This document shows, piece by piece, positions 1-64,000 of a stretch of 64,000 bases of DNA. The stretch lies in contig NZ_PYWM01000026.1 of assembly GCF_003049665.1 (NCBI RefSeq), positions 1 through 64,000 on the forward strand, given 5' to 3'. Below the pieces are notes generated by a model. The model was not told the origin of the DNA. It was given only the letters and a program-made list of their open reading frames with translations, and did no database searches. The translations under genes and the position numbers were made by a program. This DNA comes from Lysinibacillus mangiferihumi. GTDB lineage: Bacteria; Bacillota; Bacilli; Bacillales_A; Planococcaceae. The first letter of the stretch is position 1. Each line of letters opens with the position of its first letter.

Positions 1-138
1 ATTCTCACCTTTTCCGCGGGTAGCACTCTCTACTTCGCGGGTATTCTCACCTTTTCCGCGGGTAGCACCCTCTATTTCGCAGGTATTCTCACCTTTTCCG
101 CGGGTAGCACTCTCTATTTCGCGGATATTCTCACCTTC
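1..138. repeat. 42-bp tandem repeat, 3.3 copies
   Basis: Three near-identical 42-bp units begin at 1, 43 and 85, and a fourth partial unit begins at 127. Each unit starts ATTCTCACCTTTTCCGCGGG and continues with TAGCAC and a TTCGCGG-like end. Units differ by one to three substitutions. The array runs off the left edge, so its true copy number is unknown. There are no unique spacers between the units, so this is not a CRISPR array. It lies just beyond the 3' end of the flavoprotein gene. Confidence 0.9.
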
Positions 139-157
139 ATTGCTAACTATCTATTCA

Positions 158-1492
158 CTAGATCCGTCCATTCATTCTTGCAGCTTGTTGTAAAGGATCC
201 CATACCCCATTGAAAGGTGGTGCATATGCTAAATCTAAATCGAGTAAGTCCGGTAATGTCATTTTATTGTATAAAGCGGTAGCAAAGACATCAATACGTT
301 TATCTACACCAGCAGGTCCAACGATTTGTGCCCCTAATAGTTGCTGATTTCTCTTTTGGACAACAATTTTAATATACATCCGTTGTGCACCTGGGTAGTA
401 GCCTGCAATATGACGTGCTGAGAGTTTATATGCCTCGTAATCGAACCCAAGCTTTTTGGCAGTGTTTTCATTGATGCCTGTAGTAGCGATTGTCAAATCA
501 AAGAATTTCATTATAGAGGTGCCAACAATGCCCCGAAACGGTGCAAACTTTCCAGACATATTAAGTCCAGCTAAGCGCCCCTGCTTATTTGCTGTCGTTC
601 CAAGAGGTACATAATCTAAGCGTTCCTTTACAATATGAAAATGGGTTGCACAATCTCCAGCCGCATAGATATTCTCAACCGACGTCTCTAAGTGGCGGTT
701 AACAACGATGGCTCCATTTTTAGCTAGTGCAATGTTTGTCCCATCTAAAAATTGTGTGTTCGGTTTTATGCCAGCAGCGACAATTACTAAATCCGTCTCT
801 AGCACGCCATTATTTGTAATAATTCGTTCAACTCGTGAAGAGCCTTCAAAGCCTTCAACATTCGTATTTAATAGAAGCTCTATTCCTTGCTTTTTCGCCT
901 CATCATGAACATGCTTTGCTAGTTCTTCATCTAAAATATTGGCAACTTGACTACCTCGTTGAATCAGTCGAACTTTTTTATTACATGCATGAATCGTTTC
1001 GGCCATTTCAAGTCCGATATAGCCTCCACCAAGAATGGTCACCTGTTCGATATTTGGCGATAAATCGGCTAGTAACTCTTCTAATCCAGGTATTGTTTTA
1101 ATTTTATGAATACCAGCTAATTCTGCACCTTTCTTTACTGGCATTATCGGATCCGCTCCAGTAGCGATAAGAAGCTTATCATAAGCAATTTCGAATGGTT
1201 CGCCTGAAAATTGCGTACCCATAACAAGCTGGTTCTCAACATCGATGCGTTCGACCTCATGTCCAACGCGTGCATCAATACCGTATTTATCTCGGAATGT
1301 CTCCACATCTCGCGCGATTAGGCGCTTTGTCGATGAAATCCGACCATCTACTACATAAGGCAATCCACATTGTCCATATGAATAAATAAATCCACGCTCT
1401 AAAGAGGTAATTTCTGCCCCTGGTACATTTCTATAAATCTCCATAGCGGCTGACATTCCCGCCGCATCTCCCCCAATAATTACGAACTTCAT
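158..1492 (-). CDS. cdr: CoA-disulfide reductase-like FAD/NAD(P)H oxidoreductase
   Basis: A 444-residue pyridine-nucleotide disulfide oxidoreductase of the class using a single active-site cysteine. It probably reduces CoA disulfide or related persulfides in the cytoplasm with NAD(P)H. The N-terminal FAD-binding motif is IIGGDAAGMSAA, the redox cysteine lies in SYGQCGLPY at about residue 43, a second Rossmann motif GGGYIGLEMAE lies mid-protein, and AAGDCA is the FAD C-terminal motif. Length fits the family. The ATG at 1490-1492 is preferred over one seven codons upstream because AGGGGG lies just upstream of it. It is monocistronic on this strand as far as visible. An NADH oxidase or peroxidase of the same fold is the main alternative. 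Confidence 0.88.
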   Translation of the reverse strand: MKFVIIGGDAAGMSAAMEIYRNVPGAEITSLERGFIYSYGQCGLPYVVDGRISSTKRLIARDVETFRDKYGIDARVGHEVERIDVENQLVMGTQFSGEPFEIAYDKLLIATGADPIMPVKKGAELAGIHKIKTIPGLEELLADLSPNIEQVTILGGGYIGLEMAETIHACNKKVRLIQRGSQVANILDEELAKHVHDEAKKQGIELLLNTNVEGFEGSSRVERIITNNGVLETDLVIVAAGIKPNTQFLDGTNIALAKNGAIVVNRHLETSVENIYAAGDCATHFHIVKERLDYVPLGTTANKQGRLAGLNMSGKFAPFRGIVGTSIMKFFDLTIATTGINENTAKKLGFDYEAYKLSARHIAGYYPGAQRMYIKIVVQKRNQQLLGAQIVGPAGVDKRIDVFATALYNKMTLPDLLDLDLAYAPPFNGVWDPLQQAARMNGRI

Positions 1493-1645
1493 CCTACAAA
1501 CCCCCTTATTCATATCCTAATTCTACATACTGGTTCATATATAGAGGACACGTTCCGCCTCACACAGCGACTTTAAATCAATGTTAACAAAAAGCCAAAT
1601 ACAAATGCACGTTTCCAGTACTACCATTTTCTAATTTATCGTGAC

Positions 1646-1690
1646 AAAAAAACAGGTAAAGAAAAACAATTGTTTTTCTCTACCCGTTTT
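1646..1690 (-). terminator. Rho-independent terminator of the 95-residue gene
   Basis: A dyad of about 20 bp per arm (AACAGGTAAAGAAAAACAA pairing with TTGTTTTTCTCTACCCGTT), with mismatches only near the base. It is followed on the minus strand by a T-rich run and lies 7 bp past the stop of the gene that ends at 1697. Confidence 0.8.
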
Positions 1691-1696
1691 ACGTAC

Positions 1697-1984
1697 TTAA
1701 GCTTTTGTGATCTCTTCTTTGCAGAACGTTAAAATTTCTTCTAATTCATCATCTTCCAGTGCAAAGTCTAAATACTCTCCCTCTGCCTTCTCCATAATGA
1801 AATAATTTAAAATAAATGGAGCTCCTTCTTTTTCACCAATTAAAACACGAATTTCAATACCTGCTTCATGGTATAGCTCATCCTCTTCGTCAATGTCCAC
1901 ATCTAAAATAAATTCAAAACGTTTACCTTCAATAATATTCGTCGGATCTAAAATTTCTTCCATCGAGAATTGTGTAATATCCAT
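1697..1984 (-). CDS. Small acidic DUF6509-like protein, function unknown
   Basis: A 95-residue cytoplasmic protein, very rich in Asp and Glu, without membrane segments or a signal peptide. Short motifs such as MDITQFS at the start and YLDFALEDDE near residue 70 resemble a conserved Bacillaceae family that I recall as DUF6509. That assignment is from memory and not certain. A good AAGGAG-type site precedes the ATG (GATAAAGGAGCTAG). It stands alone, with a terminator downstream and a divergent alanyl-tRNA editing gene upstream. No function can be given. Confidence 0.75.
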   Translation of the reverse strand: MDITQFSMEEILDPTNIIEGKRFEFILDVDIDEEDELYHEAGIEIRVLIGEKEGAPFILNYFIMEKAEGEYLDFALEDDELEEILTFCKEEITKA

Positions 1985-2190
1985 TTATACTAGCTCCTTT
2001 ATCTTTACCTATTCTTTTCTATAATAAATCAATTTCAGCATGGGTCAACTAGAAAACCTGTATACACCTTCATGCAATTATGACACAATAAAATAAAACT
2101 TTTAGCCGTATGCTATTTTTCAGCAATCAAAATTAGCTAACAGTTAACGCTTGGCAAGCTACATACTTATTACATAAAGGAGGCTTTTTA

Positions 2191-3375
2191 ATGAAAGAGC
2201 TACTATATTATCAAGACGCTATGCAACAAGAATTTACAGCAACGGTTGTACGTACTGGTAGTGAGCCTGATGGACGCCAGTACGTTGTGCTTTCTAATAC
2301 CGCCTTTTACCCTACCGGTGGTGGTCAACCACATGATACAGGTACTTTAAACAATACTAACGTAATCGATGTCGAAAAGATTGACGATGAAATACGCCAC
2401 TATATCGAGGGTGAAGCTTCTACTTTTTCTGGCGAAGTACATGGCAAATTGAACTGGAAGCGCAGATTTGATCATATGCAACAGCACGCTGGACAGCATA
2501 TTTTAACAGCAGCATTTGTCGAACTTTTTGATGCACCAACCGTAAGCTTTCACCTCGGTAGTGAACAAGTTACAATAGATATTGCTGTAGACTCATTATC
2601 AAATGAACAGCTTGCGGCGGCTGAAGCTCGGGCAAATGCTATTATTTTAGAAAATCGCCCAATAGAAACAAAATGGATTACCGAACAGCAACTTGCTGAC
2701 TATAACTTGCGTAAAGAGGTAGCTGTCACAGGAGCTATTCGTTTAGTCATCATCCCTGATTTCGACTACAATGGCTGCGGTGGAACACACCCGACATCTA
2801 CAGGGCAAGTTAGCGCAATTAAAATTCTAGGGACTGAAAAAATGAAAGGCAATGTACGGGTCTCCTTTGTATGCGGAGGGCGGGTTTTAGCAGAGCTAGC
2901 GATGCGCAAGACCGTACTGGCGGACGTGGCTAGACAGTTAAGTGTGCCAGAAGCCGAAGCAGCAACTGCCCTTACAAAGCTTTTAGCAAGCCAAAAAACG
3001 ACAGAAAAAGCGCTTGTAGCCGCAAGAGAAGAATTGCTTGCTTTTGAGGCAAAAGCATTAGCTGCTAGTGATACACATATTATCGCTACTGCTTTTCATA
3101 ATCGCACGATACAAGAGCTCCAAAAATTAGCTCGTTTTATTGTTGCTGAACGTGCTGATGTGATTGCCCTACTTGTTTCAGAAAATGAAGATAAATTACA
3201 ATTTGTAGCTGCTCGCGGTACACAAGTAGACACCAGCATGAAAGAGCTTGCTACAAACGTTTTACCATGTATTAATGGTAAAGGCGGTGGTAGCGATCAG
3301 ATGGTGCAAGGCGGTGGTGAGCGCATTATTACTTGCGAACAACTGCTCACTGCTATGCAAGTTGCGCTACAATAA
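2191..3375 (+). CDS. AlaX-type alanyl-tRNA editing protein (long form)
   Basis: A 394-residue stand-alone trans-editing protein that hydrolyses mischarged Ser- or Gly-tRNA(Ala). It has the AlaRS editing fold without the aminoacylation domain. The first zinc motif is HAGQH near residue 103 and the second is CGGTH near residue 195. The C-terminal 150 residues form a coiled linker and a DHHA1 domain with a glycine-rich end (GKGGGSDQMVQGGG). The length fits the long AlaX class. AAAGGAGG lies 9 nt before the ATG. A strong terminator follows, so it is monocistronic. Confidence 0.9.
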   Translation: MKELLYYQDAMQQEFTATVVRTGSEPDGRQYVVLSNTAFYPTGGGQPHDTGTLNNTNVIDVEKIDDEIRHYIEGEASTFSGEVHGKLNWKRRFDHMQQHAGQHILTAAFVELFDAPTVSFHLGSEQVTIDIAVDSLSNEQLAAAEARANAIILENRPIETKWITEQQLADYNLRKEVAVTGAIRLVIIPDFDYNGCGGTHPTSTGQVSAIKILGTEKMKGNVRVSFVCGGRVLAELAMRKTVLADVARQLSVPEAEAATALTKLLASQKTTEKALVAAREELLAFEAKALAASDTHIIATAFHNRTIQELQKLARFIVAERADVIALLVSENEDKLQFVAARGTQVDTSMKELATNVLPCINGKGGGSDQMVQGGGERIITCEQLLTAMQVALQ

Positions 3376-3388
3376 ATCTATATACAGT

Positions 3389-3428
3389 AACAAGCCTCGC
3401 ACAGCAAAACTGCTTTGCGAGGCTTGTT
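3389..3428 (+). terminator. Terminator after the AlaX gene
   Basis: A 13-bp perfect stem, AACAAGCCTCGCA pairing with TGCGAGGCTTGTT, 14 bp past the stop codon. The loop is about 14 nt. Both flanks are only weakly T-rich. Confidence 0.8.
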
Positions 3429-3513
3429 GTGTAATGACTTAATTTTCTAGATTAAAACCCTTCAAGAATAAGTTGATTGCCATTAACTTGAGTCGCTTAT
3501 TCCAACAAAATTC

Positions 3514-3542
3514 AAGCTGCCCAAATAACTTTGGACAGCTTT
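3514..3542 (-). terminator. Terminator of the chemoreceptor gene
   Basis: The stem AAGCTGCCCAAA pairs with TTTGGACAGCTT with one wobble and a 5-nt loop. It lies 10 bp beyond the chemoreceptor stop and is followed on the minus strand by GAATTTTG. Confidence 0.75.
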
Positions 3543-3552
3543 AGCTTGTATT

Positions 3553-5655
3553 TTATAATTTGAATTTTTGGATGGCTCCATGTAGACGGTTTGCCATGTC
3601 CGACATTTTTACAGTTTGCTTGTTCATTGCCTCTACCGTGTTCATTTGCTCTGCAGTAGCATTTTTTACTTCCGCTACATAATCACTTGCAGCATGGGCA
3701 GTTGCCGCCATTTCCTCCATAGAAGCAGAAACCTCTTCCGTATTAGCTGACATTTGTTCTGCGGAAGCATTCATTTCCTCAATTTGACCTGCTATTTCAC
3801 CGACAGCTTGAACTATCTCTTCAAAGCGCTCTCCTACTGCTTCGATTGCTACTAGACCTCGCGCTACATTCTCCTCGCCATTTTCTGCTGCTTTTACAAC
3901 CTCTATTGTGTGCGCCTGTACTCTATCAATTAATATATTAATTTTGGCAGCAGAGCCAGCTGTTTGCTCCGAAAGTTTTCTTACCTCCTCTGCAACTACC
4001 GCAAAGCCTTTGCCTGCATCTCCTGCACGCGCAGCTTCAATTGAAGCGTTTAATGCTAATAGGTTTGTTTGGTCTGAAATATCCGTAATCATTTTGGAAA
4101 TTAGCTCTATTTCTTTCGATTCCTGTTCTAGCTTATGGATAATGTCCAGTTCTATAGCTGTTCCACGTTGTATTTCATCCATACGGCTAATCGATTGCTG
4201 GACTGCTCCGTTACTTTCACTTATTTTCTCGGAAATAAAATCAGTATTCGTAGCTATCGTTGAAGCAACTTCAGCAAAGTTTTGAATACCAAGTGCCATT
4301 TGTTCCATCGCTGAGGCACTTTCCTCCGCCATTGCCGTTTGACTTTGTGCGCCACGATCTACCTCACCTATTGCAAGTGCGATTTGCTCAGAATGTTTAG
4401 TGACAGCAATTACATCCCCCATTAACTCACAAGAGGTTTCATTTACCGCAGTCGCTTCTTTACCAGCTTGCGATATCATATCTCGCATATTATCTGCCAT
4501 TTTATCTAAAGCCCGCACCATTGTCCCCATCTCATCAATACGCTTCAAATATTTAGCCGGGATTTCTTGTGTAAAATCTCCCTCAGACAATCCTTCACTA
4601 ATACGAAGTACGTGGCGAAGCGGTTTACTTACAGATCTCGATATCGCAAACGAAATCAACAATCCCAAGATAGAGACGATAATCGTCATTATAATAAAGT
4701 TTGTCTTCAATTGTGAAAGCCCTGCTAGCATTTCATCCTCTAGTGCGACAACCCCCATTTTCCAACCATTATCTAACGTATGATACCCCATTAAACTTGT
4801 ACCTTGTTCCTTCGTATCGAAGGAGAAATAGCCATTTGTATTACGAATCATTTCTTTTGCAGCTAACGATTCACCTGTTATTTCGCCAGATTCTTTTGCG
4901 GCAGAAATTGCATTCACTTGCTCTTTCACAAGGGCATGGTTCTTATGTCCGATAACGGTACCTTTTGCATCTAACATAAGGGCATAACCATTTTCTCCAA
5001 CTTGAATGTCTTCAACAATGTTAGATAAATAATAACCATCTATACGCGCTAACAATAATGCTTTTTCACCTGTCACAGTATCAATTGGTGCTACGATTAA
5101 AATAACTGGTTCACCTGTGACACGACTAATCGTGATTTCTGACATTACTGTCTTGCCTGTAAATCCTTCCTTTATATAATCACGATCACCTAAATCTGCT
5201 GTTGTATTATCTAAATAATGGGCTATCCCATCAGATGTGATAATGCCAAAGCCTAGATAATTTTTACTATCATCCATACGCTTTGTTAAATAGGTTTTTT
5301 GCTCCTCAAAGTCCATACCACGGATAACTGCTTGTTCCGCAATAGCCTCCACTTCCACTAAAGCTAGCTGAAAGTGCTCTTCTATATATTTTGATACATC
5401 TGCTGCTCTCGCTATCAAATTCGATTCAACCTGGTCTTCAACTGCTTTTGTACTATTCAACCATGTAGAAAAACCAAGGGTACCACATGTAACAAATACT
5501 AAAGCGATAATTGCTATAACTAATTTACCACCAATACCTTTAATCCACATATTCGCTTTGCTCATTTCTCCAAATTTATTTTTCATTATCATTTTAATTT
5601 TTGTAATTTTTTGCCCTTCTTCTTCAAGAGTAAGGTCACTAAAACTAGAAGTCAA
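3553..5655 (-). CDS. Methyl-accepting chemotaxis protein with dCache sensor
   Basis: A transmembrane chemoreceptor of about 680-700 residues. Its order is a short cytoplasmic N-terminus, TM1 near residues 45-67, an extracellular dCache-like sensor to about 315, TM2 near 322-345, a HAMP domain, and a long coiled-coil signalling domain. The hairpin tip carries the invariant [18 protein letters not shown] and [14 protein letters not shown] motifs that bind CheA and CheW. The ligand cannot be read from sequence. The longest frame begins at a TTG with a poor ribosome site. Internal ATGs at codons 22, 24 and 32 are possible starts, so the true N-terminus is uncertain. It is monocistronic and no che genes are nearby. 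Confidence 0.9.
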
Positions 5656-5885
5656 TAAAAGTTTTCCAATAAGGATAAAAAATGTATAAAATTGTATTTA
5701 TTATCATACTCATAGTGCTTATAGTCTAATACATTTTATCCATACTCTTCCTAAATCGTTATTAAATAGATTTTTTATGGAATAAAATTAAAAATTTTTC
5801 CATGGTAATTTGATTATAATTTGCTTTTTTTGCTGATTATAAAAAATAGAACACAATCTGTTTACTTTGGAGGGGTGTATTTTTT

Positions 5886-6629
5886 ATGAGTGCAGATAAT
5901 AATGTCTCACGTCGAGATTTTTTAAAAACAACAGGTATTGCAGCTGGTACATTAGTCGGTGGTGGATTAATTGGTGGTCTTGTTGGCTATAACATCAACG
6001 GTAAAGGCACTGCTACAATAGAGCATGGTAATGGGACGACAAGTGAAGCTGCTGGTTCACCTAAAGCAAAGATGTTTTTCATGAACGAGCGCGATTTTAA
6101 AATTTTATCGAATGCTACTGAACGTATTTTTCCCAAGGATGATTTAGGACCTGGTGCGATTGATTTAGATGTACCTTACTTCATAGATCATCAGTTAGCC
6201 GGACAATATGGCAGTAATTCCAAAGAATATATGCAGGGTCCTTTTGGTGAAGGTTCCCCTACACAAGGCTATCAAAGTCGCTTAACACGCGCTGAAATTT
6301 TCAAACAAGGCATTGCCAAAATGGAAACGGAAGCTCAAAGTCGATTCAAAAAAAGCTTTAATGATTTAGAGGGCAAGCAAATGGATGAAATATTAACAGC
6401 TTTTCAAAAAGGTGACATACAAATGAGTGGTGTCACTTCCGCATTCTTTTTTGCACTATTACGTGCCGCTACTTTAGAAGGAGCGTATTCAGATCCTTTA
6501 TACGGTGGGAACCGAAATATGGAGGGTTGGCGTATGAAAGGCTTCCCTGGTCATCAAATGGCTTATATCACAATGATTGAAGATCCTAAGTTCCAAAAAA
6601 TTGAACCAAATCAATTAGGCAATCACTAA
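5886..6629 (+). CDS. Gluconate 2-dehydrogenase subunit 3-like protein, Tat signal
   Basis: A 247-residue small subunit of a membrane-associated GMC dehydrogenase. The N-terminus is a textbook Tat signal: SRRDFLKTTG at residues 8-17, then a glycine-rich hydrophobic stretch to about residue 33. The rest matches the subunit 3 family, which partners the FAD subunit. GGAGGGGTG lies 8-9 nt before the ATG. It is the first gene of a four-gene operon with the FAD subunit, tatA and tatC. It probably carries the only export signal for the complex. The substrate need not be gluconate. Confidence 0.88.
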   Translation: MSADNNVSRRDFLKTTGIAAGTLVGGGLIGGLVGYNINGKGTATIEHGNGTTSEAAGSPKAKMFFMNERDFKILSNATERIFPKDDLGPGAIDLDVPYFIDHQLAGQYGSNSKEYMQGPFGEGSPTQGYQSRLTRAEIFKQGIAKMETEAQSRFKKSFNDLEGKQMDEILTAFQKGDIQMSGVTSAFFFALLRAATLEGAYSDPLYGGNRNMEGWRMKGFPGHQMAYITMIEDPKFQKIEPNQLGNH

Positions 6630-6646
6630 TCTCAGGGGGTTTATAG

Positions 6647-8359
6647 ATGGCAACAACATTACCAAGTGTAGACGTTGTAACAGTAGGTGTTGGGTGGACA
6701 GGTGGCATTGTCGCTGCTGAGTGCTCGAAAGCTGGATTAAAGGTCGTTGGTTTAGAACGTGGTCAGAAGCGTGGCACCGAGGATTTTTTAAGTATTCATG
6801 ATGAATACCGCTACGCAATTCGCTATGATTTAATGCAAAATCTTTCAAAGGAAACAGTTACTTTTCGTAATAATCGAAAGATGCAAGCTTTACCGATGCG
6901 TCAACTCGGTTCCTTTTTATTAGGTGAAGGGCTTGGAGGGGCTGGGACGCACTGGAATGGTATGACTTTCCGCTTTTTACCGTATGACTTTCAGATTAAA
7001 ACCATGACAGACGAGCGTTATGGGGCAAATAAATTAGGGCCTGACTATCTATTGCAGGATTGGGCACTAAACTACGATCAATTAGAACCCTATTTTGATA
7101 AATTTGAAAAAACACTTGGCATTTCAGGGGATGATAAAAATCCTTTTGCAGGTAAACGCTCAAGTGCCTATCCAACACCTCCTATGAAAATGACGCCTAT
7201 GCTACAACAATTTGAGAAAGCAACAAAAAATCTAAAATTATCACCTTATATGGTTCCTTCTGCCAACATTTCAGAAGTCTATAAAAATCCTGATGGTGAA
7301 ACAATTAATGCTTGTCAATATTGCGGCTTCTGTGAACGTTTCGGTTGTGAATATGGGGCAAAATCTTCCGCGGAAATTACCGTAGTACCTACTGCTTTAA
7401 AAACAGGAAATTTCGATTTGCGCTTTAACTCTAACGTTGTAGAAATTTTAAAACAGGGTAACAAGGCAACCGGCGTAAGATATATCGACACGGTATCTGG
7501 TGAGGAGTTTATTCAGCCTGCGAATATTGTCGTATTAACAAGCTATGTCTTCAACAACGCTAAGCTGTTAATGGTTTCTAATATTGGTCAACCATATGAT
7601 CCAACAACAGGTAAAGGAACATTAGGTCGAAACTATTGTTATCAAATATTACCTGGTGCTAGCGGATTCTTCGATGAACAATACAATACTTTCATGGGTG
7701 CAGGGTCTCTTGGGATGAGTATAGATGATTACAATGGGGATAACTTTGACCATAGTGAATTAGATTTTATCCACGGTGGCAATATAGCGCTTACTCAAAC
7801 AGGTACACGTCCTATTAGCTCTAACCCAACCCCTCCTGATACGCCAACATGGGGACCAGAATTTAAAAAGCAGTCTATTCATTACTATACACGTTCGTTT
7901 GGTATTGGCGCTCAAGGTGCCTCTATGCCACATAAAGAAAATTATCTGTCTCTTGATTCCAATTACAAAGATGCGTATGGGTTACCACTCATACAATTAA
8001 CCTACAACTTTACTGATCAAGATCGGGCACTTCATAAATTTATTTCAGCTCGCGCTGCTGACATTATGAAAGAAATGGGTGCCAAAACGATTGTACCTAA
8101 TGCAGAAATTACAGATTATAACATCGTCCCTTATCAAACGACACACAATACAGGTGGGACAGTTATGAGCTCAACACCAGATAAGGGCGTTGTGAATAAC
8201 TATTTACAACATTGGGATATAGAAAATCTTTTCGCTATAAGTGCTGGAAGCTTTGCTCATAATAGTGGCTATAATCCAACCGGTACCCTCGGCGCACTAG
8301 CTTATCGCTGTGCAGAAGGTGTTGTGAAATATAGCAAATCAGGTGGTGCGTTAGTGTAG
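6647..8359 (+). CDS. GMC-family FAD dehydrogenase, large subunit
   Basis: A 570-residue glucose-methanol-choline oxidoreductase that oxidises an alcohol or sugar. The FAD motif [13 protein letters not shown] sits at residues 12-24. A cysteine cluster, [17 protein letters not shown], lies near residue 225 and is typical of the gluconate-dehydrogenase branch. The C-terminus has [10 protein letters not shown], which holds the active-site region. It has no signal peptide of its own, so export as a passenger of the Tat-signal subunit just upstream (17-bp gap) is likely. No cytochrome c subunit follows, so the electron acceptor is unknown. Confidence 0.9.
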
Positions 8360-8402
8360 GGCAGCTATCTTTACTATGAAAATTGGAGAGGAGGATGAAG
8401 CG

Positions 8403-8606
8403 ATGGGAGGTCTTGGTGCAATCGGCATTCCTGGGTTAATTATCATTTTGGTCATTGTACTTATCGTTTTCGGTCCAAAAAAATTACCAGAAATCGGTGG
8501 TGCAGTCGGTAAAACATTTGCAGAGTTCAAAAAATCAACAAAAGGATTAATGGATGACGACGATGAGCCTGCGAAAAAAGTAGAAAAAAAATCTGATGTT
8601 TCGTAG
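8403..8606 (+). CDS. tatA: Sec-independent translocase subunit TatA
   Basis: A 67-residue TatA/E. It has an N-terminal membrane helix ([17 protein letters not shown]), the hinge [15 protein letters not shown], and an amphipathic helix ending in a charged tail. The ATG at 8403 is chosen over one nine codons upstream because GGAGAGGAGG at 8385-8394 is ideally spaced and because the family starts just before the helix. With TatC it forms a minimal TatAC translocase. It lies 43 bp after the dehydrogenase, so it is probably dedicated to that substrate. Confidence 0.93.
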
Positions 8607-8616
8607 GAGGTTTCCT

Positions 8617-9456
8617 ATGGATCCTTATGAAGAAAAAAATTATTTAAGTCCACTCGATAAAAAGCAAACAGAGCCTCCATCCTTACAGGAGGCTTTTGTT
8701 GAAATAGCCAGTATTGACGATGAGCAGACAATTGTCGAAGATAAACCACTTTTCCCTGTAGACTCTCTACTGGAGCATATTACAGAACTGCGAAAACAAA
8801 TCATTAAAGGGCTTGTCGTCTTTCTATTATTTTTTATTGTCGCATTTTCAACCATTAATATTTGGTTTCCTTATGTAACTCGTGGCCATTCACTTATTAT
8901 ATTAGGACCTTTAGAGGTCGTTAAGTTTTATATGACCATTTCAACTACTCTAGCCTTTGGTCTATCGATGCCCTTTCTCGTTCACTTTCTTTGGAGCTTT
9001 GTCAAACCCGGCTTAAAGGAAGAGGAAAGCCGTTTTCTCGGGCTCTATGCACCTGTAATGTTTGTGCTCTTTTTATTAGGTATCGCATTTGGCTATTTTG
9101 TTGTAAACCCACTTAGCTATTCATTTTTAGTAAGCTTAGCTGCTGCTAATTTTGATGTAATGGTATCAGCTAGTGAATACATGCATTTTTTAATTATGAC
9201 GACTGTACCACTCGGCTTATTATTTGAGTTACCCATCGTTGCACTCTTTTTATCGTCTATTGGTTTACTAACTGCCGAATCCATGAAAAAAATACGAGGC
9301 TGGTCCTATATCGCAATGGGTGTTGGCTCTGCAGTTATTACACCACCTGATTTCATTAGTCAATTACTTGTATTAATACCGATGATTATTTTATACGAAA
9401 TTAGTATTCATCTTGTTAAACGTATAGAACGTAAACAACTGGAAAGCACTGCGTAA
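8617..9456 (+). CDS. tatC: Sec-independent translocase subunit TatC
   Basis: A 279-residue integral membrane receptor for twin-arginine signal peptides with six predicted helices. The family signature HITELRKQI lies near residue 55, and conserved loop motifs such as FVKPGLKEEE follow TM2. Its N-terminal extension of about 45 residues before the first motif is longer than in many TatC proteins. AGGAGG lies 7 nt before the ATG at 8617, which favours this start over one seven codons earlier. It is the last gene of the operon. Confidence 0.93.
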   Translation: MDPYEEKNYLSPLDKKQTEPPSLQEAFVEIASIDDEQTIVEDKPLFPVDSLLEHITELRKQIIKGLVVFLLFFIVAFSTINIWFPYVTRGHSLIILGPLEVVKFYMTISTTLAFGLSMPFLVHFLWSFVKPGLKEEESRFLGLYAPVMFVLFLLGIAFGYFVVNPLSYSFLVSLAAANFDVMVSASEYMHFLIMTTVPLGLLFELPIVALFLSSIGLLTAESMKKIRGWSYIAMGVGSAVITPPDFISQLLVLIPMIILYEISIHLVKRIERKQLESTA

Positions 9457-9559
9457 CTACTAATGTTGATATCGGGCATGGAGGATTATATCCATAAGCA
9501 TATCGCGCCCTTCTCGCTTGCGTAAAAATATTTTAAAATAATTCTTGTATTTCACCGTA

Positions 9560-9873
9560 GAGGCTGGGACAAAAGAGAAAAAGTGTTAGATTGACTGCCA
9601 TCAATCTAACACTTTTTGCTGCGCCTTTGTTGTCCGCTTCGGCGGTGCTTTCCGCTCAGCACAGTAAGCCGCAACCCTCGCTAACGCGCAGAATGCCAGC
9701 GTCTTACGCTGTGTGCGTTCTGAGCAGGAGTCACCGCCTCGCTACCAACAACTAGTGAACACTTCTAATTTTTAATTTTTGCAAAAGCAAGAATGGCTAA
9801 GTTCCCATAATAGCCAAAATTTACGAACACCTTTCCTCTGTTCCTTAAATTTTTTTAGTTATGTGCCAGCCTC
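9560..9873 (+). repeat. Dispersed 315-bp element with terminal inverted repeats, copy 1
   Basis: The element starts GAGGCTGGGACAAAAG and ends GTGCCAGCCTC, giving imperfect 11-bp terminal inverted repeats. Next to the left end is a perfect terminator-like hairpin at 9578-9617. A G+C-richer core (about 9620-9750) is followed by an A/T-rich part. The same sequence recurs in reverse orientation at 51659-51982 and as an end fragment at 26149-26221. No convincing ORF is inside. It occupies most of the 597-bp gap between tatC and the ABC operon. A MITE or a structured-RNA repeat are both possible. Confidence 0.85.
9578..9617. terminator. Bidirectional terminator hairpin inside the repeat element
   Basis: A perfect 17-bp stem, AAAAAGTGTTAGATTGA pairing with TCAATCTAACACTTTTT, around a 6-nt loop (CTGCCA). 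The A and T runs at the base make it effective on both strands. It probably ends the Tat operon. Confidence 0.85.
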
Positions 9874-9974
9874 ATTTAACGTCTGCACAGCGCTGAGATT
9901 AGAAAACCTAAGGGATATCGTAGATTTCATCGAATAAGTTTTTTCTGAAATACATTCCCATAAATGCATATTTA

Positions 9975-10033
9975 TTAAAGTTAAGATGGAATTAATTTAA
10001 AGTTAAGATGGTTTTTTATTTTAATTTATATAC
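9975..10033 (+). promoter_or_regulatory. Direct-repeat operator candidate and promoter of the ABC operon
   Basis: Two identical 15-bp copies of TTAAAGTTAAGATGG begin at 9975 and 9997, 22 bp or two helical turns apart. A TATACT -10 box lies at 10028-10033. The second repeat overlaps where the -35 box should be, the usual geometry for activation by an OmpR-type response regulator. The regulator encoded at 14013-14732 is the natural candidate (inference). Confidence 0.65.
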
Positions 10034-10053
10034 TGTCATTGGAGGTGTTCAAT

Positions 10054-10971
10054 ATGTGCAGTAACATAATTGAAACTGTCAATTTATGCAAAAAGTATAA
10101 AACGACATATGCTGTAAAGGATTTAAATTTGCAAGTGAAGAAAGGTGAAATCTATGGTTTTTTGGGACCCAATGGCTCAGGAAAAACCACTTCTATCAAA
10201 ATGTTATTAGGGTTAATAAAGGCGACAGCTGGTTCTGTTACTTTATTTGGAAAGCAATTAGAAAGTGATAGAAACCACATATTAAAAAAAGTGGGTGCAT
10301 TGGTTGAATCACCCTCTTATTATGGTCATTTAACAGGTTATGAAAATCTTAAAATTATTCAACGTATGCTTAATGTATCAGAAAAGCGAATTGAAGAAGT
10401 ATTAAATATTGTTAGATTAACAAAGGCTAAAAATAAACTAGTTAAACAATATTCTTTAGGAATGAAACAACGACTTGGAATTGCAATAGCACTTTTAGGC
10501 AAACCTGAATTGCTTATTTTAGACGAACCTACAAATGGTTTAGATCCAGCAGGTATTCATGAAATTCGTGATTTAATAAAAAGTCTTCCTGAAACCGATG
10601 GGATAACAATATTAATTTCTAGCCATTTACTTAGTGAAATTGATCAGATGGCTACACAAGTAGGAATTATTTCTGAAGGAAATCTTATATTCCAAGATTC
10701 TATAGAGGTATTACGCAATAAGAGTGATTCCCAAATCAGAGTGCGCGTAAATGATGCTAATAAAGCAAAAATTATTTTAGAAAACAAATTCGATGATAGC
10801 ATTCAATTAGATGCTAATAGTAATTTGATTTTAAATAAGACAGATGATAATCACATTTCTTTGGTGAATAATATGTTGGTCGATTCTAATCTATCAGTAT
10901 ATAGAATTGAAGAAATAAAATCTTCTCTTGAAGATGTCTTTCTTAACATAATTAAGGGGGAATATTCATGA
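10054..10971 (+). CDS. BcrA-type ABC transporter ATPase, peptide-antibiotic resistance
   Basis: A 305-residue ATPase of the bacitracin/lantibiotic-immunity class. It powers removal of peptide antibiotics from the membrane. The Walker A motif is GPNGSGKTT, the signature is YSLGMKQRLGIA, Walker B is LLILDEPTNGLDP, and the H-loop follows at SSHLLSE. The C-terminal 80 residues are the variable dimer-like region of this class. The start ATG at 10054 is preferred because GGAGGTG at 10041-10047 precedes it. It overlaps the next permease gene by 4 bp. The organisation matches LanFEG and C. difficile CprABC-type modules. Confidence 0.92.
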   Translation: MCSNIIETVNLCKKYKTTYAVKDLNLQVKKGEIYGFLGPNGSGKTTSIKMLLGLIKATAGSVTLFGKQLESDRNHILKKVGALVESPSYYGHLTGYENLKIIQRMLNVSEKRIEEVLNIVRLTKAKNKLVKQYSLGMKQRLGIAIALLGKPELLILDEPTNGLDPAGIHEIRDLIKSLPETDGITILISSHLLSEIDQMATQVGIISEGNLIFQDSIEVLRNKSDSQIRVRVNDANKAKIILENKFDDSIQLDANSNLILNKTDDNHISLVNNMLVDSNLSVYRIEEIKSSLEDVFLNIIKGEYS

Positions 10972-11720
10972 GAGAGGTCATTATAGGAGATAGGATAAAG
11001 TTTAAACGTTCAAAGTTATTGTTAATTGCTTCAGTATTCCCTTTATTCGTTTTTATAATGAACTTTTCAGATTTTTATTTAAGGTTGGACTTTAATAGAG
11101 AGTTGGCACAAGAATTACATACTACTGAATGGTCTTTTCTTGTAATTAGCTGCCACTGGGCTATGTTCATTATGGTGCCTTTAAGTATTACTATATTTGC
11201 TTCTAAAATAGTCAATATTGAACACGAGGCCAATACTTGGAAGATCTTATTTGCTTTACCTATATCAAAATATTCAATATATTTATCGAAATTTATTTAT
11301 TTATTTTTACTTTGTATGTTTTCCGCTACTTTTATTGTTGGATCTTTGCTTTTCATTGGTATTTTTTTAGACTTTAATGGACCAATACCATGGGATTTAA
11401 TTTTAAAACAAGCCTTTTATCCCTATATTGTATCTTTTCCATTAATGGCTTTTCAGCTATGGGTATCAATGGTTTGTCAGAACCAAATAATCCCTATATC
11501 TTTAGGGATTATATTCACTCTTTCAGGATTTTTCCTTCAAAATGTGAAATGGTTATTTTGGGTTTACCCAATTTGGGGGACTCCTATCTTACCATCTGAT
11601 GAATTTAACAAAGTAATAATTAATACCGATTTATCATTTTTCTTTATTATGAGTTTAACAGTAGGATTATTGTTCTTGATAGGCGGTATGATTCATTTTA
11701 GTAAGAGAGAATTGAGATGA
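10968..11720 (+). CDS. MutE/EpiE-type immunity ABC permease
   Basis: A 250-residue integral membrane protein with six hydrophobic segments. It is the first permease of a lantibiotic-immunity-type exporter. Characteristic features are a short charged N-terminus before TM1, the loop IVNIEHEANTWKILFALP near residue 80, and a C-terminus ending in charged residues. It is translationally coupled to the ATPase by a 4-bp overlap. It should assemble with the ATPase and the following MutG-like permease. Confidence 0.87.
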   Translation: MREVIIGDRIKFKRSKLLLIASVFPLFVFIMNFSDFYLRLDFNRELAQELHTTEWSFLVISCHWAMFIMVPLSITIFASKIVNIEHEANTWKILFALPISKYSIYLSKFIYLFLLCMFSATFIVGSLLFIGIFLDFNGPIPWDLILKQAFYPYIVSFPLMAFQLWVSMVCQNQIIPISLGIIFTLSGFFLQNVKWLFWVYPIWGTPILPSDEFNKVIINTDLSFFFIMSLTVGLLFLIGGMIHFSKRELR

Positions 11721-11732
11721 GATAGAGGGTGA

Positions 11733-12476
11733 ATGAAATTGATAAAGACAATGGTTTTTATTGAATTTATGAAGTTAAGGCGTCAATGGCTTTGGGCGGT
11801 ATTAATTATAGTTCCACTTGTAAGTTGTTTATTGGGCTATAATAATTTTTTTACTTATCAAGATATATTAGTACAGATAGATGACAATGAATGGATAGAA
11901 GCATGGACACAAGCATCACTATTTTATGGAATGATAATGTTACCTATTTTATCTGGGTTTTATTGTTCTTTAAGTTGTCGAAATGAAAATTTCGGCGGAG
12001 GTTGGAAACAAATGTTGGTATTGCCTCCCTCAAGAGTAGAAATCTATACAGCTAAAATGATTATTATTTTATTTCTTGTGTTAGTAACACAATTAGTTTT
12101 AATAACAGAATTTATTATCACAGGATTATTACTTGGACTTCAAGATTCTATACCGTGGTTTTTCTTATTTAAAGTTCTTGTTCTCGGCTTTTTAGCGGTT
12201 TGTGCTTTAGTAGCTATTCAACTTTGGATGGCATCGCAAATTAAGAGCTTTGTTACTCCCATAGCAATAAATGTTGCACTTACTCTGTTAGCTTTTATAG
12301 CAGCAGGTGCCGAATGGGGTAATTACTATCCATGGGCACAGCCGACCCTTGCCATGTCTGCTCCTGATGAAGTAGGAATCAGTTCATTATTGTTCTTTTT
12401 ATCTATAAATTTAGTGATATTTAGTCTAGCAACAATTATAGGAGTAGCTTCATTTGATAAAAAAGATATAAATTAA
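11733..12476 (+). CDS. MutG-type immunity ABC permease
   Basis: A 247-residue permease with six predicted helices, paralogous in layout to the gene before it. Segments such as NENFGGGWKQMLVLPPSR near residue 90 match the second permease of Lan-type FEG transporters. GAGGGTGA lies only 2 nt before the ATG, so a TTG two codons later (ATG AAA TTG) with better spacing may be the real start. No lantibiotic precursor gene is visible nearby, which favours resistance or sensing over self-immunity. Confidence 0.86.
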   Translation: MKLIKTMVFIEFMKLRRQWLWAVLIIVPLVSCLLGYNNFFTYQDILVQIDDNEWIEAWTQASLFYGMIMLPILSGFYCSLSCRNENFGGGWKQMLVLPPSRVEIYTAKMIIILFLVLVTQLVLITEFIITGLLLGLQDSIPWFFLFKVLVLGFLAVCALVAIQLWMASQIKSFVTPIAINVALTLLAFIAAGAEWGNYYPWAQPTLAMSAPDEVGISSLLFFLSINLVIFSLATIIGVASFDKKDIN

Positions 12477-12511
12477 AACCATTTTTTCTTAAACTTGAGA
12501 GGAGCATTAAA

Positions 12512-12796
12512 ATGACAAAAAAGGTACTTATAACTAACTTAATATTAATGATTATTGCTGTACTATCTATGTTCTGGAATTATTTTCAGGCATCTGCGGT
12601 GTATAAAATGTTTACAAATGATATAGGGATTAAAACTATTGATTTTAAATTGGTAACTATAGAGTTTACTGGTACAGATGGCTCCATACAGAACATATAT
12701 AATTATCCGGTTTTTATAATCAGCTTCATAATGATAGTAAATATTTATTTCTTTATTGTAAGTAAACGCTCTGAGGTAAATACAATAGATATTTAA
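12512..12796 (+). CDS. Small two-helix membrane protein, unknown
   Basis: A 94-residue protein with hydrophobic helices at about residues 7-24 and 65-85 and a polar loop between them. GAGAGGAGC precedes the ATG with good spacing. It lies 35 bp after the second permease and before the terminator, so it is the last gene of the ABC operon. I do not recognise the family. It may be an accessory subunit or an immunity lipid-like protein, but nothing in the sequence settles this. Confidence 0.7.
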   Translation: MTKKVLITNLILMIIAVLSMFWNYFQASAVYKMFTNDIGIKTIDFKLVTIEFTGTDGSIQNIYNYPVFIISFIMIVNIYFFIVSKRSEVNTIDI

Positions 12797-12822
12797 CATC
12801 GAAGGAATGAAGGAAATTTAGA

Positions 12823-12862
12823 CTTATGGAAATGCTTCTTAAAGAACATTTCCATAAGTTTT
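12823..12862. terminator. Terminator between the ABC operon and the convergent kinase operon
   Basis: A perfect 12-bp stem, CTTATGGAAATG pairing with CATTTCCATAAG, with a 12-nt loop and a following TTTTGT on the plus strand. It separates the convergent transcription units. Confidence 0.85.
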
Positions 12863-12894
12863 GTAAAAATGAATGTAAAATAAATGAGGCATAC

Positions 12895-14016
12895 TTAAGA
12901 GGCATTAGTTAAATCCAGCTTAAAACTAATATAAACAACGGTCCCTTTATTTAAAGTACTTTCAACAGAAACAGTGCCTTGATGAGCTTCAATAAGTTGT
13001 TTAGCAATACTCATACCTAATCCTGTACCTTCAGAAGGTATTTTAGTTGAAGTTCCTCGATAATAACGATTAAATAAATTTTTCCTAGTTTCATTATTCA
13101 TCCCGACACCATTATCTGAAATTTTGATCATTAACTTATCACTGTTCATAATAGATATCATGATTTCAGTATTATTAGGATTATGGATGATGGCATTCAT
13201 TAAAAGGTTATTAATAGCTCGTTTTAGTATCTGTTCATCAAATGTAAAGATTACAGGCTGAGTTGTATTTATCCCGATTGAAATATTTTTCTGTTTAAGT
13301 AATGGATTTTCTGTTATTTCCATAACTATTTCATGAATAAATTGAGAAATGTCTTGTTTGTTTAAATTTAAAGGAAATTGTCCATGATCAAAATGAAATA
13401 CTGTATTTAAATCTTCAATTATATTTTCCATATGAATGGCTTGTTTTTTTATTTGAGCGGCGAACTCTTGTCTTTCTTGTTCACTCCATTCATGTTCAGT
13501 CGAAGATAACATAAATGAGTAACCTTTTATATAAGTAAGAGGCGTCTTTAAATCATGGGATATTCCTGCGGTCCACTCTTTTCTCATTTTTTCTAATTCT
13601 TTTCTTTCTAATTCATTTCGTTTTAATATGCCCATTAAGGTTCTCAGTTGAATAAAAATATCTTGGAAAATACTAAATCGTGGATTTTTATATGGTTTAT
13701 TATTAGCATTCTTCCTCTTTCTTTTTGGTTCTTGATATATGCCTTTTGATAATAATAGGATCCATTCTATAATGTAAAAAAAATCTGACCCTATCCACCA
13801 ACCATATAATAAACAGAAAATGATAACCGCTAGAAAAGGTAAGATTGGTAATAATTTTTGATCTACAAAATAAGAAGCAATAGTATCATCCGAAGTGAAC
13901 CAAATAATTGCATGATTAACAAAAGTAGATAATAGAATAATCATACATAAAACAAAAACACCTAAGAAAATAAGGCTTCCAAGAAAGTGGAGTGCTAGCT
14001 TAATTTTTACTTTCAT
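12895..14016 (-). CDS. Sensor histidine kinase of a lantibiotic-type two-component system
   Basis: A 373-residue membrane kinase with two transmembrane helices (about residues 10-35 and 52-75) and almost no extracellular loop beyond about 20 residues. This fits intramembrane or lipid-proximal sensing of peptide antibiotics. The phosphoacceptor is in AGISHDLKTPLTYIKGY, the N box is NNLLMNAIIHN, and the G boxes are SDNGVGM and GTGLGMSIAK. Its start overlaps the regulator's stop by 4 bp (ATGA). It converges on the ABC operon and probably controls it, as in SpaKR or CprKR systems (inference). Confidence 0.9.
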   Translation of the reverse strand: MKVKIKLALHFLGSLIFLGVFVLCMIILLSTFVNHAIIWFTSDDTIASYFVDQKLLPILPFLAVIIFCLLYGWWIGSDFFYIIEWILLLSKGIYQEPKRKRKNANNKPYKNPRFSIFQDIFIQLRTLMGILKRNELERKELEKMRKEWTAGISHDLKTPLTYIKGYSFMLSSTEHEWSEQERQEFAAQIKKQAIHMENIIEDLNTVFHFDHGQFPLNLNKQDISQFIHEIVMEITENPLLKQKNISIGINTTQPVIFTFDEQILKRAINNLLMNAIIHNPNNTEIMISIMNSDKLMIKISDNGVGMNNETRKNLFNRYYRGTSTKIPSEGTGLGMSIAKQLIEAHQGTVSVESTLNKGTVVYISFKLDLTNAS

Positions 14017-14732
14017 ATGTCCCCCATTTTTGGAGGAATGAATTTATAACCTATGCTCCTTATATTTACAATTATTTTTGGTTTTTTTACATCCTCCTCA
14101 ATTTTTTTTCTAAGACGTAGGATATGAACCATAACAGTATTTCGATCATTTAAGCCCGTTGATTGCTGCCATATCTTTTCATAAAGTTGTTCAGCTGAAA
14201 AAACTTGATTGGGATTGGCACAAAAAAAGGATAGCAGTTCAAATTCCTTTGCAGGACATATTATGCTCTTTCCGTTAACAAAAAGTTCTCCTGTTTTTTT
14301 GGATAAACTAAAATAACCATAATCGTATTGATCTTGATTTAATAATTTATTTTGTGATTGCAACTGTAAATTGTGACGCCGCATGTGAATCTTTATGCGT
14401 GCTACTACTTCAAGGGGATTAAATGGTTTAGTAATATAATCATCCCCTCCTATATTTAAACCAGTTAGTTTATCAATATCTGACGTGCGAGCACTTATAA
14501 ATAAAATTGGAACATCACTTTTTTTCCTAATTTCTTGGCAAATTTGAAATCCATCTATATCTGGTAGCATGATATCTAGGACAATTAAGGAATAATCAAC
14601 GTTATTTATTTTTTCAAGAGCCTGTTTGCCTGTTGCTGCAATATCTATATCTATAATGCCTTCCTTTTGTAGCATTATTTTTAACATATCTAGTAAACCT
14701 TCTTCATCATCAACTAATAATATTGGATACAT
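14013..14732 (-). CDS. OmpR-family response regulator
   Basis: A 239-residue regulator: a receiver domain to about residue 118 with the acidic pair VDDEEG, phosphoacceptor LDIMLPDIDG, and lysine in TKPFNP, then a winged-helix DNA-binding domain. The ATG at 14730-14732 is preferred because TAGGTG lies 6 nt upstream; an in-frame GTG three codons earlier overlaps that site. It is cotranscribed with the kinase. The direct repeats at 9975-10011 are its likely target. Confidence 0.9.
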   Translation of the reverse strand: MYPILLVDDEEGLLDMLKIMLQKEGIIDIDIAATGKQALEKINNVDYSLIVLDIMLPDIDGFQICQEIRKKSDVPILFISARTSDIDKLTGLNIGGDDYITKPFNPLEVVARIKIHMRRHNLQLQSQNKLLNQDQYDYGYFSLSKKTGELFVNGKSIICPAKEFELLSFFCANPNQVFSAEQLYEKIWQQSTGLNDRNTVMVHILRLRKKIEEDVKKPKIIVNIRSIGYKFIPPKMGDI

Positions 14733-15084
14733 TTCTATCACCTAGATTATTATCTTTTATTTTTTGAATATATTTAACTTTTTTAGTATATTAATTTGTT
14801 TCTTACTATTTATTATTAACATAGTCAACTATACAATTCCAATATTTTCATAAAATGATTGATTTAATTTTTAAAAGAGTTTAATGGAAAATATTAAAAT
14901 GGGTTCTTAGCAGGAGTAATACTTAGCATCCACATCTAGTGAAGAGCAAGAAATATATGATGACGACTTAAGGGCTTACCCGATTTAAACTTACTTCCCT
15001 ACTAAGTATAAAAAGCAAAGGCATTGAGTTGAAACTGATTTGCACCTTCTATTAGTAGATGTCGGCTACCAATGGAAGTACAAA

Positions 15085-15155
15085 ACGAAACGATGAAAGC
15101 AAAATTTAAAATGAGCCCGGTACAATACCGAACTCATTTTACTCAAGCTGTCTAA
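15085..15155 (+). pseudogene. Remnant of an IS3-family transposase (OrfB C-terminus)
   Basis: From 15111 the frame reads MSPVQYRTHFTQAV and stops at 15155, the characteristic C-terminal end of IS150-like OrfB integrases. Just upstream, residues resembling the usual YN-KRIKAK segment are split across two frames, so the fragment is frameshifted as well as truncated. Nothing of the catalytic DDE core is recognisable. The remainder of the 14733-15215 gap is A/T-rich and otherwise shows only a small hairpin at 15154-15183 (AATGAAAT pairing with ATTTCATT). Confidence 0.6.
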
Positions 15156-15215
15156 TGAAATAACCGTAGAGGTCATTTCATTAAAAGTGCTGATACCTTT
15201 TGTTATGAACAATGC

Positions 15216-16037
15216 TTATTTTTTCTTTAAATCCATGACAATAATTTCTGGTAGATTAAAAATTCGATATGGTACACTACTATTTCCTAGACCTCGGCTA
15301 ACGACCATTTTGGTGCGTTCTTCCTCGTATAAACCAGCAGTGAACTTAGGAAACAGTCCCTGTCCTGGCGCCACAAGTCCTCCCATGCCAGGAATCCGCA
15401 CTTGCCCACCATGTGCATGTCCCGAGAATACCAAATCTATTCCTTGATTTACATACGTACTAAACACTTCTGGTCGATGCGCCAGCAATAACTTTAGCAT
15501 ATCTTCTGGAACATACGCTGTCGCCAACTCTAGCATTTCTTCTGTCGATCTACCCATTAACGGATCTTCAATACCAAGAATCGCCAAGCGCTCCCCGTCG
15601 CGCTCTAGCACGGTCGATTCATTAGCCATCACATGTACACCTAACGATGAAAGCGCCTCATAAATTTCATTAACCTTATTCGACGCCACTTCATGGTTTC
15701 CTAGTACATAATATACATCCGCTAATTCAACTAGTCCTTTAACTGCCTGTAGACTTTGTTTTAAATCGTAACGATTGCTATCAATCACATCACCCGTGAT
15801 AAAAATATAGTCAGGATTCGTATCCTTAACCTTAGCAATCAGTTTTTGCTGATTGTTACCAAAGCGGGCATCATGTAAATCCGATACTTGTACAATGCGT
15901 AGCCCATCAAAGCTGGCAGGCACCTTTTCTGATTCGAATACATGTTCACTAACGACTAGCCAGTGATTGTTTACGTACAAAAAAATGACTATAAAAAGAA
16001 TAAAAAAGATACCATATAATAATTTTTTCAATCGCAA
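15216..16037 (-). CDS. Membrane-anchored metallophosphoesterase
   Basis: A 273-residue calcineurin-like phosphoesterase with an N-terminal membrane anchor at about residues 8-26. All metal motifs are present: DLHD, GDVIDS, GNHE, AHRPE and GHAHGGQ. It belongs to the YkuE/YpbG-like group, which acts on phosphodiesters or lipid-linked substrates at the outer face of the membrane, though the substrate is not deducible. The start is a TTG with a weak site. It is monocistronic. Confidence 0.88.
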   Translation of the reverse strand: MRLKKLLYGIFFILFIVIFLYVNNHWLVVSEHVFESEKVPASFDGLRIVQVSDLHDARFGNNQQKLIAKVKDTNPDYIFITGDVIDSNRYDLKQSLQAVKGLVELADVYYVLGNHEVASNKVNEIYEALSSLGVHVMANESTVLERDGERLAILGIEDPLMGRSTEEMLELATAYVPEDMLKLLLAHRPEVFSTYVNQGIDLVFSGHAHGGQVRIPGMGGLVAPGQGLFPKFTAGLYEEERTKMVVSRGLGNSSVPYRIFNLPEIIVMDLKKK

Positions 16038-16257
16038 TCGCTCACTTTGCGGCTACTTTTTTTCAGAATAAAACTCTGACTACTCTATTATAAGCAAAAA
16101 CCAAAGTGATTGTAAGTATATGCACTTTAATAATATAAAATGCACAAAAGTACTATCTTCATATTCCTTCATTCTTTAGCATATGGCATCCAAAATCCAT
16201 ACTACTTTTTAGATTGAGATTCTCGTTGCGCCATCATTATTACTAGAATACAATTAA

Positions 16258-16299
16258 AAGCGCATTTAGTTCTCTTCTTTAAAAGAGCTAGATGCGCTT
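16258..16299 (-). terminator. Terminator of the amino-acid ABC operon
   Basis: A long stem, AAGCGCATTTAGTTCTCTT pairing with AAAAGAGCTAGATGCGCTT with few mismatches, lies 7 bp past the ATPase stop and is followed on the minus strand by TTTTAATTG. Confidence 0.85.
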
Positions 16300-16305
16300 C
16301 ACTAT

Positions 16306-17028
16306 TTATAACACTTTTTCTAAAAAATCTTTTGCACGTTGTGTAGAAGGAGATGTGAAAAATTCTTCTGGAGGTGCATCCTCTATTAGCTTTCCACCAT
16401 CAAGGAATAAAATACGATCCGCTACTTCTCGAGCGAAGCCCATTTCATGGGTAACAATTAACATCGTCATCCCTGAATCTGCTAAGTTTTTCATAACTGC
16501 CAATACTTCTTTAACCATCTCTGGGTCCAGTGCTGAAGTCGGCTCATCAAACAGTATCACTTTTGGGTCCATTGCTAGTGCTCTGGCAATTGCCACGCGT
16601 TGTTTTTGACCACCTGAAAGGCGGCTTGGATACTCATTACGTTTTTCAAAAAGCCCTACTTTTGTTAGTAAATCTTCAGCTACTTTGATCGCTACGGTCT
16701 TATCCATTCCCTTTACATTGATAGGTGCATACGTTAAATTTTCTAATACGGTTTTATGTGGGAAAAGGTGAAAATGTTGAAATACCATACCTACTTCTTC
16801 CCGTATTTTCATAATATTTGTCCCTTTATCTGTCAGGACATCGCCAGCAATTGTTATTTTCCCACTCGTCGGTTCTTCTAGTAAATTTAAGCAGCGTAGG
16901 AATGTAGACTTACCAGAACCTGAAGGCCCAATAATAGCAATTACTTCTTTTTCTTTTATTTCAGTTGAAATACCTTTCAATACTTCATTTTGCCCATATG
17001 ATTTGTGTAAATCTTCAATTTTAATCAC
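16306..17028 (-). CDS. Polar amino-acid ABC importer, ATPase
   Basis: A 240-residue ATPase of the GlnQ/TcyC class. Walker A is [10 protein letters not shown], the signature is [14 protein letters not shown], and Walker B is [15 protein letters not shown]. The start is a GTG overlapping the permease stop by 8 bp. It energises uptake of a polar amino acid with the permease and binding protein upstream. Whether the substrate is glutamine, cystine, arginine or another cannot be told from these residues. Confidence 0.92.
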
Positions 17029-17680
17029 TTTTTCTCATTCCTTTCTCGATTCGTTTACCAAGGAACGTTAAGACAAGCGTCATAATATAGTAGATTACCC
17101 CTGCAAATAATAATGGTTCAAGATATCGATATGTTGAACCCCCTACAATATAGGCACGGCGCATAATATCAAGGGCACTAATGACTGTTACAACTGCTGT
17201 TTCTTTGTTTAATGTAATAAATTCATTTACTAAAGAAGGTAAAATATTTTTCACTGCTTGTGGAATAATAATATCCTTCATCATTTTTGAATACGGAATA
17301 CCTAGTGCTTGAGCTGCTTCCATTTGACCTTTATCAACGGCATTAATACCCGCACGAATAATTTCTGAAATATAAGCTCCAGAGTTTAAGCCAAACGCAA
17401 TAATTGCAGTTGGAATTGGCTGAATTTGAATGTCTAGTAGCTGTGGAACAGCGTAGTAAATAATTAATAATTGTAATACAAGTGGCGTCCCGCGGAAAAT
17501 TGACGTGTAAAAGTCCGCTAACCAGCGTAGCATTTTTACTTTCCCAATTTTACATAATGCTAGTAATATACCAACAATAAACCCAATGAGAGAAGCACCG
17601 ATTGCTATTTGAAGTGTAACACCTATTCCTTTTAAAATATAAGGAATAGAGGGAATGATTGCTGAGAAATCTAAATTCAC
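17021..17680 (-). CDS. Polar amino-acid ABC importer, permease
   Basis: A 219-residue His/Glu/Gln/Arg-family permease with five membrane helices and the ATPase-contact EAA-like loop near [17 protein letters not shown]. The GTG at 17678-17680 is preferred as start: GGAGG lies 7 nt upstream, and the residues encoded before it (with GNEKGG) do not resemble the family. A single permease gene suggests a homodimer. It is the second gene of the operon. Confidence 0.9.
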
Positions 17681-17722
17681 AGCGTACCCTCCTTTCTCGT
17701 TTCCTTTTAGTGAAATGGACAA

Positions 17723-17748
17723 GCGATAGCCCTAAATAGGGCTATCGC
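17723..17748 (-). promoter_or_regulatory. Intercistronic hairpin between binding-protein and permease genes
   Basis: A perfect 10-bp stem, GCGATAGCCC pairing with GGGCTATCGC, around a 6-nt loop, with no T run on the minus strand. Such hairpins commonly protect the 3' end of the binding-protein message or reduce read-through so that the binding protein is made in excess. Confidence 0.75.
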
Positions 17749-17760
17749 ATATCGATACTA

Positions 17761-18549
17761 TTATTCAGCTTTTTCTAACCATTTTTCTTCAAGCTGTTGA
17801 ATTTTGCCTTCATCTGCTAATTCTTTTAATGCTTTGTTAATTTTATCTTTTAAATCGCTACCTTTTTGAACAGCGATTGCTTTATAGTCTTCTGGCTGTT
17901 CTTCTACTGGGAATGCGGCTAATTTATCGTTTGTTTTCAGATAACCTTTCGCTACGCCACCTTCTAGAATTGCTGCGTCTAAGCGTTTAGACATCATATC
18001 TTGGATGATTTCAGGAATACGTGTGCGTCCTTCAACTGATACATCTACTTTTTTAGCAATGGCATTACCTAAATTTTCTTGAATAGAAGCTGTTTGTACG
18101 CCGACTTTTTTACCAGCTAAGTCCGCTTCTTTTTTAATGCCACTATCTTTTTTAACGATGATAACTTGTTCTGTTTGATTGTATTTATCTGAGAAATCTA
18201 CTACTTTTTCTCGTTCTTCATTTGGTGTCATACCAGAAATAACAACATCTACTTTACCTGCTTGTAAAGCTGGCACAAGGCTGTTAAAGTCCATATCTTG
18301 AACTTGCATTTCTACACCTAATTTTTCACCAACTAATTTAATTAAATCGATATCGAAACCAATGATTTCTTCACCTTTAGCAGCGTCTACATATTCAAAT
18401 GGTGCATAGTCTGCTGATGTACCTACTTTTAATACTTGTTTGTTTTCTGTATCTGAGCTTGAATTTGTTGCTTTATCTTCTTTAGTGCCACATGCTGCAA
18501 GTAAACCGATTACTAAGACAAGCATAAGCATGAAAAATTTGTTCTTCAT
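17761..18549 (-). CDS. Polar amino-acid ABC importer, binding lipoprotein
   Basis: A 262-residue solute-binding protein of family 3. The lipobox LLAAC lies at residues 16-20, so it is membrane-anchored outside the cell. Family motifs include SADYAPFEY near residue 45, GFDIDLIKLVGEKLG, and VISGMTPNEERE. AAAGGAG lies about 9 nt before the ATG. It is the first gene of the operon. Confidence 0.92.
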   Translation of the reverse strand: MKNKFFMLMLVLVIGLLAACGTKEDKATNSSSDTENKQVLKVGTSADYAPFEYVDAAKGEEIIGFDIDLIKLVGEKLGVEMQVQDMDFNSLVPALQAGKVDVVISGMTPNEEREKVVDFSDKYNQTEQVIIVKKDSGIKKEADLAGKKVGVQTASIQENLGNAIAKKVDVSVEGRTRIPEIIQDMMSKRLDAAILEGGVAKGYLKTNDKLAAFPVEEQPEDYKAIAVQKGSDLKDKINKALKELADEGKIQQLEEKWLEKAE

Positions 18550-18897
18550 CTTTTATATCTCCTTTTGATGTTTTTTATTGTCTATGAGATAGGAATGTCT
18601 CGAAAATAGTCGATTGGATATTTATTCATATAGCAGAATAAAAAATCTATCTGCTAATTAAGATATACTCTTTCAAAATATTTTTCAAGCTATACATGAA
18701 ATTTTTTAGCAAAATATTTTACACAGAATTTTCTAATAAATCAATGTTTTTTATTTTTCAGTCAGTATATTTTTAAATTGCTCCTTTATAGGTGATACTA
18801 TATATTTTCCTTCTTCTAATTTTTTATTCCTGTCGTTAAGTAAATACCCTATATTTCCTTTAATATAAACAACCCATGTAGCAGGCCAAATAAAAAA
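18550..18897. other. Intergenic, promoter region of the amino-acid ABC operon
   Basis: An A/T-rich gap of about 350 bp. I see no riboswitch or T-box. Positions 18751-18890 on the minus strand stay open for about 45 codons and end in a stop at 18751, but there is no start or ribosome site, so I do not call a gene. Confidence 0.5.
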
Positions 18898-18940
18898 GCA
18901 AGGTATTGACGTTTTAAACGCCTTATACCTCGCCTTGCAA
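18898..18940 (-). terminator. Terminator of the mrp operon
   Basis: Nested dyads, GCAAGG/CCTTGC, AGGTAT/ATACCT and CGTTT/AAACG, are followed on the minus strand by a run of TTTTTT. It lies about 25 bp beyond the mrpG stop. Confidence 0.75.
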
Positions 18941-18962
18941 CGATAGCAAATTTTTGCTTTCG

Positions 18963-19307
18963 CTATTCTTTTTCTGGAAATAGCTTTGATTTTAATTCAT
19001 CTTCACCAGAACCTTCCGCTAATGGAACACGAGATCGATAGGCGGCACGACATATTAAATGCCCTGCTACTGGTGCTGTGACAAATACAAAGAGAATACC
19101 TAATATTAGTCGAACACTTACATACCCGTCATGTATCCAGAAATAAATAAAAGCTCCTAACAAACAGGTTAGTACTGACAACGTTGAGCTTTTTGTTGCA
19201 GCATGTGAACGCGTATAGACATCTGGCAAACGAATCATCCCAAACGCACTAATAACACTAACGATAGAACCAACAAGTATAAGGATGACTGCCGTCCACT
19301 CAATCAT
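18963..19307 (-). CDS. mrpG: Na+(K+)/H+ antiporter subunit MrpG
   Basis: A 114-residue small membrane subunit with three helices. The conserved segment GMIRLPDVYTRSHAATKSSTLSV is diagnostic (residues about 24-46). The ATG at 19305-19307, overlapping the mrpF stop, aligns best with B. subtilis MrpG; an upstream TTG at 19325 is possible. It is the last gene of the operon. Confidence 0.92.
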   Translation of the reverse strand: MIEWTAVILILVGSIVSVISAFGMIRLPDVYTRSHAATKSSTLSVLTCLLGAFIYFWIHDGYVSVRLILGILFVFVTAPVAGHLICRAAYRSRVPLAEGSGEDELKSKLFPEKE

Positions 19308-19584
19308 TTGATTTACGCTCAACAATCACACCTCTTTCAATATATTTTGTAAAAGCAATTGTACCGATAAACGCCAATATACCTAAAATTAAAATCGCCT
19401 CTAAATACGCTTTGGTTTTTAAGACAATCGATACAATGGCAATCGCCGAAAGTAGATTAATACCAATTGTATCAAGCGCTATTGCTCGATCCGGCATGGA
19501 TGGACCTTTAATGACACGATATAGAGACAATGCAATTGACACACTAAATAACGCTAGTGCTAAAAGTAAAATTTTTTCAACCAT
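19300..19584 (-). CDS. mrpF: Na+(K+)/H+ antiporter subunit MrpF
   Basis: A 94-residue subunit with three membrane helices and the family motif RVIKGPSMPDRAIALD near residue 23. Its start overlaps the mrpE stop by one base and its stop overlaps mrpG, so the genes are translationally coupled. In B. subtilis the homologue also supports bile-salt and sodium efflux. Confidence 0.92.
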   Translation of the reverse strand: MVEKILLLALALFSVSIALSLYRVIKGPSMPDRAIALDTIGINLLSAIAIVSIVLKTKAYLEAILILGILAFIGTIAFTKYIERGVIVERKSND

Positions 19585-20066
19585 TAGCGTGTCACCTCCA
19601 TAATTGCTTCTTCAAATTTTCCAATGGAGCGAATAACGGCATCTTTAGATTGTTCTATATCCATAGCATGGATATAGAACATATCTCCCTCCTCCGAGAC
19701 CTCCATCACTACTGAACCAGGTGTGAGCGTTAGCAAGAGTGCAAGAGCTGTAATTTCCCAATCTCCGTTCAGCTTTGTTTTATACGTAAAAATGCCAGGC
19801 GTAATATTTAACTTTGGTGTTGTGATTTGTTTTAGGACATTATAGCTTGAAAGTAATAGCTCCCAATTAAATAGCCATAGTAGTTTAATAATAGAGAAAA
19901 CGCGGCGCAAATAAAATTGGGTTCCATAAAACCGATGCATCACATACAAAATCCCAATACCGACGACAAACCCCATTAAAAAGGTGGAAAACTGTGGCGT
20001 GATTTCGTCCTGTAGCAATAACCATAAGGTAGCGATAAATAAATTTAATATAAACTGCATAGCCAT
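19584..20066 (-). CDS. mrpE: Na+(K+)/H+ antiporter subunit MrpE
   Basis: A 160-residue subunit with membrane helices in the first 60 residues and a cytoplasmic tail. ALLLTLTPGSVVMEV near residue 112 is the conserved region of the family. It is coupled to mrpD by a one-base overlap. MrpE is usually less critical for exchange but needed for full activity. Confidence 0.92.
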   Translation of the reverse strand: MAMQFILNLFIATLWLLLQDEITPQFSTFLMGFVVGIGILYVMHRFYGTQFYLRRVFSIIKLLWLFNWELLLSSYNVLKQITTPKLNITPGIFTYKTKLNGDWEITALALLLTLTPGSVVMEVSEEGDMFYIHAMDIEQSKDAVIRSIGKFEEAIMEVTR

Positions 20067-21571
20067 TACTTATTCACCTCACCTTGCCATTTTTCTCCAT
20101 TTAACACTGCATCAATATAAATAGAGGGTGTATGAAGCGTTTCTGCCGCATCCTTCACATATGGCGCCATTGACTCGGCTCCTATACCTAAAGCAATTGT
20201 GCAAATAGAAAGTAATGTTAAAGGCAATACGATTCGCTTTGGAAGTGGTTTTTCATCTTCAATACTGAGGATCGTTTCGCCAAAAAAGGACGATAGAAAA
20301 ATGCGCAGTAACGAATAGAGAACAATTAAGCTAGAGAGAAATCCTAGCCCTAGTAGGACAAAATTTCCTCCCTCAATCGCGCCTTGTCCTATTAAAACCT
20401 TGCCTAAAAATCCACTTAAAGGTGGAATTCCTGCAATTGAACACATCATAATAAAGAACAGCCATCCAAAAAAGGGATAATTTCGAATAAGTCCACTCAT
20501 ATTATCGATAAGTGTTTCACCTGTTACATATATCATCATCCCTACCGCTAAAAACAACATGGCCTTGACCACCATATCATGCATTAAATAATACGTTACA
20601 CCTTGCAGTGCTGACTCTGTTCCGATAGCTAGTCCAGCAACAATAAAGCCAACACCAATTAGGATATTATATGAAGCGATTGTCCTCACATCTCTTCCAG
20701 CAAGGGCACCCATGCAACCAGCAAGTATTGTTAGCCCAGCCATAATACCGAGAGTTGTGTGGGTTACCTCACTATTCGTTGTAAATAGTAATGTAAATGT
20801 ACGAACAAGGGCATAAATACCAACTTTAGTTAAAAGTGCGGCGAAGAGTGCAGCTATAGCGGTTGGAGGTACTCTATAAGAACCTGGCAACCAAAAGAAT
20901 AGAAGTAATCCTGCTTTCAGGCTAAAAACAATTAGAAACACCAGTCCAACTGTAGTAATAAGTGGATCAGCTCCAGCTTCCATAACCCGCAATGAAATAT
21001 GAGCCATATTTAATGTTCCGATCGTTCCATATAAAAATGCTAACGCTACTAAAAAAATCCATGAAGCTACAATATTAATAAGTACATATTTTAACGCCTC
21101 TCGTAGTTGGACTTTCCCTCCACCTAAGCTAATAAGGGCATAAGAGGCAAGCAACATCACTTCGAAGCACACAAACAGATTAAAAATATCTCCCGTTAAA
21201 AATGAACCATTTACACCTGCTACCATTAAGAGAACAAAAGGATAGAAATACATTTTTTCATAGTGTTCTCCAATTGTAAAAAAGGCGTAAACTACACAAA
21301 TTGCTGCGACAATATTCGCTACGAAAACAAGTAATACTGCAAAAGAGTCTGCAACAAATAGAATGCCGAATGGCGGTATCCAACCACTAAAATCAATGCG
21401 CATTACACCTTGCTGCTGAACTTCTAACAAAAGGACAACGCTAATGAATATAACAAAGCCCAAAGTACACAAGCTCAAAATGCGTTGAATCATTATATTT
21501 TGTCTTAAAAACACAAGTAAAATAGCCGTTATTACCGGCACGATTAATGGTAAAACGATTATATTACTCAT
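20066..21571 (-). CDS. mrpD: Na+(K+)/H+ antiporter subunit MrpD
   Basis: A 501-residue polytopic subunit homologous to the proton-pumping NuoM/N subunits of complex I, with about 14 helices. Conserved parts include the TM5 glutamate in LFVCFEVMLLASY (about residue 137), the lysine-bearing helix in SLKAGLLLFFWLPGSYRVPPT, and the GIPPLSGFLGK region near residue 385. It forms the proton path with MrpA. It overlaps mrpC by 8 bp. Confidence 0.95.
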   Translation of the reverse strand: MSNIIVLPLIVPVITAILLVFLRQNIMIQRILSLCTLGFVIFISVVLLLEVQQQGVMRIDFSGWIPPFGILFVADSFAVLLVFVANIVAAICVVYAFFTIGEHYEKMYFYPFVLLMVAGVNGSFLTGDIFNLFVCFEVMLLASYALISLGGGKVQLREALKYVLINIVASWIFLVALAFLYGTIGTLNMAHISLRVMEAGADPLITTVGLVFLIVFSLKAGLLLFFWLPGSYRVPPTAIAALFAALLTKVGIYALVRTFTLLFTTNSEVTHTTLGIMAGLTILAGCMGALAGRDVRTIASYNILIGVGFIVAGLAIGTESALQGVTYYLMHDMVVKAMLFLAVGMMIYVTGETLIDNMSGLIRNYPFFGWLFFIMMCSIAGIPPLSGFLGKVLIGQGAIEGGNFVLLGLGFLSSLIVLYSLLRIFLSSFFGETILSIEDEKPLPKRIVLPLTLLSICTIALGIGAESMAPYVKDAAETLHTPSIYIDAVLNGEKWQGEVNK

Positions 21572-21902
21572 CAGACGTACCTCTCAATTCATCAAATTCC
21601 CCAGTGCCATTTGTTTTATAAGCACGATAGCCGAGAACAAGCACAAATGCTGTCACTGCAAAGCTAATGACGATAGCTGTTAAAATCAATGCTTGTGGAA
21701 GTGCATCTGTATAAGGACCTGCTGATTCCCCAATAAGTGGCACATCCCCTTTTTTAAGGCCACCCATCGTTAAAATCAGTAAATGTGCAGCATGTGAAAG
21801 GACTGCTGTCCCTAAAATGACACGCAATAATTGTTTAGAGAGGATAAGGTACGTCGCGACAGCAACTAATACACCAACTAATAATAGTATTAAAGACTCC
21901 AT
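21564..21902 (-). CDS. mrpC: Na+(K+)/H+ antiporter subunit MrpC
   Basis: A 112-residue NuoK-like subunit with three helices. LGTAVLSHAAHLLILTMGG near residue 31 and ALPQALILTAIVISFAVTA near residue 68 are family hallmarks. It lies 3 bp after mrpB and overlaps mrpD by 8 bp. Confidence 0.95.
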   Translation of the reverse strand: MESLILLLVGVLVAVATYLILSKQLLRVILGTAVLSHAAHLLILTMGGLKKGDVPLIGESAGPYTDALPQALILTAIVISFAVTAFVLVLGYRAYKTNGTGEFDELRGTSDE

Positions 21903-21905
21903 TGG

Positions 21906-22328
21906 CTATTCATCCTCACTTATACTTAAAATTATGGTTACAACAACGCCAACGACAGTTAGTGCCACGCCAGCCTCAAAAATAGTGACGGTCGAGAAGC
22001 CCATTTTCCCGAAAACCGGTACATTGACATATTCATACGTCTGCGTTAAAAATGGCACATCAAAGAAAAGCGAACCGATGGCTGTCCCTGTCGCAAGTAA
22101 TACGCCCAGTGCAGCAACCTTTTTGAAATCAAACGGCATTCCTTTATGAACTGTTTCAATGTCATAAGCTAAATACAGTAGTACTATTGCAGAAGCAAGC
22201 ACAAGACCGCCGATAAAGCCCCCACCAGGAGCGTGGTGGCCCGCAAAGAATAAATACACACCAAGCGTTAAAATTATAAATACAATCGCCTTAGTAATCG
22301 TTCGTAAAATAACATCATTAATTTTCAT
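21906..22328 (-). CDS. mrpB: Na+(K+)/H+ antiporter subunit MrpB
   Basis: A 140-residue subunit with four helices, starting MKINDVILRT and carrying the motif GHHAPGGGFIGGLV near residue 30 that defines the MnhB family. Its start overlaps the mrpA stop by 11 bp. Confidence 0.95.
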   Translation of the reverse strand: MKINDVILRTITKAIVFIILTLGVYLFFAGHHAPGGGFIGGLVLASAIVLLYLAYDIETVHKGMPFDFKKVAALGVLLATGTAIGSLFFDVPFLTQTYEYVNVPVFGKMGFSTVTIFEAGVALTVVGVVVTIILSISEDE

Positions 22329-24729
22329 GGTCTGCCTCCTCTTTTCGTGGCTTTAGCTTAGTTAATGTGTACACACCTAAGCCAGCTATTAAAAGAACGA
22401 CAACCTCTAACATCGTATCAAATGCACGAAAATCTCCTAAAATTGTGTTAACGATGTTTGAACCGCCTGCTAAATCATAAGCATCATTAAAATACAGTGC
22501 TACCGTTTCAAAACGGTCATAATGTACAACAGCCAAGCCGACTAATGTCACCGTAGCCCCTGCAAAAATAGCAATAATAGCATTTGCCCACTTCACTCTC
22601 ATGCGTGAGTTTTCAGGCAATAAATCCGGTAAATATTTAAAACATAGCAGGAACAATGCTGTAGTCACGGACTCAACAACTAGTTGTGTCAGCGCTAAAT
22701 CAGGTGCGCGAAATATAACGAAAAAGAAGGCAATCGAATAACCGAGAACTCCATTTAAAAGCATCGCTGTAATTCGTCCTTTGGCAAAAACCATCCAGAT
22801 CGCAGCAAACATCATGACAAACACTAAAACTAACTCATAGGATTCAACAGGTGAATCCTTTGCAAATTCAAATACCATGGCATCAGACCAAATAAAGTAT
22901 CCTGCAATCAGTGCAACAAAAAATACATAGATATAGACAAAGTAATGAGTTAAATTGCCAGACATATAGCGGTTCGTAAGCTTCATTGAACCTTTTTCAC
23001 TAAAATTAATAAGGTGATTATAATAGCTATTGAATGTAAAATTTTGCGAAAAAACTCGGTATAGTGGCTTCCAGCTTTTTAATGTTTTAAATAATACAAA
23101 GCCAATAATGATTACACCAAGGGTCATTAATAATTCTGTATTCACACCATGCCATGCAGAAATATGAGGTGTTAACTCGCTAACCGTTGGAAAAGTTGGA
23201 TATATACTAGCCATCGCAGGCTGTAAGATATAATGTCCTAGAACATTTGGAAAGAAGAAAATAGTCACTACTAATAAACAAAGTACTATTGGCGAAATTA
23301 GCATCCCAATGGGTGCCTCGTGTGGTTTTTTGTCCAACTTGTACGGCTGTAGCTTTCCAAAAAAAGTATGGCCAATTAAAATCATGCTGTATACAAACGT
23401 AAAAATACTTGCAACCCATGCTACAACGGGGAACAATATGCCCCAAGTATCGATGGAAAAGACCTCAACCTCACGAATAGCCAAAACCGCGGCAAAGAAC
23501 ATCTCCTTACTTAAGAAGCCATTAAACGGTGGTAATCCTGCCATCGAAAAACCACCTATTACTGCAATCGTAAATGTCACAGGCATCAATGCCATTAAAC
23601 CACCAAGGCGTCGAATATCGCGCGTACCAACTTCATGATCGACAATACCGACCATCATAAATAACGCCCCTTTAAACGTGGAGTGATTAATAAGATGGAA
23701 CAATGCCGCAAAGCTTGCCTGTGTGTATATAATGGAACTTTCTGCATAGCCAAAATAATGTCCCACAGAGCCCAAGCCAAATAAACTCATAATCAACCCA
23801 AGCTGGCTAACTGTTGAAAAGGCAAGTAACGCCTTTAAGTCTGTTTGACGAACAGCATTGAACGAGCCCCAAAATAATGTTACAAGGCCAATTCCACTTA
23901 CTAACCAGAACCAAACTGGCTCACCACCAAATACTGGGGAGAAACGCGCAACTATATAAATTCCAGCCTTCACCATCGTAGCTGAGTGGAGATAAGCACT
24001 AACTGGAGTTGGTGCCTCCATCGCATCAGGCAACCAAATATGAAATGGAAATTGAGCTGATTTAGTAAAAGCACCTACTAAAATTAACAATAAGGCAGGA
24101 ACAAACAATGTGTGCTCGCGTATCATCTCAACGTTCGATACAATGTCACGAATACTAAATGTGCCAGATGCTACATATAGCATTAGAAAACCTGCGAGCA
24201 TGGAAAGACCACCGAAGACTGTGATTGTCATGGCTTTTCGTGCACCAGCACGTGAAGCTTTACGATGATGCCAGAAGGCGATTAACAAAAATGATGAGAC
24301 GCTTGTTAATTCCCAAAACGTATATAGCACCATTAAATTATCTGAAAAGACGACGCCGAGCATAGCGCCCATGAATAGTAATAAGTAGCAGTAAAAATGA
24401 TGAAGAGATTCTTTCGTTGATAAATAAAAAATTGAATATAAAATAACTAAACTACCTACACCTGTAATCAGCAATCCAAAAATGATACTGAGTCCATCGA
24501 GGTATGTCGTGAAGTTTATATTAAAAGAGGGAATCCACTCATATGTATCAATAAATGTTTTACCCTCGGCAATTTGAGGAATGTACCGTGCGAGTAAAAT
24601 AAACAATATGATTGGAACGGATAAAACAAACCAGCCTAAATGTGCCATTCGCCTTAGTCGCCTATAAAGCAAGGGAATCAGCGCAGCACAAACAAATGGT
24701 AAAAGTATCGCAAAGAGAACTGTGACCAA
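22318..24729 (-). CDS. mrpA: Na+(K+)/H+ antiporter subunit MrpA
   Basis: The 803-residue largest subunit, homologous to NuoL fused to an MbhE/MnhB-like tail. The NuoL part has FWELTSVSSFLLIAFWHH with its conserved glutamate and the lysine helix in KSAQFPFHIWLPDAMEAPTPVSAYLHS. The C-terminal 190 residues contain the DUF4040 region (APDLALTQLVVES). A TTG at 24727-24729 is preferred because GTAGGAGG lies 7 nt upstream and because longer starts add an unrelated leader. It is the first gene of mrpABCDEFG, giving cation homeostasis and alkali tolerance. Confidence 0.95.
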   Translation of the reverse strand: MVTVLFAILLPFVCAALIPLLYRRLRRMAHLGWFVLSVPIILFILLARYIPQIAEGKTFIDTYEWIPSFNINFTTYLDGLSIIFGLLITGVGSLVILYSIFYLSTKESLHHFYCYLLLFMGAMLGVVFSDNLMVLYTFWELTSVSSFLLIAFWHHRKASRAGARKAMTITVFGGLSMLAGFLMLYVASGTFSIRDIVSNVEMIREHTLFVPALLLILVGAFTKSAQFPFHIWLPDAMEAPTPVSAYLHSATMVKAGIYIVARFSPVFGGEPVWFWLVSGIGLVTLFWGSFNAVRQTDLKALLAFSTVSQLGLIMSLFGLGSVGHYFGYAESSIIYTQASFAALFHLINHSTFKGALFMMVGIVDHEVGTRDIRRLGGLMALMPVTFTIAVIGGFSMAGLPPFNGFLSKEMFFAAVLAIREVEVFSIDTWGILFPVVAWVASIFTFVYSMILIGHTFFGKLQPYKLDKKPHEAPIGMLISPIVLCLLVVTIFFFPNVLGHYILQPAMASIYPTFPTVSELTPHISAWHGVNTELLMTLGVIIIGFVLFKTLKSWKPLYRVFSQNFTFNSYYNHLINFSEKGSMKLTNRYMSGNLTHYFVYIYVFFVALIAGYFIWSDAMVFEFAKDSPVESYELVLVFVMMFAAIWMVFAKGRITAMLLNGVLGYSIAFFFVIFRAPDLALTQLVVESVTTALFLLCFKYLPDLLPENSRMRVKWANAIIAIFAGATVTLVGLAVVHYDRFETVALYFNDAYDLAGGSNIVNTILGDFRAFDTMLEVVVLLIAGLGVYTLTKLKPRKEEADHEN

Positions 24730-25378
24730 ATGAAAACCTCCTACAATCAAATTCGCCCAGCGAATTAGCATCTTCAATTTTGTATGTTTCTTAAGCACTG
24801 CATAATACAAGTCAGTTAGAGCATGAATAATGTATTAGCATAACTTTCTCATTACAAAAATTTGTGATATTCGCCGTTGTGCTTTTATTTACACAGCAAG
24901 CATTGAACAACCTGCGCATAAAGCAAAAGCGTGCTATATCTACCATTCTTTGAAGGAAGGTAGATTTTATACGAAAAAAGATGAACGAATATATCAGAAT
25001 TCTTGTACATTTAGGTATTTTCTATACGCATGGCTGAGCATACGAGACATTTATCATGTCTAAAGTAACCGACAAAGCGTTTCAATGCATCAATACTTGA
25101 CTATCCATTTAACTCACTGCATAATAATGTGGCATATGGAAGCTATTTATTTAAATGCATATCATGCATAAACAAAGTAGCCTTAGAACATGGACATTAG
25201 CCAAATTCCTTAAGGGTTTTCCGTATATCGTCCTTAACTTTTATTCATTTTTAAGTATACAATATAAATAAGCATAATGCACTGTAACAGCATTGATTTT
25301 AGCTGTTTTAGGATATTTTTTCATAATAAGCAGTACGAATAACAAAATAACAATAGGATAAAGAGGTGTATATTTTTA
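24730..25378. other. 649-bp divergent intergenic region
   Basis: A/T-rich DNA between divergently transcribed mrpA and a Usp-like gene, so it must hold both promoters. I see no conserved riboswitch. A small hairpin at 24948-24966 (ATCTACC pairing with GGTAGAT, then TTTTAT) could act as a terminator on the plus strand. No ORF with a ribosome site was found. Confidence 0.5.
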
Positions 25379-26065
25379 ATGAAGCATGTAAAAGGGAGAT
25401 TGGACGAAAGTATTTTAGTATGTGTCTATTATGGGCTTAACGGGGAACGCTTAATTCGTCGCGGTCATAAAATGGCCACGATGCTCGATTGCCCACTTTA
25501 TATTCTTTCAGTCGATTCACAACCTCTTGATGCATTTGATGCAGAGAAATCTGGTTATATTGAACAGTGGAAAAACCTATCTGAAGAACTTGATGTTGAA
25601 AAATTTATTTTAGTAGATAATGAAAAACGCCCGATTCAAAAGGTTATTGCTGAAGTGGCTAAAAATTACGGTATTTCACAAATTATCGTAGGTCAAAGTG
25701 CACAAAGTCGTTGGGAGGAAATTACAAAGGGGTCTTTCCTAAATGTTCTGTTAAAGGAAGTTCCTTTTGTAGACTTTCACATTGTCGCTGTCCAACGACC
25801 AACTGAAGATGACGCCTACGATACATATGAAAAAGGGGTACGTGCTTATTTGATTAAAGAACAGGACAATTTCAAAGTAGCCTTTACCTGTCCAAAATAT
25901 GTTTCAATTGAAGGTATTTTCTTTAAAGAAATTGGCACTGATTTTGACAATGGTATTTTTAAGTTCACGTACAATGATAAAATGCATGAAATCCATATTT
26001 CTGAAGGTCTAGTAATGGATAAAGAAAAATTGCCTCAAGAGTTTACATCTCCATTACGTCAATAG
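25379..26065 (+). CDS. Universal-stress-protein-like, KdpD-type Usp domain
   Basis: A 228-residue cytoplasmic protein. The first 140 residues have a Usp fold like the domain inside KdpD sensors: ILVCVYYGLNGERLIRRGHKMA near the start and QIIVGQSAQSRWEE near residue 103. The remaining 85 residues are not recognised. KdpD itself is absent. The neighbouring mrp operon, also for monovalent cations, suggests a link to ion homeostasis (inference). AAGAGGTG lies upstream of the ATG with slightly long spacing. Confidence 0.78.
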   Translation: MKHVKGRLDESILVCVYYGLNGERLIRRGHKMATMLDCPLYILSVDSQPLDAFDAEKSGYIEQWKNLSEELDVEKFILVDNEKRPIQKVIAEVAKNYGISQIIVGQSAQSRWEEITKGSFLNVLLKEVPFVDFHIVAVQRPTEDDAYDTYEKGVRAYLIKEQDNFKVAFTCPKYVSIEGIFFKEIGTDFDNGIFKFTYNDKMHEIHISEGLVMDKEKLPQEFTSPLRQ

Positions 26066-26148
26066 TAGGCTGTTATTTAAAAATTGCAGGGACAAAGATA
26101 TTCCCCCTGTGTAATTTGGACAAACTAAAAAATTTTAACTAACCGCTG

Positions 26149-26221
26149 TAACAACAACGGCATAGCAAAAAAGTGTTAGATTGACTGCAATCAATCTAAC
26201 ACTTTTTCTCTTTTGCCCAAC
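26149..26221. repeat. End fragment of the dispersed 315-bp element, with terminator
   Basis: About 73 bp matching the hairpin end of the elements at 9560 and 51659. It includes CAACAACGGCATAGC, then a perfect 17-bp stem at 26168-26207, then CTCTTTTGCCCAACCTT in place of the terminal repeat. The hairpin is placed to end both convergent neighbours. Confidence 0.85.
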
Positions 26222-26228
26222 CTTGTAT

Positions 26229-27437
26229 TTATAAAGCAGAAGCTGGTGTATCTTTAGGCAAGAAAAATGCCACTAATAATAACAACGGGAGTAATGAAAC
26301 GACTAACATTGTAAAATCAATACCTTTATAATCCATTAAAACACCAATAACCATGGCACCAATTGCTCCCATACCAAATGCAAAGCCAGTTGTTAGCCCT
26401 GCCATTGTACCAATCTTAGTTGGTACGAGCTCTTGCGCATAGACAACCGTTACAGAGAAGCTAATCATAATTAATGTTCCGATAATGACTAAAAATATTG
26501 TTGCAGTCCATAGCGGTACATAAGGTAAAGCTAAACAGAATGGCATCGGCACGACAACTGACAGTAAAATAACATTTTTTCGTCCAATACGATCTGATAA
26601 TGAACCCCCAAAAAAAGTACCAACGACGCCAAAAGCCATAAAAGTAAATATTAATATTTGTCCAAGACGCAGACTTACATCATAATGATCCATTAAATAG
26701 AAAACATAAAAACTTGTTATATTTGTTGTATAAAAGGATCTTGCAAAAATAATAGTAAATAATAATGTTAAAGCAATTCCCACCTGTTTCTTTGTTAATG
26801 GTGGTAAAGATGACACCAATGTTCGTTTTTTATTCGATAGACGTTCTTGCTCCAATTGTTTCTTATACCATTTAGCAATTTTACTCAATAAAAGAATCCC
26901 AAAAGTTGTGGCGATTAAGACGAATGCCGCTCCGCGTTGTCCAAAAATATCTAATATATATGCACTGATTAATGGTGCTAGCGCTTGTCCAGAATTTCCA
27001 CCGACTTGATAAATCGATTGTGCAAGGCCTCGTTTAGAACCTGCTGCCATAAAAGATACGCGCGAACCTTCTGGATGAAATATAGCTGAGCCAAAACCTA
27101 AAAATAATACAGCTACAAGTATTACCCAATATTGCGCTGTGAAGGCTAAAATCGCGATACCTATAAACGAGCTAATCATTCCTATTGGTAAAGCATAGGG
27201 CATCGGTTTTTTATCACTGACATAGCCGACAACTGGTTGTAAGGCAGAGGCAAACATGTTTAATACGAATGAAATAAGCCCGATTTGTGTAAAGGTCAAA
27301 CCGAGCTCACTCTTCAATATTGGAAACATCGCAGGGATGACAGCCTGCATTGTATCATTGATTAGATGGGCAATGGCAATAGCAATCATAATCGGAAATA
27401 CCGGGTTGTTGTTAGAATGCACCATTTGTTTGTTCAT
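26229..27437 (-). CDS. MFS efflux transporter, Fsr (fosmidomycin resistance)-like
   Basis: A 402-residue, 12-helix major facilitator protein. It resembles the Fsr group: AHLINDTMQAVIPAMFPILK near residue 23 and FLGFGSAIFHPEGSR near residue 117. The loop 2-3 motif is GYVSDKKPMP and the central loop has GGSLSDRIGRK. It is likely a proton-coupled drug exporter. The start carries no strong ribosome site beyond GGTGGTAGC. It stands alone. Confidence 0.88.
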   Translation of the reverse strand: MNKQMVHSNNNPVFPIMIAIAIAHLINDTMQAVIPAMFPILKSELGLTFTQIGLISFVLNMFASALQPVVGYVSDKKPMPYALPIGMISSFIGIAILAFTAQYWVILVAVLFLGFGSAIFHPEGSRVSFMAAGSKRGLAQSIYQVGGNSGQALAPLISAYILDIFGQRGAAFVLIATTFGILLLSKIAKWYKKQLEQERLSNKKRTLVSSLPPLTKKQVGIALTLLFTIIFARSFYTTNITSFYVFYLMDHYDVSLRLGQILIFTFMAFGVVGTFFGGSLSDRIGRKNVILLSVVVPMPFCLALPYVPLWTATIFLVIIGTLIMISFSVTVVYAQELVPTKIGTMAGLTTGFAFGMGAIGAMVIGVLMDYKGIDFTMLVVSLLPLLLLVAFFLPKDTPASAL

Positions 27438-27553
27438 GCTACCACCACACTTCCTTATCTATTTGATTCTTTAATTTAAACAGATTGTCGCATACAATTC
27501 CTCTTTTTGCACAAGCTATTCTTCGATAGTAGTTTAAGGAGTTGATTGTTACT

Positions 27554-28273
27554 ATGGATGAATTTTTTCACGCTAATTTTTGGGAAATGATAATTAGAGC
27601 GTCCCTTTCCTTTTTTGCACTACTCATCGTTACACGAATACTTGGCAAAAAACAGCTAGGACAGCTTACATTTTTCCACTATACAACAGGTATTACTTTT
27701 GGATCCATTGCTGCAGAAATTGCAGCACATTCTGAGACACCCTTTTTAGAAGGGCTTATTGCATTAATTTGGTGGAGCGTTTTAACGTATCTTATGACCA
27801 TTATTACTATTAAATCTAAAAAAGCGCGTGTGCTGATTGACGATAAGCCCACTATTGTTATTCAAAATGGGCTTATTTTAGAATCTGCACTAAAGAAAAA
27901 TCGTTTACACATGGATGAGCTAACAATGATGTTACGTGAACAGGCTGTGTTTTCCGTTCAAGACGTCCAATATGCCATACTAGAAACTACTGGTAATTTA
28001 AGTGTATTATCTAAACCTACAGAGCAACCCGCTACAAAACAAGATGTGAAAGCGGATGTTACGCCGCCTACTTATTTGCCAACAGAAGTCATTTCCGATG
28101 GACAACTGATTAAAGCAAATATCGTCGAACTTGAATTGACCGAAGATTGGGTCATGAAAAAATTGAAAAAACAAAATGTCCAATCTTATGAAGATGTCTA
28201 TTTCGCGCAAGTTCAAGCGAATGGCTCCTTATACATCAGTCTAAAAGATAAAGCGAGACGGTCAAGCCCTTAA
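27554..28273 (+). CDS. DUF421 (YetF-type) membrane protein
   Basis: A 239-residue protein with three N-terminal helices and a cytoplasmic C-terminal domain. The family motifs are RILGKKQLGQLTFFHYTTGITFGS near residue 23 and NRLHMDELTMMLREQ near residue 114. The insert PTEQPATKQDVKADVTPPT lies between the two halves of the soluble domain, as in YdfR/YetF/YrbG proteins. These have been linked to spore germination and membrane function but lack a biochemical role. The ATG at 27554 is favoured, although spacing from AAGGAG is long. Confidence 0.88.
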   Translation: MDEFFHANFWEMIIRASLSFFALLIVTRILGKKQLGQLTFFHYTTGITFGSIAAEIAAHSETPFLEGLIALIWWSVLTYLMTIITIKSKKARVLIDDKPTIVIQNGLILESALKKNRLHMDELTMMLREQAVFSVQDVQYAILETTGNLSVLSKPTEQPATKQDVKADVTPPTYLPTEVISDGQLIKANIVELELTEDWVMKKLKKQNVQSYEDVYFAQVQANGSLYISLKDKARRSSP

Positions 28274-28289
28274 GCTTGTTTCGTCTTGC

Positions 28290-28997
28290 CTATTCTACTT
28301 GCATTATATCCAATGGTGTAATAATACCAATCAGTTTTTGGTGTGTTTTGCCGTGCTCGGTAATTAACAACGCTTCAAAACGTCTTCCTCTCTCCACACC
28401 TTGCTTAAATATTTCCTCAGCCTCATAAATCGTTATGTATCTACTCACAAATTTGTAATTTACTCTATTTTTTTCGTGTAATAATATATCATGCAATGTA
28501 GGAACGTGCCTCGGTACATGATTGCCTCCCATGACAGATGCAAGCCAGTTAGTAATACCAACAGTCGTCACGAGACCTTTAAATTGCGTCTTATTGTAAA
28601 CCGGAAATTGAGTGAATTTCCGACTGCGAATCACTTTTAATACATGCTTTAAAGAATCCTTTTCTTGAAAGACCAGCACCTTTTTTCGGAACATTTGTCC
28701 TACAAGTGTTGGTTTTGCCAGCGTAGCGTCCATATATTCAATGCGCTCTACGACATCTACATGCGGTTCTGCAATTACATATTCCATAGATGTACGATGG
28801 TGGACAATCGCATTCCGTAAATCTGCATAGGACCGTAAATCATCCTCATATTTACGCACCAATACATCCTTTTTCTTCGCCTGATCCACCAAACGGTAAA
28901 ATGGCATAAAATCTTTTGCACCAATAATATCTCTTAGCCTATGGTCAATTCGATTAAATGCCGTTAGAAAGCGATCAGAATTTTGAGTAGTAACCAA
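28290..28997 (-). CDS. CBS-domain protein with N-terminal helical domain
   Basis: A 235-residue cytoplasmic protein. Residues 1-95 form a charged helical domain (with DLRNAIVHHR), and residues 105-235 hold two CBS motifs, the type that bind adenosine nucleotides. The N-terminal part resembles HEPN-like/RNase-type helices in having an R-N-x-x-x-H pattern (RNAIVHH). That is only a suggestion. A TTG at 28995-28997 is preferred because AGGTG lies 7 nt upstream. It converges tightly with the DUF421 gene. Confidence 0.78.
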   Translation of the reverse strand: MVTTQNSDRFLTAFNRIDHRLRDIIGAKDFMPFYRLVDQAKKKDVLVRKYEDDLRSYADLRNAIVHHRTSMEYVIAEPHVDVVERIEYMDATLAKPTLVGQMFRKKVLVFQEKDSLKHVLKVIRSRKFTQFPVYNKTQFKGLVTTVGITNWLASVMGGNHVPRHVPTLHDILLHEKNRVNYKFVSRYITIYEAEEIFKQGVERGRRFEALLITEHGKTHQKLIGIITPLDIMQVE

Positions 28998-29114
28998 TCT
29001 TATCACCTACCATAGCAATATTTTATATTTTTCGAGTTATTTGACAAATATTGAGTTATAGCTACATTATATTCCTAAGTTATGGATATTCCAAGAAAAG
29101 TTCGTGCAATAAGT

Positions 29115-29302
29115 TTGGGTGCCAAGTTTGGGTGCCTGGCACTCACACAAATGTGAAAAATCTGAATTGCTCAGGTGCCTGGCACGTAAAAATCCACTTC
29201 GCTTTCCGCAGGCTCAAGGTAAGCCGCGAGAATCAAAGTGGATTGGGGTGTCAGGCACCCAAACAAATTTAAATATTCTGAATTATTTGGGTGCCTGGCA
29301 CT
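29115..29302. repeat. Cluster of GGTGCCTGGCAC repeat units
   Basis: Direct copies of GGTGCCTGGCAC at 29132-29143, 29174-29185 and 29290-29301, plus one inverted copy (GGTGTCAGGCACC) at 29247-29259. The second and third direct copies follow CTGAATT at the same distance. Between them, AATCCACTT at 29191 pairs with AAGTGGATT at 29236, making a large hairpin. A single related unit lies at 60946-60974. The cluster abuts the stop codon of the permease gene. Confidence 0.85.
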
Positions 29303-30083
29303 ATATTTTAGTCGATGATGCATTTTTCTTCATTGAAAAAACACCGATACTCATACATACACATATAAGAACAACTGTCATAACTAGGCTCCACCAATAA
29401 TCAGACATCTCCATCGTGCCACGAATAAGCTGAACACCGTATAGTGGTAATTTCCAAGGTGATATAGTCCAAAACGTACCTACAAGTCCATCAATAATTT
29501 GACCAATAAAAATAATAATAAATGCAGCTGTTGCCGCAACAGTTGTTTTAAATGCAGCACTCATCATTAACGTTAATGCTAAGACAAATAAAACCCATAT
29601 AAAATAAGTACCAATACTTGCCAAAAGCGTCCCAACTTCAAATGTTCCATACAGCACAACCGTATAGTACACACTTGCTGCAAACCCCGCCACTATACTG
29701 ACAAAGCCAACTGCGCTAATCACAATAAACTTACTTATAAAAAAAGAACCAAATGAAATAGGTCGTACATACAATAAGGTTGCTGTTCCATTTGAACGCT
29801 CCTTACTAATAGCCCCTACAAAAGAAGCCATCAGCACCAGTAATCCAATTAATTGAAACTGACTAATTGTAGCAAGTAACAGATCGGCTGGTACTAATTC
29901 TGGCATCAACATTTCAAAACCTTCAGGCATATTGCCAACCGCCTCTAGTATATCCATCATATAATAGTTCGTTAGTGGTTCGCTCATACCTAAAAGTGCG
30001 AAAACAAGTGGAATCCATAAAAACTTTCTACTTCGCCACGCTTCTCTGAATTCCTTCTGAAGAAGTACGTTCATGCCACTCAT
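29301..30083 (-). CDS. ABC-2 type permease, YxlG-like
   Basis: A 260-residue six-helix permease. The N-terminus starts with MNVLLQKEFREAWRSRKFLWIP, typical of ABC-2 permeases. The loop SKERSNGTATLLYVRPISFGSFFISK near residue 90 is the conserved exporter segment. It overlaps the ATPase gene by 4 bp. With the PLDc_N protein upstream, gene order matches yxlE-yxlF-yxlG of B. subtilis, although no sigY-like sigma factor lies next to them here. Confidence 0.86.
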   Translation of the reverse strand: MSGMNVLLQKEFREAWRSRKFLWIPLVFALLGMSEPLTNYYMMDILEAVGNMPEGFEMLMPELVPADLLLATISQFQLIGLLVLMASFVGAISKERSNGTATLLYVRPISFGSFFISKFIVISAVGFVSIVAGFAASVYYTVVLYGTFEVGTLLASIGTYFIWVLFVLALTLMMSAAFKTTVAATAAFIIIFIGQIIDGLVGTFWTISPWKLPLYGVQLIRGTMEMSDYWWSLVMTVVLICVCMSIGVFSMKKNASSTKI

Positions 30084-30973
30084 ACTCGTTTCGCCACCTT
30101 CATAAAAATTTCTTCGAGCGATGCTGTTTGACGTGCAACATTTCTCACTAAATACGGATAAGCAGTAAGGCTTTCAAGCAATTGCTGCATGCTTGGTTTA
30201 TCTTCTTGAATGGCTACAGACACATAGCAACCATTGACTGTACATTTAAATGTAGATTGACTGACAAAATACTGCGCCTCTTCCACTGTACTAAACTCTA
30301 CTACATAATTTGGCTCGTCATAACGTTGGCGTACCTCACGTAATGTCCCTTGTTCGACAAGTTTGCCATCACTCAAAAATAATAGTTGGTCCGTCATCTC
30401 TTCCGCATCATTTAAAATATGTGTGGAATATAAAATTGTCGTCTGTTGCTGTAAGCCTTTTAATAAATCAAGTACTTCCCTACGTCCAACAGGATCTAAA
30501 GCAGATACTGGTTCATCTAACAACAGTAGTTTAGGCTTATGGACAATTGCCTGGGAAATACCTAGCCGTTGTTTCATCCCACCGGAAAACGTTGCAATTT
30601 TTTTATGAAGATCATTTCCTAAGCCGACAAATTCTAATGTTTTTTGAGCTTCCTGCTTTGCCTTTTTAGCAGATACACCGCTTAACTTTGCAGCCATCTC
30701 CGTAAACTCTAATGCACTTAACCACGGCTGAAATTGTGGATATTGCGGTAAAAACCCAATATTTGCTCGTAAATCTCCCCCCACCATGTTTACACTACCG
30801 AAAGAGGGTCTTAATAAACCTGTTAACATGGATAAAGTTGTTGTCTTTCCTGCTCCATTTGGTCCGATTAACGCTGTAGAGGTATGCTCTTCTAAAACAA
30901 AATCAATGGCATCCACTACAGTTTTTTCCGCAAAACGCTTCGTCAACCCTGTTACCTGTAGTAATGTAGTCAT
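30080..30973 (-). CDS. ABC transporter ATPase, YxlF-like
   Basis: A 297-residue exporter ATPase. Walker A is GPNGAGKTTTLSM, the signature is FSGGMKQRLGI, and Walker B is LLLLDEPVSALDP, followed by an H-loop in YSTHIL. The C-terminal extension of about 85 residues is usual for YxlF/BcrA-type ATPases. The gene is coupled by overlap on both sides. The substrate is unknown. Confidence 0.9.
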   Translation of the reverse strand: MTTLLQVTGLTKRFAEKTVVDAIDFVLEEHTSTALIGPNGAGKTTTLSMLTGLLRPSFGSVNMVGGDLRANIGFLPQYPQFQPWLSALEFTEMAAKLSGVSAKKAKQEAQKTLEFVGLGNDLHKKIATFSGGMKQRLGISQAIVHKPKLLLLDEPVSALDPVGRREVLDLLKGLQQQTTILYSTHILNDAEEMTDQLLFLSDGKLVEQGTLREVRQRYDEPNYVVEFSTVEEAQYFVSQSTFKCTVNGCYVSVAIQEDKPSMQQLLESLTAYPYLVRNVARQTASLEEIFMKVAKRV

Positions 30974-31173
30974 GATTGTTTTCTCCCAACGATAAAATAT
31001 GCTATTGGTCCAAGTAAATTAATAAATAATATTATCAATACCCATAAAATTTTCGGTCCATTCGTTGCATGAATTTTACTAAGATCAATTAATGCAACAA
31101 TAACTAAAATAATTTGTACGCCGATTAGTGGCGCTATAATCGCCCAAGGGATATTTGCTAACTCCTCCATCAT
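30970..31173 (-). CDS. PLDc_N-domain small membrane protein, YxlE-like
   Basis: A 67-residue protein with two membrane helices and the PLDc_N signature: ALIDLSKI followed by GPKILWVLIILFINLLGPIAYFIVGR. In B. subtilis the homologue YxlE modulates sigma Y activity. The ATG at 31171-31173 follows GGCGAGGTGG at 31179-31188. It is the first gene of the ABC trio. Confidence 0.88.
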   Translation of the reverse strand: MMEELANIPWAIIAPLIGVQIILVIVALIDLSKIHATNGPKILWVLIILFINLLGPIAYFIVGRKQS

Positions 31174-31205
31174 CCAAACCACCTCGCCTTTTGTTCTAAT
31201 TCAAC

Positions 31206-31238
31206 TATAACAATTTTGTTATAATATGTATAGAACAA
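31206..31238 (-). promoter_or_regulatory. Operator-like dyads upstream of the YxlEFG-like operon
   Basis: A perfect 8-bp palindrome TATAACAATTTTGTTATA spans 31206-31223. Its right arm also pairs with TATAGAACAA at 31229-31238 in a TTGTTATA-N5-TATAgAACAA arrangement. The second arrangement resembles the perfect dyad TTTGTTATA-N7-TATAACAAA in front of the GntR gene at 62465. Either could be a repressor site. Confidence 0.5.
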
Positions 31239-31404
31239 TTTTTATCTTGCTTATAAATTTTTCAATAAGCGCTAAATCAAGAAAGCGTGGATTTCAGTAG
31301 ATGTCTCAAGTACGGCTAAGACGGCTCTGGCAGAACTATAACTTGTATATCTGACTTACCTACAAATTAGTCATACCGCAGTTACTTAAATTTATTAAAA
31401 ATTA

Positions 31405-31434
31405 TAAAAAGCCCACCATTTGAACATGGCAGGC
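31405..31434 (-). terminator. Terminator of the phosphatase operon
   Basis: On the minus strand GCCTGCCAT pairs with ATGGTGGGC (two G-U pairs) around a 6-nt loop, followed by TTTTTATAAT. The rest of the 31174-31495 gap shows only the operator-like dyads near its left end. Confidence 0.75.
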
Positions 31435-31495
31435 CGCGTTTACATATAGATTTGTTTCGTAAGACGATAACATGTAGATGCTAAGGTTGATAGCA

Positions 31496-31930
31496 CTACT
31501 TTTCATACAATTTCTTTAAAGCAGTAGCCATATTTGGGCGTATCGTTACTTGGGAACGAGCCTGTTTAACAGCTAACTCCGCTTCCTCCAAAGAATTGGC
31601 TAAGCCAAGTTCCATTAACACAGCCGTTGCCGCTACACCTGCTCGTCCACCCCCACTTCCACAATGGAAGTAAACCTTCTGTCCAGATTCATAGGCAGCG
31701 ACTATTTTTTTCGCTACTGTGTCAATAGACTGAGCTACTTGTGCTTCTTCATCAGCGATAGGCAGATGGTTGTAGTTATAGTGTGCTGCTTGCTGTTCTA
31801 GTTCAGTTAATCCATTTACTCGAACATCAATGACAACGTCTACCTGCTCATTTGAAAAAGCAGCTTCAGCATCCTGTGCACCACCAAAAAATAATCGATC
31901 TTTCACTAACACATCATAGTTTTTTTCCAT
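31496..31930 (-). CDS. Cysteine-based protein phosphatase, dual-specificity-like
   Basis: A 144-residue cytoplasmic phosphatase with the P-loop HCGSGGGRAG (Cys-X5-Arg) near residue 90. The candidate general-acid aspartate is in LPIADEEA. Residues VVIDVRVNGLTE match the early strand of the DSP/beta-lactamase-associated-phosphatase fold. The ATG at 31928-31930 is preferred to a GTG three codons earlier because GGAG lies 10 nt upstream. It follows the two repeat-protein genes closely and is probably in their operon. Confidence 0.82.
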   Translation of the reverse strand: MEKNYDVLVKDRLFFGGAQDAEAAFSNEQVDVVIDVRVNGLTELEQQAAHYNYNHLPIADEEAQVAQSIDTVAKKIVAAYESGQKVYFHCGSGGGRAGVAATAVLMELGLANSLEEAELAVKQARSQVTIRPNMATALKKLYEK

Positions 31931-32033
31931 CCTATGCACGCTCCAAGCTGTTATTTCTCTAATAAATGTCCGATCTTATGAAGATAATTAAGTTGAACAG
32001 GTTCCGCCTTAATCGCTCGTTGTCTAAATACTT

Positions 32034-32432
32034 CTAGGAAAAACCAAGCTTTTTCATTACCTCCATTACTCGTTGTTTCAATGCTTCTAGGGAAAACCAA
32101 TCTTCTTCGGTTTCATCAATTTCAACAACGCTAGATTGTACCCTCTCAATTGCTCGTTGTCTAAATACTTCTGGGGATACCCAATCTTCTTCTTCAAATT
32201 CATCAATTTGAGAAACTTCAATGCCTTCTAGGCCGTCTCCCCATGTAACTGTAGCTTTTACTTCCTCTAAAATTTCTATATATTGTTGATGTAATTCTTC
32301 TTTTTCTTGTTGACTTAACTCAGTTACAGGTGCTGTATCAATTTTTGTAATAAAGAATATAAAGGGGATACAAGCCAAGGCAAAAAGGATTGTGAACAAT
32401 TTGTACGTTTTTAATCGACGTTTTTTTTCCAT
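32034..32432 (-). CDS. Membrane-anchored repeat protein, frameshifted at its 3' end
   Basis: A 132-residue protein of unknown function. A hydrophobic anchor lies at about residues 10-30, followed by a helical acidic region. Two copies of a unit of the form EEDWxSxExxxQR are present. A third copy (WFFLEVFRQRAIKAE) continues just past the stop in another frame and runs to a stop at 31951, so the gene has probably lost its end by a one-base indel, or is expressed by frameshifting. The first 90 residues are nearly identical to the neighbouring paralogue. RBS: TAGGAGTAGGAT upstream of the ATG. Confidence 0.7.
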   Translation of the reverse strand: MEKKRRLKTYKLFTILFALACIPFIFFITKIDTAPVTELSQQEKEELHQQYIEILEEVKATVTWGDGLEGIEVSQIDEFEEEDWVSPEVFRQRAIERVQSSVVEIDETEEDWFSLEALKQRVMEVMKKLGFS

Positions 32433-32490
32433 TCTATCCTACTCCTTATGATGTTCAGATGTCTCATAAAGAAATATTTTTTGATTTATG

Positions 32491-33234
32491 TTATGAAACT
32501 ACACCAGTTGGACTGCAATAGAATTTTGTATTTAATGTATGATAAGTTGTTAAACCAACATACTTTAAACTTCCACCAATCGTAAATGCGTAAGTTGTGC
32601 CTCTATTAGTAATACGAGCGTCTATTCCTGTACGGGTAAAAAAACCTCTTGAAGGAATAGTGCGTAAATTAGAATAGCCAGTTAATACTTGGCGACCATC
32701 AGAAAGCTGTGTTGTAAAAGTCGCAAATATTGTTATATCAATAGGAGTTGATTCATGTAACACTCTAACCTTACGTGATGCAGAAGTAGTAGACAATAGC
32801 GTTATGTTATTTGCAAGAGCCGCAACAGGGTTAGCTTGTGTCGCCCCAATTGCTCGCCGTTCGAATATTTTTTCTGAAAACCTATCTTCTTCGAATTCAT
32901 AAAAAGGAATTTCAGGAATTTCAATTTCAACAACGCTAGATTGTACCCTCTCAATTGCTCGTTGTCTAAATACTTCTGGGGAAACCCAATCTTCTTCTTC
33001 AAATTCATCAATTGGAGAAACTTCAATGCCTTCTAGGCCGTCTCCCCATGTAACTGTAGCTTTTACTTCCTCTAAAATTTCTATATATTGTTCATATAAT
33101 TCTTCTTTTTCTTGTTCCTGTTGACTTAACTCAGCTGCCGATGCGGTACTATTATTTGTAATAAAGAGAATACAAGCGAAAATAAAAAGAACTGTGAACA
33201 ATTTGTACGATTTAATCAATGACTTTTTTTCCAT
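32491..33234 (-). CDS. Secreted paralogue with beta-rich C-terminal domain
   Basis: A 247-residue protein, unrecognised. Its signal peptide ends near STASAAE at about residue 34. Residues 35-100 share almost identical sequence with the neighbouring protein (helical, acidic, with EEDWVSPEVFRQRAIERVQ). A second shorter unit with ERRAIGATQ follows. The last 110 residues are Ser/Thr-rich, probably beta-sheet, with two or three hydroxyl-rich strands and a single late cysteine. The ATG at 33232-33234 has AAGGAT just upstream, preferred over one 17 codons earlier. Confidence 0.72.
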   Translation of the reverse strand: MEKKSLIKSYKLFTVLFIFACILFITNNSTASAAELSQQEQEKEELYEQYIEILEEVKATVTWGDGLEGIEVSPIDEFEEEDWVSPEVFRQRAIERVQSSVVEIEIPEIPFYEFEEDRFSEKIFERRAIGATQANPVAALANNITLLSTTSASRKVRVLHESTPIDITIFATFTTQLSDGRQVLTGYSNLRTIPSRGFFTRTGIDARITNRGTTYAFTIGGSLKYVGLTTYHTLNTKFYCSPTGVVS

Positions 33235-33475
33235 TTTATCCTTCTCCTTATCTTTCGGAATAATTAAATAATACACCATTAGCAAAAGGCAAGAGCAAAA
33301 GAGAAAATTTATTTATACATTTTAATCGACTATTTTCTGCTACTCTATCCCCCTTCGTAGTTTTTTGAATAATTAAATAATATATTATTTATTTAGGGGC
33401 AGTCTAGTAAAAATGACAGAAAATATAGTATTTTTTAAGCTATAATGTCAAAAAAGCTAAGTAAAAAACTACTTC

Positions 33476-34570
33476 ATGGTCATGAACTTGCTTGCCGGCA
33501 TTAAACAATCGTTTTTATTACGAGTCAACTTTATTGAAATGTATGGCCAATATGTTCACAATACAGACTTCGACCAGCAAATCCTGAATAGCATGGTAGA
33601 AGCTATTAAAACAAGACAGGATCGCCGTATCAATGTGATTGATGCATCTATGCGGAATCCTCATAATATGGGCAACTATAAGTCATATGGCCGCAATGCT
33701 CGCACGTTTGCTTTAGGTGTAGCAGAAGACATGGCTGACTTTTATAAACATGCCACCTTTGATCGCATCGCTCTTGGCGGTCTAAAGGGCTCCACTGTTT
33801 CAAACGAAGTCTTTGATGTACTTATGCTTAGTCCGCATATTACAATTCAAAAGACAAGTGAGCGTCTTCTCGAGAAGAAAGAAAAAGACATGATCAAAGA
33901 GACAGTCAAGTATCTTCGTCCAGGAGGATTTCTAATCTTAGCGTTGCCGCACTTCCGTTTTTATAAAGACATTTGCACGATTTTAGCAAAGGCTTATAAG
34001 AACATTCAGATCCGCAAATCAGCTGATCTAGACCGTGGCAAGTTTATATATATCTTAGCGGAGCGGAAGCTAAACAAAGAAGAGATGAAAGAGGTAGACA
34101 AAGATGTCTACAATCTTCTTCGTTCCGCTCACTCTAATCAAAAGTTCGATAACGTCATTGACGAGCCATTCAATGAAGTATATCTTCCAGATGGAGAACT
34201 TGATGTTAAGACATTCCGTGGCAGCATCTTAAATAAAGATGAGCTGGCTAATATCTTAAACTCTTCTCCATGTATGTCAGCCTTCTTAAAGGATCAAAGA
34301 TATGCTTCAGAGAGTGATACAACTCGTGAGCCTTTGCTGCCGTTTACGACTGGCCAATTAGGTTTAGTATTGACTTCCGGTGCACTAGACGGAATCATCG
34401 ACGAAGGCAATGGTCATTACCATGTCGTTAAAGGTCGTGTAGTAAAAGATAAACAATCCAACCGAGATGAAGACCGAGAAACAAATCAGATTACATTCAC
34501 TGAGACTGTTGCGAACCGCGTTGAGATCACAGCAATCACAGCGGACGGGACAATCAAAAGGTTGGCTTAA
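33476..34570 (+). CDS. DUF6094-like Rossmann methyltransferase with altered catalytic motif
   Basis: A 364-residue protein. Residues about 50-205 fit a class I methyltransferase core: INVIDASMRN in place of motif I, then NEVFDVLMLSPHI where an NPPY motif is expected, then VKYLRPGGFLILALPHFRFY and a strand ending in ILAERK. It resembles DUF6094 proteins from memory. The change of NPPY to SPHI and the poor motif I argue against normal N-methylation. The C-terminal 160 residues are not recognised. There is no ribosome site before the ATG, and an in-frame stop at 33458-33460 blocks extension. It heads an island with a helicase. Confidence 0.6.
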   Translation: MVMNLLAGIKQSFLLRVNFIEMYGQYVHNTDFDQQILNSMVEAIKTRQDRRINVIDASMRNPHNMGNYKSYGRNARTFALGVAEDMADFYKHATFDRIALGGLKGSTVSNEVFDVLMLSPHITIQKTSERLLEKKEKDMIKETVKYLRPGGFLILALPHFRFYKDICTILAKAYKNIQIRKSADLDRGKFIYILAERKLNKEEMKEVDKDVYNLLRSAHSNQKFDNVIDEPFNEVYLPDGELDVKTFRGSILNKDELANILNSSPCMSAFLKDQRYASESDTTREPLLPFTTGQLGLVLTSGALDGIIDEGNGHYHVVKGRVVKDKQSNRDEDRETNQITFTETVANRVEITAITADGTIKRLA

Positions 34571-34722
34571 TGAATTTAGCGAAATACATCCCCGTCGTGA
34601 AGAAGAAGTTATGGTTCGGCCTGAGCTCTCCTTCTGTCGGTGATATTGCTTACGATACAAGTACGGAATCTTTATATATCTACAACGGATCCAGCTGGGT
34701 TCGTGTTAAAACAGAAGCCTAA
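34570..34722 (+). CDS. 50-residue tail-fibre-like small protein
   Basis: The ATG shares its A with the stop codon of the gene before it (TAATG), so it is translationally coupled. Residues 19-45 contain the motif SSPSVGDIAYDTSTESLY and then IYNGSSWV, closely like the GDIAYDT...LYIYDGSSWV segment common in phage tail-fibre and baseplate proteins. As a free 50-residue protein it may be a fragment or a small capsid-decoration or adaptor protein. It is the clearest sign of a phage origin for this island. Confidence 0.65.
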   Translation: MNLAKYIPVVKKKLWFGLSSPSVGDIAYDTSTESLYIYNGSSWVRVKTEA

Positions 34723-34739
34723 GAAAAGGGGGATTAACC

Positions 34740-37700
34740 ATGGAATTAAGACGTGTAACTGTCGACAATACAATCAAAGCAAATGCAAACATGGCCGCTT
34801 TCGATGGTGTGACGCACAAGCTAGTTTTCCTGTCGGTTTTAGGATATGACGCTGCTATCAAAAAGCTTGTCAAAGAAATAAACCGCAAGACAACTGTTTA
34901 CGTGGAGCGCTTTGGAAACTACGGCACAGGTTATAAAGAATACGACGTGAAGCGTCATAAGGACCAGGCAACAGATTATGGCCATACCGTTATCTCAATC
35001 AAAGACCAAGTCGATGTGAGTGAGTCTGGAGTCGTATCTCTGCGCGGCTATGTCTACGCAGAATTAACAGCAGAAGAATTTAACTTGCGTGCAGCTACTC
35101 ATGAGCGAGGCGAGATTCATGAAGATTTAATCAACTTGGTTCATGATAAGCTTAGTCAGCACATGCCGGTTGCCATAATTGAAGAGTGGAAGGACTATGT
35201 AGTTGAGCAAGTATTCCGCAATCGTCTAGTTGATGAGATCCGTGTCTTCAAAGACGAGAACGATAAACTTCGTGTATTTAAAGTTAGTATTGATTCAAAT
35301 CAACTGTCTAACATCATTCAGAACGGATTACAGAGACGTGAAATCTCGATCATGGGAACAAACACTGTCTCTGAAGAAATGGCAGAAGTAACAGGAATGG
35401 ACTCTTACTTGAATGCATTCTCTGTACCTACAGCGAATAAATTAGAGGACTTGTTTACGCCGAAGTTTATTCCTGGCCAAAGCGAGTACAATGAAAACAT
35501 GCAAACATTCATTGACTATGCTGAATACAAAGGCATTTCTTTGTATGAGCCACAAAAGATTGTTGTTCAGTCAACATCTAACAACTTAGATAAAAATAAC
35601 GTTAGCTTTATCATTGCAAGACCAGGTTCAGGTAAAACAATCATGGGAGCGGCTGCTGTTTATGCCAATGCCAAGAAGCCTAATACAACAAACATTGTAT
35701 TGTGCCCGGGCCACTTAGTTGAGAAATGGGCAGCGGAGATTACAAAATACACTCCGCTATCAGAAGCCATTGTTGTAGATGACTTTGCTCACTTCAAGAG
35801 CTTAGAGCCTAAGATCAACGACAGACGCCGTCGCAAGCATTTGTTCTTGGTTATCTCTACTTCTACAGCAAAGACAACTTACGAGAAACGCCCAGCTGTT
35901 ATTTGGTCTTCTGCTAAGAAATCTTACTGCTGTCCAAAGTGCGGTCAAAAGCTTCTCAAGAAAGAATTTGCAGGAACTGGCCGTAACCGCTATGAATACT
36001 ATCGTGATTTAACAGAGCTAGACTTCACAAAGGAATACGCATTTAACCAAGTGTGTGACCGTGAAGTGCGCTACTGGAATAAAGAATCACGTCGTTGGGA
36101 CACTCGTCCTTGTCACGAGCCATTATGGACTCCATTCATGAAGGAAGAGGGCGGCGACCGTTGGATTCGTCTTCCACGATCTCAAGGATGGATTGAGAAG
36201 ATCCACATGAACAAATTGTTCGATGAGCTTGTTGTTCGTACTGATCTTGACCGTAATGAGTCTAGATTGTTGTCTGCTCTTTCTGAAGCGATTCAGACAG
36301 AAGAAGATGGTACAACAATCGTTCGTGCGCCACGTAAATATTCATTAGCGAATTACATTCGTCGTTTCTACAAAGGGAAGATTGACTACTTGCTTGCTGA
36401 TGAGCTGCATCAATACAAAGGCGGTAACTCACAACAAGGTCAGGCATTCGGGGATCTTGTAAACTCCGCTCGTAAAATCATTGGCTTAACAGGTACTCTG
36501 TTAAATGGTTATGCTGATTCATTGTTCTACATCCTGTATCGTACGTATCCTCAGCTAATGAAGGCAGAAGGATTCGATTACAACGATGAAAAAGAATTTG
36601 CTCGCACATTCGGTGTTGTTCGAAGCATGAACCGCTTCAACATGAATGCAGCTGGAAACCCAACGACTCGTGTTGGTTCTGGCAGTGAGAAGTTCTTACC
36701 AGGTGTTTCTCCACTTGTATTTACGAAGTTCTTGCTAGAGAATGCTGTCTTCTTAAACTTAGAGGATATCTCTGATGACCTTCCGAACTATGAGGAGATT
36801 CTGATTGCTGTTGCAATGGACGAAGATTTACAACAAGCTTATGAGGAGCTTGAGCGTGAATTGCGTTCTAACATTGGATGGGGCTCAGGCGGATCTAAGA
36901 TCATGGGATCCATGTTACAAGCATTGTCTGCTTACCCAGACATGCCTTATGATCAACCTGCAGTTATTCACCCAGACACAGGTCAGACAGTTGTTACGTT
37001 GAATGACCTTCCTGTTTTTGAGCGCACAAAAGAAACAGAGACTGTTCGTTTATGTCGTGAACGTGTAGCGGCCGGAGATAAAGTTTTACTTTACTATCAC
37101 TGGACAAACCGCACGAATGTTGCAGAGCGCATGACAGAACTTCTAGAAGCAGCTGGTCTACGTGTAACTGTGTTGAGTTCTAATTCATCTTCTACGCGTG
37201 ATCGTGAAGCATGGATTAAAGAACGCACGCCTGAGACAGATGTTTTAATCTGTAACCCAACTCTTGTTGAGACAGGATTGGATTTATTGGATTACACGTC
37301 TATCATTTTCTATCAAGTTGGTTATAACATCTTTACAATGCGACAAGCTTCTAAACGTTCTTATCGTCTGAACCAAACGAAAGACGTTAAGGTATACTTC
37401 GTGTATTACCAAGACACTGTTCAAGAACAAGCTCTATCTCTAATGGCAACGAAGCTTCAGGCTTCACAAGCGATTGAAGGAGACTTCTCTGAAGAAGGGC
37501 TTCATGCTATGAGTAACAATGAAGATCTGTTAACTCAAATTGCTAACTCTGTCGTGAAGAACATCAAGCACACTGTTGATATTGATGTCTTTGCCGGAAC
37601 AAAAGAACGCACAATTCATACTGACTTAGATACAGAGAACATGCCGTTCGATACAATCTTCTCTGAGGTTCCAGATGCCAAACGTGAAGTTGTAGCAGAG

Positions 37701-37886
37701 TTTATAGACAATAAAGTTATTCGCATTGAGTTTAGAACGTACTCTTTGAAAGATTCTCTTGTGAATAAAACAAAGAAATGCAAAAAGAAAAAAATTGCTG
37801 CCCAAGTTACAGCAACTCAATCTAACACTAACAAACTAATGTTTATGCTCCGTAATAAGCAGACGCATATTGCAAATTTACTGTAA
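34740..37886 (+). CDS. SNF2-like superfamily 2 helicase with zinc insertion
   Basis: A 1048-residue protein. About 270 unrecognised N-terminal residues precede a helicase core: Walker A in IIARPGSGKTIMG (near 294), motif Ia VLCPGHLVEKW, a DELH box in LLADELHQYKGG (near 554), motif III GLTGTLLNG, and motif VI RQASKRSYRLNQ. Between motifs I and II a zinc-ribbon-like insertion has CCPKCGQK near 397 and two more cysteines 50-70 residues on. AAAGGGGG lies 6-7 nt before the ATG. It resembles SNF2-type helicases carried by large phages and plasmids. A defence or replication role are both possible. Confidence 0.85.
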   Translation: MELRRVTVDNTIKANANMAAFDGVTHKLVFLSVLGYDAAIKKLVKEINRKTTVYVERFGNYGTGYKEYDVKRHKDQATDYGHTVISIKDQVDVSESGVVSLRGYVYAELTAEEFNLRAATHERGEIHEDLINLVHDKLSQHMPVAIIEEWKDYVVEQVFRNRLVDEIRVFKDENDKLRVFKVSIDSNQLSNIIQNGLQRREISIMGTNTVSEEMAEVTGMDSYLNAFSVPTANKLEDLFTPKFIPGQSEYNENMQTFIDYAEYKGISLYEPQKIVVQSTSNNLDKNNVSFIIARPGSGKTIMGAAAVYANAKKPNTTNIVLCPGHLVEKWAAEITKYTPLSEAIVVDDFAHFKSLEPKINDRRRRKHLFLVISTSTAKTTYEKRPAVIWSSAKKSYCCPKCGQKLLKKEFAGTGRNRYEYYRDLTELDFTKEYAFNQVCDREVRYWNKESRRWDTRPCHEPLWTPFMKEEGGDRWIRLPRSQGWIEKIHMNKLFDELVVRTDLDRNESRLLSALSEAIQTEEDGTTIVRAPRKYSLANYIRRFYKGKIDYLLADELHQYKGGNSQQGQAFGDLVNSARKIIGLTGTLLNGYADSLFYILYRTYPQLMKAEGFDYNDEKEFARTFGVVRSMNRFNMNAAGNPTTRVGSGSEKFLPGVSPLVFTKFLLENAVFLNLEDISDDLPNYEEILIAVAMDEDLQQAYEELERELRSNIGWGSGGSKIMGSMLQALSAYPDMPYDQPAVIHPDTGQTVVTLNDLPVFERTKETETVRLCRERVAAGDKVLLYYHWTNRTNVAERMTELLEAAGLRVTVLSSNSSSTRDREAWIKERTPETDVLICNPTLVETGLDLLDYTSIIFYQVGYNIFTMRQASKRSYRLNQTKDVKVYFVYYQDTVQEQALSLMATKLQASQAIEGDFSEEGLHAMSNNEDLLTQIANSVVKNIKHTVDIDVFAGTKERTIHTDLDTENMPFDTIFSEVPDAKREVVAEFIDNKVIRIEFRTYSLKDSLVNKTKKCKKKKIAAQVTATQSNTNKLMFMLRNKQTHIANLL

Positions 37887-37911
37887 TGTGTGTCTGTAAT
37901 GAATAAAAAAT

Positions 37912-37953
37912 CACAAGAAGATATCCTGAAAATAGATATCTTCTTGTGTAATA
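37912..37953 (+). terminator. Terminator after the helicase gene
   Basis: A perfect 14-bp stem, CACAAGAAGATATC pairing with GATATCTTCTTGTG, a 9-nt loop, an A run on the 5' side, and TAATAAAAATT following. The T tract is weak. Confidence 0.75.
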
Positions 37954-38078
37954 AAAATTATACTATACATCAAATATCGGAAATTTATTTACAGTCGATT
38001 TCAACAGTGTTACATTATGATTACTATTTAATATATAAAATTTTGTAATTTTAGTAAATTAAGAAAGGATAAATAGTT

Positions 38079-38738
38079 ATGTTTTGTATTCATTGTGGAG
38101 AAAAAATTTCTGAAGAAGCATTGTTTTGCAGTAAGTGTGGAACTACAACCAACAAAAAAGAAGCACCGATCTTAACAGGTAAAGTTAATAGAAAATTCAA
38201 ACTCGGTGTTTTTTATTCTATTTCTGCTTATGTTATGGGTGGAGCTTTAATTCCTATTTTTATATTTATTTTTTTAACATTTAAATTCCATGAATCAATT
38301 TACGGCATTTTGTTGTCTATGCCTGGAGTACTTTATGTTGTAGGTTATGGAGTAGCAGTTTTATTATTTTCTCATTTTTTTGCAACCACTACGATGTCAA
38401 AAATATTAGTAAAAATTACTTTTATAACTTATCTAATAGGAACTATTGTAGTAGCAATCAATATCCCTTTCTTCCTTTTTGCTGCAGTTTCTGTTGATTT
38501 TAATACGATTAGTGATATGAATCCAATATTCTCAGATGGAAAAAAAAGAATTGTTGCGCTCTTAATGATACTCCCTGTTTTATTTGTTATGGCTAGTTAT
38601 TTATTGATAATTTTCTTATTATTAAAAAGATGGTTTAAAAAAGAAAAAGGAATTACTCTTAAAAAAGGTTTGCAATCCATTTTCAGGCCAAAATTTAATA
38701 AAATTAAATTCATTAATATTGTGAAAAATTTAAGATAA
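38079..38738 (+). CDS. Zinc-ribbon membrane protein, unknown
   Basis: A 219-residue protein with an N-terminal zinc ribbon (FCIHCGEKISEEALFCSKCG, two CxxC pairs) and four membrane helices from about residue 45 to 190, then a lysine-rich cytoplasmic tail. GAAAGGAT lies 8 nt upstream of the ATG. Such proteins are common in Bacillaceae with no assigned role. It is separated from the helicase by a terminator, so it may not be part of the same unit. Confidence 0.8.
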   Translation: MFCIHCGEKISEEALFCSKCGTTTNKKEAPILTGKVNRKFKLGVFYSISAYVMGGALIPIFIFIFLTFKFHESIYGILLSMPGVLYVVGYGVAVLLFSHFFATTTMSKILVKITFITYLIGTIVVAINIPFFLFAAVSVDFNTISDMNPIFSDGKKRIVALLMILPVLFVMASYLLIIFLLLKRWFKKEKGITLKKGLQSIFRPKFNKIKFINIVKNLR

Positions 38739-39063
38739 ATATATCAAAAAGATTAGAGACTAGAGTATCTGGCATCTGGTCTTTTTATTTATTAAAAGAA
38801 ATTAATACATAGCAATTGCAATGATTCTAAAGATCGTTCCGAGCTTCTCTGATACTGCATAGACGGTTGCCGAGAGTGCTCCCTTCGGGTTAGTTGAACA
38901 AAGTAGGAATTATTGGAACTTCATCTTAAGTTCTGGCGTCAATCGTCACCTTTGCTTTTTACAAAATACCAAAACATAAAAACCATCTATTAAATCAATA
39001 TCAACATAATTTCATACTACTTATATTAGTTCTTCATTTCAAAACAAAAAGGAAGCAGATTAA
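38739..39063. other. 325-bp gap without a gene
   Basis: Contains an imperfect hairpin near 38756-38785 (GACTAGAGTATCTGGCATCTGGTC with following TTTTTATTT) that could terminate the zinc-ribbon gene. The rest (38860-38960) is more G+C-rich, with no readable gene or recognised RNA. Confidence 0.45.
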
Positions 39064-39276
39064 ATGATTAAAACACTGGAACCAATGACTAATCGTGTTT
39101 TCTTCGTACTCTTTGAAAGAAACATCTATGCGAATGTAAACGTAACTAATGACGGCTGGCATGTATGTAGCTTTCGATCTGAGGCGGAAACGCAAGAGGA
39201 CTTCGTCAAGGAATGCGAGAAGTTCATGAAGACGAGCAAGTATAAGAGAGCCCTTGCATTGCAGAGGGGATATTGA
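39064..39276 (+). CDS. Small 70-residue protein, phage-like, unknown
   Basis: A soluble, charged protein with one tryptophan and a lysine/arginine-rich C-terminus. AAAGGAAG lies 7-8 nt before the ATG. I recognise no domain. It is translationally coupled (TGATG) to the tiny membrane ORF that follows. Size, packing and setting are typical of phage early genes. Confidence 0.6.
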   Translation: MIKTLEPMTNRVFFVLFERNIYANVNVTNDGWHVCSFRSEAETQEDFVKECEKFMKTSKYKRALALQRGY

Positions 39277-39368
39277 TGGGAGGTGAAGACATATTTACTC
39301 ATATCTTGTATTGCCTTGGCTTTATGGCGCTTGGCGTATACACGACAGTTAAAACGCTTGTAATCTAA
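39276..39368 (+). CDS. 30-residue single-helix membrane peptide
   Basis: The ATG overlaps the previous stop (TGATG), and AGAGGGGA lies about 8 nt upstream. The peptide starts MGGEDIFTHILY, then has a hydrophobic helix to the end (CLGFMALGVYTTV). A toxin-, holin- or regulator-like membrane peptide is possible. Its short length means it could be chance. Confidence 0.45.
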   Translation: MGGEDIFTHILYCLGFMALGVYTTVKTLVI

Positions 39369-39380
39369 TGACACTTCAGT

Positions 39381-39407
39381 CCTTGTCTTGTATAATCAAA
39401 GACAAGG
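39381..39407 (+). promoter_or_regulatory. Dyad overlapping a TATAAT box before a small gene
   Basis: CCTTGTCTT pairs with AAGACAAGG around GTATAATCA, so a TATAAT -10 box at 39391-39396 sits at the dyad centre. It may be a repressor operator or, if transcribed, a hairpin just before the ribosome site AAGGTGGTG at 39404. Confidence 0.5.
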
Positions 39408-39417
39408 TGGTGACGCA

Positions 39418-39654
39418 ATGAATTTAATAGACCTTATGAAGTGCCGCTTTGTATTTGACCTATTGGAATCAGAGCTTTTTAAGCTTTCATACCACAAGAA
39501 TTCTTTCCGTGCGGCATTCTCTAAAAGACCTGTTGATCTCGTTAAGGTACGCGCAACAGTTCGTAGTCTACAAGGCAACTCACTTAGGATAACTAATATT
39601 AAAGTCACGTCTAAAGATAAAAGCAAAACTATTATATCTTTCCATTCTGAATAA
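39418..39654 (+). CDS. 78-residue small basic protein, unknown
   Basis: A soluble protein, MNLIDLMKCRFVFDLLES at the start and lysine/serine-rich at the end, perhaps a small winged or ribbon DNA-binding protein, though no motif is clear. The ATG at 39418 is preferred over one ten codons upstream because AAGGTGGTG lies 5-6 nt before it. It is the right-most gene of the accessory island. Confidence 0.6.
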   Translation: MNLIDLMKCRFVFDLLESELFKLSYHKNSFRAAFSKRPVDLVKVRATVRSLQGNSLRITNIKVTSKDKSKTIISFHSE

Positions 39655-39855
39655 TATTTTGTATCTTGGAAGTTAGTATGCGGAAAGGAAATACACAGCT
39701 TTAGCTGCTACGCTATTGTGTAAAAAACTATCTGTTACATAAAAAGAAAAGTACTTACGTTCCCATCCTGTTAGCTACTTGGACAATAGCATGTTCCTAA
39801 ATAAACTACAAAAATAGTTTTGGCATATGTTAACTTAATAACTTTGTAAAAAAGA

Positions 39856-39885
39856 AAAAGATGTACCATAATCAGCACATCTTTT
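39856..39885. terminator. Terminator between the island and the PfkB kinase gene
   Basis: AAAAGATGT pairs with ACATCTTTT around a 12-nt loop, usable on both strands. It is about 40 bp beyond the kinase stop. The rest of 39655-39926 holds no gene. Confidence 0.7.
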
Positions 39886-39926
39886 AATTAATTTTTATTT
39901 ATATAGACCTACACCCACTGTAACTC

Positions 39927-40877
39927 TTATTTCTCTAATAAATGTTTGATATCTTCATAATACGGTAACGCAGTTAACGCACCTGGCTTTGTCGCTGCCA
40001 TCGCACCTAAGCGATTACCAAAGCTCACACAACGAACTAGCTCCTCTTCCGTTGTTGGTAAACCGTTGTAATGGACATCGCGCAGAACGCCTGCCATAAA
40101 TGCATCTCCCGCACCCGTAGTGTCCACTGGCACAACTTTCTCGGTCGGTACATGTATAACCTCACCGTTTAATACTGCATACGTGCCCTCTTCCCCTACA
40201 GTTACTAAAATAATCGGCACTAAATAACTGTTTAATTGTTCAATACCTTCTGCTAAAGTAGTCGTCTCTGTTAAGAAAAATAACTCATCATCCGTGACTT
40301 TTAAAATATCTACATTTTCAAAGAAAGAAGTAATGGTCTCACGACAAATTTCTTCACTGCTCCAACGCAAAGGTCGAATGTTGGCATCCATTGCGATAAT
40401 AGCACCTTTTTCCTTTGCCATATCAACAGCAGCACTAGTCGTTGCAAGTGCAGTTGGATGGAACATTGTGCCTGAGCACACAATGAGAGCAGAAGCATGT
40501 TTAAAGGCCGCTTCATTTAATTGTGTTGCTTCCACCTGTAAATCGGGTGTCTCATCGACATAATCTTTGAAAATTCGCTCACATGCTTCTGTTAAATGTA
40601 CGTATACACCACTTACACGTTTTGCAGGGTTAAATACCGCAAAATCGAGGTTCACGCCTTCTTGTGCAAGGCCATCTCGAACAAATTGTGAGCCTTCGTC
40701 ATCTCCTGTAATCGTAATTAGCGCAGATGGAGCACCGATACGGCTAATGCCTGCAGCCACATTTACCGTTGCGCCACCCATATATTTAGTAAAAGATGTA
40801 TTCGTTACATCATCAGCAATATAGTCAATAAAAGCATCTCCATAGACTAAAATATAATCCTTATCTTCCTTTGTCAT
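39927..40877 (-). CDS. PfkB-family sugar kinase, fructokinase-like
   Basis: A 316-residue ribokinase-fold kinase. The N-terminal signature GGATVNVAAGISRIG lies near residue 31, and the C-terminal signature DTTGAGDAFMAGVL near residue 250 contains the catalytic aspartate. The general fold fits fructokinase or 2-keto-3-deoxygluconate kinase. The start has GGGGGGAC-type purines just upstream. It is monocistronic with no sugar transporter beside it, so the substrate is not certain. Confidence 0.88.
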   Translation of the reverse strand: MTKEDKDYILVYGDAFIDYIADDVTNTSFTKYMGGATVNVAAGISRIGAPSALITITGDDEGSQFVRDGLAQEGVNLDFAVFNPAKRVSGVYVHLTEACERIFKDYVDETPDLQVEATQLNEAAFKHASALIVCSGTMFHPTALATTSAAVDMAKEKGAIIAMDANIRPLRWSSEEICRETITSFFENVDILKVTDDELFFLTETTTLAEGIEQLNSYLVPIILVTVGEEGTYAVLNGEVIHVPTEKVVPVDTTGAGDAFMAGVLRDVHYNGLPTTEEELVRCVSFGNRLGAMAATKPGALTALPYYEDIKHLLEK

Positions 40878-41149
40878 TGTAGTCCCCCCGAAAGTCTATT
40901 CATTCTAGATTAACATGAAAGTTGAATTCCAATAAAGTTTTAAACTTTCGGAAAAATAATGAAAGACATACATCATTTACGCCAGCACAGCTTCTTTAGC
41001 TTAATTTGGCCATCCAAAGGAGGAAAACCCGCCCGTAAAGGCAACCAACGGCAGTGTTTTCTATATTTAATTTGAAACATTTTTCTGTTTTATTCTTCTA
41101 ACGATTATATTTTTTTCCTTTCAGCAATGGCGGCATCGATGTATAGTTC

Positions 41150-41213
41150 GTAAGACGAGGAATCCCAGCGCCTGCAAGGGTTGTGCTGAGCGGAAAGCAC
41201 CGACCGCAACGTC
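41150..41213. repeat. Degenerate relative of the 315-bp element core
   Basis: TGTGCTGAGCGGAAAGCACCG and adjoining TAAGACG...GGGTTG segments match the G+C-rich core of the dispersed element. Terminal repeats and the terminator hairpin are missing. The rest of the 40878-41321 gap shows no gene. Confidence 0.5.
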
Positions 41214-41321
41214 TATCCATAGCCAAAATATTTGATAAATATAAAGTAGCGAATATTTCAAAAGCTTGAGACATCATCTATCTTTGTTATACTTGCCTAT
41301 AGAAAGGTAGGGATTTTAACA

Positions 41322-41885
41322 ATGAGTATTACGATTCGACAAGCACAACCACAGGATGCCCGTGCCGTTGTGCCACTAATTATTGATGCGATTGGTGAGA
41401 TTGCCAACCGTTTAACAGGTGAACAGACAGCTTCAATGGTTGAACAAGAACTAACAGTCCTCTTCAAACGTGAAGACAACAGACACTCTTATTTAAATAC
41501 TTTTGTTGCTGTGGAAGGTGAACAAGTATTAGGCATCCTTGTTTACTATAATGGTGAACAAGCCATTCAAATGGATGCCAATCTCGTAAAATGGCTTGAA
41601 GAGAAAAACGCTCCTTCTATCGCCATCGATCAAGAGGCGCATCAAGATGAATATTATATTGATACAGTTTGTGTAGCACCAGAGGCTCGTGGTAAAGGAA
41701 TCGGTACACTATTAATCCAATTCGCCATTGAGCAAACAAAACAACGAGGCTTTACAAAATTATCACTGAATGTTGAAACGCAAAAAGAAGATGCTCGTCG
41801 CTTATATGAACGTATGGGCTTTGTGATTACTGAACCATGGTCCATCATAGACGAACCTTTCCATCATATGGTGAAACAGATTTAG
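41322..41885 (+). CDS. GNAT-family N-acetyltransferase
   Basis: A 187-residue acetyltransferase. The acetyl-CoA loop VAPEARGKGIGTLLIQFAI lies near residue 118, and the C-terminal motif ARRLYERMGF near residue 160. It acetylates an unknown amine. It precedes the EamA permease by 18 bp, so the two are probably cotranscribed. Confidence 0.88.
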   Translation: MSITIRQAQPQDARAVVPLIIDAIGEIANRLTGEQTASMVEQELTVLFKREDNRHSYLNTFVAVEGEQVLGILVYYNGEQAIQMDANLVKWLEEKNAPSIAIDQEAHQDEYYIDTVCVAPEARGKGIGTLLIQFAIEQTKQRGFTKLSLNVETQKEDARRLYERMGFVITEPWSIIDEPFHHMVKQI

Positions 41886-41903
41886 GATGTGGATTAATTA
41901 AGC

Positions 41904-42806
41904 ATGAAAACAAATTTATTATATCCTCTGTTGATTGTCATCGCTTCTAGTAGCTATGGCATTTTATCGACCATTGTGAAAGTAGCTATGCTGGATGGCT
42001 TTACATCATCGGAGGCGGTATCGAGTCAATATATCATTGGCTTTATACTTGTTTTAACAATTTTTATCATCACTCAAAGAAAACTACCGAAACTTTCAAA
42101 ACACGGACTATTTATATTAGTCAGCGCAGGGGTTTTTACAGGTATTACTGGCATCGTTTACGGCGAGTCATTAAAATATTTACCTGCATCTCTAGCTGTC
42201 GTTATGCTTTTCCAATTTACTTGGATTGGTTTGTTGTTGGATTGCGTTCTCCATAAACGTATGCCAAGTAGACCAGAAGTCATTTCGATACTGATACTAT
42301 TTGCGGGAACTATTTTAGCTGCCGGTGTATTGAATGTCGATTTAAGCGATATTGCGATTCAAGGCTGGTTATTTGGGTTAGCTGCTGCATTTACATTTGC
42401 CTGCTTTATCCAATTTAACTCTCGTCCCGTTGAAGGTGTTACAACGACATCAAGAGTTTTAATTGTTTCTTTTGTAGCACTAATTATGATTAGTATTTTC
42501 CTCAGTCCTGAAATTGCATGGAATGGCAAATTATTCGCTGAAGGCTTATGGAAATATGGATTAGCACTTGGACTATTCGGTATAATCTTACCCATTTATT
42601 TATTTTCAATTGCAGTACCCAAAGTGGGTGGCGCACTGGCCTCTATTTTAAGTGCGATTGAACTACCTGTAGCTGTGACTGTTTCTGTTATCGTATTGCA
42701 TGAATCACTCACTGTTTTACAAGTAATTGGCATTGCTTTAGTTATTATCGGCATGATGCTACCTAGTATGCTTGCCAATCGAAACTCACCCGTAAAAACT
42801 CCTTAA
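41904..42806 (+). CDS. EamA/DMT-family permease
   Basis: A 300-residue, ten-helix drug/metabolite transporter-superfamily protein with two EamA repeats. YGESLKYLPASLAVVMLFQF near residue 90 is the typical helix pair of the first repeat. The ribosome site is weak, consistent with coupling to the acetyltransferase just upstream. A perfect terminator follows. Confidence 0.87.
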   Translation: MKTNLLYPLLIVIASSSYGILSTIVKVAMLDGFTSSEAVSSQYIIGFILVLTIFIITQRKLPKLSKHGLFILVSAGVFTGITGIVYGESLKYLPASLAVVMLFQFTWIGLLLDCVLHKRMPSRPEVISILILFAGTILAAGVLNVDLSDIAIQGWLFGLAAAFTFACFIQFNSRPVEGVTTTSRVLIVSFVALIMISIFLSPEIAWNGKLFAEGLWKYGLALGLFGIILPIYLFSIAVPKVGGALASILSAIELPVAVTVSVIVLHESLTVLQVIGIALVIIGMMLPSMLANRNSPVKTP

Positions 42807-42838
42807 AAATGGATAAAACCATTTTTAAGGAGTTTTTA
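42793..42838 (+). terminator. Strong terminator after the EamA gene
   Basis: A perfect 18-bp stem, AAAACTCCTTAAAAATGG pairing with CCATTTTTAAGGAGTTTT, with a 6-nt loop and a T tract. It begins inside the last codons. Confidence 0.92.
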
Positions 42839-42894
42839 ATTTTTACAAAATATCGTTGAAAACAGTCAATTTTTTAAATTATGATAGTAATAAC

Positions 42895-42919
42895 GTTAGA
42901 ATTTTTTAATTATTCTAAC
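42895..42919 (+). promoter_or_regulatory. Operator-like dyad upstream of the binding-lipoprotein gene
   Basis: Perfect 8-bp arms GTTAGAAT and ATTCTAAC separated by 9 nt lie about 70 bp before the start codon and just upstream of a TATACT-like -10 near 42940. This is the size and position of a repressor site. It does not match the Fur consensus. Confidence 0.5.
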
Positions 42920-42987
42920 ATTAATGTTTTATTTTAGTATTATACTGCACTATGTAAGCAACTTACTAAAGGAAGGGGAAGAGGATT

Positions 42988-44094
42988 ATGAAAAAAACAC
43001 GTATTTTTGGATTTTTGCTTGTGTTGATGCTGATCGTTGTAGCTGCTTGTAGTAGCACTGACGATAAGGGTTCGACAAAAGATGCTGAAAAAAGCGACAC
43101 GGCATCTAATGCTGAAAAAGCCGATGGAAACACATCTCCGTCAGGTAAGCTGGTCATTTACACAGGGCGTGATGAAGAAATGGTGCAAGGCGTAATCGAT
43201 CAGTTTAATGAGAAGTACCCTGACATTCAAGTGGAGTTTTTAACAATGGGGGCTCAACAAATATTAGAGCGTCTACGCGGTGAAAAAGCGAATCCTCAAG
43301 CAGATTTTTGGTGGGGTGGTACTCAATCCGCCTTAATGGTTGGAGCAAACGAGGATTTACTCCATGCATGGCAACCGAGCTTTATCGACACAATAGATGC
43401 AAACTATAAAGATACAGAAGGTCGCTGGTTCGGTGAAATGCTATTACCTGAAGTCATTATGATTAATAGTGACTTACTAACAAAAGAAACCGGTCCACAA
43501 GATTGGGATGATTTATTAGATCCGAAATGGCAGGACCAAATTTTAATTCGTGGTGTATTAGCGTCAGGAACTATGCGCACGATTTATTCATCCATGATTG
43601 TTCGTCAAGGTGCCGACACACCTGACAAAGGTTACGAATGGCTATTAAAATTAGATGCGAACACAAAAGAATATACGCAAGATCCTAATGCACTTTATTT
43701 AAAGCTTACACGTCAAGAAGGCAGTGTTTCATTATGGAATTTACAAGATATCCTATTGAAAAAGTATACAACAGATTATCCGTTTGATTACATTTATCCA
43801 AAGAGTGGTGCACCAATTTTAGTGGATGGTGTTGCGGTTGTTAACAAGGCAAAAAATTTAGAGAACGCAAAATTATTCGTTGAATTTTTATTTGAAAAAG
43901 ACATGGTTACGAAATTAGCGAACGACTATTACCAAATTCCAACACGCTCCGACATTGATCAAGCGACAATGCCAGAATGGTATCAGGAATTAGATTTAAA
44001 AACGTTTGATATTGATTGGCAATTAATGTCGGAAAAAGAGGCAGAATGGATGGAACACTGGGATACAAATATAAAAGGTAGAGGGAAGAAATAG
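42988..44094 (+). CDS. ABC importer binding lipoprotein, Fe/2-AEP/sugar-phosphate class
   Basis: A 368-residue family 1-type solute-binding protein. The lipobox is VAAC near residue 20. IYTGRDEEMVQGVIDQFNEKYPDI near residue 55 and AGADFWWGGTQ-like residues near 110 match the FbpA/AfuA/PhnS group, which binds ferric ions, hexose phosphates or aminoethylphosphonate. No obvious ferric Tyr-Tyr pair was seen. It is followed by a terminator, so it is its own unit, while the cognate permease and ATPase lie 2-5 kb downstream in a second unit. Confidence 0.87.
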   Translation: MKKTRIFGFLLVLMLIVVAACSSTDDKGSTKDAEKSDTASNAEKADGNTSPSGKLVIYTGRDEEMVQGVIDQFNEKYPDIQVEFLTMGAQQILERLRGEKANPQADFWWGGTQSALMVGANEDLLHAWQPSFIDTIDANYKDTEGRWFGEMLLPEVIMINSDLLTKETGPQDWDDLLDPKWQDQILIRGVLASGTMRTIYSSMIVRQGADTPDKGYEWLLKLDANTKEYTQDPNALYLKLTRQEGSVSLWNLQDILLKKYTTDYPFDYIYPKSGAPILVDGVAVVNKAKNLENAKLFVEFLFEKDMVTKLANDYYQIPTRSDIDQATMPEWYQELDLKTFDIDWQLMSEKEAEWMEHWDTNIKGRGKK

Positions 44095-44120
44095 AGCAAC
44101 TCAGAAAACGCGTGCTGATT

Positions 44121-44156
44121 AAAGGTATCAAGAAGCCCCTCTTGATGCCTTTTATT
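44121..44156 (+). terminator. Terminator after the binding-lipoprotein gene
   Basis: AAAGGTATCAAGA pairs with TCTTGATGCCTTT with one wobble pair around a 6-nt loop, followed by TATT. Confidence 0.85.
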
Positions 44157-44267
44157 AAAATTTAAGTACCTAATATAATAACCTGTAAAGACACATAAAA
44201 ATCTTTGCATCCCACACATAATGAAACATAAGGTTACAATACTAGCATTGTCAAATTTTATACTAAT

Positions 44268-44296
44268 TTGTTTTTTCAGATTATTCAATTTATAAT
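44268..44296 (+). promoter_or_regulatory. Consensus-like promoter of the exporter operon
   Basis: TTGTTT at 44268-44273, exactly 17 nt, then TATAAT at 44291-44296. It lies just ahead of the short leader ORF. Confidence 0.75.
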
Positions 44297-44327
44297 TATT
44301 ATACTTAAAATCGAAGGAGGATTACTT

Positions 44328-44384
44328 ATGGTACTAAATAAAAGTATTTTTAAAGGAATCGCTTTTCTGTCATTCGGATTTTAA
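44328..44384 (+). CDS. 18-residue leader or signal peptide ORF
   Basis: A strong ribosome site, AAGGAGG at 44314-44320, lies 7 nt before the ATG. The peptide is MVLNKSIFKGIAFLSFGF. It is hydrophobic with two lysines. It lies 32 bp after a consensus-like promoter and about 120 bp before the ABC exporter start. Two mutually exclusive hairpins follow. Two explanations are possible: a leader peptide that controls downstream read-through by ribosome stalling, or a small exported peptide handled by the exporter. A real translated ORF seems likely because the ribosome site is the best in this part of the window. Confidence 0.6.
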   Translation: MVLNKSIFKGIAFLSFGF

Positions 44385-44397
44385 TTTCTATCCCTAA

Positions 44398-44475
44398 AAT
44401 TTGCGATTTTATCAGTTAATTAAACAATTCCGCGTGACAGGCTAACGCAAATTGTATTTGGAATATAAATACAAT
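44398..44475 (+). promoter_or_regulatory. Alternative hairpins between leader ORF and exporter gene
   Basis: AATTTGCG at 44398-44405 pairs with CGCAAATT at 44446-44453. ATTGTATTT at 44451-44459 pairs with AAATACAAT at 44467-44475. The two helices share 44451-44453, so they compete, which is the layout of an attenuator or translational switch. Neither has a terminator-like T run, so control at the level of translation or message stability is as likely. Confidence 0.5.
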
Positions 44476-44502
44476 ATATACTGTATAATTAGGTGAAGAA
44501 TC

Positions 44503-46293
44503 ATGAATACAATCTACTCTTATGTCAAACTTACCTTAAAAACCTTCCCTCTTTTTTGGGGGGCTTCCAAGTTTTATTCTATTATTTTGTTCGTTATTAT
44601 TCCCTTTCAAGCAATACTACCATCTCTAACTCTATGGTTTTCGAAAGGATTAATCGATGCTATTTCTACTACCGACACCATCGTTTATTCTATCATTATT
44701 TTCTTTGTACTAGCCTGGATAGTTGTATCATTTTTGAATGCCATATTAGGACCATTAGAAATGACTTTTCAAGGTTTAATGACGGATAAATTAATTGCCC
44801 AATTAAATAAAAGCTTGATGGATAAATCCTCAGAAATCAAAGGATTATACTACTTCGAAAATCCGGAATTTTATGACGATATCCAAGTGCTTGAGCAAGA
44901 GGCTGCATGGCGACCAGTAAACCTTATTGTTTTTACGTCAGGCATGATTAGTAGTGCTCTAACAGGCATTTCGATGCTGGTGTTATTGACGAACTTTAAT
45001 ATTTGGATTGCATGCATTATTTTTGTTGCGATCGTTCCGCAGGCTATCGTTACCTATCGATTACAGAAGGAAGCATTTGAAACACTTGTCACGAATAGTC
45101 CGGAAGCAAGGAAGATGCAATATTATAGCTCTGTCATGCTGTCAAAAGAACATATTAAAGAAGTGAAATTGTATAACACAGCTACCTTCTTCATTAATAA
45201 ATACATGATGACATTTAATAAAATTCATACTGATATTAAAAAAATTAGATATAAACAAGCTTGCTACTCCATCGTCTTTGTTGGAATTGGCATGGTTGGC
45301 ATTGGCTTCAGTTTTTGGTGGGTGGTCAATGGTGTACTGAATAATACATTTACTGCAGGAGATATATTAATTTTCGCTTCATCTATTTTACTTGCCCGTC
45401 AAAGTTTGGCGAGTTTTATCGAAAATTCAAGCTTGCTCTATGACACGCTACTTTATATGGAAAAATACTTTAAATTTATTTCTTTAAAATCAGATATTAC
45501 ATCAGGTGAGAAAATATTGTCGCTAGAAAAAAATGAATTTACGATTCGATTTAACAATGTATCCTTTCAATACCCTAATTCCTCAAAACTGATACTCGAC
45601 AATATCAGTTTTACAATCAACATGGGCGAAAAGATTGCACTTGTCGGCGAAAATGGTGCTGGGAAATCGACTATCGTTAAGCTGATTACAAGATTATATG
45701 AACCAACCGAAGGAATCATCGAATTAAACGGCATTGATATTACCGAATATGAAATCGACGCATACCGCAAAATTATTGGTATAGTGTTCCAAGACTTTTC
45801 GCGTTACCAGTTAACTTATAAAGAAAATATTTTGATTAGTAACACAGAAAATACTAATGATGATGGAATGTTAGCAATTGTTACCGAAAAAAGCGGTCTT
45901 GAGGAGTTGGTTGGAAGTTTTGAGCATGGCTACGAGCAAGTTTTAAGTAAAAACTTTGATAATGGAACAGAACTTTCAGGTGGTGAATGGCAAAAAGTGG
46001 CGATTGCCAGAGCTTACTTCCGCAATGCGGCATTTCTTATTTTAGATGAACCGTCTGCATCTCTTGACGCAAGAAGTGAGCATCAAATGCTTGAAACCTT
46101 AACAGACCTTTCAGCAACGAAAACATTACTATTAATAACACATAAATTATCTGCTTTAAATATGGTGGATCGTATCATTGTATTACAAGACGGACATATA
46201 GCAGAGGAAGGTTCGATGCAAGAACTGTTGACCAGCAAAGGCTATTTTGCGGAATTGTATCAACTACAGGCTAATAAGTATGTCAATTGGTGA
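44503..46293 (+). CDS. ABC exporter, fused membrane and ATPase domains
   Basis: A 596-residue half-transporter: six helices in residues 20-320 and an ATPase domain from about 345. Walker A is GENGAGKSTIVKL, the signature is LSGGEWQKVAIARAYF, and Walker B is FLILDEPSASLDARSE. The signature with EWQ is typical of exporters of small peptides and peptide-like products (lantibiotic and cyanobactin clusters). No peptidase domain is present. GTGAAG precedes the ATG. It is 45 bp from the next gene, so it is in one operon with the importer ATPase, permease, lyase and kinase. Confidence 0.88.
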   Translation: MNTIYSYVKLTLKTFPLFWGASKFYSIILFVIIPFQAILPSLTLWFSKGLIDAISTTDTIVYSIIIFFVLAWIVVSFLNAILGPLEMTFQGLMTDKLIAQLNKSLMDKSSEIKGLYYFENPEFYDDIQVLEQEAAWRPVNLIVFTSGMISSALTGISMLVLLTNFNIWIACIIFVAIVPQAIVTYRLQKEAFETLVTNSPEARKMQYYSSVMLSKEHIKEVKLYNTATFFINKYMMTFNKIHTDIKKIRYKQACYSIVFVGIGMVGIGFSFWWVVNGVLNNTFTAGDILIFASSILLARQSLASFIENSSLLYDTLLYMEKYFKFISLKSDITSGEKILSLEKNEFTIRFNNVSFQYPNSSKLILDNISFTINMGEKIALVGENGAGKSTIVKLITRLYEPTEGIIELNGIDITEYEIDAYRKIIGIVFQDFSRYQLTYKENILISNTENTNDDGMLAIVTEKSGLEELVGSFEHGYEQVLSKNFDNGTELSGGEWQKVAIARAYFRNAAFLILDEPSASLDARSEHQMLETLTDLSATKTLLLITHKLSALNMVDRIIVLQDGHIAEEGSMQELLTSKGYFAELYQLQANKYVNW

Positions 46294-46338
46294 AATCAAT
46301 GCATAACTGTCTTTTCAAAATAGAAAGGAGCATTGCAT

Positions 46339-47409
46339 TTGAAAAATGTCAAAATCGAAAATGTCTCTAAGCAATTTGGGAAAGTGCAAGGTGTAAAAGA
46401 TTTAAATCTCGAAATCAAAACGGGTGAATTCTTTACCTTCCTTGGGCCTAGTGGCTGTGGGAAAACGACGACATTGCGAATGATTGCAGGGTTTTATTAT
46501 CCTACTGAAGGAAAAATTTTTTTCGATGATCGCGATGTGACATTACTTCAGCCAAATAAACGCAATATTGGTATGGTGTTTCAAAATTATGCGCTGTTTC
46601 CACACATGACAGTAGACGAAAATATTGCTTTTGGCTTACAAGTACGAAAGCTCTCTAAACAGGAAATAACACAAAAAGTTGACCGCATTCGAGGACTTGT
46701 ACATTTAGGGCAATATGGCAGCAGGAAAATTAATGAATTATCTGGTGGTCAGCAGCAGCGTGTTGCCCTAGCAAGAGCACTTGTGATTGAGCCTGATATT
46801 TTATTACTCGATGAACCGTTGTCGAATTTAGATGCAAAGTTACGTGAGGAAACGCGCATTGAAATTAAAAGAATTCAATCCGAGCTAGGTGTTACAACCA
46901 TTTATGTAACACACGATCAAACGGAAGCGATGTCCATGTCGGACCGCATTATGGTGATGGACAATGGTTATGTAAAACAAATCGGCACACCTCAAGAAAT
47001 TTATAATCGGCCAGTAAACCGCTTCGTTGCCGATTTCATCGGGGAAACCAATTTAATCGAAGCGACAATCTTTGCGATTAACGCAGATGAAGTGCAAGTA
47101 AAAACAAAGAATGGACTTGTTCTAACTGGGCGAAAGCAACACAGCTCCCCTACTTTAACGCATATGATTGGAGACAACGTGTTTATTTCGATTCGTCCAG
47201 AGTCTGTCAATCTAGGCCCTGGAGAAAATACATTAACTGGAACAATCACATTTGTTGAATTTACAGGAATAAGTGTAAATTACATTGTCGATTTTATTGA
47301 ATTCTCATTGAAAGTTATGATAATCAATAAAAATGCACAGCTAAAAAACATTGGCGAAAGCATTACTTTAAATATAGCGCAGGAATCACTATATTTTTTA
47401 GGAGAATAG
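46339..47409 (+). CDS. ABC importer ATPase, Fe/2-AEP/sugar-phosphate class
   Basis: A 356-residue ATPase of the spermidine/iron/2-AEP class. Walker A is GPSGCGKTTTLRM, the signature is LSGGQQQRVALARALVI, and Walker B is LLLDEPLSNLDAKLR. A TOBE domain fills residues 240-356. A TTG at 46339 is preferred as start because AAAGGAG lies 8 nt upstream; a TTG six bases earlier is too close. It energises the double permease that follows, with the lipoprotein at 42988. Confidence 0.92.
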   Translation: MKNVKIENVSKQFGKVQGVKDLNLEIKTGEFFTFLGPSGCGKTTTLRMIAGFYYPTEGKIFFDDRDVTLLQPNKRNIGMVFQNYALFPHMTVDENIAFGLQVRKLSKQEITQKVDRIRGLVHLGQYGSRKINELSGGQQQRVALARALVIEPDILLLDEPLSNLDAKLREETRIEIKRIQSELGVTTIYVTHDQTEAMSMSDRIMVMDNGYVKQIGTPQEIYNRPVNRFVADFIGETNLIEATIFAINADEVQVKTKNGLVLTGRKQHSSPTLTHMIGDNVFISIRPESVNLGPGENTLTGTITFVEFTGISVNYIVDFIEFSLKVMIINKNAQLKNIGESITLNIAQESLYFLGE

Positions 47410-47421
47410 GAGGCAGACCAC

Positions 47422-49143
47422 ATGGAAAAACCACCTGTACATTCTTATCAAAATAATGCTTGGACACGGCTAACGCAATCTAAATGGTTTGTCTATATTT
47501 TAATTTCACCTTTGTTTTTAGTATTGTTTGCTTATGTCATTTATCCTTTCTATCAAACTTTTCTTCAAAGTTTTTCAGGAGAGCGCGCACTTAGTCATTA
47601 TCAAAAGTTTTTTAGCCTTACTAGCCCTGCTAATCTTGAGGCGCTATGGACTAGTTTATATATATCCATTATTAGCGTGATTTGCTGTGCACTTGTTGGT
47701 GTAACAATGGCATTTTTATTGGAACGCTATGAGTTTCCAGGAAGACGCATATTATCTATTTTAGTATTAGTGCCAATGGCTCTTCCACCGCTTGTTGGCG
47801 TACTCTCTTTTACATTCCTATACGGGGAGAGTGGCATTTTTCCACGCGCAATTCAGCATTTATTCGGCTTAAAGCAAGTACCCTTTTCTTTAAAAGGTAT
47901 ATGGGGTGTCATCGTTGTCCATACATTTACCATGTACACCTACTTCTATTTAACCGCTTCAGCTGCTATTAAAGGACTCGATCCATCATTAGAGGAAGCA
48001 GCAACTAGTTTAGGTGCAGGGCGTATTCGTGTATGGACAAAGGTTATTTTACCGATGTTGACACCTTCTATTATTGCATCTGCCTTGCTCGTCTTTATGG
48101 TATCAATGGCATCCTATACGGCACCATTAATGTTTGGTGTCGAACGAACGATGACCATGCAAATTTACTTATCACGGACAAATGGTAATTTAGAAATGGC
48201 CGCTACACAGTCAATGATTTTATCGTTTGTATCCATTTCATTTTTGATTGTTATGCGCTGGTACCAAAACCGTAGAAATTACCAAAATTTGAGTAAAGGC
48301 ATTAGTGTTCATCGCTCAGAAGTATCTTCAAAATTCATGAAAATAATTGCTACAATAGCTTCTTTTGGCGGAACACTGATTTTAATTTTACCAATTTTAG
48401 TGCTGATTTTAATTTCCTTTTCAGTCGATGGCGCATGGAAAACACAAATACTTCCCACCGACTACACCGTCGATCATTATGTGGCACTCTTTACTGATGA
48501 ACGAACGTGGAGACCTATTTGGAACTCCATCCAAATGGGTATTGTCGCAACGTTTGGTAATGTACTTTTTGGTGTCGCTGCAGCCTACGCGATGGTGCGT
48601 CTCAACTTTAAAGGGAAAACATTGCTCGATATTTTAATTATGGTTCCTTGGGCACTGCCTGGGACTGTTGTTGCCGTCAATTTAATTGCTGCCTTTAGCA
48701 CTGAAAATATTTTTGCCTTTAACCATGTGCTGATTGGTACGTTTTGGATTTTACCGCTTGCTTATTTTATTAGACATTTACCACTTGTTTTCCGTTCAAC
48801 ATCAGCCTCTCTTGTGCAATTAGATCAGTCGATTGAGGAGGCGTCACGCAGCTTAGGTGCAAATTGGTGGTATACGTTTCGACGTATCGTCCTGCCGCTA
48901 ACTTTTTCGGGCATATTAGCAGGAACATTACTAGCGCTTGTCCAAAGTTTAGGTGAATTCGTAGCTTCTATTCTTATTTATAGCACTTCTACGATTCCGC
49001 TATCTGTCGCTATATTTCAAAAATTATATGCCTTTAAATTTGGAACTGCTTGTGCCTATGGTGTTTTACAAATTTGCTTAATTTTAACAGTACTTATTAT
49101 TTCGGAAAAGCTATCAAAGGGCAGTGCTGGCTCAGCCATATAA
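47422..49143 (+). CDS. ABC importer double permease, FbpB-like
   Basis: A 573-residue protein with two fused permease halves of six helices each. Each half carries an EAA loop: GLDPSLEEAATSLGAGRIRVW near residue 190 and QSIEEASRSLGANWWYTFRR near residue 480. This fused form is usual for ferric-ion and related transporters. AGGAGG lies 8-9 nt before the ATG. Confidence 0.92.
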   Translation: MEKPPVHSYQNNAWTRLTQSKWFVYILISPLFLVLFAYVIYPFYQTFLQSFSGERALSHYQKFFSLTSPANLEALWTSLYISIISVICCALVGVTMAFLLERYEFPGRRILSILVLVPMALPPLVGVLSFTFLYGESGIFPRAIQHLFGLKQVPFSLKGIWGVIVVHTFTMYTYFYLTASAAIKGLDPSLEEAATSLGAGRIRVWTKVILPMLTPSIIASALLVFMVSMASYTAPLMFGVERTMTMQIYLSRTNGNLEMAATQSMILSFVSISFLIVMRWYQNRRNYQNLSKGISVHRSEVSSKFMKIIATIASFGGTLILILPILVLILISFSVDGAWKTQILPTDYTVDHYVALFTDERTWRPIWNSIQMGIVATFGNVLFGVAAAYAMVRLNFKGKTLLDILIMVPWALPGTVVAVNLIAAFSTENIFAFNHVLIGTFWILPLAYFIRHLPLVFRSTSASLVQLDQSIEEASRSLGANWWYTFRRIVLPLTFSGILAGTLLALVQSLGEFVASILIYSTSTIPLSVAIFQKLYAFKFGTACAYGVLQICLILTVLIISEKLSKGSAGSAI

Positions 49144-49171
49144 CTGTTATTCTATTAGGAGGCCATTAATT

Positions 49172-50686
49172 ATGTTTGAAGATTTCCGCAACAAAATTCA
49201 GCAAGAGGATGGAATAATTTTTCCTTCGAATATTTACCGGAAAATTGTATTGCAACCGGCTTATGATGAAGCAAAGAAAAATTTTTTAACGATTATGCTT
49301 CAAATTAATATTGCCCATTTAAAAATGCTAGAAGAACAAGGACTTGTAAAAAAAGAAGAAGCGAAACAAATTGCTTTGGCACTGAAAAAACTAGATTTGA
49401 ACTATTATCGAATAGAAGATTACAGCCCGCAATACGAGGATTTATTTTTCCGCATTGAAAATAAATTAATTGAACTTGCTGGTGATGTTGCCGGAAATCT
49501 TCATATCGGTAGAAGTCGGAATGATATGGGGATTGCCATTTATCGCATGACATTGCGCAAAAAATTATTAATGCTTATGGGGGAATTGCTTAAATTACGC
49601 GGTGATTTAATTGCAGCTGCCGAGGAGCATATTGATACGATCATGATTGGCTATACACATACGCAACAAGCTCAACCGACCACTTTTGCCCATTATTTAA
49701 AAGCTGTTATCGATCAGCTAGATCGTGATTTTGAGCGCATGCAGCATTGCTATAAAACGATAAATCGGAGCAGTATGGGGGCAGCCGCCTTAACGACAAC
49801 TGGCTTTAACATTAGTCGTGAGCGTATGCGAGACTTATTAGCTTTTGACGATATTATTGAAAATGCATGGGATGCGGTTGCTGGAGCTGATTATATTGCT
49901 GAAACAGCAAGTATTGTGCAGCTTGCGGCACTGAACCTCGGCCGTACATCACAGGACTTTTTACTATGGGCTACGCAGGAATTCAACGCCTTTACACTCG
50001 CGAGTCCATACGTTCAAATTAGCTCTATTATGCCTCAAAAGCGAAACCCTGTGTCCATTGAGCATACGCGCTCATTATTATCTGCGGTTGTTGGAGATGC
50101 AAGTACAGTGCTACAAATGGTACATAATACACCGTTTGGTGATATTGTTGATACAGAGGACGATATGCAACCGTATTTATGGCGAGCGATGGATCGATTA
50201 ATAGGTATATATAAATTATTTGGTTCGCTTGTTGTCACAATGGATGTCAATAAGAAAAAGCTTCGAAACCGTGCAGAAAATAGCTTTGCCAATGTAACAG
50301 AACTTGCTGATACTTTAGTGCGTTCGGAAGGGATTTCATTCCGCCAAGCCCATAGTATCGTAAGTAAATGTATTAAAGTATTACTTGCTCACGGCGAAGA
50401 ATCACTGGCAAGTCTTACGTGGGGATTAGCCAATACACAAGCCAAATTGGTGACTGGCAAACCGTTAGTTATTTCTGAAGAAGATTTCTACCATACTTTA
50501 AAACCCGAGTTCTTCGTAAATGTCCGAACATTACTAGGCGGTCCTTCCCCTGAAACGATGCGGGCTTCTATTGAACGTTCGAAGGAACAAGCCAATACCT
50601 TACTTGAGTGGATTCAACTGAAAGAATCAGCTATTATAGAGGCGGAAAAGCAATTAATTTTGTTTATAGAGGAATGGGATCAATGA
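49172..50686 (+). CDS. Argininosuccinate lyase-like enzyme, divergent
   Basis: A 504-residue member of the fumarase/aspartase superfamily. The fumarate-binding region HIGRSRNDMG, GYTHTQQAQPTTFAHYL and the signature loop SSIMPQKRNPVSIEHTRSL are all visible. It lacks an arginine-pathway setting and differs from ordinary ArgH at several of these motifs (HIGRS for HTGRS, QKRNP for QKKNP). The family also contains lyases of aminopolycarboxylates such as EDDS lyase. It probably forms or breaks a C-N bond to a fumarate-derived succinyl group. The ATG at 49172 has AGGAGG 9 nt upstream. Confidence 0.85.
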   Translation: MFEDFRNKIQQEDGIIFPSNIYRKIVLQPAYDEAKKNFLTIMLQINIAHLKMLEEQGLVKKEEAKQIALALKKLDLNYYRIEDYSPQYEDLFFRIENKLIELAGDVAGNLHIGRSRNDMGIAIYRMTLRKKLLMLMGELLKLRGDLIAAAEEHIDTIMIGYTHTQQAQPTTFAHYLKAVIDQLDRDFERMQHCYKTINRSSMGAAALTTTGFNISRERMRDLLAFDDIIENAWDAVAGADYIAETASIVQLAALNLGRTSQDFLLWATQEFNAFTLASPYVQISSIMPQKRNPVSIEHTRSLLSAVVGDASTVLQMVHNTPFGDIVDTEDDMQPYLWRAMDRLIGIYKLFGSLVVTMDVNKKKLRNRAENSFANVTELADTLVRSEGISFRQAHSIVSKCIKVLLAHGEESLASLTWGLANTQAKLVTGKPLVISEEDFYHTLKPEFFVNVRTLLGGPSPETMRASIERSKEQANTLLEWIQLKESAIIEAEKQLILFIEEWDQ

Positions 50687-51630
50687 ATGAATGGCTACTA
50701 ATAATAGACGGTGGTGCAACTAAAACGGCATGTGCTATCGTACATGCCGAGTCAGGTGAAATTCAATATACAACAACAATGGGAGGATCCAATTATCAGG
50801 CGATTGGCATAGCGTCTGCAACAGAAATACTACGAGCGTTATTAAGCAAAGCTCGTGTATTTTTGCAGGACCAAGCTATCTCTAAAATCGCCGTCGCCAC
50901 GTTTGCTATGGCTGGAATTGATTCTCCAAAGGATTATCAAAATGTGACCGCAATGGTTCATGAAGCAATTACAGCGGAACAGCTAGACATCCATACGTTA
51001 ATCGTGGAAAATGATGCACAAGCTACTTTATTAGGTGTCACTGCTGGACAAGCAGGTGCGCTACTAATCGCAGGCACAGGGGCTATTGCCTATGCATTCG
51101 ATGGGCAACAAATTGCCCGCACTGGTGGTTGGGGCCATCGTGCGGGCGATGAAGGAAGTGGCTATTGGCTTGGGCAGGAAGTCATACGTGCCATTTTCCG
51201 GATGGAAGATGGTCGAGGGGAAGCGACGCTATTAAAAGATGCTGTTTATAACTATTTACGTATTCAGGATGTCACCGAGCTCGCAGCATGGTTATTCCGC
51301 CCTTCTTATACAAATGCACAATTAGCCAAAATGGGGGCATTTTTGGCCGATGCCGTTGCCAAAAAAGATACATGTGCTATTCAAATATCCACTCAGGCAG
51401 CCCATGAATTAGTGCTCCTTGCTTGTGCGGTACTTAAAAAAATCAGTTATCAAGGCGAACCATTTAACTTTTATTGTAATGGGGGTGCTATAAAACATAA
51501 CCCTCTGATTTTAAAAATATTTTCACAAGAAATGACTTCAATGTATCCCAAAATTAATGTTTCCTTATGTCAACATCAGCCAATATCTTATATTATCAAT
51601 CGTTCAAAAAGGGCGTATGACAATTTGTAA
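50683..51630 (+). CDS. BadF/BcrA-type ATPase, N-acetylglucosamine kinase-like
   Basis: A 315-residue sugar kinase-fold protein. The phosphate motif is IDGGATKTACAI at residues 7-18, then GGSNYQAIG, VENDAQATLLG near residue 100, and LLIAGTGAIAYAF, followed by WGHRAGDEGSGYWLG. These fit N-acetylglucosamine/N-acetylmuramate-type kinases. The start overlaps the lyase stop (ATGA), so translation is coupled. The last 25 residues do not match the expected PVYGA-type end, so the C-terminus may be altered. It is the last gene of the operon. Confidence 0.86.
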   Translation: MNEWLLIIDGGATKTACAIVHAESGEIQYTTTMGGSNYQAIGIASATEILRALLSKARVFLQDQAISKIAVATFAMAGIDSPKDYQNVTAMVHEAITAEQLDIHTLIVENDAQATLLGVTAGQAGALLIAGTGAIAYAFDGQQIARTGGWGHRAGDEGSGYWLGQEVIRAIFRMEDGRGEATLLKDAVYNYLRIQDVTELAAWLFRPSYTNAQLAKMGAFLADAVAKKDTCAIQISTQAAHELVLLACAVLKKISYQGEPFNFYCNGGAIKHNPLILKIFSQEMTSMYPKINVSLCQHQPISYIINRSKRAYDNL

Positions 51631-51658
51631 TATCCTACTCCCCCAAGTGTCGACAAGA

Positions 51659-51982
51659 AGGCTGGGACATAACTAAAAAAATTTAAGAAACAGACGAAAG
51701 GTGTTCATAATTTTTTGCTATATGGAGCTTAGCAAACTTAGCTATTCTTGCATTTGCATTAAATAAAAAATTAGAAGTGTTCACTAGTTGTTGGTAGCGG
51801 AGGCGGTGACTCCTGCGGGAACAGCACATAATGTAAGACGCAACAGACCGCGCGTTAGCGAGGGTTGCGGCTTACGTGTGTGCCCGCGGAAAGCACCGCC
51901 ATAGCGGACAACAACGGCATAGCAAAAAAGTGTTAGATTGACTGCCATCAATCTAACACTTTTTCTCTTTTGTCCCAGCCTC
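51659..51982 (-). repeat. Dispersed 315-bp element with terminal inverted repeats, copy 2
   Basis: The reverse complement of the element at 9560-9873, similar over its full length. Ends are AGGCTGGGACATAAC on the left and TTTTGTCCCAGCCTC on the right. The terminator-like hairpin (AAAAAGTGTTAGATTGA and its partner) lies at about 51927-51966. A second partial end (TCTCTTTTATCCCAGTCTC) follows directly, as if the end had been duplicated. It fills the gap between the kinase and the transglutaminase genes; the remainder of 51983-52110 is plain. Confidence 0.88.
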
Positions 51983-52110
51983 TTCTCTTTTATCCCAGTC
52001 TCTTTGTTATTTTTTTAGCCTTTTAATAGCTTGAACAAAATATGATTGAAGTAAAGAGTGGCATCCTGCTGTAAACTGCGTAGCCAGCAACAGTAATCAC
52101 TGCATATAAA

Positions 52111-53403
52111 TTATAGTTGCATTTTCTTTAGTTCATTCGTCATGAAATATAAATAACCGTCCTTAATAAATAAATCTTTCGTGTCTTCCTTATTCAGCAG
52201 TTGTTCGCCGCTTCCATCGGGGCGAATTTTCGTTAAATAAGCACCATGTGAATAATTACTAAAGTATAGCCATCCATCTGCATAAACGATATATTGTGCA
52301 CGCGTTTTCGTGACACGCTGTGCTTTGCCGGTAGTCATATCAAGCACATATAATCTATTGTCATCAGAAATACTGCTATAGAATAGTTGATTTCCTACCT
52401 GTGCAGGAAAATCAATATCCTGATAATAGCTATAAGCGGTACTTGTTGCTTTCGGATAATCGTCCGCTATCCATGTGTGATCACGTGCCATCGTGCGATC
52501 ATCCACTAAAAAGTATTGATATCTTATAGCCCCTTTACGATCAGGCACCGGATCATTCCACGTTGTATCAAGATGATACCATTGACCGTCGAGTTTTACT
52601 AAATTCCAAGCATGGCCTTCTTGACCGACATAACCCACAATATATTTTGTCTCGAAACCAAGTTTTTGCAACATTGAGTGTGCTAATAACGCATAGCCCT
52701 GACAAACACCACCATGCTCGGCCAGCACCGTATAGGCACTATGTGGGCTTGACTTTGTTTGCTCAGTATAAGCTGTATTGGCTACTATATAATCATTTAC
52801 TGCTTTAATCTTTTCTACATCGGTTTTCGCGTTTTTTGCAATCGTAGCAACGATTTCTTGCGCATTCATCTCTACATAAGCCGCTTGCTCCGGTGTCATT
52901 AAATAGCTTTGTTCTCCAAAAATCTTAGCTGTTTTTTTACCATATTCAAAGCGTATGGAATGCTTACTAATATGACCATAGACATAATCGTCTCGTTTAA
53001 TGGCACTATCATAAGCCTCCTCCACAATTTTCTCGATTCGTTGCGTACTTCCTTTATATTGAATTTCAAAGCTAGGCGAAAAACTACTATAGTAGGCGTA
53101 CATTGCATCCGCCATTTCCTTCGCATTAGTGACAACAAGCTTTGTTTCAGGCTGCTTTACAACTGGAGCAGTGACCGCTAGCTCTTGGTTCTTTACATCT
53201 TCAGGGTTGGCTGTTTGAATTGAGGCATCTTCTGAAAATTTGGTGGTAACATCAACAATTTTTTCTTTTGTTGCTAGTAGCATCGTTTCGATGTCATCAT
53301 TATTTGCCCAAGTTACGACTTGCTTAACTGTCGCTTTACCCGCTGTATAGATTGGTTCCATAAAAACAATAAATATTACTATAATCGCTAGCTTCTTCCA
53401 CAA
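52111..53403 (-). CDS. Exported transglutaminase-fold protein with DUF5050-like propeller
   Basis: A 430-residue protein. An N-terminal hydrophobic helix (residues 4-20) anchors or secretes it. A transglutaminase/protease-like domain has the catalytic cysteine in GVCQGYALLAHSML near residue 225, the histidine in GHAWNLV, and the aspartate in HLDTTWNDP. The C-terminal 130 residues have repeats like YIVYADGWLYFSNY, a DUF5050/beta-propeller type. Start is TTG with GAGGTGA upstream. It probably crosslinks or hydrolyses wall or surface proteins. A close paralogue is the next gene. Confidence 0.85.
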   Translation of the reverse strand: MWKKLAIIVIFIVFMEPIYTAGKATVKQVVTWANNDDIETMLLATKEKIVDVTTKFSEDASIQTANPEDVKNQELAVTAPVVKQPETKLVVTNAKEMADAMYAYYSSFSPSFEIQYKGSTQRIEKIVEEAYDSAIKRDDYVYGHISKHSIRFEYGKKTAKIFGEQSYLMTPEQAAYVEMNAQEIVATIAKNAKTDVEKIKAVNDYIVANTAYTEQTKSSPHSAYTVLAEHGGVCQGYALLAHSMLQKLGFETKYIVGYVGQEGHAWNLVKLDGQWYHLDTTWNDPVPDRKGAIRYQYFLVDDRTMARDHTWIADDYPKATSTAYSYYQDIDFPAQVGNQLFYSSISDDNRLYVLDMTTGKAQRVTKTRAQYIVYADGWLYFSNYSHGAYLTKIRPDGSGEQLLNKEDTKDLFIKDGYLYFMTNELKKMQL

Positions 53404-53444
53404 AAATCTTCACCTCACACAGTTTCACTACTTTCATTATATAC

Positions 53445-53485
53445 AAAAAAAGCACAAAGAACTCATTTAAGAGTCCTTTTGTGCT
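53445..53485 (-). terminator. Terminator of the second transglutaminase gene
   Basis: AGCACAAAAGGACTC pairs with GAGTTCTTTGTGCT on the minus strand with minor mismatch, and TTTTTTGTATAT follows. It separates the two paralogues, so each is its own unit. Confidence 0.85.
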
Positions 53486-53547
53486 ATAAATAAGATATGC
53501 ATACAACAGGTAATCTAGAAACGTCCTGTTGTTTCGTCCACTGCATA

Positions 53548-54699
53548 TTAGTTAATTTTTTGCTTTTGTTCTTTACCGTTAACTTTATACACTAAATAAC
53601 CGCTACTAATCATTAAATCAGTTACAGATTGTTTCACTACTACATTTGTTTTTAATGTTTTAAGATTTAGTTTTGTTAAGTAGCCGCTATTACTATAATC
53701 GCTATAATAAAGATAATCGCCAGCGCCTGTAATATACAGAGCACGAGTATCAATCACCTTCGTTTTCTTACCACTTACCAAGTCAAGTTTATACAACTTA
53801 TCATTATCCGCTGTATTGCTGAAGTATAAAGTATTTTGGATTTGGTGTGCAAAATGTACATTTTGCATGAAATTATAGGAAGTACTTGTGGCCGCAGGAT
53901 AATCTGTAGTAATCCAAGTATGGTCTTTGTTTAGCTGCGCATCCGTTACAAGGAAGTAATCATAGGAAGATGCCCCAATTCGATTTGGTAACGGATCATT
54001 CCATGTTGTATCTAGATGATACCACTTGCCATCAAGCTTCACCATATTCCAGGCATGTGCTTCAGTGCCATTCACATAACCTACTACATATTTTGTTTCA
54101 ATCCCTGCTTGCTCTAGCATTTTATAAGCTGATAACGCATAGCCCTGACATACAGCTTGTCCTTCGAATAGTAAAGCGTAAGCGCTATGTGGACTTGCTT
54201 TCGTTTTTGTACCATAAGTAGTATTTGACACAATATAATCATTAATAGCCTTTACTTTTTGAAACGGTGTCATAGAAGGCTTAATAATCGTCTTTAAAAT
54301 GCTATCAATCTTCTTTTGTACAGCAGCTTCTTGTGTGGCATTTGTAAAGTATTTTACTTTATAGGTTACATTCCCTGCGGAGTCAGCAGACATTGAAATG
54401 CTTTGAAGATGACCACTAGCATACGTAGCTTGTTGCTGCGCCTTTTCAAATGCCTCCATAAACTTGTCCATATCCGTCATTGAACCACTATATGTAACTT
54501 TTATTTCAGTCGCAAAATTATTAAGTTGCTTTGCTATTTCTTTTGTTAATTGATCAACAGTTGCTATCTTCGTACTAGCCATCGCATTGTATACAATCGG
54601 TGCAGGAGTATTGAATGGTTGAGTCTGTGCACTTTGTGCATTGGCTACAGTTGGGCTTAACATCAACAATGTGGCACTGCTTAATAACCATTTTTTCAA
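53548..54699 (-). CDS. Exported transglutaminase-fold protein, paralogue
   Basis: A 383-residue protein with a cleavable signal peptide ending near ANAQS (residues 18-22). The catalytic cysteine is in AVCQGYALSAY, histidine in EAHAWNMV, aspartate in HLDTTWNDP. The C-terminal 100 residues again form propeller-like repeats. Compared with the neighbour it lacks the longer linker after the membrane segment. Tandem duplication followed by divergence is the simplest history. Confidence 0.87.
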   Translation of the reverse strand: MKKWLLSSATLLMLSPTVANAQSAQTQPFNTPAPIVYNAMASTKIATVDQLTKEIAKQLNNFATEIKVTYSGSMTDMDKFMEAFEKAQQQATYASGHLQSISMSADSAGNVTYKVKYFTNATQEAAVQKKIDSILKTIIKPSMTPFQKVKAINDYIVSNTTYGTKTKASPHSAYALLFEGQAVCQGYALSAYKMLEQAGIETKYVVGYVNGTEAHAWNMVKLDGKWYHLDTTWNDPLPNRIGASSYDYFLVTDAQLNKDHTWITTDYPAATSTSYNFMQNVHFAHQIQNTLYFSNTADNDKLYKLDLVSGKKTKVIDTRALYITGAGDYLYYSDYSNSGYLTKLNLKTLKTNVVVKQSVTDLMISSGYLVYKVNGKEQKQKIN

Positions 54700-55071
54700 G
54701 ATAGATTCACCTTCTCTTATATAATATCTTTATACTAATTATAAAAGAAAATGCAACTTTAAATCTATCATACAAGTTCACTACATACGACTTTTTTCTA
54801 CAATAATTCATTCCAATAATTAGGTTTTTACACCTACCTTTACTATAAATCTACTAAATTAAAGTAATTTTTTGCAAAATCCTTAATTTCACTTCTTCTA
54901 GACTACTACATGTAAGACGACACAAGCCCCGCTACATCGACTTTTATTGAAAAACGAATTCATCGAGCCTTCAGGAGGCTTACCGTTGTCCAATGAAAAG
55001 TGAAGAAGCAGAGCTTGTCGATTTAACAATAATCCATTTTAATTTTATGCTTTTTATATTAGCCTTAACAA
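54700..55071. other. 372-bp gap without a gene
   Basis: A/T-rich. It must hold the promoter of the transglutaminase gene at its left end. I see no recognised RNA, repeat or ORF with a ribosome site. Confidence 0.5.
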
Positions 55072-55338
55072 TCAACGGCTTTTAACAACTAAATTAACCG
55101 CTTCTTGAATCAATTCATTCATTTTCTCGCCGTCACCTTCCGCATTTTGGACACATTCCAACAGATTCGTACTCACAATGACACCTACTGTACGATCTAC
55201 TGCTGAACGCACTGCTGATAATTGCGTAATAACAGCCTTACAATCCTTTTCTTCTTCCATCATTTTTAAAATACCGCGTAGCTGACCTTCCATGCGCTTT
55301 ACACGATTTTTTACTTGATCTGAATATTCCACATTCAT
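55072..55338 (-). CDS. CsoR/DUF156-family regulator, CstR/YrkD-like
   Basis: An 88-residue all-helical repressor of the CsoR family. The first cysteine is in DCKAVITQLSAVRSA (residue 33). The usual copper-ligand histidine is replaced by asparagine in STNLLEC, and the second cysteine is residue 62. This Cys-Asn-Cys pattern matches CstR/YrkD, which sense reactive sulfur (persulfides), rather than copper-sensing CsoR (Cys-His-Cys). AAGGGG precedes the ATG. No sulfurtransferase or rhodanese gene lies beside it. Confidence 0.88.
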   Translation of the reverse strand: MNVEYSDQVKNRVKRMEGQLRGILKMMEEEKDCKAVITQLSAVRSAVDRTVGVIVSTNLLECVQNAEGDGEKMNELIQEAVNLVVKSR

Positions 55339-55433
55339 TACCCCTTCTTTTTATACTCGCGACGTCCAGTTGAGTAATTATTATTCTTATCCTAGCACAA
55401 AATATAAGAAATAAACCTGCCACATCATTCTTG

Positions 55434-56135
55434 CTAAGGTTTTAAATATTTTATAAGCATTTTAGTCATGACAGTACCTGCATTTGTTAGTTCATCGTAT
55501 TGAAGTATTGAATTCTTTTTTATGCGTAGCTGACCAATTTCTACTTCGAAAATGGGACATTTCCTTCTTAGAGCGACGACAAGCATATTTGTATCGTAGT
55601 CAAAACGATCACCTTGCACTTTAATAAGCCATGGTAATTCATTGATTGCTATGTAACGCAAACCTGTTTGTGTATCCATCAGTTTTTTATGGAATAGTAA
55701 TTCAAACAACAAACTAGTCGCTCGATTTCCCCAATAGGAAAAAAATGTACTATCCGAAGAATGAAAATTTCGTATACCTAGCACAATACCTTCTGAAAAA
55801 ACTTTTGTCATGTTCAATACTAGTTTGATATCTTGTAACGTATGTTGCCCATGTGCACCTACTGTTAATACACCATGAAACTTCACACGTTTAGACCATA
55901 CATAGGAGAATGCAGTTTTTAATGCGCCTCCCTTTCCAATATTGTGTTCATGCTGAAGAACCTTGCAGCTATCTATTTTCTTTAACTCTTCAAAAATACT
56001 TGTATATTTTTGATCGCTACCGTCATTCACAATAATAACTTGGGAAATGGAGGTAGCTAATAATTGATGTACAAATGTTACAAATGATTGTTGCGGATTA
56101 TATGTTGGAATAATTGCTGCAATGTTTTTCATCAA
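55434..56135 (-). CDS. GT2-fold glycosyltransferase with altered DxD motif
   Basis: A 233-residue protein like polyprenol-phosphate glycosyltransferases: IIPTYNPQ near the start, VIIVNDGSDQ near residue 35, and LTVGAHGQHTLQDI near residue 95. In active relatives the last motif reads DADGQH; here both acidic residues are changed (GAHGQH). The metal site is therefore probably lost, so the enzyme may be inactive or work differently. No membrane helix follows, unlike many relatives. Confidence 0.75.
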   Translation of the reverse strand: MMKNIAAIIPTYNPQQSFVTFVHQLLATSISQVIIVNDGSDQKYTSIFEELKKIDSCKVLQHEHNIGKGGALKTAFSYVWSKRVKFHGVLTVGAHGQHTLQDIKLVLNMTKVFSEGIVLGIRNFHSSDSTFFSYWGNRATSLLFELLFHKKLMDTQTGLRYIAINELPWLIKVQGDRFDYDTNMLVVALRRKCPIFEVEIGQLRIKKNSILQYDELTNAGTVMTKMLIKYLKP

Positions 56136-56294
56136 TTAAACAATCCCCCCAATAACTATAAACAAACTCTTATATCAAATAGTAACATGGAATGTCGACA
56201 ATTCAACTGATGAATTCATTGTCAAAACATCAATAACTTTAATATTTTCCCGATATATGAAAAAAGGCTGCTACCGTGAATTGGTTAAGAAGAG

Positions 56295-58232
56295 GTGAGT
56301 ACAATCGTTATACAATATGAAATCCTACATGAACAATGTAAAAAGTTACACATATTATCGTTTACGCATTTAGCAGAAAGCCTAGAAGAAGCTAGCACTC
56401 ATGCTATATCCCAACCTTCCATTTCCTTACATAAGTCACGCCTCGTTGTCGAGGAGATTGTTTATGACTTTTACGAGCTGGAAATGCACGCCAAACCTAA
56501 AATAAAAAATATGCGAACACTATTAAATAATCGTACGTTTATAGCAAAAATACATCCACGTCGCATTTATTTATTAATGGAGCTTGTCCTAAAAATGACA
56601 AGTACTAGCAATAATGACATTGTTGAAGCAAAAGCAGCCAAAATTGTCCTCGATTATGTTAGTGATATCGTTGAATGGTTTATTCATCGTTATGATCGGA
56701 AACTTAAAATGTCCATGTCCTCGCGAAAAGGCGCTAAATTTGAAGATATTTTGCCGCCAATCGATACGAAGACGCTGGATCACTACTCTGCGAAGGACTA
56801 TGAACATGCGGCTAGTTGGTTTGAATTAGCTGCTAAAAAAGGCAATGCAAGTGCACAATACAATTTAGGCTTCCTTTATAATCATGGTCGTGGTGTCCAA
56901 AAAGATTATATTGCTGCAAAAACATGGTATGAGAAAGCAGCCGCACAACATGATGCGAACGCACTTTATAGTTTAGGGGTGCTTTACCATTTAGGACAAG
57001 GTGTTGCACAAAATTATGAAGAAGCTGCAAAATATTATAAATCAGCCGCGGATTTAGGAAACGCCGACGCACAGTACAATCTAGGTGTACTTTATAATCA
57101 AGGGCTTGGGCTTCCTGTTAATTTTACAGAGGCTGCAAAATGGTATATTTCAGCTGCCAATCAAGGGAACACTAGTGCACAAAATAATCTCGGTTTTCTT
57201 TATCATAATGGAACTGGTGTGCAACAAAGCTTTGAGGAAGCGATAGCCTATTTTGAAATGGCAGCACTTGCTGGAGATGCAAGTGCGCAATATAACCTTG
57301 GTTATATGTATCTTAAAGGTCGTGGTATCTCACAAAATATGGAGGAAGCCGCAAGATGGTTCCATTTAGCCGCTCTTCAAGACCATACCAATGCCGAATT
57401 TCAATTAGCGATGCTATACAATTCAGGATTAGGTATACAGCAGGATCATGTTGAAGCAATGAAATGGTTTAAACTTGCAGCCCATAAAGGACATACCAAT
57501 GCGCAATATTGCCTCGGTATCCTCTACCAAAAGGAGAAGGATAACACACGAGCAGAAAGTTGGTTACATCTTGCCGCTGACAGTGGTCATATTAGTGCTG
57601 GCTACGAGCTGGGGCTTCTTTATGTCTATCAACTTCAACAGCCCGAAAAAGCATTACCATATTTTAAAATTGCCGCTGACAAAGGCTATGCTGATGCTCA
57701 ATTCGAGCTGGGGCTGTTATATGCAAAAGGCACAGGTGTTACATTGAATTATACTGAAGCAGTGAAATGGTGGAGAGCTGCAACTGACCAATCTCATATT
57801 CAGGCGGAATATCAGCTAGGGTTATTATATGAACAAGGTTTAGGGGTTCCCCAAGACTTAGATGAAGCTCGACGTTGCTATAGGCTTGCCGCTCTTCAAG
57901 GGCATTCAGGTGCGCAATATCAACTTGGTAATTTATTTGATAAGGGGAAAGGTGTGAAGCAAGATTTTACAGAGGCTGCAAAATGGATTGAACAAGCGGC
58001 GAGTAAAGGACATGCTAAAGCTCAATTCCAGTTAGCCCAAATGCATAGTCATGGACAAGGTGTGCCTAAAGATTTTGCCAAAGCAGCACAACTTTATCGA
58101 CTTGCTGCCAATAAGGGACATCAAAAAGCGCAATTTCAGCTTGGTATGCTTTATAAAAAAGGACAAGGCGTTGCTCAAGATTATAATGAGGCAACACGCT
58201 GGCTAAAAAAATCTCTAGAACATTTAACATAA
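56295..58232 (+). CDS. Sel1-repeat protein, 13 repeats
   Basis: A 645-residue cytoplasmic protein without signal or membrane segments. The first 155 residues form an unrecognised helical domain with several Ser/His residues. From about residue 165 thirteen 36-residue Sel1-type units follow (pattern EAAKWY..AA..G.A.AQYNLG.LY..G.GV..D), with shortened units at 7 and 8. A half unit closes the protein. Such solenoids are protein-binding scaffolds. The start is a GTG very close to AAGAAGAGG. Its partner is unknown. Confidence 0.88.
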   Translation: MSTIVIQYEILHEQCKKLHILSFTHLAESLEEASTHAISQPSISLHKSRLVVEEIVYDFYELEMHAKPKIKNMRTLLNNRTFIAKIHPRRIYLLMELVLKMTSTSNNDIVEAKAAKIVLDYVSDIVEWFIHRYDRKLKMSMSSRKGAKFEDILPPIDTKTLDHYSAKDYEHAASWFELAAKKGNASAQYNLGFLYNHGRGVQKDYIAAKTWYEKAAAQHDANALYSLGVLYHLGQGVAQNYEEAAKYYKSAADLGNADAQYNLGVLYNQGLGLPVNFTEAAKWYISAANQGNTSAQNNLGFLYHNGTGVQQSFEEAIAYFEMAALAGDASAQYNLGYMYLKGRGISQNMEEAARWFHLAALQDHTNAEFQLAMLYNSGLGIQQDHVEAMKWFKLAAHKGHTNAQYCLGILYQKEKDNTRAESWLHLAADSGHISAGYELGLLYVYQLQQPEKALPYFKIAADKGYADAQFELGLLYAKGTGVTLNYTEAVKWWRAATDQSHIQAEYQLGLLYEQGLGVPQDLDEARRCYRLAALQGHSGAQYQLGNLFDKGKGVKQDFTEAAKWIEQAASKGHAKAQFQLAQMHSHGQGVPKDFAKAAQLYRLAANKGHQKAQFQLGMLYKKGQGVAQDYNEATRWLKKSLEHLT

Positions 58233-58309
58233 GTGTCCTTAGGTGAACTAGTGCGAGTCGTACTTGTAAAAAAGGAGCACCTCTAAGAAGAAATCCGTAA
58301 AATTAAAAA

Positions 58310-58376
58310 TGTAGGCAAACTCAAATTTTATTGAATTTGCCTACATACTGACCGCGTTAGTTATTGACGCGGTTTT
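58310..58376 (+). terminator. Double terminator after the Sel1 gene
   Basis: The first hairpin, TGTAGGCAAA pairing with TTTGCCTACA at 58310-58344, has a long loop. The second, ACCGCGT pairing with ACGCGGT at 58351-58372, is followed by TTTTTAT. The convergent gene ends at 58381. Confidence 0.8.
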
Positions 58377-58380
58377 TATA

Positions 58381-58785
58381 TTAGTTTTTCATTTCTTCTT
58401 TTTGATTAATCATAAATGTTACAACGATAAATAGTGCAAAACTAATTAATAAAGTTGTACCACCGACAATAAAGAAAACTAAAGTCAATGTATGATTAAA
58501 GTTGAATGGATTAATATTGTAGAACCACATTCCAAGTGTTAAGCCGAAGACGCCAATAATTGCCGTCCAGCCATGTAATGTCACTAACTTTTGTGATTTT
58601 ACTTTAAAGGCACGGTAGAAAATCCCCCATGCAAACATACTTAACCAACCAACAAGTAAAACGTGTGCGTGAATTGGTCGAAACTCATAACTTCCTGACC
58701 CTGACATATGCGAACCTAAATACGTACCCACCAATGCGAAAATCGCAGCGAGTCGAATAAGACGTATACTCCATTTTTGCTCCAT
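58381..58785 (-). CDS. Small heme-copper-oxidase subunit I-like membrane protein
   Basis: A 134-residue protein with four membrane helices. FRPIHAHVLLVGWLSMFAWGI near residue 36 recalls the second helix of NorB/CcoN-type subunit I, including a possible heme-ligand histidine. The remaining catalytic helices are missing, so it is not an oxidase on its own. It may be a heme-binding or regulatory relative. Plain names such as cytochrome-c oxidase in databases are misleading for this size. It is followed by a short gap before the two-component pair, with no shared transcript evident. Confidence 0.7.
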   Translation of the reverse strand: MEQKWSIRLIRLAAIFALVGTYLGSHMSGSGSYEFRPIHAHVLLVGWLSMFAWGIFYRAFKVKSQKLVTLHGWTAIIGVFGLTLGMWFYNINPFNFNHTLTLVFFIVGGTTLLISFALFIVVTFMINQKEEMKN

Positions 58786-58857
58786 ACGATAACTCCTCCA
58801 AGTTTTAACTTACGTAGAAGTGTATCGTTTGAATATGAACTTTACATGAACTCCATA

Positions 58858-60228
58858 TTACAATTTTGGTAGGTGTATACAAACACTTGTCCCTTCGTTC
58901 ATAGCACTTTCCATTTGCACTTGACCACCGTGCAATTCAACAATTTGTTTAACAATTGCAAGACCGAGACCTGTCCCCTGTTTCGTTCTAGACTCGTCAG
59001 CTCTATAAAAACGGTCATATACCTTTTGCAATTGTTCTGTAGTCATACCAATGCCGCTATCCTTTACTAATACCTCTAGAAAAGTCGTTTGTTCCTGAAG
59101 TTGGATATGAATGTCTCCACCATTAACATTATATTTAATGGCGTTTGTTAATAAATTATCCCAGACATTTTGCAATAGACTCGCATCGCCATTATATATA
59201 ACTGGCTCAATCTGATACGATAATTGCACATTCGCTTCCTCTAACTGCCATCGATATTTTCGCACCGTTTCCTTCAATTGCTCATCTAACGGATACGGTT
59301 CTCGCTTTAGCATTCTGGTAGATTGATCGAGTGATGTCAGCAACAATAGTTGCTTTGTCAATGTCGATAGTCGCTTTGTTTCTAGCTCTATAATCGTTGC
59401 GTATTCTTGCCGTTCAGGTTCTGCAAGCGTAGGATTTTTCAATAAATCCACATACCCTTGAATATTCAATAACGGCGATTGAAAGTCATGGGATACATTA
59501 CTTATAAACTGTTTTCGCATTCTGTCATTTTCCTGTAGTTTTTCTGTCATGACATTAAAACTATCTGCCAGTTGTCCAATTTCATCTGCTCGGTCAATTT
59601 CAAGCAACGTATCAAACTTTTCATGGGCAAGTTGATGAGTTGCTTCGGTTAACTTTGTAATCGGTCGAATAAGTGCCTTGGCAAATAACAACATGGCAAG
59701 TAAGCTCATCACCGCCATCCCAAGAATAAGACCACCTAATAACGTATGAGCCTCTGAGAACAAGAATCGAATATCTGGTCGAATAAACAATGCATATTGT
59801 TCGTTATGATACGTAAAGGGTACACCGATAGTATTAATAAGCTCATTCGCAAAAAAGCCCGTCATAAAAGTCTCTTTTGGAAAATCTCGCATCCCATGAT
59901 AGACTTCCCCATCTAATACTTGCTGGATAATATCAGTGGGCAATTTCTTATCTCGGTATTCGCCACCAAAAAAGCGATGTTCCTCTCCAGTTGTAACATA
60001 TATTTGATAGCCGATATCGCCAAGCGTTGTTAAATAATTATCTAAATCCATTTCTTTCGCTGATTCAATATAGTCGGCAATATCTTGTGCAATCGCAACG
60101 TTTTTTGCATCATTTTTTTCTTTAGTCACTTGGTGATAATATGTATTCGTCATTAAAAATCCAATACATAAACTGCCAATCATAATAAGCATGGTTGTGA
60201 TAACAAATTTACTATATAACGTCTTCAT
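58858..60228 (-). CDS. Sensor histidine kinase
   Basis: A 456-residue membrane kinase with TM1 at about residues 8-28, an extracellular region of about 135 residues, TM2 near 165-185, a HAMP domain near 190-240, and a kinase core. The phosphoacceptor histidine is in SNVSHDFQSPLLNIQGYVDLL, the N box is NLLTNAIKYN, and the G boxes are KDSGIGM and GTGLGLAIVK. The start overlaps the regulator stop by 4 bp. The stimulus is unknown. Confidence 0.9.
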   Translation of the reverse strand: MKTLYSKFVITTMLIMIGSLCIGFLMTNTYYHQVTKEKNDAKNVAIAQDIADYIESAKEMDLDNYLTTLGDIGYQIYVTTGEEHRFFGGEYRDKKLPTDIIQQVLDGEVYHGMRDFPKETFMTGFFANELINTIGVPFTYHNEQYALFIRPDIRFLFSEAHTLLGGLILGMAVMSLLAMLLFAKALIRPITKLTEATHQLAHEKFDTLLEIDRADEIGQLADSFNVMTEKLQENDRMRKQFISNVSHDFQSPLLNIQGYVDLLKNPTLAEPERQEYATIIELETKRLSTLTKQLLLLTSLDQSTRMLKREPYPLDEQLKETVRKYRWQLEEANVQLSYQIEPVIYNGDASLLQNVWDNLLTNAIKYNVNGGDIHIQLQEQTTFLEVLVKDSGIGMTTEQLQKVYDRFYRADESRTKQGTGLGLAIVKQIVELHGGQVQMESAMNEGTSVCIHLPKL

Positions 60229-60899
60229 GGTGCACTTACCTCAAGCTTATAACCGACGCCACGCACCGTTGTAATTTCGACATCTGTATTGTAACGATGC
60301 AATCGCTCGCGTATCCGCTTCACATGTGTATTTAATGTTTGTTCATCACCTTCATAGTCGTAACCCCATACTTGCTCCATAATAATGCTACGTGTAAATA
60401 CTTGATTTGGACGAGAGGCAAGTAGCGCTAACAGCTCAAACTCTTTTAAAGGTAAAAGTAGCGTGTCACCACCAATCGTAACCTCAAAGCTACGGCGATC
60501 AATTTCCAGCTTGCCGACCTGTATCGTTACTTGATTTTTTTTATCAAGCCTACGCAAAATAGCCGCAATACGAAACAGTAATTCCCTTGGCTCGAACGGC
60601 TTAACGACATAGTCATCCGAACCTGCTAAAAAGCCTCGCTCCTTATCTTCAAGCTCTCCCTTAGCCGTTAATAACAGCACAGGGATATCATAATCCTTAC
60701 TTAAAATTTCTGTTAGCGTAAAACCATCCATTCCGGGCATCATGACATCCACTACTGCCAAATCGGGCATATTTCCATCCAGCAATTGCAAAGCTTGTTC
60801 CCCATTCTCTGCCTGCACGACTTGATAGCCTTCGCGAGTTAAATAAATATTCACTAACTGCAAAATATGCACATCATCATCGACAACTAAAATTTTCAT
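60225..60899 (-). CDS. OmpR-family response regulator
   Basis: A 224-residue regulator. The receiver has VVDDDVHI, phosphoacceptor VDVMMPGMDG near residue 53, and the lysine in VKPFEPREL, followed by a winged-helix domain ending RGVGYKL. GGAGG lies 9 nt before the ATG. It is cotranscribed with the kinase. Target genes are unknown; the small membrane protein at 58381 and the GntR operon are the nearest candidates. Confidence 0.92.
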   Translation of the reverse strand: MKILVVDDDVHILQLVNIYLTREGYQVVQAENGEQALQLLDGNMPDLAVVDVMMPGMDGFTLTEILSKDYDIPVLLLTAKGELEDKERGFLAGSDDYVVKPFEPRELLFRIAAILRRLDKKNQVTIQVGKLEIDRRSFEVTIGGDTLLLPLKEFELLALLASRPNQVFTRSIIMEQVWGYDYEGDEQTLNTHVKRIRERLHRYNTDVEITTVRGVGYKLEVSAP

Positions 60900-60945
60900 T
60901 CCCTCTTGCCTCCGTTCAATATACTAGCGCCTTCTATCCTAAATT

Positions 60946-60974
60946 ATCAGAATTGTTTGGGTGACTGGCACTAA
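60946..60974. repeat. Single unit of the GGTGCCTGGCAC repeat family
   Basis: TCAGAATTGTTTGGGTGACTGGCAC here matches CTGAATTATTTGGGTGCCTGGCAC at 29277-29301 with few changes. It lies in the 71-bp gap between the response regulator and the DUF1648 gene. Confidence 0.65.
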
Positions 60975-62068
60975 AAAGAAATTATAGAAATCAGCAGCAA
61001 TATCAGTAGTGGTAAAACAATGACAATATAGCCTCTTGGATTTGCAAAATTCATTGTCCAGCCTACACCAAAACGTTTTTCTACAAAAACAGATGGGTCC
61101 TGACGATTCATATAAATAAGACCGCCTTTCCAGTAACGATCCTCATCAATATCCATTACCTCTGACATCACATTATCTTCATATTTCAACCGTAACTGGC
61201 GCTTTTTCCATGCATACACTAGCACTGAACCTAAAATTAAAAATAGAAAGGCAATGAAGAATGGTAATAGTTTATTGCCTTCAGCCATTGAAGGATAAAT
61301 ATTACTTAGCTGCAGTATGGTCAATAATGCGGTTAAACTATAGCTAATCAATGCTATATTCCAGCTCATAAACTTTCGTGTTTTTAATTCATTTTCTAAT
61401 GACTCCTGCTGACGATTAATAGACATTCGAATAGCAGAACGCTTGAGTGAATCTGCAGTGCCCCACATCATACATTGCATCATCAACATAACTAGTGGTA
61501 ATGAAATCGCAATAAAATAGGTTTTTTCTCGCCAAGCATCCGCCGCTCCACTTGGTCCCCAATGCACCGCTACAGCATTTGGTATTTGACTATAATGTAA
61601 TAATGTAAAAATAATAAGAAAAACCGTAACGCCTATAGGCACCACATAGAAGGGCCATGGAAGCATTTCATCACGACTACGCGCTGTTAAATCAACTGCT
61701 CGCACCTGTTTTATATTCATGCCCCATTGCTCGCGTATTTTCAACTTCATCACTTTCTGATGGTTTAACCAGTATAACATCATACTAATCGCCAGCATGC
61801 CAAATAAACAGCTTAGTAAAAGAATGCCTTGTGCACTTTCAGAAGGTGCAAGCGACCAGTTAAGCATTAGCATAAGTATTAAAATAAGCACGCCAAAAAG
61901 CCCTACTGTTTGCGCATATCGTTTTTTCGCAAGAGCTAATGCAGAATGCTTTATATTTTGTTCAGGTACAGTAACGCCAAATACAATAGTCTCACGTACA
62001 ATGTAAGGGACAAAAACTTGCATAGCTAATGTCATCACATACATTATTGTAAAAATACCTAGTAGCAT
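60971..62068 (-). CDS. DUF1648-family membrane protein
   Basis: A 365-residue membrane protein with about eight helices. The DUF1648-like segment IPNAVAVHWGPSGAADAWREKT near residue 180 is the family hallmark and lies between helices. It is 1 bp downstream of a GntR gene, the arrangement common in Bacillaceae. A role in antibiotic or envelope stress, as for SdpI-like relatives, is plausible only by analogy. Confidence 0.85.
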   Translation of the reverse strand: MLLGIFTIMYVMTLAMQVFVPYIVRETIVFGVTVPEQNIKHSALALAKKRYAQTVGLFGVLILILMLMLNWSLAPSESAQGILLLSCLFGMLAISMMLYWLNHQKVMKLKIREQWGMNIKQVRAVDLTARSRDEMLPWPFYVVPIGVTVFLIIFTLLHYSQIPNAVAVHWGPSGAADAWREKTYFIAISLPLVMLMMQCMMWGTADSLKRSAIRMSINRQQESLENELKTRKFMSWNIALISYSLTALLTILQLSNIYPSMAEGNKLLPFFIAFLFLILGSVLVYAWKKRQLRLKYEDNVMSEVMDIDEDRYWKGGLIYMNRQDPSVFVEKRFGVGWTMNFANPRGYIVIVLPLLILLLISIISF

Positions 62069-62069
62069 G

Positions 62070-62465
62070 CTACACCCCTTCTGCCGGCAGTTGCAAGTCA
62101 GCGAATACCTTTTTCATCATGTGCTCAATTTGATCTACTGTTGCACCGAGCACCATTCCTTCTGCCACAACAGGCTTTAAATTTTTTTCAATCTGCTGCA
62201 ACTGTTCAGGCGTTAATGCACGCTCCTCCGTTGAACGAATAATTGCTCCTGATTTAGCACGAATCGTTATAATGCCTTTCGCCTCAAGTTCATGGTAACT
62301 CTTATTAACCGTATGCATATTGACACCTAAATCGGCTGCTAAACTTCGTACCGACGGCAATGTATCCCCCGGTCCCATGTCCCCTCTCGCAATACCCTCT
62401 ATAATCTGCCGTGTAACCTGTTCATAGATAGGTACATTCGATAATGGCTCTATTTGAATAAACAT
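62070..62465 (-). CDS. GntR-family regulator, YtrA/YhcF subfamily
   Basis: A 131-residue regulator. The winged-helix domain is residues 9-75, with the family segment YEQVTRQIIEGIARGDMGPGD and the recognition helix near SLAADLGVNMHTVNKSYHELE. The C-terminal 45 residues form short dimerisation helices without a ligand domain, as in YtrA-type members that control ABC or membrane-protein operons. A perfect dyad at 62479-62509 lies just upstream, likely its own operator. Confidence 0.9.
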   Translation of the reverse strand: MFIQIEPLSNVPIYEQVTRQIIEGIARGDMGPGDTLPSVRSLAADLGVNMHTVNKSYHELEAKGIITIRAKSGAIIRSTEERALTPEQLQQIEKNLKPVVAEGMVLGATVDQIEHMMKKVFADLQLPAEGV

Positions 62466-62478
62466 CTAGATCAACTCC

Positions 62479-62509
62479 ATATTTGTTATATAATAAGTAT
62501 AACAAATAT
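62479..62509 (-). promoter_or_regulatory. Perfect 12-bp inverted repeat, GntR autoregulatory operator candidate
   Basis: ATATTTGTTATA at 62479-62490 pairs exactly with TATAACAAATAT at 62498-62509; the 7-nt spacer is TAATAAG. It sits 14 bp before the GntR start codon, over the likely promoter. Confidence 0.75.
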
Positions 62510-62697
62510 CACATTTTATGCATAGAAAAAGGAGCTATTCTGTAAGGGCTTAAATTGTTTTGCAATAAACTTTCTTACAAGTACACTTTGCTTCTCATTA
62601 TCTTTGTACAGATAGAAACTTTATTACTATCATCCCAAACATGCTTGCCGATTTTCTACTCTGAACCTTATTTGCAAGCGATTCTTAGGTTAAATAA

Positions 62698-62732
62698 CAA
62701 AAAAAGATGTCTCATGCACTTTTGAGACATCT
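62698..62732 (-). terminator. Terminator of the aminotransferase gene
   Basis: AGATGTCTCA pairs with TGAGACATCT around an 8-nt loop. On the minus strand it is followed by TTTTTTTG. It lies 10 bp beyond the aminotransferase stop. Confidence 0.9.
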
Positions 62733-62741
62733 CTTCTAATA

Positions 62742-63914
62742 TTAATTCGTTCCTACTGCTAATTGTTCTTTTAAACGTGCAACTGCTTCTTCTACTACTA
62801 CTGCATGTCCTAATTCATTAAGTGATTCACCAATTCGTCTCACGGCTTGTTCAAGCATTGCGGGTGTTGTATTGCCCATATGCCCAATACGGAATGCTTT
62901 ACCTGCTAAATGAGCCAAAGCCCCAGCAACAATTACACCTTTTTCAGCAAGCTTCGCACGGAACTTGGCATCCTCTACGCCCTCCGGATAGAGCATACAA
63001 CTTAAAGTTGGAGCTGCTACTGTCTCGTCAGCTAGTGCTTTCATGCCATACGTAGATAATGCTAAACGCACAGCGCGACCGTACGCTAGATGACGTGCCT
63101 CACGCTTAGCAATACCTTCATCTAAAACCATCTTCATAGCGACATCATAAGCATAAATTAAATTTACAGGTGGTGTTGCAAAATATTTCCCTGGATCATT
63201 CATAACCGGAATCCAATTTTCTATATCACTGTAGTATGCGGGTATCGTTCCTAGTGCTTCACGAGCCTTTAAGGCCGATTGATTAAAGGCGATAATGGCT
63301 AAACCTGGTGGTATCCCGATTGCTTTTTGTGAACCAGTTAGTACAACATCTAATTTATAGTCAGGATGACCATATGTTTTATTCATATTTTCATCTAGCG
63401 CTGCTGTTGCGACAACACCATCTAAAATAATTAATGCCCCCGCACTTTTAATAATAGGTACCAATGCATCGAGATCCGAAGCGACGCCTGTAGATGTATC
63501 TGCATGTGTAATAGTGACGGCCTTATAATTAGTTTCAGCTAATTTTGCCTTTACTGTTGCTGGTTCAACTTGTTTTCCCCATTCTGCCTGTAACACGTCT
63601 ACCTGAATACCATAAGCAGTTGCTAAAGGCGTAAAACGATCACCAAAATATCCGTGACTAATAACGAGTATTTTTTCCCCCTTACCCACTGTATTAACAA
63701 TCGCCATTTCCATTGCTAGCGTTCCAGAACCTGCTAGTACAAACACTTCGCCATCCGTTTGGAATAGTTTTTTTGTTTGTGCTAATGCATTTTTATAAAT
63801 TGCAACAAAGCGTGGATCTGTATGTCCACGTGTTTCGCTTGCCAAAGCATCATATATTTCCTCAACTACTGGTGTAGGACCAGGAATTAATAGTATTTCT
63901 TTATTAGTACTCAT
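62742..63914 (-). CDS. Class V aminotransferase, alanine-glyoxylate/serine-pyruvate type
   Basis: A 390-residue PLP enzyme. The substrate-side N-terminus LIPGPTPVVEEI and ETRGHTDPRF near residue 28 fit the AGXT/SPT family, THADTSTGVASDLDA near residue 140 and the PLP lysine in LTGSQKAIGIPPGLAI near residue 195 complete the active site. It probably transfers amino groups to glyoxylate or from ureidoglycine/serine. GAGGGGG precedes the ATG. It is monocistronic between two terminators. Confidence 0.9.
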   Translation of the reverse strand: MSTNKEILLIPGPTPVVEEIYDALASETRGHTDPRFVAIYKNALAQTKKLFQTDGEVFVLAGSGTLAMEMAIVNTVGKGEKILVISHGYFGDRFTPLATAYGIQVDVLQAEWGKQVEPATVKAKLAETNYKAVTITHADTSTGVASDLDALVPIIKSAGALIILDGVVATAALDENMNKTYGHPDYKLDVVLTGSQKAIGIPPGLAIIAFNQSALKAREALGTIPAYYSDIENWIPVMNDPGKYFATPPVNLIYAYDVAMKMVLDEGIAKREARHLAYGRAVRLALSTYGMKALADETVAAPTLSCMLYPEGVEDAKFRAKLAEKGVIVAGALAHLAGKAFRIGHMGNTTPAMLEQAVRRIGESLNELGHAVVVEEAVARLKEQLAVGTN

Positions 63915-63957
63915 CTCTTTTCCCCCTCTAAATGATTTTCTAAGTATAGAAAAATGC

Positions 63958-63986
63958 CTTACAAGCCCCCCATCAAAGCTTGTAAG
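63958..63986 (-). terminator. Terminator of the gene beyond the right edge
   Basis: CTTACAAGC pairs with GCTTGTAAG around an 11-nt loop, followed on the minus strand by GCATTTTTC. It probably ends a minus-strand gene outside the window. Confidence 0.75.
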
Positions 63987-64000
63987 ACATCTTGCACCCC

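Follow-up and report, generated by a model that had tools for sequence, protein, structure and literature searches.

The window, a stretch of 64,000 nucleotides of Lysinibacillus mangiferihumi DNA, carries genes for an ABC exporter, an ABC importer, a lyase and a kinase, all on the forward strand. They were found at the positions assigned in the preliminary description. The binding lipoprotein of the importer, similar to P5PA, AfuA and PhnS2, is encoded at 42988..44094. It is followed by the exporter (44503..46293), the importer ATPase with a TTG start (46333..47409) and the double permease (47422..49143). A lyase of the ArgH superfamily (49172..50686) and a BadF/NAGK-type kinase (50683..51630) complete the locus. 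The gaps are 39 bp between exporter and ATPase, 12 bp between ATPase and permease and 28 bp between permease and lyase; lyase and kinase overlap by 4 bp. The ATG start codon of the lyase is preceded by AGGAGG. No PIG-L, creatininase or ROK gene is present at this locus, and no structured RNA was found within the window at the gathering threshold of Rfam. An EamA gene lies upstream of the operon. A blastp comparison of it with the DMT genes that adjoin PIG-L in two other loci (L127, L128) gave no match.

Conserved operon and probably inserted exporter

For 79 scored homologous Bacillales loci the neighbourhood of the lyase, nine genes upstream and six downstream, was investigated. The kinase was found near the lyase in 69 of these loci and the permease in 54; 10 loci had no kinase and 25 no permease nearby. 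The exporter was the best match in none of them. The association of the lyase with the importer is not restricted to this strain. That of the exporter is nearly unique to the strain, with 5 of 32 Lysinibacillus genomes carrying it (E 1e-100). The conservation of the operon without the exporter is far above chance.

The preliminary description had placed the exporter inside the transcription unit and the binding protein apart from it. This was not confirmed. The binding protein gene directly precedes the ATPase in all 17 Lysinibacillus loci with importer (L006-L021, L025), with gaps of 7-292 bp (under 130 bp in 16 of the 17). The conserved operon of Lysinibacillus consists of the genes for binding protein, ATPase, permease, ArgH-like lyase and NAGK-like kinase. 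In the window and in the four other carrier genomes the exporter lies between binding protein and ATPase. Since it is absent from all 79 relatives and occupies the same site in the carriers, it looks like one clade-specific insertion outside the conserved pathway rather than a functional link. An 18-codon open reading frame (44328-44384) precedes the exporter. One relative has the identical frame, a second has it frame-shifted, and in two further ones it was not seen; the idea of a peptide with its own exporter was rejected on these grounds.

The importer was compared with solved structures and curated models. The best solved match of the binding protein was the PLP-binding P5PA (6wce), followed by 8x1a and 4r72, both given Fe(III)-type names by their depositors; 4r72 we take to be the sugar-phosphate binder AfuA. 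That two of the three best relatives bear such names, and that the exporter adjoins the importer in this clade, is in line with the cycle suggested in the preliminary description, in which a metallophore or succinyl conjugate is exported and then re-imported. However, the exporter is not conserved, and the genes accompanying the lyase in wider clusters are amino-sugar genes. Furthermore, the Tyr-Tyr pair of the iron protein 2pt1, an iron-binding feature of FbpABC ferric importers, is missing from the binding protein, where Gln-Asp is aligned to it. Such a cycle is very improbable and was rejected. Uptake of phosphonate (2-aminoethylphosphonate) by a PhnS2T2U2 system was rejected as well. The three importer proteins belong to the same classes as those of PhnS2-T2-U2 and of P5PA/AfuA-class importers, but all scored below the curated cut-offs (PhnS2 125.9/392.75, PhnT2, the best NCBIfam match of the ATPase, 377.6/457.7, and PhnU2 168.8/593.25 bits).

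Lyase clade and kinase

The lyase is named argininosuccinate lyase in RefSeq and scored 354.6 bits with the argH model TIGR00838, above the cut-off of 279.5. Hence a true second argininosuccinate lyase was considered. In the tree the lyase clade is separated from the branch of ArgH and EDDS lyase (support 100/98; the outside branches are long). The fumarate-site residues are retained; the leaving-group residues of ArgH are not kept in the alignment. Val294, His298 and Asp324 occur instead, a signature present in 80/80, 14/16 and 17/18 loci. A further protein of the same genome (L004) shows the usual ArgH motifs and has Asp, Leu and Tyr at these positions. Together with the location of the lyase in amino-sugar clusters, this makes a second ArgH highly unlikely.

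The closest solved structure is EDDS lyase, a C-N lyase. PMC12363623 lists Arg112, Asn113, Gln159, Asn288, Asp290 and Tyr320 as residues near its substrate. Measured against this list, three of the six are kept, and Asp290, Tyr320 and Gln159 are replaced by Val294, Ile325 and His163. The residues do not indicate an EDDS or aminopolycarboxylate lyase. Judged by tree and alignment, the lyase belongs to a distinct, supported clade with its own Val/His/Asp active-site signature.

The kinase matched MurK and NagK best, and its conserved motifs are intact relative to MurK. It meets the Pfam model BcrAD_BadFG, but scored 91.3 bits with the NagK model, under the cut-off of 370. It is regarded as a candidate glucosamine kinase.

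Amino-sugar genes in lyase clusters

In Bacillota, Deinococcota and Alphaproteobacteria the lyase is accompanied by a NagC-like ROK repressor, PIG-L N-acyl-glucosamine hydrolases, an importer and a sugar kinase. Among the 79 Bacillales loci, a long PIG-L was found in 33, ROK in 30, a creatininase-family protein in 26 and a short PIG-L in 10. The best match of the ROK regulator was NagC, with a score under the curated cut-off. Of 398 sampled genomes, 8 encode the long PIG-L, and every one of these is among the 17 lyase genomes (hypergeometric 1.7e-12). On plasmids, all of the best 20 of 21 records with long PIG-L also matched the lyase, with gaps of 4.4-4.7 kb. By eye, the N-terminus of PIG-L is signal-like in Gram-positive loci, and no signal was seen in four alphaproteobacterial ones. 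The genome of the window encodes one PIG-L protein, away from the locus. In locus L144 a 'cysteine dioxygenase' lies beside PIG-L. As a sign of cysteine release this single case, without Pfam match at 1e-5, is no more than a hint.

The other cluster members vary. The amidase slot is occupied by PIG-L, creatininase or amidohydrolase-2 in the phylum sample, and in 11 of the 15 clade loci of this sample the importer is a CUT1-type sugar importer. The sugar kinase is of BadF, PfkB or ROK type, the latter two standing in for the window type. Glucosamine-6-phosphate deaminase (NagB) is sometimes present: in 2 of the 15 clade loci (L107, L113), with the L107 protein above the NagB cut-off, and by annotation in 2 of 17 plasmid loci. 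In the genome of the window nagB is located elsewhere. NagA was not identified in the lyase loci inspected.

According to PMC4101496, an N-acyl-glucosamine core is the target of every PIG-L enzyme characterised so far. The same paper says that the GlcN-malate left after Bca action is 'presumably' recycled, and bacillithiol is predicted to be very widespread (PMC6282198). At about even odds (0.5), the locus represents an operon for the breakdown of an N-acyl-glucosamine conjugate with a malyl (C4) group, the likeliest being bacillithiol or its GlcN-malate or GlcNAc-malate core. Gene content, conservation, co-occurrence, clade and active-site signature were observed; the malyl substrate and the cleavage of a C-O bond by the lyase we infer. 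To our knowledge, bacillithiol or its GlcN-malate core is the only natural compound that fits.

The same pathway logic could apply to a substrate in which glucosamine is joined to succinate through a C-N bond, for instance the Heyns product formed from fructose and aspartate, or a different N-aspartyl amino sugar. The lyase would cut it to fumarate and glucosamine. Cleavage of C-N bonds is what the nearest solved relatives, EDDS lyase and ArgH, most commonly catalyse, and ROK, kinase and NagB fit equally well. However, the PIG-L hydrolases, needing N-acyl-glucosamine (PMC4101496), would be left without a role, and the exchanged EDDS lyase residues described above also count against it. We consider this substrate improbable.

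Proposed pathway and known systems

For the malyl conjugate the following steps are proposed; all but the lyase reaction are suggested by the protein families. A PIG-L amidase would strip the N-acyl or cysteinyl group. Since the window locus has no PIG-L, this step would depend here on the single PIG-L protein of the genome, or the cell would have to rely on GlcN-malate supplied ready-made. The ABC importer would bring the conjugate into the cell, where the ArgH-like enzyme, a candidate fumarate-releasing lyase of a malyl glucosaminide, would eliminate fumarate from the malyl group in a fumarase-like C-O elimination with the sugar as leaving group. The kinase would convert the freed glucosamine to glucosamine-6-phosphate, and NagB would yield fructose-6-phosphate and ammonia; fumarate would join the TCA cycle. 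The second suggestion of the preliminary description, a sugar-amine conjugate that is imported, cleaved by the lyase and phosphorylated by the kinase, comes close to this best-supported reading. Tentatively, the clusters may constitute a bacillithiol-scavenging pathway of Bacillota, Deinococcota and Alphaproteobacteria, with a new ASL-superfamily enzyme that would cleave the glycosidic C-O bond of a malyl glucosaminide without hydrolysis, through beta-elimination that sets fumarate free.

In the phylum sample, lyase genomes were not enriched in bacillithiol producers (bshC in 5/17 versus 72/381 others, p 0.34), an enrichment expected only if the thiol were the cell's own. All 38 tested Bacillales lyase genomes had bshC, but the gene is also present in 14 of the 16 sampled genomes of that class. 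The 12 of 17 lyase genomes missing bshC, and the differing amidases and importer types in the clusters, might point to a conjugate from the environment, an N-acyl amino sugar coupled to a C4 acid, as yet unnamed and unrelated to bacillithiol. However, non-producers could live on the thiol of producers, and besides bacillithiol we know of no natural compound of this make-up. Such a conjugate appears unlikely.

Among the matches listed from the open-licence PMC literature, no title or opening part of an abstract described a pathway of this kind. If bacillithiol scavenging is true, the fate of its GlcN-malate half would be explained, and redox thiols could serve as shared nutrients. Non-producers could feed on the redox thiol of neighbours, and producers would gain a route for GlcN-malate turnover. 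A lyase family labelled argininosuccinate lyase in public records of several phyla would also obtain a function. The close association between lyase, PIG-L, ROK repressor and sugar kinase offers a clear target for assays even if the substrate is left aside.

Compared with known systems, the lyase shares fold family and fumarate-site residues with EDDS lyase (Chelativorans, PDB 6g3d) and argininosuccinate lyase, but its clade is separate from both; Val294, His298 and Asp324 correspond to Asp, Arg and Gln in EDDS lyase. The kinase resembles the NAG/MurNAc kinases MurK (8zo3) and NagK in fold and motifs. BshB1, BshB2/Bca, MshB and Mca are the best matches of the short PIG-L in Paenibacillus and Deinococcus clusters, but the scores stay under the curated cut-offs. 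The Paenibacillus protein matches BshB2 best, whereas the Deinococcus deserti protein is closest to MshB, followed by Mca and BshB2. In nag operons for the use of GlcNAc and glucosamine, a NagC-like ROK repressor, a sugar kinase and sometimes NagB occur as in the lyase clusters. Beyond these, the lyase clusters add a fumarase-superfamily lyase and PIG-L hydrolases.

Composition of the operon

Six genes were reported for this locus in the preliminary description, and all of them were recovered on the + strand. According to Pfam and NCBIfam classes they encode a solute-binding protein (42988-44094), an MsbA-like exporter (44503-46293), an importer ATPase (46333-47409), a double permease (47422-49143), a Lyase_1/ASL_C2 lyase (49172-50686) and a BadF/NAGK kinase (50683-51630). 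The source genome comprises 138 contigs with 5.3 Mb. In a single scan of genome contigs, of which the best 80 of 203 confirmed loci were used as Bacillales set (79 scorable), the nearest relatives of the lyase were found in Lysinibacillus.

The exporter had been regarded as a member of the unit and as part of an export-import cycle. No homologue was detected in the 79 scored lyase neighbourhoods, and Lysinibacillus loci with importer show the order binding protein, ATPase, permease, lyase and kinase, with the exporter missing. Only 5 of 32 Lysinibacillus genomes carry it, always between binding protein and ATPase and with 84-94% identity among the carriers. The exporter looks like a single insertion and gives no evidence for such a cycle; neither claim could be upheld. 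An iron or metallophore pathway is very improbable.

Between 51790 and 51925 an intergenic GC-rich element was observed; with 40 of the 112 candidates scored, the genome contains at least 41 matches to it. A comparable stretch was seen in the gap between binding protein and exporter of the homologous locus L138 and, in part, of L139. Two tandem paralogous proteins, for which a transglutaminase-like motif was recognized by eye, are encoded on the - strand (52111-54699) downstream of the operon. Two c5-cluster genes follow the operon in most Lysinibacillus loci.

Conserved neighbours of the lyase

For the Bacillales loci eight genes upstream and four downstream of the lyase were counted (n = 79). 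The kinase was present in 69 loci, permease and importer ATPase in 54 each and the binding protein in 52. Furthermore, a long PIG-L protein (33 loci), a NagC-like ROK repressor (30), a creatininase-family hydrolase (26) and a second, short PIG-L (10) were found. The permease was not seen in 25 neighbourhoods, 20 of which (Ureibacillus, Solibacillus, some Lysinibacillus) carry an EamA-type gene directly before the lyase; such lyase-kinase pairs may act on an internal substrate or depend on an importer encoded elsewhere. Within the order, 68 of 200 sampled genomes possess the lyase with at least 775 bits. A weaker second ArgH-superfamily paralogue (517-534 bits against the family profile) occurs in 13 of the 200.

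In the phylum sample, a lyase match at E 1e-120 or better was obtained for 17 of 398 genomes, including that of the window. Besides the window 16 loci were fetched, and 15 belong to the clade, i.e. the lyases grouping with the window lyase. An importer accompanies all 15 (CUT1-type sugar importer in 11), ROK 13, the long PIG-L eight, amidohydrolase-2 four, creatininase and NagB two each; a kinase was detected in four with a limited reference set. At four loci (L106, L111, L112 and L113; Pfam assignment tested for L113) the amidohydrolase-2 family protein adjoins the lyase, and no long PIG-L was found there.

Among plasmid records 132 lyase matches were obtained; 18 regions were read, 17 of them in the clade. 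All 17 contain an importer and 13 a ROK regulator. A gene for a sugar kinase or for a further member of the ROK family comes after the lyase in 13 regions; its annotation is PfkB, ribokinase, carbohydrate or sugar kinase in ten of them and ROK family protein in three (of these the L129 copy was tested). The long PIG-L is present in ten regions (three identified by an additional test), the short PIG-L in four, all Deinococcus, nagB in two (L129, L143) and a SIS-domain protein in one (L141). Four regions (L130, L132, L134, L147) combine lyase and importer without annotated ROK regulator or kinase. Related DMT/EamA transporters (42-71% identical) stand beside PIG-L in L127, L128 and L144; in L144 a gene annotated as cysteine dioxygenase family adjoins PIG-L.

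The long PIG-L was found in eight of the 398 phylum-sample genomes, all within the 17 lyase-positive ones. The resulting P of 1.7e-12 is too small, since the genomes are related. It also occurs in 21 plasmid records, and all 20 of those listed have a lyase match 4.4-4.7 kb away.

Inferred substrate

Lyases of the fumarase superfamily mostly release fumarate; hence, the substrate should contain a succinyl or malyl unit. The window kinase resembles GlcNAc/MurNAc kinases, and NagB in the clusters, with the copy of locus L107 above its cut-off, implies glucosamine-6-phosphate. According to a review, every PIG-L/LmbE enzyme known when it was written acts on a substrate with an N-acetyl- or N-acyl-glucosamine core (PMC4101496). 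Taken together, core specificity, fumarate release, kinase likeness and NagB point to a compound that unites N-acyl-glucosamine with a C4 acid. Our main reading is a catabolic pathway in which a fumarate-type lyase takes part in the breakdown of an amino-sugar conjugate (probability about 0.75 to 0.85, including rivals which share this class). To our knowledge, bacillithiol (Cys-GlcN-malate) is the only nameable natural compound of this composition. The same review describes the clipping of bacillithiol conjugates by Bca and presumes that GlcN-malate is recycled (PMC4101496; see also PMC4360819). For GlcN-malate or bacillithiol as the substrate we see roughly even chances.

Several results speak against the proposal. 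The lyase is not enriched in producers, as bshC was found in 5 of 17 lyase genomes and 72 of 381 others (p 0.34). In the 12 lyase genomes without bshC the compound must be external or something else. All 38 tested Bacillales lyase genomes possess bshC, yet so do 14 of 16 sample genomes of that class. The window's genome contains bshC, nagB and one PIG-L protein; the long PIG-L was not found in it (threshold 1e-60), and a close ROK repressor homologue is missing (best 31% identity, without the N-terminal part). No hydrolase for the proposed first step, N-acyl or cysteinyl removal, is encoded at the window locus. None of the short PIG-L, ROK and kinase proteins exceeded a curated functional cut-off.

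An elimination at a C-O bond, as proposed for the lyase, is known from fumarase and, reportedly, from XcbC of coenzyme M synthesis. The window lyase reached 233.8 bits with the XcbC model, below its cut-off.

Comparison of the lyase with ArgH

The window lyase does not correspond to a usual ArgH. Its score lies above the TIGR00838 cut-off, which explains the name argH in the records. Clade members in RefSeq plasmid records, e.g. L127, L129 and L143, are annotated argH because their scores lie near or above this cut-off; these labels are likely a systematic misannotation. In a tree of 51 proteins, midpoint-rooted and with long outside branches, 47 members of the family cluster together (support 100/98); EDDS lyase, the ArgH-like protein of this genome and the lyases of L121 and L133 fall outside.

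Arg116, Asn117, Thr162, Ser284, Lys290, Asn292 and Glu297, which we take to be fumarate-site and catalytic residues, are retained in the window lyase. Val294, His298 and Asp324 occur together in all 80 Bacillales loci, in 14 of the 16 loci from the phylum sample and in 17 of the 18 from plasmids. In the phylum sample L121 deviates, as does the clade member L111, which has Ser at position 294; among the plasmids the exception is L133. In this leaving-group region ArgH has Asp, Leu and Tyr instead of the clade's Val294, His298 and Asp324. An invariant Asp of the clade pocket could hold the ammonium group of a sugar.
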